Part shown: positions 1-32,359 of the stretch, piece after piece
Layout: every line of letters begins with the position of its first letter
Position numbering within the stretch: the first letter of the stretch is position 1
Origin: a virus
Reading direction: 5' to 3' (one strand)
DNA length: 32,359 bases
Virus record (IMG/VR): IMGVR_UViG_3300022928_001002
Span: 1 to 32,359 of that record
Notes under the pieces: model-generated
Databases searched by the model: none
Told to the model about the DNA's origin: nothing
The model's input: only the letters and a program-made list of their open reading frames with translations
Position numbers and translations under genes: made by a program

Positions 1-18
1 AACACAGTCAACTGAGAC

Positions 19-24
19 TATAAT
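19..24 (+). promoter_or_regulatory. Probable -10 box (TATAAT) for the first gene
   Basis: A perfect TATAAT lies 31 bases before the ATG at 56. The expected -35 position falls at or outside the left edge of the window, so only half of the promoter can be judged. It resembles the better preserved promoter at 327-354. Confidence 0.45.
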
Positions 25-55
25 TAATACATAAACAACGCAAAGAGGGCACACT

Positions 56-319
56 ATGCAAGCACTAAATGAATATGTAGCACAGAAGAACTACTGGAAC
101 TCACTGTTCAACTCTGCTCCACTAGACTTATCCAATGCACAGGACCGCAAGACGATTGCACAGAGCATTGACAGCGAACTGAGTCCCGAGAACCTAACGT
201 GTGACGGAGAGCTTCCAGCAAGCCAAGTACGTGCTCGCTACAAACAGCTGAACACAGTAGCCAAGCAGTTAGTTAAGCTAGACCCAACAGTGGCACAATA
301 CATGTACGAGTTTGGTTAA
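56..319 (+). CDS. Small phage protein of unknown function (87 aa)
   Basis: I do not recognise this 87-residue protein. It is soluble-looking and mostly helical in composition, with no signal peptide, membrane segment or known motif. The ATG follows a GAGGG ribosome-binding site and a TATAAT box, so it is probably transcribed on its own by host RNA polymerase early in infection. The next gene has a separate promoter starting eight bases after this stop codon. Small, individually promoted genes at the edge of T4-like replication clusters are often host-takeover genes, but nothing in the sequence shows that role here. Confidence 0.75.
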   Translation: MQALNEYVAQKNYWNSLFNSAPLDLSNAQDRKTIAQSIDSELSPENLTCDGELPASQVRARYKQLNTVAKQLVKLDPTVAQYMYEFG

Positions 320-326
320 TAAGAGG

Positions 327-354
327 TTGACACATAGCACAGTGATGCTATAAT
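327..354 (+). promoter_or_regulatory. Sigma-70-type early promoter
   Basis: TTGACA at 327-332 and TATAAT at 349-354 are both perfect consensus hexamers with a 16-base spacer. The promoter reads into the gene at 388, whose ribosome-binding site AAGGAG lies at 374-379. Unlike the leaderless promoters elsewhere in this window, this one leaves a leader of about 27 bases. Confidence 0.85.
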
Positions 355-387
355 GAATATACATTAACACGCTAAGGAGCATAGCAA

Positions 388-753
388 ATGACTACATTGA
401 ACCTTTCAACACTTACACTTAACGACTACACTGTAGAGGACCTACTGGCTATTAAGGCTGCGGCACTACAGCATGCAGAGGATGCGGCACTTGCCAGCAT
501 TGAGAAGAACGGTGAGATGGGCTACTGTGGCTTTGCTTGGGTTAACATCTACGGCATTAAAGGCAACACCAAGCTGGGCAAGCGCATGAAGGCAGCAGGC
601 TTTACTAAGGACTACACTGGTGCCTACAGCATATGGAACCCAAGCGGGCTAGGTACACAGTGTATGTACACTAAGGAGCAGGGTGCGGACGCTTGTGCTC
701 GTGTGTTTAAGGCAGCAGGCTTTACAGCTTACGCAGGCAGCAGAGCAGACTAA
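388..753 (+). CDS. Conserved small phage protein (121 aa), unknown function
   Basis: This 121-residue protein has an Ala-rich helical N-terminal third and a mixed, Gly/Tyr/Trp-containing remainder with a CGFAWVNIYGIKGNTKLGKR segment. It resembles a conserved hypothetical of marine T4-like phages as I recall it; no function is known to me. The start is well supported by AAGGAG eight bases upstream and by a consensus promoter at 327-354. The motif KAAGFT occurs twice (about residues 68-73 and 108-113) and is encoded by a 17-base exact direct repeat, which suggests an internal duplication. It is followed after 13 bases by another small gene, probably co-transcribed. Confidence 0.85.
   Translation: MTTLNLSTLTLNDYTVEDLLAIKAAALQHAEDAALASIEKNGEMGYCGFAWVNIYGIKGNTKLGKRMKAAGFTKDYTGAYSIWNPSGLGTQCMYTKEQGADACARVFKAAGFTAYAGSRAD
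589..725 (+). repeat. 17-base direct repeat within a gene
   Basis: The 17-mer AAGGCAGCAGGCTTTAC occurs at 589-605 and again at 709-725, both copies in the same reading frame and both encoding KAAGFT. It could mark an old tandem duplication in this gene or a site for recombination between copies. Confidence 0.7.
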
Positions 754-766
754 TAGGAGAACAGAT

Positions 767-994
767 ATGACACCGATTGTAGTAGCAATAGAAGTAGACA
801 GCAACGGCACTCCAGTTAAGGAGGCCTTTGTTGTTATCAGTAAGATGGATACTGTAGAGGACACTGTCAAGCGGCTCAGATACGAGTTTGGTAGTGGAGC
901 ATACAAGCGTTGGAGCGGCCAGGCTAGAGTAGAGTGTGCCCAACGAGCAGTAGACGCAGGCAACACACTAGAGTTTCGTGCGTTCTTATTCTAG
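767..994 (+). CDS. Small phage protein of unknown function (75 aa)
   Basis: The reading frame stays open upstream to 683, inside the previous gene. The ATG at 767 is preferred because TAGGAGAA precedes it and it begins just after the upstream stop codon. The 75-residue product starts with a beta-like segment (MTPIVVAIEVDSNG) and then becomes helical and basic; no known motif is visible. It is the last gene of the rightward early group and is followed immediately by a strong intrinsic terminator (1032-1064). Function unknown. Confidence 0.75.
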   Translation: MTPIVVAIEVDSNGTPVKEAFVVISKMDTVEDTVKRLRYEFGSGAYKRWSGQARVECAQRAVDAGNTLEFRAFLF

Positions 995-1359
995 ACTAAC
1001 GTTTGCGAGGGGAAACCGAACGTGGGGAGGGGGACTAGCAGAAATGTTAGTCCTTTTTTCTTTTGTGAATAATAAAAAAATAAAATAAAAAAAAATTTCT
1101 TTCGGCCGGGAGGGGGGTCGGGGTATATATTTTACGTTTAAAATCAACAACTTATAAACGCTTAATGATTTCTTTCTTAAATCTTTCTTTAAATTTTCAC
1201 ACTTTTAAAAACATGGTGAGTTAAAATCACCACCTCACTTCTGTAAGTACTTTACCCTAATTTTTTGCGCAGCAATTTTTTTGTGAGTGCAAAAGAGAAT
1301 TCGGGCTACGCCAGAAACTCTCTCGAACCCATTTCGGCCAGCGCACTATTAAATACTAT
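995..1359. other. Stretch without a gene: structured, G-tract and A-tract region
   Basis: I see no credible gene here. After the terminator comes an almost pure A/T tract (about 1066-1100), then an abrupt G-rich burst with runs of 3, 6 and 4 G between 1108 and 1123, then AT-rich DNA. A 6-bp hairpin TGGTGA/TCACCA with a 7-base loop lies at 1214-1232. Upstream of the terminator, ACGTT (999-1003) can pair with AACGT (1019-1023) around another G-rich segment. The mix of A-tracts, G-runs and hairpins is unlike the rest of the window and could be a cis-acting site (replication, packaging or transcription end), but no function can be assigned. Confidence 0.5.
1032..1064 (+). terminator. Rho-independent terminator
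   Basis: GGACTAGC (1032-1039) pairs with GTTAGTCC (1046-1053) to give an 8-bp stem with one G-T pair and a 6-base loop, followed at once by TTTTTTCTTTT. It ends the rightward transcript of the three small genes. An alternative pairing exists: GACTAAC at 994-1000 is perfectly complementary to 1046-1052 and could compete with the terminator stem. Confidence 0.85.
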
Positions 1360-1476
1360 ATGACACTTACATTCACTATTACTACACTACAGCTACACTT
1401 CCTATACGGTATGGCATTCGGTGCGGGTACTGCGCTAGCACTGTGCTTGTTAGTATGGATAGTTAGTAAACTCTAG
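1360..1476 (+). CDS. Possible 38-residue membrane peptide
   Basis: This short frame encodes 38 residues: a polar start (MTLTFTITTLQLHFLYG) followed by a single hydrophobic segment of roughly 18 residues and the ending WIVSKL. There is no ribosome-binding site. However, ATTAAATA ends four bases before the ATG, resembling a weak late box placed as in other leaderless late genes of this window. The stop codon overlaps, on the opposite strand, the stop of the leftward gene at 1473. Function unknown; a small phage membrane protein is plausible. Length and lack of recognised homology keep confidence low. Confidence 0.4.
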   Translation: MTLTFTITTLQLHFLYGMAFGAGTALALCLLVWIVSKL

Positions 1477-1643
1477 TCAACATCTAGTACATCGTCTACT
1501 ATACGCTCACTCAGCTGTATGGTAATATCAAACTCTGTACACAACCAATTCACAAGTTCTAAACGTGTATATCTAAAACCCTGTATACGCTGTTGTAGTG
1601 CTAATCTTAATTGTTGTTCTTGCATATTTTTATTTAACCTCAT
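1473..1643 (-). CDS. Possible 56-residue protein on the opposite strand
   Basis: The leftward frame from ATG 1643 gives 56 residues beginning MRLNKNMQEQQLRLALQQRI and ending in an acidic tail. The second ATG at 1625 is an alternative start with GAGG further upstream. The composition is balanced and amphipathic, with a Gln-rich helix and few rare residues, and looks more protein-like than the overlapping rightward frames, which give Cys-rich nonsense. It lies between two rightward genes and converges with the 38-residue frame. No motif or function recognised. Confidence 0.4.
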   Translation of the reverse strand: MRLNKNMQEQQLRLALQQRIQGFRYTRLELVNWLCTEFDITIQLSERIVDDVLDVD

Positions 1644-1683
1644 CTACAGTGAGCGTAAGCGAGCTGTCAGACCTATGGGCTGT

Positions 1684-1691
1684 TATAAATA
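1684..1691 (+). promoter_or_regulatory. T4-type late promoter box, 5 bases before a start codon
   Basis: A perfect TATAAATA octamer is followed by TCTAT and then ATG (1697). T4 late transcripts normally start at the sixth base after the octamer, which here is the A of the ATG, so the mRNA would be leaderless. The same arrangement, TATAAATA-TCTAC-ATG, occurs on the other strand at 24999-25006. Confidence 0.65.
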
Positions 1692-1696
1692 TCTAT

Positions 1697-1939
1697 ATGA
1701 TGTACGCATGGTTAGTTACTGTAGAACGTAAAGAGTCAGATGCCTTTGTTTATACACAATTGGGTAAAGTGCGTTATACTCAACTAGAGCTGCGTCATAT
1801 GGGCTTTAAGATATATACGCTAGAAGACTACTATACGTTTGTAGCTGAACATCAAAAGCAGTCAATGATTACACTTGCTCAATTGACTTTAGATTACATC
1901 ACATGCTTAAACTACAATTCAACTATCCTCAATCGCTAG
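1697..1939 (+). CDS. Small phage protein of unknown function (80 aa)
   Basis: The frame is open further upstream to a GTG at 1598, but a T4-type late box ends five bases before the ATG at 1697 and the upstream part overlaps a likely leftward gene, so 1697 is chosen. The 80-residue product begins MMYAWLVTVERKESDAFVYT and is rich in Tyr, Leu and Thr, without a known motif. No ribosome-binding site is present, which fits a leaderless late mRNA. It overlaps the next gene by 37 bases in another frame, suggesting translational coupling. Function unknown. Confidence 0.55.
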   Translation: MMYAWLVTVERKESDAFVYTQLGKVRYTQLELRHMGFKIYTLEDYYTFVAEHQKQSMITLAQLTLDYITCLNYNSTILNR

Positions 1940-2112
1940 CATCTGAACTCTGTGATACGTACACTTACTGTGCGGGTATTGATCTATTTGTACGTGGCAT
2001 ACACACTGTACAGTTAGATGCACGTACACTAGAGTTTGAATCTGCTAGGGATAGGACTTATGCTGTGCTGCTGTTGAGTGCTAGTACGGTGTATACGGTT
2101 GAGGAACTCTAG
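1903..2112 (+). CDS. Small phage protein of unknown function (69 aa)
   Basis: This 69-residue frame starts at an ATG inside the end of the previous gene (37-base overlap) with no clear ribosome-binding site. Codon choice and amino acid composition look like real coding sequence (start MLKLQFNYPQSLASELCDTY, end VYTVEEL). No motif, signal or membrane segment is recognised. It is the last rightward gene before the convergent junction with the leftward virion genes. Confidence 0.55.
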   Translation: MLKLQFNYPQSLASELCDTYTYCAGIDLFVRGIHTVQLDARTLEFESARDRTYAVLLLSASTVYTVEEL

Positions 2113-2336
2113 ATTAAATGCCATCTTTTAGTTGATCGTTGTTTGCGGGGTATTGCAGCGCACTGCAATATGTCTGTACGCATGGTTGATGCATTTTAGA
2201 TTTTATACATGTCTAATGTATATTGGTACTGGAGAGTGGTTAACTGCGTAGTTTAAGACCTAAAAAATCTGTTTTAAATCTAGCTACGCTAGCTGCTTCG
2301 CAGCTTTGGGGCGCTGGCGCTTCGCGCTTGTTTGGA
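2113..2336. other. Convergent intergenic junction with several hairpins
   Basis: No gene is visible between the end of the rightward gene at 2112 and the end of the leftward gene at 2337. The segment holds a strong 8-bp hairpin TATTGCAG/CTGCAATA with a 4-base loop (2151-2170), a 7-bp hairpin TATACAT/ATGTATA (2204-2222), and a dense group of GC-rich hairpins at 2280-2327. Converging transcripts must end here, so some of these are probably transcription ends or mRNA 3'-end structures, although none has a proper T-run. Confidence 0.6.
2280..2327. terminator. Cluster of three GC-rich hairpins at a convergent gene junction
   Basis: Three stems follow one another: CTAGC/GCTAG (2280-2292, loop TAC), AGCTGC/GCAGCT (2291-2305, loop TTC) and GCGC/GCGC (2317-2327, loop TTC). 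The first two share a base and are alternatives. Stems 2 and 3 share the core GCTTCGC. They lie directly downstream of the leftward virion genes. No oligo-T follows on either strand, so termination would be Rho-dependent, or the structures protect mRNA ends. The role is inferred from position. Confidence 0.4.
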
Positions 2337-2684
2337 TTAAGGCTGTCCCACTCTTACAATGATTCTGTCGCCTGGGGCTGCTAGTATCTGTGTGCGCTCT
2401 AGTACGCCGTTGGGCACAATGGTTGTGTTCCACTCTACAAACTCGTATAGTTCGGGAACATCAGCACCTGCGACTGCTACGCTTACTTGTGGCACACTTA
2501 CACTTGCTCGGTTGCACACGCTGATAGCTAGTATGGAGTAGTCAATGTCTCCGCCACCTGAGGGCACTGTATAGATCACAGTGTCTGATCCGTCTGCGGT
2601 GGTAATGTCTGCTGTAGCAAAGCGTCCGTTGCTTTGTGTTCCAATTCTAGTTAAGAATCCGTGTACTGTTACTGATAGTGCCAT
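2337..2684 (-). CDS. Small virion-associated protein (115 aa), beta-rich
   Basis: The 115-residue product is almost entirely beta-strand-like: alternating Val/Ile/Thr, few helices, with a segment ICNRASVSVPQVSVAVAG-like around residues 55-75 and an ending in APGDRIIVRVGQP. This pattern, including the phrase around the Asn-Arg turn, is one I associate with small virion or tail-fibre-associated proteins of marine T4-like phages; a precise role is not known to me. AAGGAG lies 10-15 bases before the ATG, and a degenerate late box lies upstream. It is the last gene of the leftward structural group. Confidence 0.65.
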   Translation of the reverse strand: MALSVTVHGFLTRIGTQSNGRFATADITTADGSDTVIYTVPSGGGDIDYSILAISVCNRASVSVPQVSVAVAGADVPELYEFVEWNTTIVPNGVLERTQILAAPGDRIIVRVGQP

Positions 2685-2703
2685 TGTGTGCTCCTTGTGT
2701 GTT

Positions 2704-2711
2704 TACTTATC
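2704..2711 (-). promoter_or_regulatory. Degenerate late promoter box
   Basis: Read leftward this is GATAAGTA, two mismatches from TATAAATA. It sits 19 bases before the start codon at 2684, exactly the same distance as the perfect octamer before the gene at 2989, and an AAGGAG site follows in the same position. The spacing is the main support. Confidence 0.3.
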
Positions 2712-2713
2712 GC

Positions 2714-2989
2714 TTATCTGCGGCCTGCGTTAACTATTTGGTCAGCTCTGGCTTGTCCACGTACAGCATAGTCTTGTAGTACAGGTCGTGCTACCCAATC
2801 AGTAGCGCCCTTGTGTTTGTTGTGGTTCAGTCTTGCAGCAAGGCTAGCAGCCTTTTGATCAGCTAGGCGAGATTGATGTCCTAGCGTGTGTCTGCGTTCT
2901 AAACTGTCTTGATCAAACTCACGTACTGTGCTGTTGATCGATTTACTGTATGCTTGTATTGCATAAATTTTACTAGGTACTGCTGCCAT
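2714..2989 (-). CDS. Small phage protein of unknown function (91 aa)
   Basis: The 91-residue, basic, Ala/Arg/Gln-rich product (start MAAVPSKIYAIQAYSKSINS) is predicted to be largely helical and has no recognised motif. A perfect late octamer and GAGGA ribosome-binding site precede the ATG, so it should be expressed late, together with or next to the virion genes on either side. A structural or assembly role is likely from position only. Confidence 0.7.
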   Translation of the reverse strand: MAAVPSKIYAIQAYSKSINSTVREFDQDSLERRHTLGHQSRLADQKAASLAARLNHNKHKGATDWVARPVLQDYAVRGQARADQIVNAGRR

Positions 2990-3008
2990 TGTGTTGTCCT
3001 CTTTGTAC

Positions 3009-3016
3009 TATTTATA
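3009..3016 (-). promoter_or_regulatory. T4-type late promoter box
   Basis: The leftward strand reads TATAAATA, a perfect late octamer, 19 bases before the start codon at 2989. This gives a predicted leader of about 14 bases containing GAGGA. It lies in the 34-base gap after the propeller gene and gives the small gene its own late transcript. Confidence 0.75.
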
Positions 3017-3023
3017 ATAGGTG

Positions 3024-4241
3024 CTAGCCTATACCGTAGATGTATGCTACTCCTGAATTATTATCTTCCCTCGGTACTCCGACAATAATACGTGAGCCAT
3101 TCATTGCTACTGAATGACCAAATTGATCACGGTCGGTGGACTGAGGATTATTTAGAGTACGTAGAAGTACACCAGTAGTGACATTGTAGATGTATGCTTT
3201 ACCTGCATCTTTGCCGTCAGCATCTCTGAAAGGAGCAGTTACGATACAATAGTTACCTGATATTGCTACTGAGTTACCAAATTGATCAGCAGCACTAGCA
3301 TTATAGGAATTTGGGTTGTCTAGCGTATGTAATAAAGTATTGGTGACTATATTATATATGTATGCCCTACCGCGTTGTTCGACTCCATCTGCCGCAGCAC
3401 CTACAATTGCATAATCGCCTGATACGTCTATTGACGTAGTTGCACTATTAGTTAATTGATGCATGAATGTTTTAGTAACTAGATTATATACATACACGGC
3501 GGGCTCAGTTGCACTGTTGTTTTTAATTACTGCATAATCCCCGTCAATTTTTACTTTATCACCAAAAAATTTAGAACCATTCGTCGCCCCATTTGCATCT
3601 CGAGGATTTGTTATTGTGTCTAATAAGGTTCCTGAAAGATCATATACGTACACACGACCAACACCTGTCACAAATGTAAATGGATTATTAAGTGCCGCCA
3701 GATCCTCTTTAAAAGGAGCACTAACAATAATACGTGAGCTAGATATATCTATATCTACAGCCCAGCCAAATTCATCATTTGCAACATTATTACTATCGTT
3801 AGGATTACTAATGCTGACAAGTTGTGTACCAGTTTCAACATTGTAGACGTATACGTTACCTGAATTAACACCATCAACATCTTCACCAGGTGCGCCAACA
3901 ACACCAATGTTATCATCTATTGCTACTGAGTACCCGAAGCGATCTTGGCCATCTTCGGCGGCATCAAGATTTGGATTTATTAAGGGTCGCACATAGGACC
4001 CAGTGGTTGCATTAAAGATATATGCTTCACCTGAATTGTCACCAGTGAGCGCTTTAACAGTTTCACCAGGTGTGCCAACAATTACATAAGAATTAGCTAT
4101 TGCAACTGAGTAACCAAAGTTATCATCTGCAGCCGGTCGAAACCTATTAGGATTGTCTAGGGTAAAAAGTAGTCGTACTGGAAACTTGTTTGTTCTTAAA
4201 CCTGATAAAGTTTGTGATGTTAAACTTGCTAGTCTAGGCAT
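3024..4241 (-). CDS. Seven-repeat FG-GAP beta-propeller protein, probable tail adhesin
   Basis: The 405-residue protein consists of about seven FG-GAP-like repeats. Each begins with a D-x-FG-x-SVA-like strand (near residues 42, 102, 158, 227, 270, 321 and 374) and ends with A/V-Y-I/V-Y-N plus a turn and a LLxTLxNPN strand. The N-terminal LLFTLDNPN (25-33) matches the closing strand of the repeats and would complete blade seven, as in closed propellers. FG-GAP propellers of integrin type bind calcium and mediate adhesion. Directly downstream of a tail-fibre-like gene (TAATG overlap), a receptor-binding or fibre-tip role is likely. No signal peptide is seen, as expected for a virion protein. 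Confidence 0.8.
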   Translation of the reverse strand: MPRLASLTSQTLSGLRTNKFPVRLLFTLDNPNRFRPAADDNFGYSVAIANSYVIVGTPGETVKALTGDNSGEAYIFNATTGSYVRPLINPNLDAAEDGQDRFGYSVAIDDNIGVVGAPGEDVDGVNSGNVYVYNVETGTQLVSISNPNDSNNVANDEFGWAVDIDISSSRIIVSAPFKEDLAALNNPFTFVTGVGRVYVYDLSGTLLDTITNPRDANGATNGSKFFGDKVKIDGDYAVIKNNSATEPAVYVYNLVTKTFMHQLTNSATTSIDVSGDYAIVGAAADGVEQRGRAYIYNIVTNTLLHTLDNPNSYNASAADQFGNSVAISGNYCIVTAPFRDADGKDAGKAYIYNVTTGVLLRTLNNPQSTDRDQFGHSVAMNGSRIIVGVPREDNNSGVAYIYGIG

Positions 4242-5128
4242 TATGAATAACTCGTTCCACTGCCTAGCACTAGCCAGTCACTGGCTCTTCTTACAAATGT
4301 AAAACTTATAATATCAACTCCGTTAACTGTACCAGTAGGAGTGTCACCTTGCCATTGAACAGTTTGCGCTACACCACCTATTTGAACTGCTGTAGGCAAC
4401 CAAGCATTTGCCGTTCCCTGATTGCATATAATTGCAAATGTTTTGCTTGTCCAGGAAGTAGTGGGCAGTAATAAACTGTCAAAGTCAGCTATCCAGTTAG
4501 CAGCGCCAGCACTATCATCTATGGTATGATACACTACGCTTTGGGTGTTGCTAACTGTTCCGGTTACAGGACTGCTGCCTTCGAGGTATTGCACGATACC
4601 TCCAGGTGCAAGATGAGCGGGATGGAAAGGGGGAGTTACGACTTCTGTAGTTAGCGGAATTGTTACTGTGCCAGTAAACGTTGGACTATCTACTGTAGCA
4701 AGTCCAGTTAGGTCAGTTACAGGTATTGCAGCAATAGCATCATCTACATATGTTTCAGTAGCTAGTCCAGTTAGGTCAACGCCAGGGATATTAGATATAG
4801 CATCATCTACATATGTCTCAGTAGCTAGCCCAGTTAGGTCAGTTACAGGTATTGCAGCAATAGCATCATCTACATATGTCTCAGTAGCAAGTCCTGTGAC
4901 ACCAGGAATAATAGGTTTGTTAGTTAGGTTGTTATAGTCGCCGTCGAATGTGTTTGAAGTTACCCACTGTCGGTTAGCTAGTATAATACTGTCGCCTGCA
5001 TTATCTGTGTACACACGTAGTGTACCGTTATCGTTGTCAAAGAAGATTTCACCCGGAGCACCTGACAGTACTGCTAAACTCCTAGCACTTCTCTTTTCAA
5101 GTCGTAATGATCTTTGTGGTTTGCTCAT
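4241..5128 (-). CDS. Tail-fibre-like virion protein with GLATETYVDDAI repeats
   Basis: The 295-residue protein has an N-terminal module around GAPGEIFFDNDNGTLRVYTD (23-42), common in tail fibres and collar-type proteins of marine T4-like phages. Three near-identical repeats of GLATETYVDDAI plus a Pro/Asp linker follow (79-140), ending in a partial fourth (LTGLATVDSPTFTGTVTIP). Residues 165-295 form a beta-rich C-terminal domain. Repeats of this type form fibrous trimeric shafts. The gene is preceded by a GATAAATA late-like box and an AGGA ribosome-binding site and overlaps the propeller gene by one base, so the two are probably made together late and may form one fibre. Confidence 0.8.
   Translation of the reverse strand: MSKPQRSLRLEKRSARSLAVLSGAPGEIFFDNDNGTLRVYTDNAGDSIILANRQWVTSNTFDGDYNNLTNKPIIPGVTGLATETYVDDAIAAIPVTDLTGLATETYVDDAISNIPGVDLTGLATETYVDDAIAAIPVTDLTGLATVDSPTFTGTVTIPLTTEVVTPPFHPAHLAPGGIVQYLEGSSPVTGTVSNTQSVVYHTIDDSAGAANWIADFDSLLLPTTSWTSKTFAIICNQGTANAWLPTAVQIGGVAQTVQWQGDTPTGTVNGVDIISFTFVRRASDWLVLGSGTSYS
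4709..4894 (-). repeat. Three tandem repeats of 60-63 bases in the tail-fibre gene
   Basis: Three consecutive units encode GLATETYVDDAI plus linkers of 8-9 residues, and the nucleotide sequence is nearly identical between copies (for example the core CATCATCTACATATGT appears three times). High identity at DNA level suggests recent expansion; copy number could change by recombination and alter shaft length. Confidence 0.8.
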
Positions 5129-5145
5129 GAACTATTCCTTTATGA

Positions 5146-5153
5146 TATTTATC
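5146..5153 (-). promoter_or_regulatory. Probable late promoter box (GATAAATA)
   Basis: One mismatch from TATAAATA, 17 bases before the tail-fibre start codon at 5128, with an AAGGAATAG ribosome-binding site between. The position is normal for a T4-type late promoter with a short leader. Confidence 0.5.
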
Positions 5154-5167
5154 ACATAAGTAGTAGT

Positions 5168-5419
5168 ATGTTATTCAAGCCATATTATCTAGTACAAGCG
5201 TACTCACAGAAAGTTCAAAAGCAACAGACTCAGTACATCCCTAACGAGATGGGCCGAAACAAAGAACTAATGAATCCTGTAGAAGCAAAGCGTAGAAGTA
5301 TTGCTTACGCAGAAAGTCTAAACGAAAGCGTTAGCATGAATGCCAGCGACTGGAAACCTATTGTAAGATTAATCTCAGACTCTGGCAAATACCTAGTTGA
5401 CCTAGACTCGATTAAATAA
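5168..5419 (+). CDS. Conserved small phage protein (83 aa), unknown function
   Basis: The frame continues upstream into the tail-fibre start region, but the ATG at 5168 (MLFKPYYLVQAYSQKVQKQQ) is preferred because upstream codons overlap the opposite promoter region and give an unlikely peptide. The 83-residue product is soluble and basic in its first half. No motif is known to me. It is a lone rightward gene between leftward ones and ends exactly where the helicase gene ends on the other strand (convergent, no gap). No convincing promoter or ribosome-binding site was found. Confidence 0.6.
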   Translation: MLFKPYYLVQAYSQKVQKQQTQYIPNEMGRNKELMNPVEAKRRSIAYAESLNESVSMNASDWKPIVRLISDSGKYLVDLDSIK

Positions 5420-6844
5420 TTATTCGATATTATTAATAAACTGTTTAAGCAGAGTGCTATTAGTCTCTGCTTTTACTTTGGGCACGTTTGCACCTTCAGC
5501 TGGATCTTCACGTTCTCCTGCATTGCTAGTACTGTTACGCTTGAGTGCATTTACAATTGCATTACCAGTGCTGGTGTTGCTGTAGTTGTTGTCACCATCA
5601 TCGTCTTCATCGCAATCAATAATACGCAGTGTCTCTACATCAAAGCCTAGATCAATCTTTTGACCTACGCCCGAACTGTTACGTGTCTTCATCAACTGCA
5701 ACTGATAGCGTCCACGTTCACGCATTGCACGACTTGTAAAGATACCAAACACGTTGTCTGCTGTTTGAATCTTTGATAGTCCGCCCGAGATGTGCGAGTG
5801 ATCAAACTCGATCTCTTCAACTGCTCCCCTGTTCAACTGTGCCGCAGTAACAAACACTGTGTTGAGTTCCATTGCTAGGTTACGCAGTTCTTCTGATACA
5901 TACTTGTCTTTGATAAACAAGTTCTCTGCACTTACCTTTGTGCTTGCTGGCATCAACAAGTCCAAGTAGTCGATTAACAGTACATCAACCTTCTTGCCTG
6001 TTTTGATTTCATACTCTTTGATATATGAACGCACATCGTTTGCAGTCTTGCCTGAGGGCATATACTTGATCTGCATAGCACCACTCTTCTTACCAATCAT
6101 CTTGACTTTGAGTTCAACATCATCAATCTGCTTGAACACATCACGTGTGCTGATGCCTGTGACCATACTGTCAATACGCATACTCACTAGACTCTCTGCA
6201 AGTTCTAGTGTTAGGTACATCACGTTCATGCCCTTCTCAGCCATGTTAACGCCAATGTTAGCAAGGAACAAACTCTTACCTGCACCTGACCCGCCTGCAA
6301 AGATATTAAGCTCGCCTCTGTTAAAGCCACCAAACAGTTTCTTGTCCATAGCAGCCCAGCCAGTGCTCACCTGTCCGTTGGTGCTCTTGATTGCTTCTAG
6401 GCGTGTGCGTGGGTCACTCCAATAGTCTGTACCCAAGTCTTTCTGTAGTCCAATCTGTACAGCCTTCTTGACTAGATCTTCACACGCACCATACTCGCCT
6501 TTCTCAAGCAAGTCTGCGCTTTTAAGAATAGCTGCCTCAAGTGCTTTGTGTTTTGAGAATGTTTCAAACTCAGCCAGCAACCAGTCATAGTGATTCTCTG
6601 CAAGCTGTCCTGGATTCTTCAAGTCGCTTTGTGCTGCTGCGTTCACCATGTCAAATGTAGGCAGTGCGTTAAACTCACTTACGTATTCTGTAAGGAACTT
6701 AGCCGCAGGCGCTAGTCTGCGATCAAATGCATCTGGGTTGAATACTGCTTGGCAGCGCACGAAGCTCTCTGCATCAGTAAGCATCATCTCAAGATATACT
6801 CGCTGTATATCGTATCCGTAATCTGTGTTTTGTCTTGTGCTCAT
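5420..6844 (-). CDS. 41: T4 gp41-type replicative DNA helicase (DnaB family)
   Basis: This 474-residue protein is the hexameric 5'-3' helicase that unwinds the replication fork and partners with the gp61 primase. It shows a helical N-terminal domain (1-140), then a RecA-like domain with Walker A GGSGAGKS at 184-191, a Walker B segment VLLIDYLDLL near 280-290, and SGGLSKIQTADNVFG-like DnaB motifs in the C-terminal third. Length matches T4 gp41 (475 aa). A consensus promoter ends six bases before the ATG, so the mRNA should start at the start codon. The C-terminal tail (after about 430) is polar and low in complexity, as expected for a partner-binding tail. Confidence 0.92.
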   Translation of the reverse strand: MSTRQNTDYGYDIQRVYLEMMLTDAESFVRCQAVFNPDAFDRRLAPAAKFLTEYVSEFNALPTFDMVNAAAQSDLKNPGQLAENHYDWLLAEFETFSKHKALEAAILKSADLLEKGEYGACEDLVKKAVQIGLQKDLGTDYWSDPRTRLEAIKSTNGQVSTGWAAMDKKLFGGFNRGELNIFAGGSGAGKSLFLANIGVNMAEKGMNVMYLTLELAESLVSMRIDSMVTGISTRDVFKQIDDVELKVKMIGKKSGAMQIKYMPSGKTANDVRSYIKEYEIKTGKKVDVLLIDYLDLLMPASTKVSAENLFIKDKYVSEELRNLAMELNTVFVTAAQLNRGAVEEIEFDHSHISGGLSKIQTADNVFGIFTSRAMRERGRYQLQLMKTRNSSGVGQKIDLGFDVETLRIIDCDEDDDGDNNYSNTSTGNAIVNALKRNSTSNAGEREDPAEGANVPKVKAETNSTLLKQFINNIE

Positions 6845-6850
6845 CTTTTA

Positions 6851-6879
6851 ATTATACTATCTTTAATTTAAATTGTCAA
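6851..6879 (-). promoter_or_regulatory. Sigma-70-type promoter giving a leaderless gp41 mRNA
   Basis: Leftward TTGACA (6879-6874), a 17-base spacer and TATAAT (6856-6851), then TAAAAG and the ATG at 6844. The start of transcription is expected about seven bases after the -10 box, i.e. at the A of the ATG. The -35 box lies inside the end of the upstream gene. The same 6-base -10-to-ATG distance recurs at 9704 and 19334. Confidence 0.85.
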
Positions 6880-7618
6880 TTTGTTTTATTATCATATCAG
6901 TTAAACGTTGTTGCGTTTTGTTACCGTAATGTTGCAAGTCTCTAGCATAATCTATTGTCTTTTTATTTGGCAAGTAATCTTCTATTTCAAAATTTATCAA
7001 AGGTATATTATTAGTTTGACAAATATATTTCACAGCCATTGTATTCTTTTCGTATTCTAACAATACATTAGTATCATTTTCTATAAATATTTTATACCAA
7101 GGCCTGTAAGGTTTAAGATGATGCTCAAATATATGAGATGCTTTGATATGCATCTCATATCCGTCTTCATTTTGTATAGAAACACGGTCTCTATGTGGTT
7201 GTGCAAACACAACAAGTTTTGGTTTTAGAATCGGTATCCAATGATAGGCCATTCTAAAACAACTAGCATTGCCGGATCCGCATAGCCCTAGATTATAATT
7301 TTTTAAACTATAATAATCTGCTACCCTTTGTGCAAACGTATCGTTGTTAGGTAACCCTGTGCCAAATGTATAACTGCAACCTAATGTAACTATACAATCA
7401 GTATCTTCGAACTCGTCACAACGAAATCCTTGAGAGTTATATTTGTATTCTATTGTTGTGTTAACCCAATTGTTTTTTTCTAATATTTCTCTTGTATCTG
7501 TATGTTTCATATTTCTACGAAAACGTTTTTCACTATCTGTACCTTCCCAGTATTCAGTTTTACCAGCTTTAGGAATATCTCCAAAGAAATTGCGATCATG
7601 TAAGTTATTCTGATTCAT
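6863..7618 (-). CDS. SGNH/GDSL-like hydrolase family protein (251 aa)
   Basis: A block LGCSYTFGTGL (near residues 80-90) matches the block I motif of SGNH hydrolases, with Cys replacing the Asp of GDS. A candidate catalytic His is in LQHYGNKTQQRL near the C-terminus, and the Gly-Asn pair GSGNAS near residue 115 fits blocks II/III. Such enzymes remove or add acyl groups on sugars and lipids. The gene follows a carbamoyltransferase, so a role in modifying surface glycan is plausible. Two starts are possible: ATG 7618 just after the upstream stop, or ATG 7630 overlapping it by 10 bases; neither has a strong ribosome-binding site. Confidence 0.65.
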   Translation of the reverse strand: MNQNNLHDRNFFGDIPKAGKTEYWEGTDSEKRFRRNMKHTDTREILEKNNWVNTTIEYKYNSQGFRCDEFEDTDCIVTLGCSYTFGTGLPNNDTFAQRVADYYSLKNYNLGLCGSGNASCFRMAYHWIPILKPKLVVFAQPHRDRVSIQNEDGYEMHIKASHIFEHHLKPYRPWYKIFIENDTNVLLEYEKNTMAVKYICQTNNIPLINFEIEDYLPNKKTIDYARDLQHYGNKTQQRLTDMIIKQIDNLN

Positions 7619-7620
7619 AT

Positions 7621-8610
7621 TTAATACCATACACCATCAAGTTTAATTTTTTTCTTTGTATGGGCTAATACCGCACCTATACAACTGCCAGGGTCACCTG
7701 GGTTCTGCGGAACATGAATGTTATCCCACATTGGGCTAATACGATCAACTGCTTGTCTATTTAGTGCTCCACCACCTGCAAGTGCTAGGTTAGTTGTTGC
7801 TGTTTGTACCTTAGCCCAGCAGCTCAAATAGGTTACACAGTATTCAAATATCCATTGTGTAGCGGCAGCAATGTCGTACATGTCTTGCTCACTAGTTAGT
7901 TCAGGGTGCCACCACATACATCCCCTATGTAGATTTTCTTTTGCTTTAATGCTAGGTGTGAACCCCATGCCAGTAGTGCCAATTAGCTCATCAAATATAA
8001 GTTTATAAAATCTATGAGGGTCACCTTTAGCTGCATACTGGGCTACTAGATATTCATCACGCTGCGGTACTAGACCTATACGCTGTGTCATGGCACTATA
8101 GAAAAGACCTAGACTATGCGGATACCCTTGGCTATAAATCTTCTTGAGCTTATTGTTCTTTCCATGCCATATGGTCAGGGTCTCGAACTCGCCTATGCTG
8201 TCTAAGCATATTACAGCGCAATCATCATGAGGCTGGGTGTAATAAGCATAAGCAGCATGACTTAGGTGATGCTGGGTATAGCTGATCGGTATGCCACGTA
8301 GTCCACGAATGTCTACATACTTGCGTATGTTGTTCTCACTGTACAACCAACCCTGTCCAGCACGCCACTGACGTAGTGTCTTAAGGAACGGACGTTCGTA
8401 CCAGATTAGTTTATCAGGACGGCCGTAGTCTAGTGCATGCTTTATGATCTCACTGTTTAGGTGTGGGTCATTAGGTACGCCACTAAAGTCTTTAGCAAGC
8501 CCTGCCCATAATAGACGAGATGTAGGGTTAGGACATAGTCCTTTGCGAGATGTTTCAAATATTGCAATACTTGCGTCGTGGCTATTGCCTACCAATCCCC
8601 AAGTAATCAT
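7621..8610 (-). CDS. Short O-carbamoyltransferase (NodU/CmcH/TobZ type, N-terminal domain)
   Basis: This family transfers a carbamoyl group to sugar or nucleoside hydroxyls through a Kae1-like domain. Visible motifs are the metal-binding HHLSHAA (114-120), LDSIGEFET (136-144), PHSLGLFYSAMT, LALAGGGALNRQAV and PGDPGSCIGAVL near the end. At 329 residues it contains only the Kae1-like domain; typical members of about 550-600 residues carry an extra C-terminal domain absent here. Carbamoyltransferases occur in many T4-like marine phages; the substrate (surface sugar or nucleotide) is unknown. It starts in an ATGA overlap with a 40-residue gene and sits between primase and helicase genes. Confidence 0.85.
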   Translation of the reverse strand: MITWGLVGNSHDASIAIFETSRKGLCPNPTSRLLWAGLAKDFSGVPNDPHLNSEIIKHALDYGRPDKLIWYERPFLKTLRQWRAGQGWLYSENNIRKYVDIRGLRGIPISYTQHHLSHAAYAYYTQPHDDCAVICLDSIGEFETLTIWHGKNNKLKKIYSQGYPHSLGLFYSAMTQRIGLVPQRDEYLVAQYAAKGDPHRFYKLIFDELIGTTGMGFTPSIKAKENLHRGCMWWHPELTSEQDMYDIAAATQWIFEYCVTYLSCWAKVQTATTNLALAGGGALNRQAVDRISPMWDNIHVPQNPGDPGSCIGAVLAHTKKKIKLDGVWY

Positions 8611-8729
8611 TTGTATATGAACGGATCACGTTTTTTTAATTCTTCTATGCGCTTCTTAAACTCACGCTCTTCTTTCCAGTAATTGTAGGGCCATGTTATC
8701 CACGACCAAATCTTTTTTAACCAAACCAT
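8607..8729 (-). CDS. 40-residue Trp-rich conserved phage peptide
   Basis: A short frame in the gap between primase and carbamoyltransferase encodes 40 residues: an aromatic, amphipathic start (MVWLKKIWSWITWPYNYW) followed by a highly charged helix (KEEREFKKRIEELKKRD) and PFIYK. It starts 13 bases inside the end of the primase gene and ends in an ATGA overlap with the carbamoyltransferase start, filling the gap exactly, which is strong evidence that it is real. The N-terminal part looks membrane-surface binding. It resembles very short conserved proteins of marine T4-like phages; function unknown. Confidence 0.75.
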   Translation of the reverse strand: MVWLKKIWSWITWPYNYWKEEREFKKRIEELKKRDPFIYK

Positions 8730-9697
8730 TTCTTTGCTCTCAGTCTAATTTTAAGTGGGCTAGTTTCTGCGGCACTAGCAATACTATACAATGTATATAG
8801 TCTACCGTACTTAGCAACAGCATCACCAATGTCGTTGATGTCAGCATCCCAGTCCGGCAAACTAACGCCCCAGCCGCGTTCGATAGCTGCTTCAATTAGT
8901 TTGCTGCCTGCTTTGTCTCTGTCAGGTACAACATAAATGTCTTTGCCTAGTCTATTAATTAGCAGTGCTTGCTGGTCTCCAATTTCACTTCCGGTTAGCG
9001 CACATCCGTCTACATGAATAGCATCTACAGGACCTTCGCACACAATTGCAAACACTTTGTTAGGACCTTGCTCGTCTAGTCCGTATACAAATCCTGGTTG
9101 CGTTTCTGTAAGGTACTTAGGCTGCTTGTCTGCTGTGATAGTTCGAGCAGTCCAGCCTACTACTCGCCCTTCATAGTAGAACGGAATAATAAGTCTGTCA
9201 CGATATCCTAAGCTCGAGCTCCAGTAGTAGTCTGTGTCATCTAAGTTTAGATTACGTGCAGCCATGTACTCAAGGATAGCCATACTAAACTTATTAAACT
9301 CTGTAATGTCTGCTACCTTAACAGCATCAGGCGGCAATGGTACAGTTTCAAATGTAGGAATATCAATCTTACGCTGCTGTACTTCTACACCTTCATTGAT
9401 GCGCATTACATCTAGCGTGAGCTTGTTAATAGCATCATCAGGCGCACCTAACCAAATTAATAGTCTACGCAAGCCTTTGCTTACATTACGTCCTGGTTGC
9501 CAACTTGCTTTGTATCCACAGTTAAAGCAGTGATAGCTAACTGTATCGCCTTCTGAGATAAGTCCACCGCGCCCTCTAGTGTCAGCAGTGTTACCATTGT
9601 GATGACAGCAGGGCGCATTGAAGCTAGTCCACCCACTCGGAGTAGTCTTTCGCTTACTAGGCAAATATGCTGTTATGATGTCGGACACAATACTCAT
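8717..9697 (-). CDS. 61: T4 gp61-type DNA primase
   Basis: The 326-residue enzyme makes RNA primers for lagging-strand synthesis with the gp41 helicase. An N-terminal zinc-binding domain is visible: C30/C31, H32/H33 and YHCFNCGY with C57 and C60. The TOPRIM catalytic domain has IVCEGPVDAIH (E221, D225) and VVPDRDKAG (D259, D261). Length is close to T4 gp61 (342 aa). A perfect TTGACA/TATAAT promoter lies directly in front, with the -10 box six bases before the ATG, so the transcript should be leaderless. The end overlaps the 40-residue gene by 13 bases. Confidence 0.92.
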   Translation of the reverse strand: MSIVSDIITAYLPSKRKTTPSGWTSFNAPCCHHNGNTADTRGRGGLISEGDTVSYHCFNCGYKASWQPGRNVSKGLRRLLIWLGAPDDAINKLTLDVMRINEGVEVQQRKIDIPTFETVPLPPDAVKVADITEFNKFSMAILEYMAARNLNLDDTDYYWSSSLGYRDRLIIPFYYEGRVVGWTARTITADKQPKYLTETQPGFVYGLDEQGPNKVFAIVCEGPVDAIHVDGCALTGSEIGDQQALLINRLGKDIYVVPDRDKAGSKLIEAAIERGWGVSLPDWDADINDIGDAVAKYGRLYTLYSIASAAETSPLKIRLRAKKWFG

Positions 9698-9703
9698 ACT
9701 ATT

Positions 9704-9731
9704 ATTATAGCAGAGTATCGTAGAATGTCAA
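9704..9731 (-). promoter_or_regulatory. Sigma-70-type promoter giving a leaderless primase mRNA
   Basis: Leftward TTGACA (9731-9726), a 16-base spacer and TATAAT (9709-9704), both perfect, then AATAGT and the ATG at 9697. It exactly fills the 34-base gap between the virion gene ending at 9732 and the primase. Transcription is expected to start at the start codon. Confidence 0.88.
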
Positions 9732-10514
9732 TCAGTTTCTGACAAGTATCTTTGTAATTGTATCTGCAGGATCTGCTGTTGCAACAACTCGTATAAAACT
9801 ATATACGCCATTAAAGTTTACTGGGACTGGCTCTGTTTCTGCTCCAGTAAAGGTTACTGTAGTAACATCTGCCCAATCCGTTGTGCCATTGACTTCATTT
9901 TCTAATGTAGCTTGTACTGTTATGTCTCCTACATATCCGTCAGTATAGATTGCAGCAGTATGTAATGCTTCGTTTCCGTTTATACCTGGCTGTGCATTTA
10001 GTGCTTCTGAATTCCAAACACTATTGTCTAATGTAAAGATTGATATGCTACGAGTCGTCGCCGGACCAGGGAATGCAGTTTCACTAACATAGATAGTACC
10101 GTTCATTCCAAAATTAGCATTTGAGTATGTTAGTGTTGGCAGTTCAGAAGTATTATCTACAAGATGTATGTTGTATGAAAGATACTGTTGATCAATGTTT
10201 AATAAGTCATTGTCTGTAACGGTAACTTTAAATAATCCTCTTGTAGGGGCACTATCGTCACCTGGGATTAGTTCTCCATCATGTTCGACTACTAACAATC
10301 TATTTTCATCAAATGCTTGAAACTTAGGTGTGTAGTTTGAAATGTCAATTGGCTTCTGATCAGCATTGAGTACTCTAAAGTCAAGTACATTATCAATGCC
10401 TCGATATACTGTTAATTGTCTTTGATACACTGGTCTGTACTCCGTGATGAATCCTGCGTCATTAGTTACAATGGTTGTTTTATTTGAGACTAAATATCTA
10501 GGTGTTAATTGCAT
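9732..10514 (-). CDS. Conserved beta-rich virion protein (260 aa)
   Basis: The frame runs upstream to 10583, but homologous-looking proteins begin near the ATG at 10514 (MQLTPRYLVSNKTTIVTNDA), and the upstream part overlaps a rightward gene. The 260-residue product is mainly beta-strand, with an N-terminal block (YRPVYQRQLTVYRGIDNVLD) that I associate with a structural protein conserved among T4-like marine phages. It ends with a strand pattern like that of carbohydrate-binding or fibre domains. A GATAAATA box four bases before the ATG suggests late, nearly leaderless expression. Its exact place in the virion is not known to me. Confidence 0.7.
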   Translation of the reverse strand: MQLTPRYLVSNKTTIVTNDAGFITEYRPVYQRQLTVYRGIDNVLDFRVLNADQKPIDISNYTPKFQAFDENRLLVVEHDGELIPGDDSAPTRGLFKVTVTDNDLLNIDQQYLSYNIHLVDNTSELPTLTYSNANFGMNGTIYVSETAFPGPATTRSISIFTLDNSVWNSEALNAQPGINGNEALHTAAIYTDGYVGDITVQATLENEVNGTTDWADVTTVTFTGAETEPVPVNFNGVYSFIRVVATADPADTITKILVRN

Positions 10515-10518
10515 CAAG

Positions 10519-10526
10519 TATTTATC
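10519..10526 (-). promoter_or_regulatory. Probable late promoter box close to the start codon
   Basis: Leftward GATAAATA, one mismatch from the T4 late octamer, separated by only CTTG from the ATG at 10514. As with the boxes at 1684 and 24999, the transcript would begin at or within the start codon. Support is weaker because of the mismatch and the 4-base spacing. Confidence 0.4.
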
Positions 10527-10533
10527 GAGAAAT

Positions 10534-10902
10534 ATGTTATTAAAAGATATTGAACAGAACTTTCCATTTATTAGCGTAGTCACTTATGGTGGCAATGAAT
10601 ACGTCGGCGTCATTGCCAATCAAGATGCATATATAACCAGCATGTATATTTTCACTTCTCTAAAGACTGATGAAGAAAAAGAAGTGTTTTTAGAAATGGG
10701 CAATGTCTGGTGGTGGGAATCAAATAGGATGTTGCCCATTAATATATTCCTAATAAATGAAATGCAACAATTTAGTTACGCAATGATGACCATGAATAGC
10801 AAGGATGTTAAGGTAACAATAGGTCCTTGTGTTAATTTAAATGATTTAAACTTTAAACGTATCAAACGTAAAAGCGTACAACTTGTACGTAAAGCTAAGT
10901 AG
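10534..10902 (+). CDS. Conserved phage protein (122 aa), unknown function
   Basis: The ATG at 10534 gives MLLKDIEQNFPFISVVTYGG; the longer frame from 10444 lies antisense to the virion gene and is unlikely. The 122-residue product has a compact alpha/beta start (GGNEYVGVIANQDAYITSMY), a WWWESNR motif near residue 62, and a basic C-terminal tail rich in Lys/Arg. I recall similar small proteins with the WWWE motif in T4-like cyanophages, none with a known function. It is divergent from the virion gene (19-base gap) and converges with the DnaE-like gene (8-base overlap). Confidence 0.7.
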   Translation: MLLKDIEQNFPFISVVTYGGNEYVGVIANQDAYITSMYIFTSLKTDEEKEVFLEMGNVWWWESNRMLPINIFLINEMQQFSYAMMTMNSKDVKVTIGPCVNLNDLNFKRIKRKSVQLVRKAK

Positions 10903-11452
10903 AAAACTGCTCACACAATAAATTCATGTGTACAACACATGCCGTAGCGTAACTAACAGCATGCGCTTTCTTAAAGTAGTAACCTTCATCAGGTTTAATC
11001 CAAACTTCCTTCATTATTGTCTCCCAGCTTTCGTTCGCTAGGTGTCTCTTGGCTGGTCGAATTATCGCTAGTGTCGCTGCCAATTTCAATACCGAGTTGG
11101 GCTTCAAGACTTTTAAGAGTTGACTGTGCCCGTTTAGATGAAAGACTTTTTCGCTGAAGTCCTCGTGCTCCAGAAGTTGCCATAGGGGTTCCCTTTCCAT
11201 TAGTTCTGTTAAATGTGATTCGTCCCTAACATCTTTGTATATGCTTACGTTAAGGAAGTCTAGTTTAAAGTAGCCACGTTCTTCTGCGGTCTTGTAGTCA
11301 ACTGTGGCTAAGTTGTCTACAGGGTTGTGTGGAATCTCAGTTGCATAGACTCCAGTGTTGTGCTTCTTGTCTGTATCAAGTTTAGCAACACGATGCTTGA
11401 GCTGTGCAAGCACAATAGTTCTGTCAGCAAAGTCTATATCAATATCAGGCAC
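10895..11452 (-). CDS. Miniature DnaE-like protein (bacterial Pol III alpha palm fragment)
   Basis: The 185-residue protein matches widely separated blocks of the replicative DNA polymerase III alpha subunit, in order. PDIDIDF (2-8) is the first catalytic aspartate motif. HNTGVYATEIP (31-41) matches the KHAGGVVIAP block and YFKLDFLN (61-68) the third-aspartate motif KFDFLGL. VFHLNGHSQLLKVLKPNS (103-120) matches the GVFQLES...LLRRLKPDS block and AHAVSYA (163-169) the KSHAAAYA block. The PHP domain, most of the fingers, and the C-terminal beta- and tau-binding parts are absent. It starts with GTG, directly after an in-frame TAA, and overlaps the preceding 58-residue gene by 8 bases. Polymerase activity is doubtful; a regulator or decoy of host Pol III is possible. 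Confidence 0.75.
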   Translation of the reverse strand: MPDIDIDFADRTIVLAQLKHRVAKLDTDKKHNTGVYATEIPHNPVDNLATVDYKTAEERGYFKLDFLNVSIYKDVRDESHLTELMEREPLWQLLEHEDFSEKVFHLNGHSQLLKVLKPNSVLKLAATLAIIRPAKRHLANESWETIMKEVWIKPDEGYYFKKAHAVSYATACVVHMNLLCEQFST

Positions 11453-11621
11453 TGGTTAACTTCCAATGTAGGTTACCTTGACTGGGACGAGTACCTACAT
11501 ACTCTTGCCCAGTCTCCATGTCTATCAGTTTATATTTTTCTGGACACTTTGTATAAACTACCAACTGCACAGGTGCTGATAATTCTTTTACTTCTGTGCC
11601 ATCTTGCAATGTTCTAGTCAA
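11445..11621 (-). CDS. 58-residue phage protein with a TTG start
   Basis: The gap between the nucleotidyltransferase and the DnaE-like gene is filled by a 58-residue frame beginning TTG: MTRTLQDGTEVKELSAPVQL, then VVYTKCPEKYKLIDMETGQE and an ending in LHWKLTSA. AGAAGG lies five bases before the TTG, inside the end of the upstream gene. The frame overlaps both neighbours by exactly 8 bases, the same overlap seen repeatedly in this operon. There is no ATG alternative of reasonable length. It looks like a small beta-rich domain; function unknown. The two polypeptide-coding overlaps make it very likely real despite its length. Confidence 0.7.
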   Translation of the reverse strand: MTRTLQDGTEVKELSAPVQLVVYTKCPEKYKLIDMETGQEYVGTRPSQGNLHWKLTSA

Positions 11622-12027
11622 GTTTACCTTCTTCTCTTAGTTTAGCTCGAATCTGTGTAGCACTAATATTATGTATCTCTTCTCCGAGGTCGTGCTGTGT
11701 AAATGTATATCCTACACCGCGTCCATAACTAATGTCTACAATGTTTGGAACTTCCATTATAATATAGTCTTCGTTATATGTAAAGCCTTCTTTTGCCAAA
11801 CCTCTAATAATATTTTCTTTTACTGTTAGGAAGTCAAAAGGATTGTCGTCTTGCTTAGTAGTTCTTCCAGCGCCTGCATCAGAACCTACAATGCCGCCAA
11901 CGTCACGTACCATAATAGCAACTTGACCTGTTTCCATAAATGCTTTTTTAAATAACGCTGTGTGGCCATCATGCCAAGGTTGCCAGCGGCCTAACATCTG
12001 TGTAGTAGGTTTTTGATTATCAAACAT
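11614..12027 (-). CDS. HxGH-type nucleotidyltransferase (cytidylyltransferase-like fold)
   Basis: The 137-residue protein shows the nucleotidyltransferase signature GRWQPWHDGHTALFKKA (13-29, with the HxGH motif HDGH) and an ISATQIRAKLR motif (121-131) matching the ISSTxIR-type nucleotide-binding motif. The fold is that of cytidylyl-, NMN adenylyl- and ATP-sulfurylase-type enzymes. The exact substrate cannot be read from sequence. Because the two genes before it encode an APS-kinase-like protein and a DUF2061 membrane protein, a part in sulfate activation is one possibility; nucleotide-sugar or NAD metabolism are others. It overlaps both neighbours by 8 bases in a leftward operon. Confidence 0.75.
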   Translation of the reverse strand: MFDNQKPTTQMLGRWQPWHDGHTALFKKAFMETGQVAIMVRDVGGIVGSDAGAGRTTKQDDNPFDFLTVKENIIRGLAKEGFTYNEDYIIMEVPNIVDISYGRGVGYTFTQHDLGEEIHNISATQIRAKLREEGKLD

Positions 12028-12223
12028 TTTGTCCCCAGTTTATTTTATTCCAAATTCGTTCGTGTACATAGTATAAAATTAAATTTACAAATACTTGTAC
12101 GCTTGCAATTCCAGTTGCTGCTGCTAAGTTACCTGTTACTACATATGATATAGCAAAGGTTGCTAGAGATGCTAACGCTCTCCAAGTTAATGCTTTAACT
12201 ACTGATCTTTTATTTGAGTCCAT
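12020..12223 (-). CDS. DUF2061 small membrane protein (67 aa)
   Basis: The 67-residue product begins with the basic stretch MDSNKRSVVKALTWRALAS and has two hydrophobic segments (about 14-33 and 37-52) followed by YYVHERIWNKINWG, the typical ending of the DUF2061 family. In bacteria DUF2061 proteins are found beside or fused with sulfate-activation enzymes (as I recall it), which matches the APS-kinase-like gene immediately upstream here. It overlaps that gene by 14 bases and the nucleotidyltransferase by 8. It would sit in the inner membrane; its biochemical role is not established. Confidence 0.8.
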   Translation of the reverse strand: MDSNKRSVVKALTWRALASLATFAISYVVTGNLAAATGIASVQVFVNLILYYVHERIWNKINWGQNV

Positions 12224-12641
12224 TATGTTTCATATATGAAGTTACAACTTTCATAAGTTGTTTATGTGTATCGTTAAACCATTGTGCAACGTGATAGTTG
12301 CATTTAGTAGTAGGTCTTTCAAACATTTTGTTAGTGTCTTCAAATCGGCCTTCTGCAATAGTGTCCATCCAAACTGTAAAGTCAGGTGCAAATTCTAAAC
12401 GTGCTGCTTCTGTCGGACATACAAAATCTGCAACTGCAATTTTACCTGCTTTAACTACACCATCTGCTAGGAACTTCATACGCATTGCTTGTCGCATACG
12501 TCCTTCAGGTGTAAAATCCCAATCATTGTATTCCTTGCGCACTGCATCAGCGTTAAGCCAAACTCCGCCAATTAACTCTGCAAGTGGTTCGGCAAGAGTA
12601 CTCTTCCCGCTGCCTGGAAGACCAAATATTAAGATTTTCAT
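12210..12641 (-). CDS. Adenylylsulfate (APS) kinase-like P-loop kinase
   Basis: The 143-residue protein has a P-loop GLPGSGKS at 7-14, then LNADAVR where APS kinases have LDGDNVR, a segment FTPEGRMRQAMRM like the FSxxDRxENIRR motif, and IAVADFVCPTEAAR like the AFISPxxxxR motif. APS kinase makes PAPS, the universal sulfate donor. It is shorter than bacterial CysC (about 200 residues), with the C-terminal part reduced. Other small nucleotide or sugar kinases with the same fold cannot be excluded. Its start overlaps the zinc-finger gene in ATGA fashion; DUF2061 and nucleotidyltransferase genes follow. Confidence 0.7.
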   Translation of the reverse strand: MKILIFGLPGSGKSTLAEPLAELIGGVWLNADAVRKEYNDWDFTPEGRMRQAMRMKFLADGVVKAGKIAVADFVCPTEAARLEFAPDFTVWMDTIAEGRFEDTNKMFERPTTKCNYHVAQWFNDTHKQLMKVVTSYMKHNGLK

Positions 12642-13327
12642 AAATTACTTTCCTTTGCAACATCTCTAACAAGTTGCACGTCATTAGTCTGTCTCTTGAA
12701 TCTCACAGCCCAATGTTGTGGATCCATAATATTATATATTAGTCCTAGCTGCTCGTCATTAAATTTTCCGAGCATCTCTTTTCCGCTTTTGCAATTAAGC
12801 ACAAGCCACGGACTAATCTTTCCATCTTTAATGTGCCATACTGCTCTATTCAAACTTACGTAATTAAAATAATGATTCCATACACTATTGTTTTCTTTTG
12901 CCCATTCAACCATTGTATTAACGCTACGCTCTAGCGCAGTTTCAACACCTTCTTTTTTAATTAAGTCAATAGCGTACGATTCATACATTTCTTCTCGACA
13001 CCATTGGTCAAGTTTAACTCCGCTAGTTACAACATAATTAATATACTTCTCAGGATACAACGGCTTTACATTTGACACAAAGCTACCAAACTTTACAAAT
13101 GCATTATAGTATTGACTTTTACAAAACTCTTCGTATGTCTTATCCTTCTTTGCTCCTGCACTTAATTTGTAGAATTGATTAAACGCAATGTACCCTAACT
13201 GAACACGCTTCTCGCCTTTTTGTAACGCCCTGCGCTTTTGTTCGCACATATGCACCATGAGAGTTTTCTCACGAGTATATCCTGTCTTACAATATTCGCA
13301 GACGTATGGTTTAGAGTTTGATGTCAA
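12638..13327 (-). CDS. Zinc-finger phage protein (229 aa), unknown function
   Basis: Residues 9-28 hold CEYCKTGYTREKTLMVHMC, a C2H2/C2HC-like zinc finger; the remaining 200 residues are an uncharacterised helical domain ending QTNDVQLVRDVAKESNL. The frame is open to an ATG at 13390, but that extension is read in another frame through the end of the preceding gene and looks like its shadow. The TTG at 13327 (MTSNSKPYVCEYCK) places the zinc finger at the very N-terminus, as expected. It overlaps the upstream gene by 17 bases. The finger suggests nucleic-acid or protein binding; no specific role is known to me. The start codon is the least certain part. Confidence 0.65.
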   Translation of the reverse strand: MTSNSKPYVCEYCKTGYTREKTLMVHMCEQKRRALQKGEKRVQLGYIAFNQFYKLSAGAKKDKTYEEFCKSQYYNAFVKFGSFVSNVKPLYPEKYINYVVTSGVKLDQWCREEMYESYAIDLIKKEGVETALERSVNTMVEWAKENNSVWNHYFNYVSLNRAVWHIKDGKISPWLVLNCKSGKEMLGKFNDEQLGLIYNIMDPQHWAVRFKRQTNDVQLVRDVAKESNL

Positions 13328-13778
13328 TGTCGTGATCTTCTGCAAGTTGTTTGAGTTCTTTTTTAGTAGATATTCCAGCAAGTTGTTCAACCTCTTTCAT
13401 TTTCATATTAGGATATACTTGAGATAACAATTTAATTGCTGCGTTATTGTTTGCATCCTTTTTCTTAAAACCAATATAAGGATGATATTCAATCTTGCCA
13501 GTTGCTCCGCTGGTACACAACAGTTGCCACATCAAATGAGGATGCCCGTTTTCTTTGCCAACGCCAATGTCGTTAAAATTTTTATTATAATATTCGTTAG
13601 TCTTAAAAACAGCAAGCTCTTGTTTTTCTCTGCTTCCTTGTACAGCACTAACATATCTATTCAACAACCAAAAGCTAACTTGTTTGCGTTCTTCGTCAGA
13701 TAGTTCTTTCCAAACGCTTTTAGCGTTCATGTCAATTGCTGCAAGTATGTCTTTTATTGGGAGTTTTTCTTGTGCCAT
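13311..13778 (-). CDS. Possible gp62-like clamp-loader small subunit
   Basis: The 155-residue protein has a helical start (LPIKDILAAIDMNAKSVWKEL), a motif FWLLNRYVSAV near residues 36-46, and a C-terminal helical half ending in KKELKQLAEDHDIDIKL. The sequence order (short helix, W/NR motif, then HPHLMWQLL) recalls the reduced clamp-loader subunit gp62 of marine T4-like phages, where a similar VVNRCLS motif occurs. Gp62 works with gp44 to load the sliding clamp gp45; neither partner is in this window, so the call is tentative. It overlaps KdsB upstream by 25 bases and the zinc-finger gene downstream. Confidence 0.45.
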   Translation of the reverse strand: MAQEKLPIKDILAAIDMNAKSVWKELSDEERKQVSFWLLNRYVSAVQGSREKQELAVFKTNEYYNKNFNDIGVGKENGHPHLMWQLLCTSGATGKIEYHPYIGFKKKDANNNAAIKLLSQVYPNMKMKEVEQLAGISTKKELKQLAEDHDIDIKL

Positions 13779-14431
13779 ACGTCAACGTCCTCAGGTGAAT
13801 TAATCTCTATACCATTAAAGTATACAGGATGTGTACCAATAGAGCAACCGTTTTTGAGCCAACGAAGTTGTTCTAATTGCTCAATACTTTCTTCAGCAGT
13901 AATGCTTAGTGTAGGATAACGCTCAAGTGCTTCACGACTATATCCGTATACACCTAAGTGGTGCTCGCCGTAAGTAAAGCCTCTACCAAACCATAGTGCT
14001 TGATTCTTTCCTAGTACCATTTTAACTGTGTTAGGATCTGACTTTAATTCAGGAGCCATATCAGTATGCACAGTTGTTACGTCTGCATACTTTAAACCGT
14101 ATGCTACAGTTTCGATGATACGTGCAGTAATGTCTGGCATATCACCTTGTACATTTATAAAGTGCGTGTACTTGTCAAAGAAATCATTTTGTATTGCTCC
14201 TGCACATCTTTCTGTACCATTTGCATAGTCTGTTTGATCAATCCAACAGTTGCCTGCATTAAATAAATTAAAGATACGCTGATCGTCTGTGAGTACATAA
14301 ACATCATATCCTGTTTTGCGACAGCGTTCGTACACTCTGCGTATCATAGGAATGTTGTCCAGTGCTGCTAACGGCTTTCCTGGAAAGCGGGTGCTACCAT
14401 AACGTGCAGGAATTAGTATTGCTGTATTCAT
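13754..14431 (-). CDS. kdsB: CMP-Kdo synthetase (3-deoxy-manno-octulosonate cytidylyltransferase)
   Basis: KdsB activates Kdo with CTP to CMP-Kdo, the donor for lipid A core and capsule linker synthesis. The 225-residue protein shows IPARYGSTRFPGKPLA (7-22), DYANGTERCAGA, INVQGDMP and HHLGVYGYSREAL followed by ESIEQLEQLRWLKNG, all in the KdsB order. It is a little shorter than bacterial enzymes (about 245-250). The usual NVQGDEP motif reads NVQGDMP here, so the Glu of that motif is replaced while the Asp is kept. It begins in an ATGA overlap with kdsA, so both enzymes are made together. Confidence 0.9.
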   Translation of the reverse strand: MNTAILIPARYGSTRFPGKPLAALDNIPMIRRVYERCRKTGYDVYVLTDDQRIFNLFNAGNCWIDQTDYANGTERCAGAIQNDFFDKYTHFINVQGDMPDITARIIETVAYGLKYADVTTVHTDMAPELKSDPNTVKMVLGKNQALWFGRGFTYGEHHLGVYGYSREALERYPTLSITAEESIEQLEQLRWLKNGCSIGTHPVYFNGIEINSPEDVDVWHKKNSQ

Positions 14432-15204
14432 TTTAATACTCTACTGATTGCAACAATATCTTCTACTACACTTTCAAAGTCTTCTAGTCGCAACATATTA
14501 GGCCCATCACTGGGTGCATTGTCTGGTTCAGGATGTACTTCTAAAAAGAAATTCCTAATACCCAGAGCACATGCTGCACGAGCCAAGCCAGGAACATAAT
14601 CGCGATTCCCGCCGCTGCTACTTCCGTTGCCGCCTGGTTTTTGTACACTGTGCGTGGCGTCCAGTACAATAGGACAATTAAAGTTATCAAGCATATAGTT
14701 AAGGCCGGTGAAATCAACAACCAAAGTATTATATCCAAAGCTAGTTCCCCTTTCTGTGATCCAAACTTCTTTAGCGTCTTCACACTTACTTAGTATACCT
14801 GCAACGTCCCACGGCGCAAGAAACTGTCCTTTTTTAATATTAACAATTTTATCTGTTTCACAAGCACGTTGAATCAAATCTGTTTGGCGACAAAGGAAAG
14901 CAGGAATCTGCAACACATCAACTGCGTCTGGATATGCTCCCATTGCATCAATTTGTCCTCTAGTGTGTACGTCAGTAAGAGTTTTTAAACCAGGAATTTC
15001 TTGCTTCATAATTTCAAAGTCTTGCATAGTTCTTGCAAGACCAAGGCCGCGCCTGCCGTTTACACTAGTACGATTTGCTTTGTCATAACTGGCTTTGAAG
15101 TAATATTCAATGCCGTACTTGCTGCAAACCCTTGCACAAGTTTCCGCAATTTCTATACTCTGCTCTAGTGTCTCGTGTTGACACGGTCCTGCAATAATTC
15201 TCAT
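14428..15204 (-). CDS. kdsA: Kdo-8-phosphate synthase, metal-dependent (class II) type
   Basis: KdsA condenses arabinose-5-phosphate with phosphoenolpyruvate to give Kdo-8-P. Diagnostic blocks are IAGPC (4-8), FKASYDKANRTS, IPAFLCRQTDL, KKGQFLAPWD, DATHSVQKPGG and EVHPEPDNAPSDGP. The Cys in AGPC, the His in DATHS, the Glu in LEVHPEP and the Asp in PSDGP match the metal ligands of class II enzymes such as that of Aquifex; the metal-free E. coli type has Asn at the first position. Length (258) is slightly below the usual 270-285. The start is in an ATGA overlap with the small gene upstream. Kdo-8-P phosphatase (KdsC) and arabinose-5-phosphate isomerase (KdsD) genes are not seen here and would come from the host. 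Confidence 0.93.
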   Translation of the reverse strand: MRIIAGPCQHETLEQSIEIAETCARVCSKYGIEYYFKASYDKANRTSVNGRRGLGLARTMQDFEIMKQEIPGLKTLTDVHTRGQIDAMGAYPDAVDVLQIPAFLCRQTDLIQRACETDKIVNIKKGQFLAPWDVAGILSKCEDAKEVWITERGTSFGYNTLVVDFTGLNYMLDNFNCPIVLDATHSVQKPGGNGSSSGGNRDYVPGLARAACALGIRNFFLEVHPEPDNAPSDGPNMLRLEDFESVVEDIVAISRVLK

Positions 15205-15464
15205 TTTTCGTCCTTTACTACGTAATACATTGTTACTAATTGATCTAATAACTTTTCTAATGTAGGATGTTCTTGAGCAAGCCTACATAAATCTTGCCAA
15301 TCACTGTATGACAATAAATCACCTTGTGCCTTAGCTACTCCGGCAGGGTCGCCACCTACTATCCAACGCGGTATAGTATTGTGTGGAGGGTCACGATAAC
15401 GAGCGTAGACAACACCGTCGCTACGCTCGTATATCAATGCTTCACCTGGAAGAAGTTTAGGCAT
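15201..15464 (-). CDS. Conserved small phage protein (87 aa)
   Basis: The frame runs to an ATG at 15497, but the ATG at 15464 (MPKLLPGEALIYERSDGVVY) is preferred: it overlaps the DUF805 gene by only 8 bases, the overlap typical of this operon. The 87-residue protein has a beta start with ARYRDPPHNTIPRWIVGGDP and a helical C-terminal half. It resembles a conserved hypothetical of T4-like marine phages; no function is known to me. The end overlaps kdsA in ATGA form. Confidence 0.75.
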   Translation of the reverse strand: MPKLLPGEALIYERSDGVVYARYRDPPHNTIPRWIVGGDPAGVAKAQGDLLSYSDWQDLCRLAQEHPTLEKLLDQLVTMYYVVKDEK

Positions 15465-15762
15465 CTTGTTTTGCGCTACTAAGGCAACCAAACACAATAG
15501 TAGCTACTGTGCCTACATAAGGCACAAGCACTGTTAGAATCCACCAAGTGTTAAGTCCAGCATCACGCAAACGTTTTACAGTTACAGCAAGCACTGCCCA
15601 CAATGAACCAACAAGGGCAATTAATGCAACAAGGGCACCGAGTGCTCCTGCGCCTTCTAACATTGCCATAGCAAGAATTAATACTAGAATTGAAACAATA
15701 TGTACTGCCCAATACTCTTGACGCTTTGCTATGCCGTTAAAATTAAAATATTCTTTCATCAT
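15457..15762 (-). CDS. DUF805 inner-membrane protein
   Basis: The 101-residue protein fits the DUF805 (YhaH) family: an N-terminal FNGIAKRQEYW (family pattern GR-x-SR-x-E/QYW), hydrophobic segments at about 22-36, 40-60 and 74-93, and VKRLRDAGLNTWWILTVLVP between the last two, the family's R-x-H/R-D-x-G motif. It would be an integral membrane protein. Bacterial members are widespread but have no firm function. It starts at one of two consecutive ATG codons overlapping the cupin gene and is followed by an 8-base overlap. Confidence 0.85.
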   Translation of the reverse strand: MMKEYFNFNGIAKRQEYWAVHIVSILVLILAMAMLEGAGALGALVALIALVGSLWAVLAVTVKRLRDAGLNTWWILTVLVPYVGTVATIVFGCLSSAKQDA

Positions 15763-16127
15763 TTTTTACTTTTACTTTCTACTTGAGTGCCTGAAGTGCG
15801 TCGTTTAATATCATTGTGATTAAACTCTGCCCAATACAATTCAAATGCAACGCCATCTTCGATGCCTTCAAACTGATGAATCTTACCCGGCTTAACTTGT
15901 GTAAATTCACCTGGGCCTAGGATAGTTTCATCAACTAACCCTTGATCGTCTTGCCATACACGTATAAGCATCTTGCCTGACTCAACAAAGAAGCCATTCC
16001 ATTTAAATTCGTGTTCATGTTCTGAACATTTAAATCCTGCTTTGTATTCGATACGGTGAAATTCTAGTACGCCATTTGCGTGAATCAATTCCGTTGATCC
16101 CCAAATTTTGCCTGCTTTAATACTCAT
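15759..16127 (-). CDS. Cupin-domain protein (122 aa)
   Basis: The 122-residue protein has a cupin barrel: SEHEHEFKWNGFFVESGKML (first motif with two His and a Glu) and LGPGEFTQVKPGKIHQFEG (second motif with PG and His). The metal-binding set HEHE...H is present. Small cupins bind metals and act as sugar epimerases, isomerases or simple binders; substrate unknown. It follows an AAGGAAAC ribosome-binding site. Its position next to Kdo synthesis genes suggests sugar metabolism, but similar cupins also occur in T4-like phages without such genes. Confidence 0.8.
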   Translation of the reverse strand: MSIKAGKIWGSTELIHANGVLEFHRIEYKAGFKCSEHEHEFKWNGFFVESGKMLIRVWQDDQGLVDETILGPGEFTQVKPGKIHQFEGIEDGVAFELYWAEFNHNDIKRRTSGTQVESKSKK

Positions 16128-16136
16128 ATTGTTTCC

Positions 16137-16643
16137 TTACATTAAATTCGTATAGTCGATCGTTTCACTTTGTCTACTAATATCTTTTACAAAGAATGCA
16201 CACAAAGGATTTTTTCCTTCTGTAATAGGTACGCTTAAAAGTTGCCCGTTTTTCATTTTAGGAAAGTACCACTTAACATCATTATAAAAATTAATAACTC
16301 GTAGTGTTCCAAATTCAAACTTAAAACTCTTTAGAGGATTAAAAAGAAATGCTTCAAACCCTCTATCGTTAATTGAAGTAAGTGGTAATACTTCTAAGTC
16401 GTTTCCGCTAGTACTATCTCCAACTGCAATGTGCCAATCAACTGGCATCATTACTTCGTGTCCGTTAATCTCTAATACTATTGCAGGAGCACTAAAACTC
16501 TCTAAGAAAATAAGCGGAACGAAAAAGAAATCTGGTTCTTTAGGATCGCTATTATCTAATACGCTAAATCGCACATCCTCGTCTAGCTCATCAGGTAGAT
16601 TGTTGAGCATAAAGCATTCATTATCTAATGTTAATATTTTCAT
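16137..16643 (-). CDS. Conserved phage protein next to uvsW (168 aa)
   Basis: The 168-residue protein contains RFSVLDNSDPKEPDFFFVPL (25-44), LEINGHEVMMPVDWHIAVGD (57-76) and INFYNDVKWYFPKMKNGQL (about 117-135). I recall this block pattern from a conserved protein beside uvsW in cyanophage-type genomes; the function is not known to me. The start is adjacent to the uvsW stop codon. The composition is mixed beta, with no membrane segment or signal. Confidence 0.8.
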   Translation of the reverse strand: MKILTLDNECFMLNNLPDELDEDVRFSVLDNSDPKEPDFFFVPLIFLESFSAPAIVLEINGHEVMMPVDWHIAVGDSTSGNDLEVLPLTSINDRGFEAFLFNPLKSFKFEFGTLRVINFYNDVKWYFPKMKNGQLLSVPITEGKNPLCAFFVKDISRQSETIDYTNLM

Positions 16644-18107
16644 TTAATTCCAGTCTATCTTTTCAATTGTAAATGGATACTGTGCTTCAGTATAAAATTT
16701 CTTACGCTGAGTCAAGTGTCGCTTCGCAAACTTACACGTTGATGTTAAGTCCCATATTTGTACGAAGTCTTTGTCCTTTGCCTTACGAACGCCTCTACCA
16801 ATACTTTGAATTACTCTAACAAAACTTTTGCCAGGCTCAAGGAGCACAAGATTAAAGATACGAGGTATATTAAGCCCAACCGCCGCAACACCATACGTTG
16901 CTATAATAACTTCGTTAGTGCCTTCTCGGATTGTATCGTAGGTTTCCTTTCTGTCTTTTACTTTAACAGCACCACTAACAAATGTACTACCTGGAATCAT
17001 TTCAGCTAATGCCTGTCCAGCACTAATTCTATCTACAAGAATAAGTGTGTTGCCTGTTTGCGATACCTTGTTCATCATCTTGCCAATGTATTCTAATCGT
17101 TCAGTATTAGTTGTTAGGTATTTTAATTCGCTTTGATAATCAGTATGCACTACGGTATCAATTAGCTGACACACATTAACATGACACTCTGATAGCACGC
17201 CTTTGTCTTGTAATTCTTTTGCTGTAATCTGTCCGATTACTGGGCCTAGGCTTGCGTGAATACTTTCAAACTCAAACTTCTCTTTAGGCACTGTTCCAGT
17301 TAGTCCCCAGCGAATAGGAGCATTGCGTAAGTTGCGTGTAAGCAAACTCTTTAGAACTTCTGCTTTGGCCTGGTGTACTTCGTCGACAATGACTGCGCTA
17401 ACACCGTCAAGGAACTCTGCAAGTGATAACACTGCGCTTCCGTCCTTGTGCTTCTTGTCGAGAATATTTAAACTCTGCCAAGTGCAAATAGTGTGAGTCT
17501 TACCGAGATTCTTTCTGTCTCCGAAGTACACCCCAACATCGAGTCCACAGTTGATGTAGTCTTCTTCAGTTTGTTCAACAAGTGATTTGTTAGGAACAAT
17601 AACAAGACTACGTCCATACGGTTCAACCATATGCGATAATGTTGCTGTAGTAATTGTCTTGCCTGCACCGGTAGCAATCTGTTGTAAGCTCTGTGGGTTA
17701 GCAAGGAAGTTATTAATTGCTTCTACTTGATAGTCACGCAACATGATAAGTTCACCTTCAGCAGGATGACCTTTAGGCCACCTAACATCTTGGTCAGCCC
17801 AATAGCGCTCTGTTACTGGTGTAAAGTTTAGTTTAACCGGATGTCTATTATCTTGAATGTCTACTATTTCGACATTATTTTTTGCAAGAATATCACAAAC
17901 AACATCAAGATGATTGACGTAGCCTGTACCGCCAATGCCAAAGAAAGCAACTTTACCGTCCCATCGTCCCAGTTTATACTGGGGCATGTGTTTAGCATAA
18001 GGCACTTCAAATTTAAGAGCATTGGCGAGCTTTCTTCGTACATCTACTTCTAGTCCTTCTAGTTTGATGTTTACTTCATCTTCAATAATTAATCTACAAC
18101 TTGCCAT
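16644..18107 (-). CDS. uvsW: UvsW RNA-DNA and DNA helicase
   Basis: UvsW is an SF2 helicase of T4-like phages that unwinds R-loops and drives branch migration, switching replication from origin-dependent to recombination-dependent mode. Motifs in the 487-residue protein: Walker A ATGAGKT (about 145-151), DEVH box VIVDEVHQ (about 237), WGLTGTV (motif III) and QSIGRGVRKAK (motif VI, about 443-453). An N-terminal domain of about 110 residues precedes the helicase core, as in UvsW; T4 UvsW is longer (about 585 residues). It starts in a TAATG overlap with the 406-residue gene and would be carried on the transcript from the promoter at 19334. Confidence 0.93.
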   Translation of the reverse strand: MASCRLIIEDEVNIKLEGLEVDVRRKLANALKFEVPYAKHMPQYKLGRWDGKVAFFGIGGTGYVNHLDVVCDILAKNNVEIVDIQDNRHPVKLNFTPVTERYWADQDVRWPKGHPAEGELIMLRDYQVEAINNFLANPQSLQQIATGAGKTITTATLSHMVEPYGRSLVIVPNKSLVEQTEEDYINCGLDVGVYFGDRKNLGKTHTICTWQSLNILDKKHKDGSAVLSLAEFLDGVSAVIVDEVHQAKAEVLKSLLTRNLRNAPIRWGLTGTVPKEKFEFESIHASLGPVIGQITAKELQDKGVLSECHVNVCQLIDTVVHTDYQSELKYLTTNTERLEYIGKMMNKVSQTGNTLILVDRISAGQALAEMIPGSTFVSGAVKVKDRKETYDTIREGTNEVIIATYGVAAVGLNIPRIFNLVLLEPGKSFVRVIQSIGRGVRKAKDKDFVQIWDLTSTCKFAKRHLTQRKKFYTEAQYPFTIEKIDWN

Positions 18108-19327
18108 TAAAGTTTCTCTATCTTTTCGGTTGAGCCATATCTAGTGAATGGACTAACATCAGTGTCATAATGAATAACTAAATCTAATTCATTCAAGTAT
18201 GCATCTATTTTAGTAGAACGTATACTGCCCATTAGTATTGCAGCCGCTGGGCGCCAATTAGATTTTAATAGTGTCTTTGACATTTTATTAACATTAGTAT
18301 ACACTATTTTGGAATTATTTGCAAGAGGATTATTAATATTATTATCTTTAATATATTGATTAAACTCTATGTTTTCCGGTGTGTCGTTTTCTTTTCTATA
18401 CAACGTACACACATCTTCGTTGCCGAATATATTTCTAAAACTTTGATGTACTAATTGCAAGTTATCAAAATCTGTAAAATCATTTAGGCATATTAGTAAC
18501 GGATATCTATTAAGTTCTAAAATAGATTCTGCTACACGATTAAATGTATGTTCATTACTATTAACTAGTACTTGCGAGCATGAACGTTTTACGATCTTTT
18601 GACTAAGTGATGTCAATTTGCTTACGCTACTATTCAAGTCAGCATCATCGAAGTGTTGAATTCCGAAGAGCTGACTTCTGTCTTTATACAATGCTAAGTT
18701 ATCACTATCAGGCTCGCCAATAGAGGATATCATATAGTCAATTGCCTTGTCATGCAGATTTTTTAATTTAAGTCCGTATATACCAGGAACATAATCATTT
18801 TTATTATTATTCATTGTTTCTAATACACTATATCGTTTTAATAGTTCTGAATCAATTTCAAAACCTTTATCTTTTAATTCTGTTATTACTTTGTATAGAT
18901 TTTTTTCACTAAACATAAAGTAATGTGTTTTTTCTACTTTGTCGTATAGTTTTCGATCTTCAATACAGGATAACGTTTCTATTACTGAAATTAATTTTTT
19001 ATTAAATGTAAATCTTACAGCAATGTATGGATGATTATCTTTTTCGACAATCTTCATCCATCGTGCTCGATCTATATGTCTAATAGGAATACGTGTATGC
19101 TCAACTGCTTCAAATATAGGATATTCTAATGCAGTAAATTGTTCTGCATATGATAGTAGTTTTTCTTTCACGACATCATATTGTCTATCAGTTAGACCAA
19201 CACCTCTATGCACTTGGCGTGCAATGCTATTAAGAATAGTAAAGTCACTGGGTTGCATAGTAAAACTTTGATTACCTGCAAGTCCAGTTAACAGTTCAAG
19301 ATATGATTCAATTGTTTTCTCAGCCAT
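18107..19327 (-). CDS. 406-residue protein ahead of uvsW, possibly a degenerate helicase-like protein
   Basis: I do not recognise this 406-residue protein with confidence. The N-terminal part (about 20-70) includes NSIARQVHRGVGLTDRQYDV, similar in style to zinc-free accessory domains of DNA-processing proteins. The C-terminal third has PLLICLND, KIVYTNVNKMSKTLLKS, AAAILMGSIRSTKID and ELDLVIHYD, an order reminiscent of the second RecA-like domain of SF2 helicases, but no Walker A motif is visible. It has its own consensus promoter giving a leaderless mRNA and is translationally coupled to uvsW, suggesting a partner role in recombination or R-loop handling. Confidence 0.7.
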   Translation of the reverse strand: MAEKTIESYLELLTGLAGNQSFTMQPSDFTILNSIARQVHRGVGLTDRQYDVVKEKLLSYAEQFTALEYPIFEAVEHTRIPIRHIDRARWMKIVEKDNHPYIAVRFTFNKKLISVIETLSCIEDRKLYDKVEKTHYFMFSEKNLYKVITELKDKGFEIDSELLKRYSVLETMNNNKNDYVPGIYGLKLKNLHDKAIDYMISSIGEPDSDNLALYKDRSQLFGIQHFDDADLNSSVSKLTSLSQKIVKRSCSQVLVNSNEHTFNRVAESILELNRYPLLICLNDFTDFDNLQLVHQSFRNIFGNEDVCTLYRKENDTPENIEFNQYIKDNNINNPLANNSKIVYTNVNKMSKTLLKSNWRPAAAILMGSIRSTKIDAYLNELDLVIHYDTDVSPFTRYGSTEKIEKL

Positions 19328-19333
19328 ACAAGT

Positions 19334-19362
19334 AGTATAACGTATTACAGCTGATCTGTCAA
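19334..19362 (-). promoter_or_regulatory. Sigma-70-type promoter giving a leaderless mRNA for the uvsW operon
   Basis: Leftward TTGACA (19362-19357), 17-base spacer, TATACT (19339-19334), then ACTTGT and the ATG at 19327. The -10-to-ATG gap of six bases equals that in front of gp41 and gp61. The -35 box is within the last codons of the upstream gene. Confidence 0.85.
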
Positions 19363-20196
19363 GCGTTTAAGTGGAATACCTTGTGAAATTTCTTCTATAG
19401 TCCATTCAGTGTGTGCATAGTCGTTTAGCCATTGTTGTCTATCTGGCATTAACGGATTTTCTATATCGTGTAGAAAGTCAATGTCATTACCTACATCATA
19501 CGCTAACGAGCTGGTGCCCACAAACGCTGGAACTCCGTTGAGTATGCTGTGTATACCCGGATTGCTACTGTAGCTTACAGTAGCGTGTACGTTGTTAAAA
19601 GACATATCAAAGTCATCATATGTACCATTTAACTTTACAGGATTTTGTCTATATACATTTTTAAATTCTCGTTCAATGTGCATCAAAGGACATCGAGGAT
19701 GTGGTCGAAATATTATAGCCCTATCTGAGAATCTTTGTATGCTTTCGATCGTCCGCATAACCCATTCCGACATACGTGGCATACCTTGCCACTGCAAGCT
19801 CTTGTCGTGTTGTCCGCATATAAGGATGGAGGAGCCTTCCGTTTGCCATGACTGGAGCGATAATCCCAAAGCATTAGCCCTACTGCTGTCGTTATTATTA
19901 GGGCCAAAATAAGCATCACGATTAATACCATTGAGTCCTACCTTCCATGTTGTGCCGCGGTTGATTCCGCCAACTTCTAATACAATTACTGGTTTCTTTT
20001 TGTTCTGTGCGTTCTTCCAAACAAGTTGGTTTTGAGCCATTCTTCCGTTAAACAGTACGCTCCAAATAACATCAACGTCGGAGTCATTGCTATTATCGTC
20101 AGTGCTAAAACCAAGGGCGCGACAACCCTCTCGAAAAGCATCAAAGACAGGTTTGCTATTAAGTGCGCCATATTGTGTCCATAAACTAAATTTCAT
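19345..20196 (-). CDS. KpsC/KpsS-like GT-B glycosyltransferase (copy 1)
   Basis: The 283-residue protein resembles the capsule-synthesis glycosyltransferases KpsC/KpsS, which add Kdo. Key features are SSILICGQHDKSLQW (a GT-B second-domain start), the IFRPHPRCPL motif (about 162-171), a later THE HATVSYSSNPGIHSILNGVP segment (donor-binding loop, S-x-x-x-GxPA), and the ending HTEWTIEEISQGIP. The same order occurs in three other proteins of this window (21601, 22517 C-terminal half, 25589). It lies leftward and its end contains the -35 box of the next promoter. Substrate unknown; Kdo is inferred from kdsA/kdsB in the same genome. Confidence 0.75.
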   Translation of the reverse strand: MKFSLWTQYGALNSKPVFDAFREGCRALGFSTDDNSNDSDVDVIWSVLFNGRMAQNQLVWKNAQNKKKPVIVLEVGGINRGTTWKVGLNGINRDAYFGPNNNDSSRANALGLSLQSWQTEGSSILICGQHDKSLQWQGMPRMSEWVMRTIESIQRFSDRAIIFRPHPRCPLMHIEREFKNVYRQNPVKLNGTYDDFDMSFNNVHATVSYSSNPGIHSILNGVPAFVGTSSLAYDVGNDIDFLHDIENPLMPDRQQWLNDYAHTEWTIEEISQGIPLKRLTDQL

Positions 20197-20235
20197 CTGT
20201 TAAATACCATATAGCATATTTACACGAGGAACACA

Positions 20236-21078
20236 ATGTCAGCAATAACTGTGGTAACAACATTTCACCCAGCAGGGTTAACAACATATGGACAAAGATT
20301 TTTAGATAGTTTTGCAGCAAAGGTTGACAAACGTATTAAATTATTAGTGTATGCAGAAGATTGTAAACCAATTAATCCCGATCCAAGTCGTATTGAAATA
20401 CTTGATGCCCGAACAGCACTTCCAAAATTAAATGCTTTTAAAGAACGCTGGAAAGATGTACCCAAGGCAAACGGTATTCCGCCGGATGATATTAAAGCAA
20501 GGCGTCCTAGAGATTGGAACAAAGAATTTAAATGGAACGCTGTACGCTTTGCTAATAAGACATATGCAGTGTATGACGCTTGTGAACGTAGCAAAGGATG
20601 GTGTGTATGGATGGATGCAGATAGCTTTATCCACAGTCCTTGGAGTTACGAAGAGTTTAAAGATCTACTTCCTAGCAATGCTTATATTACATATGTTGGT
20701 AGAGGTAAAGGATCTCAGACTTGGCCGGAGTGTGGGTTCTACGGTATGAATCTAAATCATCCTGTGTGTCATAGTTTCTTAGAAGACTTTGAGCGTATGT
20801 ACGAAGATGCTGAGAACGGTATCTTTACCTTAGAAGAATGGCACGACAGTTATGTGTTCGGTGAGCTACTAAAGAAGTATAGTGAATTTCCATCGCATGA
20901 TTACAGTGCAGAAATGTATCTTAAAGAAGCAAAGACTGGTGGAGGCGGACATCCGTTAATTAATGGTCCACTAGGCAAGTGGATGGACCATATGAAGGGT
21001 GTTCGTAAAGAAGAAGGTCGTAGTCGGTCAAAAGACATCATGGTAAATAGAACTGAAGACTACTGGAGTAATAAGTGA
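20236..21078 (+). CDS. GT-A-type glycosyltransferase (280 aa)
   Basis: The 280-residue protein has a Rossmann-like start (ITVVTTFHPAGLTTYGQRFL) and a DxD motif in GWCVWMDADSFI (about 121-132), which binds the metal and nucleotide-sugar donor in GT-A enzymes. Later blocks include ECGFYGMNLNHPVCHSFL and EWHDSYVFGELL. GAGGAA precedes the ATG. It forms, with the methyltransferase, a rightward pair inside a leftward glycan island, divergent from copy 1 of the GT-B proteins (39-base gap, no convincing promoter seen). The transferred sugar and acceptor are unknown. Confidence 0.75.
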   Translation: MSAITVVTTFHPAGLTTYGQRFLDSFAAKVDKRIKLLVYAEDCKPINPDPSRIEILDARTALPKLNAFKERWKDVPKANGIPPDDIKARRPRDWNKEFKWNAVRFANKTYAVYDACERSKGWCVWMDADSFIHSPWSYEEFKDLLPSNAYITYVGRGKGSQTWPECGFYGMNLNHPVCHSFLEDFERMYEDAENGIFTLEEWHDSYVFGELLKKYSEFPSHDYSAEMYLKEAKTGGGGHPLINGPLGKWMDHMKGVRKEEGRSRSKDIMVNRTEDYWSNK

Positions 21079-21611
21079 AGCCAATTTTATTTAAAGTAAT
21101 GGAAAGCATTATAGGCAATGCTAAGTGTGAATTCATTGGAGAGATCGGAACGCACAAGGGAGGTACTGCAAAACAATTTATTAATTTCTTTGCTCCTAGA
21201 GTTGAAAAACTAACGTACCATGGATATGATGTATTTGACTTTGGAATAGATAATGTTGAATTCCACAAAGGCGAACGCAATGGTAAAGCACCTGTAAAAT
21301 TAACTACTGCAAATATTACTTTTGATAAAGTTAAACGAAAACATCAAAATATAGATATTAAATTGTTTAAAGGATTTACAACTGATACCTTAGAAACTAC
21401 TATATTTGATTTTGTATATATTGACGGTGGTCATAGTTACGAAACTGTAAAGCACGATTATAGTAAAGTTAAAGACAGTAAAATTATTGTGTTTGACGAT
21501 TGCAAGATTCCCGGAGTTCGGCAAGTAATTAATGAAATTAAAGAATCTGGAATAGACGTCGAAATGGTTACTACTCCGTCAAAGCACATTTGGGCAGTTG
21601 TTAGGAATTAA
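21075..21611 (+). CDS. Class I SAM-dependent methyltransferase (Methyltransf_24-like)
   Basis: The 178-residue protein starts with GTG in a GTGA overlap with the glycosyltransferase. GEIGTHKGGTAK (23-34) is the SAM-binding glycine motif and FDFVYIDGGHSYETVKHDY (about 111-129) is the signature of the Methyltransf_24/CmcI-like group, which includes sugar O-methyltransferases. Translational coupling to a glycosyltransferase suggests methylation of the sugar that enzyme adds. It converges with the next leftward gene, overlapping it by 11 bases. Confidence 0.8.
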   Translation: MKPILFKVMESIIGNAKCEFIGEIGTHKGGTAKQFINFFAPRVEKLTYHGYDVFDFGIDNVEFHKGERNGKAPVKLTTANITFDKVKRKHQNIDIKLFKGFTTDTLETTIFDFVYIDGGHSYETVKHDYSKVKDSKIIVFDDCKIPGVRQVINEIKESGIDVEMVTTPSKHIWAVVRN

Positions 21612-22530
21612 CGTACTGCCTCATATGACGCCAGGCACTGCCGTCTTCTAGTTCACTGAACTTCCAATGAAACATACTAATACGTTCTAGCCAATGCTGT
21701 CTGTCAAACTGTTGTGGTGATTCTAACTTCTCAAATCCAAGATGTGCTACTTCGGCACATTGACTTTTAGTAGCGTCTGTAATAAATGCGCTGTATCCCA
21801 TAATAATAGGTCCAACAATGCTACTGCTATTATGATTAACAACAGCATGACAATTTTGTAAATCTTCTACTATTGTTCGGTTAATAGGGCTTACGGTAAC
21901 ATGTTTAATTTGATTTAATAATCGCTGTATTTGAGGAGATCTTCTATTAGTTTGATTATCACTAGGATGCAATCTTACAATAATAGGTCTGTCAGAATGC
22001 ACTCGTATTTTCTTACAAGTATCTAAAAGCCATGTATCTAAATTTACCTTACCCATGCTCCATCCGCCGTTGCGTTGAGCACAAATAAGAATATGCCTAC
22101 CGCTAACTTTTGTATCTTCTATTTTGATGTTTAAGTCTTTAGATATTTGTTGCCAACGACTAGAGTCTATACTATCATCAAAATAGTTTCCTGTATTAGG
22201 AAACACTCCATCAAAACTGTATCTTAAATAATGGTGGTTGTTTTGATTATTAGCGTAAAGAAATAAATTAGAATCAGCAGTACATACGTGTGTATTGTCA
22301 GTGCGATCAATTACACGCTGTCTTAATTGTAAGTGAGGTAAATTTTTTCCGTGCTCGTGCTGCCAACCTTGTATCATGCCTACATCACAATGCTGTAAAT
22401 TAAATCCCCGATGTAATATTCCTGTATCGCCTGCTGCATTTACACCTTGTGTAAATTTTTTTAAGATATTAAATTTTTCTTCGCTTTTGTTTTTAGCAGG
22501 AATTACATTGTAATAACTAACGACCTTCAT
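21601..22530 (-). CDS. KpsC/KpsS-like GT-B glycosyltransferase (copy 2)
   Basis: The 309-residue protein has the same plan as the other copies: RHILICAQRNGGWSMGK (about 145-161) opens the second domain, IIVRLHPSDNQT (183-194) replaces the RPHP motif with RLHP, CHAVVNHNSSSIVGPIIMGY carries the Ser-rich donor loop, and the C-terminal FHWKFSELEDGSAWRHMRQY is the shared ending. Its start overlaps the bifunctional glycosyltransferase by 14 bases, so the two are expressed together, probably from the late promoter at 24999. Kdo transfer is inferred. Confidence 0.75.
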   Translation of the reverse strand: MKVVSYYNVIPAKNKSEEKFNILKKFTQGVNAAGDTGILHRGFNLQHCDVGMIQGWQHEHGKNLPHLQLRQRVIDRTDNTHVCTADSNLFLYANNQNNHHYLRYSFDGVFPNTGNYFDDSIDSSRWQQISKDLNIKIEDTKVSGRHILICAQRNGGWSMGKVNLDTWLLDTCKKIRVHSDRPIIVRLHPSDNQTNRRSPQIQRLLNQIKHVTVSPINRTIVEDLQNCHAVVNHNSSSIVGPIIMGYSAFITDATKSQCAEVAHLGFEKLESPQQFDRQHWLERISMFHWKFSELEDGSAWRHMRQYVNS

Positions 22531-24217
22531 TGACTATGCTCCAAGCATACCCGTTCATCATCTCAGCTCGACTAAATTGACAATAGCTAAGATGTGCCAT
22601 TAATGCAGTCATTTCATCTTTATCTGGAATATGCAATTTTTCAACATCAGCTAGACTAGTATTGCATACCATAGACGCACAATTAGGTCCTAGTGTAATA
22701 GCAGGCTTTCCTACCATTAGTGCTTCTAGTGCTGCAATACTATTGTATGTAATTAAGCAATGAACATTTTGATCAAGAGCTGCTTCTAAAGAATTATTTG
22801 CAATTCGATCTGTACGCACCGGTTTAAGTCTAACTTCAATTGGTCGATCAGTATATTGTTTTAACTGTTCAGTTACAGATTGAATCCATTCTTCTGGACT
22901 AGGTTGATTAAATAATTTCATTACTTTGTCACTTGGCGGAACTAATAAAATTTTCTTGCCATCTCTAAACTTCTTATATTTCCAACTAAGCAATCTATCG
23001 TGCGGGCGTTCAATAATAGGTCCTAGATTTTGTAAGTTATTCTTTGTAACTCTGTGCCAACCTTTTGATTTGCTTTTACTGTTTCCAAAGTATCCAGTAT
23101 CAATGGCATAAAAATCTCTACCAGTATTCCAGCAATGGACTACTGCTTCTCTGCTGCTTTTACCAACACCTCTAATAATCAATGGTGACGATGTATTTTG
23201 TTCAGCCTCCCATGTACTTAATTTTCCGTTAACACCAATGCTTAACGCTTCTAAATATTCATCGTATACATAAGATTTATTATTGTAATTTAAATCATCG
23301 TTAAATATTGCAGCAACTTTATGTGTCTTACTTTCTTGAAATTTGTTTTGGATAATTGCCATTGCCTGTTCCTCTGTGTATCCGTAATATTGACCAGTGG
23401 GATCAATTGTTGAATATGCTAATGCTTTGATTGGTTCTTTTAAATGATCAGGCAACGTTAAATCCATAACTGTTTTAGTACCTGTACGTTCATTTACTAA
23501 TTTTACTGCTGTATTATGTTCTTCTTTTAATAGGTATTGTCTTTCGGCACGATAATATTCACTTGCATATTCACAATCATAATATTCTTTAAACCAAGGA
23601 CCACCTTCTGTGTAGTGTAAGAACTTTGGCTTGCCGTCTTTAGGTTCTTTATACCAGCCTACTAACCAATTCCATTCGTGGCTTAAACTACCTATTTCGC
23701 TATCTTTTAACCAACTAAATCTATGCAAATACTTGCCATCTATCTTTGGATCATTAACAAATTCTTTAGTAAGTACACTATTGCTAGGATGTGAACAATT
23801 GATTAACATCATACTTGACCAATTTTTACGTGGATATACTGTTTGCTTTTGCCCATCCATTTTAACTCCTTCTTTAGGAGTGTAGTCGTGATGCGCACAC
23901 ATTACAGCAAACTTATCATTGCGTTGGGCAAATAATTTTTTAACGTCTTCTAATGCCACAAAGTCACAATCAATAAACAATGCCCATCCATTAAATCCCA
24001 TCATCTCAGGTACAAGGAATCGTGTAAATGTAAATTCCGTGCTAGCTAGTTTATCTTCGTCTCTCCAATATATACGATTTCTTTCACGTAACTCTTTTTG
24101 TTTTAACGGAATAACTTCAATAGGAACACTTGCAGTCTCAAGTAAACTGTACTTGCAGGTTTGGTATGCTATATCTTCTCTGCTGTCCCAGCCTACGAAA
24201 ATCTTTAAAGGTTCCAT
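22517..24217 (-). CDS. Bifunctional glycosyltransferase: GT-A domain fused to a KpsC/KpsS-like GT-B domain
   Basis: Residues 1 to about 260 form a GT-A domain of GT8-like type: IFVGWDSREDIAYQTCKYSL (6-25) and a DxD in ALFIDCDFVAL (98-108), then EWNWLVGWY and FLHYTEGGPWF, which fits the HxxGxxKPW pattern in reduced form. Residues from about 330 form the GT-B-like part: PLIIRGVGKSS, KILLVPPSDKVMKLF, VRLKPVRTDRIAN, CLITYNSIAALEALMVGKPA and the shared ending SRAEMMNGYAWSIVN. Fusions of two glycosyltransferases often build a repeat or a linker in one protein. The gene is coupled (TAATG) to the nucleotidyltransferase-cupin gene upstream. Confidence 0.8.
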   Translation of the reverse strand: MEPLKIFVGWDSREDIAYQTCKYSLLETASVPIEVIPLKQKELRERNRIYWRDEDKLASTEFTFTRFLVPEMMGFNGWALFIDCDFVALEDVKKLFAQRNDKFAVMCAHHDYTPKEGVKMDGQKQTVYPRKNWSSMMLINCSHPSNSVLTKEFVNDPKIDGKYLHRFSWLKDSEIGSLSHEWNWLVGWYKEPKDGKPKFLHYTEGGPWFKEYYDCEYASEYYRAERQYLLKEEHNTAVKLVNERTGTKTVMDLTLPDHLKEPIKALAYSTIDPTGQYYGYTEEQAMAIIQNKFQESKTHKVAAIFNDDLNYNNKSYVYDEYLEALSIGVNGKLSTWEAEQNTSSPLIIRGVGKSSREAVVHCWNTGRDFYAIDTGYFGNSKSKSKGWHRVTKNNLQNLGPIIERPHDRLLSWKYKKFRDGKKILLVPPSDKVMKLFNQPSPEEWIQSVTEQLKQYTDRPIEVRLKPVRTDRIANNSLEAALDQNVHCLITYNSIAALEALMVGKPAITLGPNCASMVCNTSLADVEKLHIPDKDEMTALMAHLSYCQFSRAEMMNGYAWSIVNEGR

Positions 24218-24993
24218 TAATCTCTTCTCTCTATATCATCTTCTGTGAGTGTTACACCCATCCAAACTTCTACAACTCTAGCAGTTACATCGCCTATGTT
24301 AGTTGCCTTGTGCCATGTTCTATGAGGAATATCAATACTGCTTCCGGGATAGTATGTTTTAGATTTAGTATCTCCATTTTGGTACTCTAAATCCATACGT
24401 ATAATACCTTCAACAACATGCCAGTGCTCTGAGCGTTTAGAATGGCGTTGGTCGCTTAGTGCTTTGCCTGCGTCAAATTCAAGTTGTTTAACTTGCCAAC
24501 CATCGCCTTTGTCTAGCACAGTGTATCTGCCCCATGCACGTTCTGTAGTAGGTTGGCCCCATTCTTTAAGAATCCAACTACTTGAATTTTTCTTATCCTG
24601 GCCGCCTACTCCGTAAGCAAAACTAACTTGGCCTTCGTCATAGTAATGGCGCTCTTCAGGAACATTACCTTGCTTGCGATCGCCACCGTTAGCAAATATA
24701 ACTCGTAGATCAGGATCGTAGTCTCGGTCTCTTAACACTTGTTCAATTGCATTTGATGCTGTTCCGTCACTATCGTCAAATGCAATTACTTCGTCTACCA
24801 TTGACAAATTGCCAACAATGGCAGCACGTTCTTGCCAAGGCATAAAAGGACGACCCTTCTTTTGAGTAAGCCAATTATCGGAATTTAATCCAACTACTAA
24901 ACGATCGCCTAGTGCTTTTGCTGCTTTGAAGTAGGCAAGGTGCCCGCTATGTAAAGGGTCAAACCCTCCTGTGACTAATACTACATTGTTCAT
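24217..24993 (-). CDS. Nucleotidyltransferase fused to a phosphomannose-isomerase-type cupin
   Basis: The N-terminal half (1 to about 130) is a cytidylyltransferase-like domain: GGFDPLHSGHLAYFKAAKAL (9-28, HSGH motif) and GLNSDNWLTQKKGRPFMPW, as in RfaE/TagD-type sugar nucleotidyltransferases. From about 150 the protein matches the type II phosphomannose isomerase cupin found at the end of ManC: AWGRYTVLDKG, WQVKQLEFDAGKALSDQRHS, EHWHVVEG and SIDIPHRTWHKATN. ManC itself has a different (GT-A-fold) nucleotidyltransferase, so this combination is unusual. It would make an activated sugar for the glycosyltransferases that follow. A late promoter lies directly in front. Confidence 0.82.
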   Translation of the reverse strand: MNNVVLVTGGFDPLHSGHLAYFKAAKALGDRLVVGLNSDNWLTQKKGRPFMPWQERAAIVGNLSMVDEVIAFDDSDGTASNAIEQVLRDRDYDPDLRVIFANGGDRKQGNVPEERHYYDEGQVSFAYGVGGQDKKNSSSWILKEWGQPTTERAWGRYTVLDKGDGWQVKQLEFDAGKALSDQRHSKRSEHWHVVEGIIRMDLEYQNGDTKSKTYYPGSSIDIPHRTWHKATNIGDVTARVVEVWMGVTLTEDDIERRD

Positions 24994-24998
24994 GTAGA

Positions 24999-25006
24999 TA
25001 TTTATA
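24999..25006 (-). promoter_or_regulatory. T4-type late promoter box, 5 bases before a start codon
   Basis: Leftward TATAAATA, then TCTAC and ATG (24993). The predicted transcription start is the A of the ATG. It puts the nucleotidyltransferase-cupin gene, the bifunctional glycosyltransferase and GT-B copy 2 under late control. The sequence from octamer to start codon differs in one base from that at 1684-1699 on the other strand. Confidence 0.7.
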
Positions 25007-25055
25007 TGCGTAGTTTATATAAATTATTTTTTATGAAAATTATTTTCTACAAGTT

Positions 25056-25592
25056 TCATTTTTTAAAAACCAATCCGTATTTTTTAAAAAATTTACGTTT
25101 CATTGAACTCTTTTTTCTAAGTTCTTTTGTTAGTCTTTGATTAAAAGTAAATCCGTATTTTTCAAATATTGCTATCCAGTATTCTTCCGTATTGCAGTTT
25201 ACATGATGATGCCCTGGAGTATTAGGAGGAGCAAATGTCATGCAAACAGTTTTTCCTGAAGAAAAAGTTTGCATAAAATTATCTAGATATTTTTCTTCCA
25301 CATGCTCAACAAACTCACAACTCCAAACTAAATCGAAACTTTTATCAAATGTCAAAGGGCCGTTTGTATAATCGTGTATGCAAACTTTATTTGGATTTTT
25401 TCTTTCAACTTTAAAGTCTCCATCTACTCCTTGCACATCATATCCCAACGATAACGCTTCGTCAAGCATGCCTCCTGGACCGCAACCAATATCTAAATAA
25501 GATGTAGCACCAGCTTTTTTAAAATACTCTAAAATGTTTTTATCGATGTGAGTTATGCCGCAATGGCCTCCTAAATGTGTTGGTAAATTCAT
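25056..25592 (-). CDS. Class I SAM-dependent methyltransferase (178 aa)
   Basis: ATG 25592 (MNLPTHLGGHCGITHIDKNI) is preferred over 25616 because AAGGAAG precedes it and it forms an ATGA overlap with the upstream gene. The 178-residue protein shows SYLDIGCGPGGMLDEAL (SAM-binding motif I, about 33-49), VQGVDGDF (motif II) and DLVWSCEFVEHVEEKYLDN, typical of Methyltransf_11/23-type enzymes. A basic tail ends the protein. It is the last gene of the leftward transcript from the gp32/uvsX side before the late promoter at 24999. Substrate unknown; its place among glycosyltransferases suggests sugar methylation. Confidence 0.82.
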   Translation of the reverse strand: MNLPTHLGGHCGITHIDKNILEYFKKAGATSYLDIGCGPGGMLDEALSLGYDVQGVDGDFKVERKNPNKVCIHDYTNGPLTFDKSFDLVWSCEFVEHVEEKYLDNFMQTFSSGKTVCMTFAPPNTPGHHHVNCNTEEYWIAIFEKYGFTFNQRLTKELRKKSSMKRKFFKKYGLVFKK

Positions 25593-26497
25593 AATACTTC
25601 CTTTAAATGACTCCACATCAAGCCGTTTGTAATTTCTTCATTATTCCAAATTGTGTATGCAATTTTATTACACCAAGTACTTATGTCAATATTATAATCC
25701 AGGGATTCAATTTTCGATAAATCCTTGTGTCCTATATCATATGCACTTGAGGTAGAACTTAATGTAAAAATAGGGATTCCTTTTTCAACTGCTTCAACTG
25801 CACTATTACTGCTATAGGTAACAACACAATATGCATTATTTAGATCTTCTTCTAATCCTTTGCCGCCATTTAATGTAGTCGTAGAATTATAATTTTTACT
25901 AACACTTATATTTTTATATGCATTGTTTAAATTCTCTTCTAACGCATAAAAAGTTTTTGCACCAACCGGATGAGGTCTAACTACAATAGGTCTGTCAGTA
26001 TACCGTCTAATAATTTTAATTTGCTCAATTATATAACTATCGAACGAATTGTATCCTGCATTATACATTTCTATTAATGCACTGTCTTTCTCTAATTGTC
26101 CCATTATAAGAATACTGTCTCCAGGACTATTCCAGTCAGCAAAAGATATGCCTGTATCTTTTTGTATTTTGTTCCAGCGATAATCATCTACATTGTTATT
26201 GTTAAAATTACCAATGCCGTTTTTATAACTGGTCCAGCCCCAACGTTTATAATTTGGCAGTTGTCTTACCGCACCCTCTTCGCATACTAAAAAAGGTTTG
26301 TTAGAATCCAGTATAAATTTATAGATAGGGTTAAGTTTATTATTAAGATAAGGGTTATAAATGTTAAACTGCACATATACATCTATATTAGCAGAAGTAT
26401 ATCTATTAGAGGTCATTAATGTATCCGGGCTAAATCCTTTTGCCCAACCTTCTAAAATTTTTCCTTTGTTTAATTTTTTAGTATTAAAAATTATCAT
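25589..26497 (-). CDS. KpsC/KpsS-like GT-B glycosyltransferase (copy 3)
   Basis: The 302-residue protein has GDSILIMGQLEKDSALIEMY (about 125-144), the PIVVRPHPVGAKTF motif (170-183), CVVTYSSNSAVEAVEKGIPI with the Ser-rich donor loop, a SSTSSAYDIG segment like the AYDVG of copy 1, and the shared ending YTIWNNEEITNGLMWSHL. It is the copy most similar to copy 1 by eye. Its base composition is the most AT-rich in the island. The start overlaps the preceding glycosyltransferase by 14 bases and the end overlaps the methyltransferase in ATGA form. Confidence 0.75.
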   Translation of the reverse strand: MIIFNTKKLNKGKILEGWAKGFSPDTLMTSNRYTSANIDVYVQFNIYNPYLNNKLNPIYKFILDSNKPFLVCEEGAVRQLPNYKRWGWTSYKNGIGNFNNNNVDDYRWNKIQKDTGISFADWNSPGDSILIMGQLEKDSALIEMYNAGYNSFDSYIIEQIKIIRRYTDRPIVVRPHPVGAKTFYALEENLNNAYKNISVSKNYNSTTTLNGGKGLEEDLNNAYCVVTYSSNSAVEAVEKGIPIFTLSSTSSAYDIGHKDLSKIESLDYNIDISTWCNKIAYTIWNNEEITNGLMWSHLKEVL

Positions 26498-27143
26498 TTA
26501 ACAAAGTTTTAATTAATTTATCACCGTGATTAGAAATCCAATCTTTGTATAACTTTCGATCAGTTTCCATATTAGAATTAACTTGGTTATAAGTTTCATC
26601 TAAAGATGTTTTTCCTGTTGACCAGTGTACGTGTTCAACTACAATATCTTCACGTAATACAATACAATTTAATCCTTCGCCGATGTATTGCCAGCTGTCA
26701 TCTAAGAAAAAATGTTTAGTAGCAGGATGCCCAAACCAACCAACTGCTCTTACTAAATCTCCGCCACAAACAGGATGTGTGGGCAAATGTTTCTTTTTCT
26801 GTTTACCTAAGTCATCAGGATGGGCAATTTTACGTAAGCCTGCTTCTTCAACAAGCTGTTTGTCCCAGTAGTTAGTACGAGGAACAATATCATCTGCTCC
26901 TAATCCGTACCAATCTTCGTTAGGATACTTATGAAACATTTCTTCCATTGCTGCTTTAAGTCCTTCCCTAGGACCAACAACTACTTCAAATGTATTAGGA
27001 TAATCTAACGCAAGATATTCTTCTAACTTAGGATCATCGTCGTCTAATCTAACGTAGACTTTGCTACTGCCTTTAGTTGCAATATATGCTTCTATAAATC
27101 TTTTTAAGTTGTGAGGACGACCTCTAGTTGGTAAACTCCACAT
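26484..27143 (-). CDS. GT-A/GT2-like glycosyltransferase (219 aa)
   Basis: The 219-residue protein begins MWSLPTRGRPHNLKRFIEAY, a common start of phage-encoded GT2-like enzymes, and has VYVRLDDDDPKLEEYL (29-44) and WYGLGADDIVPRTNYWD (about 78-94), where the second Asp pair fits the DxD motif. It then has HPVCGGDLVRAVGWFG and a C-terminal FLDDSWQYIGEGLN. No membrane segment is seen, so it is probably cytoplasmic. It is coupled to the GT25 gene (TAATG) and overlaps copy 3 by 14 bases. Confidence 0.75.
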   Translation of the reverse strand: MWSLPTRGRPHNLKRFIEAYIATKGSSKVYVRLDDDDPKLEEYLALDYPNTFEVVVGPREGLKAAMEEMFHKYPNEDWYGLGADDIVPRTNYWDKQLVEEAGLRKIAHPDDLGKQKKKHLPTHPVCGGDLVRAVGWFGHPATKHFFLDDSWQYIGEGLNCIVLREDIVVEHVHWSTGKTSLDETYNQVNSNMETDRKLYKDWISNHGDKLIKTLLNDNF

Positions 27144-27829
27144 TATAATAACCCCGGGTTTGCTGTTAAACTTGCAGTACTGATATTGTTACCTTCTGCA
27201 TAAAATGGATGCAATCTTGCTATAGTCGGCACTGTAGTCTTAAGATTAACTATCCTTGAATTAATTTGTTGATCTGCAGGACGATGACCGTTTACATTAA
27301 TAAAATTAATAAGTTTTTTAGCAGCGTGAGGCTTTATTATATAAGAGTATGCACCTTTAAAATAATCTCTTAATCCGTATTTTACTACCTTTATAGGATT
27401 ATTAGTATAATCTTCTACAGTTACTTTTAGATCTTTTTCTAAATCTAAATCACTATTATAAGTTCTGCTATACGGATCCAGTCTATCTAATTTTAGTACA
27501 TCATCAAACTGATCTAATAATAGCGGATCAATCGGTCGTATTAAGTAACCGTCATGTTCTAGAATAACAATAGGTTCATTTAACTCTATACACTTTTGCC
27601 AAAGATAGTAATGGCTAAAAAAACATCCAACTACACCTAGTCTATCTTTTTTAAATTTTCCGTGTTTTTTTATATTTGTGTTCTTGTAATGAAACTCTGC
27701 ATCATTGCCGTTTATTGCTTTAAAATATTCAGGGCGAAGTCCATATTTTACAGCTTGAAGCAAACATTCTTCTGCCATTTGACAAGAATGTTTGTTTTCT
27801 TCTAAGCGAATAATAAAACTCTTGATCAC
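27143..27829 (-). CDS. GT25-type LPS glycosyltransferase
   Basis: The 228-residue protein fits the GT25 family of lipo-oligosaccharide galactosyl/glucosyl transferases: SFIIRLEENKHSCQMAEECL at the N-terminus, GVVGCFFSHYYLWQKCIELN (65-84, the G-x-GC-x-x-SH motif) and PIVILEHDGYLIRPI, where the usual EDD is replaced by EHDG. It then has GAYSYIIKPHAAKKLI (about 160-175). The start is GTG in a GTGA overlap with uvsY, so translation is coupled to a recombination gene. The changed acidic motif could alter metal binding. Confidence 0.8.
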   Translation of the reverse strand: MIKSFIIRLEENKHSCQMAEECLLQAVKYGLRPEYFKAINGNDAEFHYKNTNIKKHGKFKKDRLGVVGCFFSHYYLWQKCIELNEPIVILEHDGYLIRPIDPLLLDQFDDVLKLDRLDPYSRTYNSDLDLEKDLKVTVEDYTNNPIKVVKYGLRDYFKGAYSYIIKPHAAKKLINFINVNGHRPADQQINSRIVNLKTTVPTIARLHPFYAEGNNISTASLTANPGLL

Positions 27830-28281
27830 AGACTTGCGTCTTCCATTCCTGCTACACGTAGTTTAACTACGTTTGTAATCTGCCATTGCTTTTGATCAAG
27901 TGCTTTAAGAACGCCTAACCACTTGTTGCGCATTAGTGCAAATTCGTTAATAATCTTTTCATAGTCAACAACATCTGCTTCGCCATCGACATAACGTTCT
28001 ACGTCACGACTTGACAAAGCACGTTGATAGTTTTCAAGATATTTTTTAAAATACGAGCTACGCAACCTACGTAGCTCGATATTTAAATAGTTGAGGATAG
28101 CTTCAATCTCTTGAAGTTGATTAAAGCGTTGTTCAACAATGCCTGGCATTTCAGCCGCCGCACGTTCTACATTACCTTTGAGTTTTACCTCTTGTTTTGC
28201 AGATAACAATTCGTTTTCATAATGCGCTACTGCATCAGGAATTTTAGAAATGTCACGCGATACGTCTGAATACCAGCCCAT
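27826..28281 (-). CDS. uvsY: UvsY recombination mediator
   Basis: UvsY loads the UvsX recombinase on gp32-coated single-stranded DNA. The 151-residue protein is almost all helical and highly charged, with EAILNYLNIELRRLRSSYFK (60-79) and ALMRNKWLGVLKALDQKQWQ, patterns of the UvsY family as I know it. T4 UvsY is 137 residues. Position supports the call: it lies on the same transcript downstream of gp32 and uvsX, separated by a small acidic gene. It shares a GTGA overlap with a glycosyltransferase gene. Confidence 0.82.
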   Translation of the reverse strand: MGWYSDVSRDISKIPDAVAHYENELLSAKQEVKLKGNVERAAAEMPGIVEQRFNQLQEIEAILNYLNIELRRLRSSYFKKYLENYQRALSSRDVERYVDGEADVVDYEKIINEFALMRNKWLGVLKALDQKQWQITNVVKLRVAGMEDASL

Positions 28282-28283
28282 TA

Positions 28284-28520
28284 TTAGTCCTCATCTTCCC
28301 ATGGATCATCTTGTTCGTAATTTTCTTCATCAATGTCTAAGAAGTAATTAATTGCACCGTCTAGTACTGCATCTGAACCTAGCGTACTAGTTAGTGTATC
28401 ATCTGCTACACCGTAGTCAGCTAACAAATCAACGAACCGCTCGGCTGCAAGTTCTTGATTCTTTTTATCAATGTACTCTTTAAATAAAGTCCACACTTCT
28501 ACAATTTGACTTTCATCCAT
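28284..28520 (-). CDS. Small acidic phage protein between uvsX and uvsY (78 aa)
   Basis: The 78-residue protein is strongly acidic, ending in an Asp/Glu-rich tail (DIDEENYEQDDPWEDED), with a helical N-terminal part (VWTLFKEYIDKKNQELAAER). It sits in close register between uvsX (3-base gap) and uvsY (2-base gap), so a role in recombination or DNA mimicry is possible from position and charge alone. I do not know a function for this family. Confidence 0.75.
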   Translation of the reverse strand: MDESQIVEVWTLFKEYIDKKNQELAAERFVDLLADYGVADDTLTSTLGSDAVLDGAINYFLDIDEENYEQDDPWEDED

Positions 28521-28523
28521 GGA

Positions 28524-29609
28524 TTATTCCTCGTAAGTTTCTTCGATTAAATCAGTTGTATCATTTTCTACAACATCGTCGGTATTTACCACTGCTGCTG
28601 TTTTTTCATTGTACTCTGACATAATCATGTCCAATTTAGGACCGATCCATTGCTTACGATAATCAAGATGTTCAACGCCTGCTAAGTCAACGTACTTGAG
28701 TCGATTGCCTTGCTTTTCTAACAAGCCTTTCTTCTCAAACAATTCAACTAGACCTGAATAAGGATTCATACCAGTTTCATAAGGAATCTTAACCTGCACA
28801 CCTTCGAACGGTTTTGCATAGCGTGTCTTCATTACTTTACAACCAGCACGGATGCCCATTACTTCTGAGATCTTATTGCCGTCTTCATCTTCTTTCAACT
28901 TCATCTTCTTCATTGCAACAACAATACTTGATGCATAGATAAAGCCTGAGCCGCCGCTGATCTTATCGTCTGGATCAAACATATCTTGTGAAGCATATGT
29001 GTGGTTAGTACAAACTAAGCCTACATTGTAGCTACCAATCATGTTTACAGTATTGCGGACTAATGAAGTTAGTGCTTTAGGCTTACGGCCCATATCACCC
29101 TTCATATCACCCTTTTGGAACTGATCAACGTCAGTAGGCGTTAACAGCATACCAAGTGAGTCAATTACAAACAATACTTTAGGACGATCTTCTTCAGCCA
29201 TTGCTTTGTAATCTGTCATGAAAGTTGAGATAGTTTTCGCTACATCATCAATCATTGCCATATTAAGTTTAAGCAATTTATCTTCGCCTGTTTGCACACC
29301 TAGTGCATGCAACCAAGTTTCATCAAGTGCATTCTCTGAGTCAATTAGAACTACAAAGATACCTTGATCTTGTGCGTGTTTGATAATGTTTCCTGAACAG
29401 AAATAACTCTTACCTGCTCCTGATTCACCTGCAAACACAGTTACCTTACCTAGCGGAACACCTTTGTGAAAGTCGCCACTGATAAGAAAGTTTAATGCGT
29501 ATGATCCTGTTGAAATCCAATCAGTAGGATCGTTAAATCCAGCACTCACGCCTGAGATACTTTTAGTCAAGTCCTTACGAAACTTGCTAACGTCAAATGA
29601 TTTAGCCAT
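28524..29609 (-). CDS. uvsX: UvsX RecA-like recombinase
   Basis: UvsX catalyses strand exchange and starts recombination-dependent replication. The frame is open to 29636, but ATG 29609 (MAKSFDVSKFRKDLTKSISG) has GGAGA six to ten bases upstream and matches the usual start. Of 361 residues, Walker A is GESGAGKS (61-68), Walker B is VLFVIDSLGML (about 139-149), and ISGGSGFIYASSIVV (about 221-235) corresponds to the DNA-binding loop L2 region. The acidic C-terminal tail (DDVVENDTTDLIEETYEE) is typical. Length is close to T4 UvsX (about 390). A long hairpin lies between gp32 and this gene. Confidence 0.93.
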   Translation of the reverse strand: MAKSFDVSKFRKDLTKSISGVSAGFNDPTDWISTGSYALNFLISGDFHKGVPLGKVTVFAGESGAGKSYFCSGNIIKHAQDQGIFVVLIDSENALDETWLHALGVQTGEDKLLKLNMAMIDDVAKTISTFMTDYKAMAEEDRPKVLFVIDSLGMLLTPTDVDQFQKGDMKGDMGRKPKALTSLVRNTVNMIGSYNVGLVCTNHTYASQDMFDPDDKISGGSGFIYASSIVVAMKKMKLKEDEDGNKISEVMGIRAGCKVMKTRYAKPFEGVQVKIPYETGMNPYSGLVELFEKKGLLEKQGNRLKYVDLAGVEHLDYRKQWIGPKLDMIMSEYNEKTAAVVNTDDVVENDTTDLIEETYEE

Positions 29610-29638
29610 GTTTTCTCCTAATATAAAAAGCGGCAAAG

Positions 29639-29674
29639 GCTGTAGACTTGTTTTTAAAAATACAAGCCTACAGC
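29639..29674 (-). terminator. Hairpin between gp32 and uvsX (attenuator, partial terminator or RNA-processing site)
   Basis: Leftward, GCTGTAGGCTTGT pairs with ACAAGTCTACAGC: 13 bp with one G-T pair and a 10-base A/T loop. A T-run (TTTTT) follows after nine bases, too far for a classical terminator. It lies just after the gp32 stop and before the uvsX ribosome-binding site, so it could set the gp32:uvsX ratio by partial termination or protect the gp32 mRNA 3' end. Confidence 0.6.
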
Positions 29675-29681
29675 GTTGTTT

Positions 29682-30689
29682 TTACTGACCTTGACGTGCG
29701 CGGATCATTGCTAGAATGTCTTGTGCGCCGCCGGCTGCTGGTGCTGCTGCTGGAGCAGATTCTGCCGCTACTTCTTCGTTAGACTTAAAAGGAACGTCAT
29801 CTTCTACTGCTGGAGCAGGTGCTGCTTGTGCTACTGGAGCACTTTGACTCACAGCAGTTGCGCCTGCGCTTGCTGCTACTTGCGGATCACCAGTACGAGC
29901 TGCCATACCGCTTGGACGGAAGTATTGACTCCAGCGATCTGCATCATATGCTTCACCGTCTACTGACGCTTCAAACATTTCTTTGATCACTTTAAGTGCA
30001 ACTTCATCTGGCTTCTTAGGAAGGAAGTCATTCATGTTGTACAAGCCATGTGTGTTAATTGCTTGCATTTCTGCATCACTCAGTGGACGCTCACGACGTG
30101 CCCAATTGCTTGTGCCGTAGTCTGCGTAGCCACCTTTAGATGTCTTGTTAAGACGGAAGTCAACACCAGCAGTGTAATCTGTTGGCAATTCTTCCATATC
30201 TGGATCCATCAAAGCTGCTTTGATGATCTGGAATACTTGAGGACCAATAATGAATCGACGAATTGGATTCTCTGGCTTTTCTTCTTGTAACGGATTGTCA
30301 GTTACAAAACCTTGGAAAATGTATGAACGCTTTTTCCAGTACTTACGACCCATATCTTCCAATGAAGGATCTTTAAACCAACCACGTACTTCTGAAAGGA
30401 TTGGGCAAGACTCTCCGTACATTTCCATACATGGAACTTGTACTTGTACAGGGCGTGAATCAGTTTCACCTTTAATACCTGCAAATGGAAGTTTGATAAT
30501 CAAACGCTCTTTCCAGAAGAAAGTGTTTTCAGTATCGCCATCTGGAAGGAAACGCATCGTTGCTGATTCGCCTTCTTTAATATTCCAAAATGGGTAAATT
30601 GCGTTGTCGCCGCCGGACGATTGTCCGTTGCCGCCTGTGCGGGCTTCTTGTTCTTTGAGCTTTGCTCGGATTTCTGCTAATGATGCCAT
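29682..30689 (-). CDS. 32: gp32 single-stranded DNA-binding protein
   Basis: gp32 coats single-stranded DNA and organises replication and recombination proteins. The 335-residue protein has a basic N-terminal helix (MASLAEIRAKLKEQEARTGG, the self-interaction region), a core with YPFWNIKEGESATMRFLPDG, KYWKKRSYIFQGFV and RRFIIGPQVFQII, and an Ala/Pro-rich linker leading to the ending QDILAMIRARQGQ. The T4 zinc site is reduced: only C87 and C95 are obvious (PCMEMYGESCP), so metal binding is uncertain. AGGAGG precedes the ATG. A promoter and hairpin-bearing leader upstream fit autoregulation as in T4. Confidence 0.92.
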   Translation of the reverse strand: MASLAEIRAKLKEQEARTGGNGQSSGGDNAIYPFWNIKEGESATMRFLPDGDTENTFFWKERLIIKLPFAGIKGETDSRPVQVQVPCMEMYGESCPILSEVRGWFKDPSLEDMGRKYWKKRSYIFQGFVTDNPLQEEKPENPIRRFIIGPQVFQIIKAALMDPDMEELPTDYTAGVDFRLNKTSKGGYADYGTSNWARRERPLSDAEMQAINTHGLYNMNDFLPKKPDEVALKVIKEMFEASVDGEAYDADRWSQYFRPSGMAARTGDPQVAASAGATAVSQSAPVAQAAPAPAVEDDVPFKSNEEVAAESAPAAAPAAGGAQDILAMIRARQGQ

Positions 30690-30723
30690 AGTATATGCCT
30701 CCTAAAATGTTATGCCTATGTGC

Positions 30724-30741
30724 AGTAGCGTTATTGCTACT
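30724..30741 (-). promoter_or_regulatory. Hairpin in the gp32 mRNA leader, candidate translational operator
   Basis: The leader of about 75 bases between the promoter and the ATG holds AGTAGC/GCTACT with a 6-base loop, about 35 bases before the start codon. T4 gp32 represses its own translation by binding a structured leader; this hairpin is in a position to serve that role. Conservation would be needed to support it. Confidence 0.45.
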
Positions 30742-30770
30742 AGTGCCTTTAAGTGTATAGCACAGTATTA

Positions 30771-30799
30771 AGTATACTGCAAACTATACAAAGTGTCAA
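30771..30799 (-). promoter_or_regulatory. Sigma-70-type promoter of gp32
   Basis: Leftward TTGACA (30799-30794), 17-base spacer, TATACT (30776-30771). The predicted start near 30764 gives a leader of about 75 bases, the longest in the window, followed by AGGAGG and the ATG at 30689. It probably serves gp32, uvsX, uvsY and the genes coupled to them. Confidence 0.85.
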
Positions 30800-30828
30800 G
30801 TCTTTTCTTGAAAAAACTTAGAAAATCA

Positions 30829-30848
30829 ACTAGGTATTTCAACCTAGT
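30829..30848. terminator. 7-bp hairpin after the LysM gene
   Basis: ACTAGGT pairs with ACCTAGT around a 6-base loop, 18 bases after the stop codon of the leftward LysM gene. Leftward it is followed by TGATTTTCT and then a TTTTTT run some 10 bases later, so it may be a weak terminator that insulates the gp32 promoter. Confidence 0.5.
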
Positions 30849-30852
30849 AAAT

Positions 30853-30860
30853 TATTTATG
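30853..30860 (-). promoter_or_regulatory. Possible late box upstream of gp32
   Basis: Leftward CATAAATA, one mismatch from TATAAATA, 163 bases before the gp32 ATG. T4 gene 32 also has late transcription, so a second, late start is plausible, but the mismatch and the long leader make it weak. Confidence 0.3.
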
Positions 30861-30865
30861 CCTTT

Positions 30866-32359
30866 TTATAGTCCAGCTAATTTTTTAATACTTGTTAAGT
30901 CTTCCGATTCTCTTCTTAGAGCTCTTAGTGGTGCATCATCATACGTACTACCTGTATTGCCTTGGCGTCTAGTTTGACGTGGCAAGCTAAATCCTTTCCC
31001 GTCATCTTTCTCTGCGCCTGCTTTCTTGCCCTTCATCAACTCGGATGGTGTAGGTGATCCTGCTGCTTTCCATGCATTGATATTTGGTGTACCATCTGGA
31101 TTAAAAAACTGAGGAGCAAGTTTCATCATTTCTGCTCTATGCTCTTTTTCTGCTCGAGCATTTCTAGCGTCTTGATCTTTCCAACGTTTTTGATTTCTTG
31201 TTGCTAAGTCTGCATTAAACTCTTTACGTTTTGCTGCTAAATCTGACGGGCGTCTAATACCATATTTTTTAGCTAACAAATTTCTACGCATCTCTTGTTC
31301 ACTACTAAACGAAGTCATGCCCATAAGTGCTTCTAATTCGTCAAACTCGTTTTTATAATCATCATTGTATGTACCGTTATTTGAATAACTAGGACGTCTA
31401 TAACTAGCATCACGCTCCGGGTCACGACCAGGTCGATAATTAACACGCACATCATCGATACCGCCCTCGTCTATTTCCTCGTCTTGTTCAACTGTTGGTT
31501 CCATTACGGTTCCTGTCTCTTCAAATCCAAAATCGTCAACTATCGGATTGCTTTGAACATTTAATTCTTCATACTTTGCATTGATTGCTTCGATGAATGC
31601 CTTCGCTGGAGTAATATACTGTTCGCCATAGTCTTTTTCTACTGCTGTTAATATTGCTGTTTCACCTTTTGGAAACTGTCCAGTTTCACGATCAAACATA
31701 CTAAGAACAAATTCAGTAACTGGAGTCTTTTGTTCTTCCACAGCCTTTTCTTCTTCAACTTCGCTATCCTTAGATTCAGCAAACTGACCCATTAGCTCAT
31801 CAAAACTATCTTCTAGTTGTGATTCATAGCTTTTAAAACCACCTGGAGGTAAGCCACGTGTTCCGCCACTTTGCATATCGCCCATGAAGTAACCAATTTC
31901 TAGTTTCTGACCCGGCTTTAATGATCTTGGATCAGTGATGCCGTTTAATTCTAAAATATCTTTTGCACCCGCTTTAGTATCACCGTCATAGTTGCTATCA
32001 GCAAATCTATCAGCGATTGACCAAATTGTGTCACCTGGCTTAACTACATATGAATCAGCAGGTTGTGTGTTACCTAAATCTGACGGACGAGCTTTTGGAC
32101 GAGGACTTGTTGCAGGTGCGCTTGCGCCATCAACATCTTGTGGAATTTCCATACCGTCTTGATAAATGCCGCCGTCTTCTTCACCTAGTAAATCAGCAGC
32201 AGTTAGCTCTTTAGCTTTAGTTGCTTCACTTACTAATTTGTAAATGTATGGGAACACATCTGATAATTCTTCATTAAACTGTTTAATAGTTAACTGGTCG
32301 ATCCAATTTTCTTTTACATCTGCAGGAACATCTTCCATTACTGCTGCTTCAAATGAACC
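30866..32359 (-). CDS. LysM-containing phage protein, 5' end cut by the window edge
   Basis: The frame remains open through the last seven codons before the window edge (ATG at 32338 is internal or alternative), so the start lies outside. Counting from that ATG (490 residues), a LysM domain runs from about 95 to 148 (YVVKPGDTIWSIADRF ... SLKPGQKLEIG), which binds peptidoglycan or chitin-like glycan. Acidic linkers follow (200-300), then a basic, Arg-rich helical region (330-420) and a disordered tail. LysM in a phage protein suggests a virion or lysis-associated role at the cell wall; no catalytic domain is visible in the part present. It lies directly upstream of the gp32 promoter. Confidence 0.75.
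   Translation of the reverse strand, partial: GSFEAAVMEDVPADVKENWIDQLTIKQFNEELSDVFPYIYKLVSEATKAKELTAADLLGEEDGGIYQDGMEIPQDVDGASAPATSPRPKARPSDLGNTQPADSYVVKPGDTIWSIADRFADSNYDGDTKAGAKDILELNGITDPRSLKPGQKLEIGYFMGDMQSGGTRGLPPGGFKSYESQLEDSFDELMGQFAESKDSEVEEEKAVEEQKTPVTEFVLSMFDRETGQFPKGETAILTAVEKDYGEQYITPAKAFIEAINAKYEELNVQSNPIVDDFGFEETGTVMEPTVEQDEEIDEGGIDDVRVNYRPGRDPERDASYRRPSYSNNGTYNDDYKNEFDELEALMGMTSFSSEQEMRRNLLAKKYGIRRPSDLAAKRKEFNADLATRNQKRWKDQDARNARAEKEHRAEMMKLAPQFFNPDGTPNINAWKAAGSPTPSELMKGKKAGAEKDDGKGFSLPRQTRRQGNTGSTYDDAPLRALRRESEDLTSIKKLAGL

Follow-up and report, generated by a model that had tools for sequence, protein, structure and literature searches.

We analyzed a 32,359-nucleotide stretch of DNA from an uncultured IMG/VR phage (record IMGVR_UViG_3300022928_001002), hereafter the window, which is a genome fragment. 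The 185-aa ORF described here lies in it together with the following features:

10895..11452, minus strand: C-terminal half (C-half) of a split minimal DNA polymerase III alpha, 185 aa, GTG start at 11452, phrog_11778
11429..11449, minus strand: PDIDIDF motif, residues 2-8 of the C-half; D3/D5 correspond to the catalytic D401/D403 of E. coli DnaE
11249..11266, minus strand: KLDFLN, residues 63-68; D65 corresponds to E. coli D555 (third catalytic Asp) and K63 to K553
10946..10972, minus strand: KKAHAVSYA motif, residues 161-169, corresponding to the E. coli K758-S-H-S fingers block
10528..10902, plus strand: convergent small gene, phrog_11637, ~123 aa, no known function; its 3' end overlaps the 3' end of the C-half
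8717..9697, minus strand: DnaG-type primase, conserved downstream neighbor
5420..6844, minus strand: DnaB/gp41-type replicative helicase, conserved downstream neighbor

An in-frame TAA lies two codons 5' of the GTG of the window C-half, which excludes a longer start and leaves this GTG as the sole start upstream of the catalytic aspartates. The start codon is at the same place in marine relatives, being ATG in many of them and TTG in some. The DnaE motif order is kept throughout the protein: D3-D5-D7 (PDIDIDF), K30-H31..G34, K63-D65 (KLDFLN), LKPNS, R132-P133 and K161-K162-A-H164. This set of motifs far exceeds chance. The initial annotation had described five DnaE blocks in the right order with intact catalytic aspartates, and both descriptions hold: all motifs were located in the ORF, and D3, D5 and D65 are present and invariant in 105-106 of the 106 distinct homologues.

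Family C polymerases are known mostly as ~1100-aa bacterial replicases, and the canonical DnaE layout (PHP, palm, thumb, fingers and beta-binding/OB/CTD regions in one chain of ~1160 aa) is not matched by the 185-aa C-half. Mapped onto E. coli DnaE, D3 corresponds to D401, D5 to D403, K30-H31 to K510-H511, K63 to K553, D65 to D555, R132 to R639 and K162 to K758. The spacing between D401 and K510 is 109 residues in E. coli DnaE versus 27 in the C-half, and that between R639 and K758 is 119 versus 30; we take the first deletion to be the thumb and the second to be the outer fingers. The annotation had listed the PHP, fingers and clamp-binding parts as missing. The PHP and clamp/tau-binding regions are indeed absent, whereas the fingers are partly kept and it is the thumb that corresponds to the large deletion after D403.

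Using PHROG profiles, the window protein matched phrog_11778 (“DNA polymerase”) with an E-value of 8.7e-62 (residues 3-182 on 8-194 of 197) and phrog_405, the general/large phage Pol III family, with an E-value of 1.5e-8. Single-sequence Pfam and NCBIfam scans of the window protein did not reach DnaE at significance and a phmmer search of the PDB with the same query gave no significant match, so that profiles were required; a pattern scan using the SCTP-2 C-half as a query recovered no relatives. Profile-profile comparison of the C-half against an alignment of DnaE proteins yielded an E-value of 3e-8, and four colinear blocks were aligned with M. tuberculosis DnaE1, weakly (E-value 0.033). We then used the AlphaFold model of the C-half (pLDDT 87.7) as a Foldseek query: ranks 1-12 were all Pol III alpha, with noise or weak matches beyond those. 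The E-values (best 3.9e-3) are modest, which is no surprise for a query of half a domain, and the query TM-scores are 0.35-0.48. The relationship to DnaE that had been read from the motifs is therefore borne out at the levels of profile (3e-8) and structure, where only Pol III alpha was retrieved above noise, and the ORF encodes a true DnaE-type (family-C) palm/fingers fragment that is strongly conserved.

Apart from losses through truncation, the 106 distinct sequences show no variation at the DIDID aspartates, at D65 (the second-strand Asp) or at K63, H31, G34, R132-P133, K162, H165 and Y169 (model column numbers). Pairwise dN was 0.07-0.13 versus a dS of 0.4-2.3, for a dN/dS of roughly 0.05-0.2 after leaving out one pair that was out of frame (L028). 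The C-half gene is under purifying selection, and the low dN/dS and invariant active site agree with the earlier remark that the ORF is not a product of random decay. We found the C-half in 90 phage records, those listed being jumbo phages of ~285-490 kb bar a few partial records, and relatives are encoded on upwards of 560 IMG/VR stretches, so its known range grows from fewer than 100 phage records to environmental contigs numbering several hundred or more. It is nearly absent from bacterial and archaeal genomes, with 2 matches on MAG contigs (3.7 and 29.7 kb) and 2 weak bacterial matches. Homologues were seen on MAG contigs labelled as archaea (L323, PUKM01000272.1, and L324, NZDU01000037.1; Natrialbaceae and Pacearchaeota); the MAG contigs bearing the C-half may be mis-binned phage DNA.

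The surroundings of the gene are also conserved. The phrog_11637 gene was found at the C-half by tblastn in 63 of 82 loci, a small convergent gene lies beside the C-half in all six isolates inspected, and the primase and helicase are located downstream in each of the 37 marine and isolate loci with sufficient flank. Elsewhere in the window, a DAHP-synthetase-family protein (PF00793, 14428-15204) is encoded beside a cytidylyltransferase (PF02348, 13754-14431), both on the minus strand, and by sequence the pair look like phage-borne KdsA/KdsB for the synthesis of Kdo, an LPS sugar. A carbamoyltransferase (PF02543) is encoded at 7621-8610 on the minus strand. Positions 19345-27829 hold a block apparently made of sugar/polysaccharide-modifying genes; a cytidylyltransferase-like domain fused with mannose-6-phosphate isomerase domains is found at 24217-24993 and a methyltransferase at 25056-25616.

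We searched six complete isolate genomes (PA5oct, Phosso, Atu_ph07, SCTP-2, GAP32 and 121Q) with PF07733 and found in every one a single positive gene of ~170-180 aa (N-half), located about 30 to more than 200 kb from the C-half. The N-half carries a GxGRGSS/C motif and ends in EFLK, EFLKW, EFLN or similar. Its profile aligns to residues 322-392 of E. coli DnaE; as the N-half ends at ~392/393 and the C-half begins at ~400, the palm is cut at a single point and the pair spans about 320-780 of DnaE. The initial annotation had treated the ORF as a single miniature protein; it did describe a real DnaE fragment, but missed that this protein makes up just one half of the enzyme, the other, GRGS-bearing half being encoded by a separate, distant gene in relatives. 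The 121Q N-half was matched by phrog_11127 at 3.5e-87, and an AlphaFold model of an N-half (pLDDT 90.7) retrieved Pol III/PolC or DNA polymerase entries at ranks 1-14. Genes for a GroES-like protein and for an ATPase of the clamp-loader type are often located near the N-half. According to a 2022 survey (PMC9123017), about half of one cluster of marine jumbo phages carries a PF07733 domain.

Among the phage records listed as carrying the C-half, at least 68 of 75 also carry the N-half and, conversely, the C-half was present in seven of eight IMG/VR contigs longer than 200 kb picked for the N-half. A family B polymerase (PolB, PF00136) was found in these eight contigs and in a ninth picked for the C-half (9/9 contigs >200 kb), and PF00136, here a gp43-like family B polymerase, was found in all six isolate genomes. 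A 237-kb relative of the window with a C-half of ~70% identity (G003) has the C-half, the N-half and PolB. A family C protein had been called unexpected in T4-like phages, a judgment that falls because this jumbo-phage group carries both PolB and the split family C enzyme. In the 32-kb window itself, the N-half was not found by its own profile nor by PF07733 and inspection of the ORF list revealed no family B polymerase, and in a probably incomplete 262-kb relative (G002) neither N-half nor PolB was found; since these contigs are fragments, genes missing from them are weak evidence. In a 359-kb IMG/VR contig (G022, of L249) we observed the N-half and PolB with no C-half match at an E-value of 1e-3, where the C-half may have diverged, may truly have been lost or may lie beyond the end of an incomplete contig.

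Short DnaE forms that are not split were also identified. In a marine subclade, a single-chain, PHP-less DnaE of ~545 aa is encoded downstream of the C-half (L090:10755-12386 and L146-L209, about 8001-9630), with matches to PF07733 at 6.7e-44 and to the fingers family at 1.2e-16. Reading L090 gene by gene, it comes straight after DnaB, and the C-half lies 4-7 kb upstream of it in each of the 23 loci whose upstream sequence extends to 8 kb. The contigs bearing this gene are 88 kb at most, and none of these single-chain proteins is encoded in the 32-kb window. Its presence alongside the C-half looks like a new finding. A 484-kb uncultured phage (LR756508.1) encodes an unsplit, trimmed DnaE of 575 aa (about 47385-49052; L327:12001-13668) together with PolB, and separate N or C halves were not found in it, which supports the view that both pieces function together as a single enzyme.

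We consider it likely that T4-like jumbo phages have a trimmed family C polymerase made of two polypeptides, in which the ORF product, as the C-terminal half, forms one active site with the N-half, and that this enzyme is accessory to PolB. The evidence for the identity of the ORF is strong; we infer that the halves assemble, that they act as a polymerase and what their precise role is. In this enzyme, the inner fingers and the metal-binding residues of the palm (D3/D5 and D65) would come from the C-half, and the N-terminal palm, which bears the GxGRGSS nucleotide-binding motif, from the N-half encoded tens to hundreds of kb away. The combined halves would restore a single nucleotidyltransferase active site devoid of PHP, thumb and clamp-/tau-binding tail. 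Working beside the family B replicase and near the primase-helicase, the complex could act as an accessory polymerase in gap filling, repair or the synthesis of one fork strand. More tentatively, the marine subclade might run the split Pol III, the single-chain mini-Pol III and PolB together, or the single chain might take over the role of the N-half, with the pair working as a two-subunit family C polymerase that lacks a thumb and is smaller than any other known member of the family; we regard this combined proposal as possible but doubtful.

The loss of the thumb would weaken the grip on the primer-template, which counts against a polymerase. Together with the loss of most DNA-binding accessories, the full family B replicase already owned by the relatives and the pol beta-type nucleotidyltransferase fold shared by family C enzymes (PMC7824862), it would speak for halves that form a nucleotidyltransferase other than a template-directed polymerase, used for instance in primer/end modification or terminal transfer. 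We think this unlikely, though worth keeping in view, as the inner-fingers residues and the KxHxxxY block are kept as in true Pol III and the gene adjoins those of the primase and DnaB. Among the functions that had been offered initially, a component of the phage replisome or a minimal nucleotidyltransferase fits these data, whereas a decoy fits poorly. Phages do target host replication and the protein is a fragment of DnaE, so that it might mimic part of the host enzyme and titrate host Pol III partners, but a decoy is improbable, since the protein retains its active site and lacks the regions that would bind such partners, namely the PHP (epsilon-binding) and the C-terminal beta/tau-binding regions. 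Its catalytic residues are, moreover, invariant across phages of widely differing hosts, the gene sits within the phage primase-helicase block and the N-half co-occurs with it.

That nothing but a fragment of DnaE is left could also suggest a functionless, degenerate relic of a former DnaE gene. We rejected this reading on the basis of dN/dS, which is well below 1, and find it hardly credible given an active site that is invariant and a synteny and co-occurrence conserved in phages of hosts ranging from Agrobacterium to Escherichia. Split inteins are known from DnaE, and the two halves might be joined after translation as in the cyanobacterial enzyme. The N-half, however, ends immediately after EFLK/EFLKW and the C-half begins at DIDIDF or at most ~20 aa from it; the gene ends leave no room for an intein in either half, and we rejected this extremely improbable option as well.

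If the two-polypeptide polymerase is correct, a two-gene family C enzyme of ~360 aa lacking thumb and PHP would represent the minimal catalytic core of the family. Such a core bears on the origin of bacterial Pol III, as argued in PMC7824862. In that study, Iyer et al. (2021; sections 3.4.1 and 3.5, Fig. 3b) described a split minimal DNA Pol III alpha in group 2.2 jumbo phages and proposed that it serves in the synthesis of one strand or in repair; the same split-enzyme conclusion was reached there independently. In the literature searched, whose coverage excluded most subscription papers and preprints, we found no experimental or biochemical work on the split enzyme.

Compared with bacterial DnaE/Pol III alpha (E. 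coli, Thermus, M. tuberculosis), the C-half has the palm aspartates, the K553 and H511 equivalents and the RP and KxHx blocks in the same order, but lacks the PHP, thumb, outer fingers, OB and beta-/tau-binding parts, and the palm is divided over two genes. Single-chain phage DnaE-like polymerases (phrog_405, the ~545-aa marine form and the 575-aa form of LR756508.1) have the same catalytic blocks, and the short forms also lack the PHP; theirs is a continuous chain with an N-terminal palm, a longer thumb/fingers region and a C-terminal extension. The closest families are phrog_11778 (C-half) and phrog_11127 (N-half), the former matched over nearly its full length with no difference found in the C-half. 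The split minimal Pol III alpha of Iyer et al. (PMC7824862) shares with our protein the C-terminal Mg2+/template-binding half and, as seen in relatives, the distant N-terminal partner and the co-occurrence of PolB, and differs in that the window copy comes from an uncultured IMG/VR phage, with the partner unseen in the 32-kb fragment. The window C-half adds a marine representative to the enzyme type already described there.
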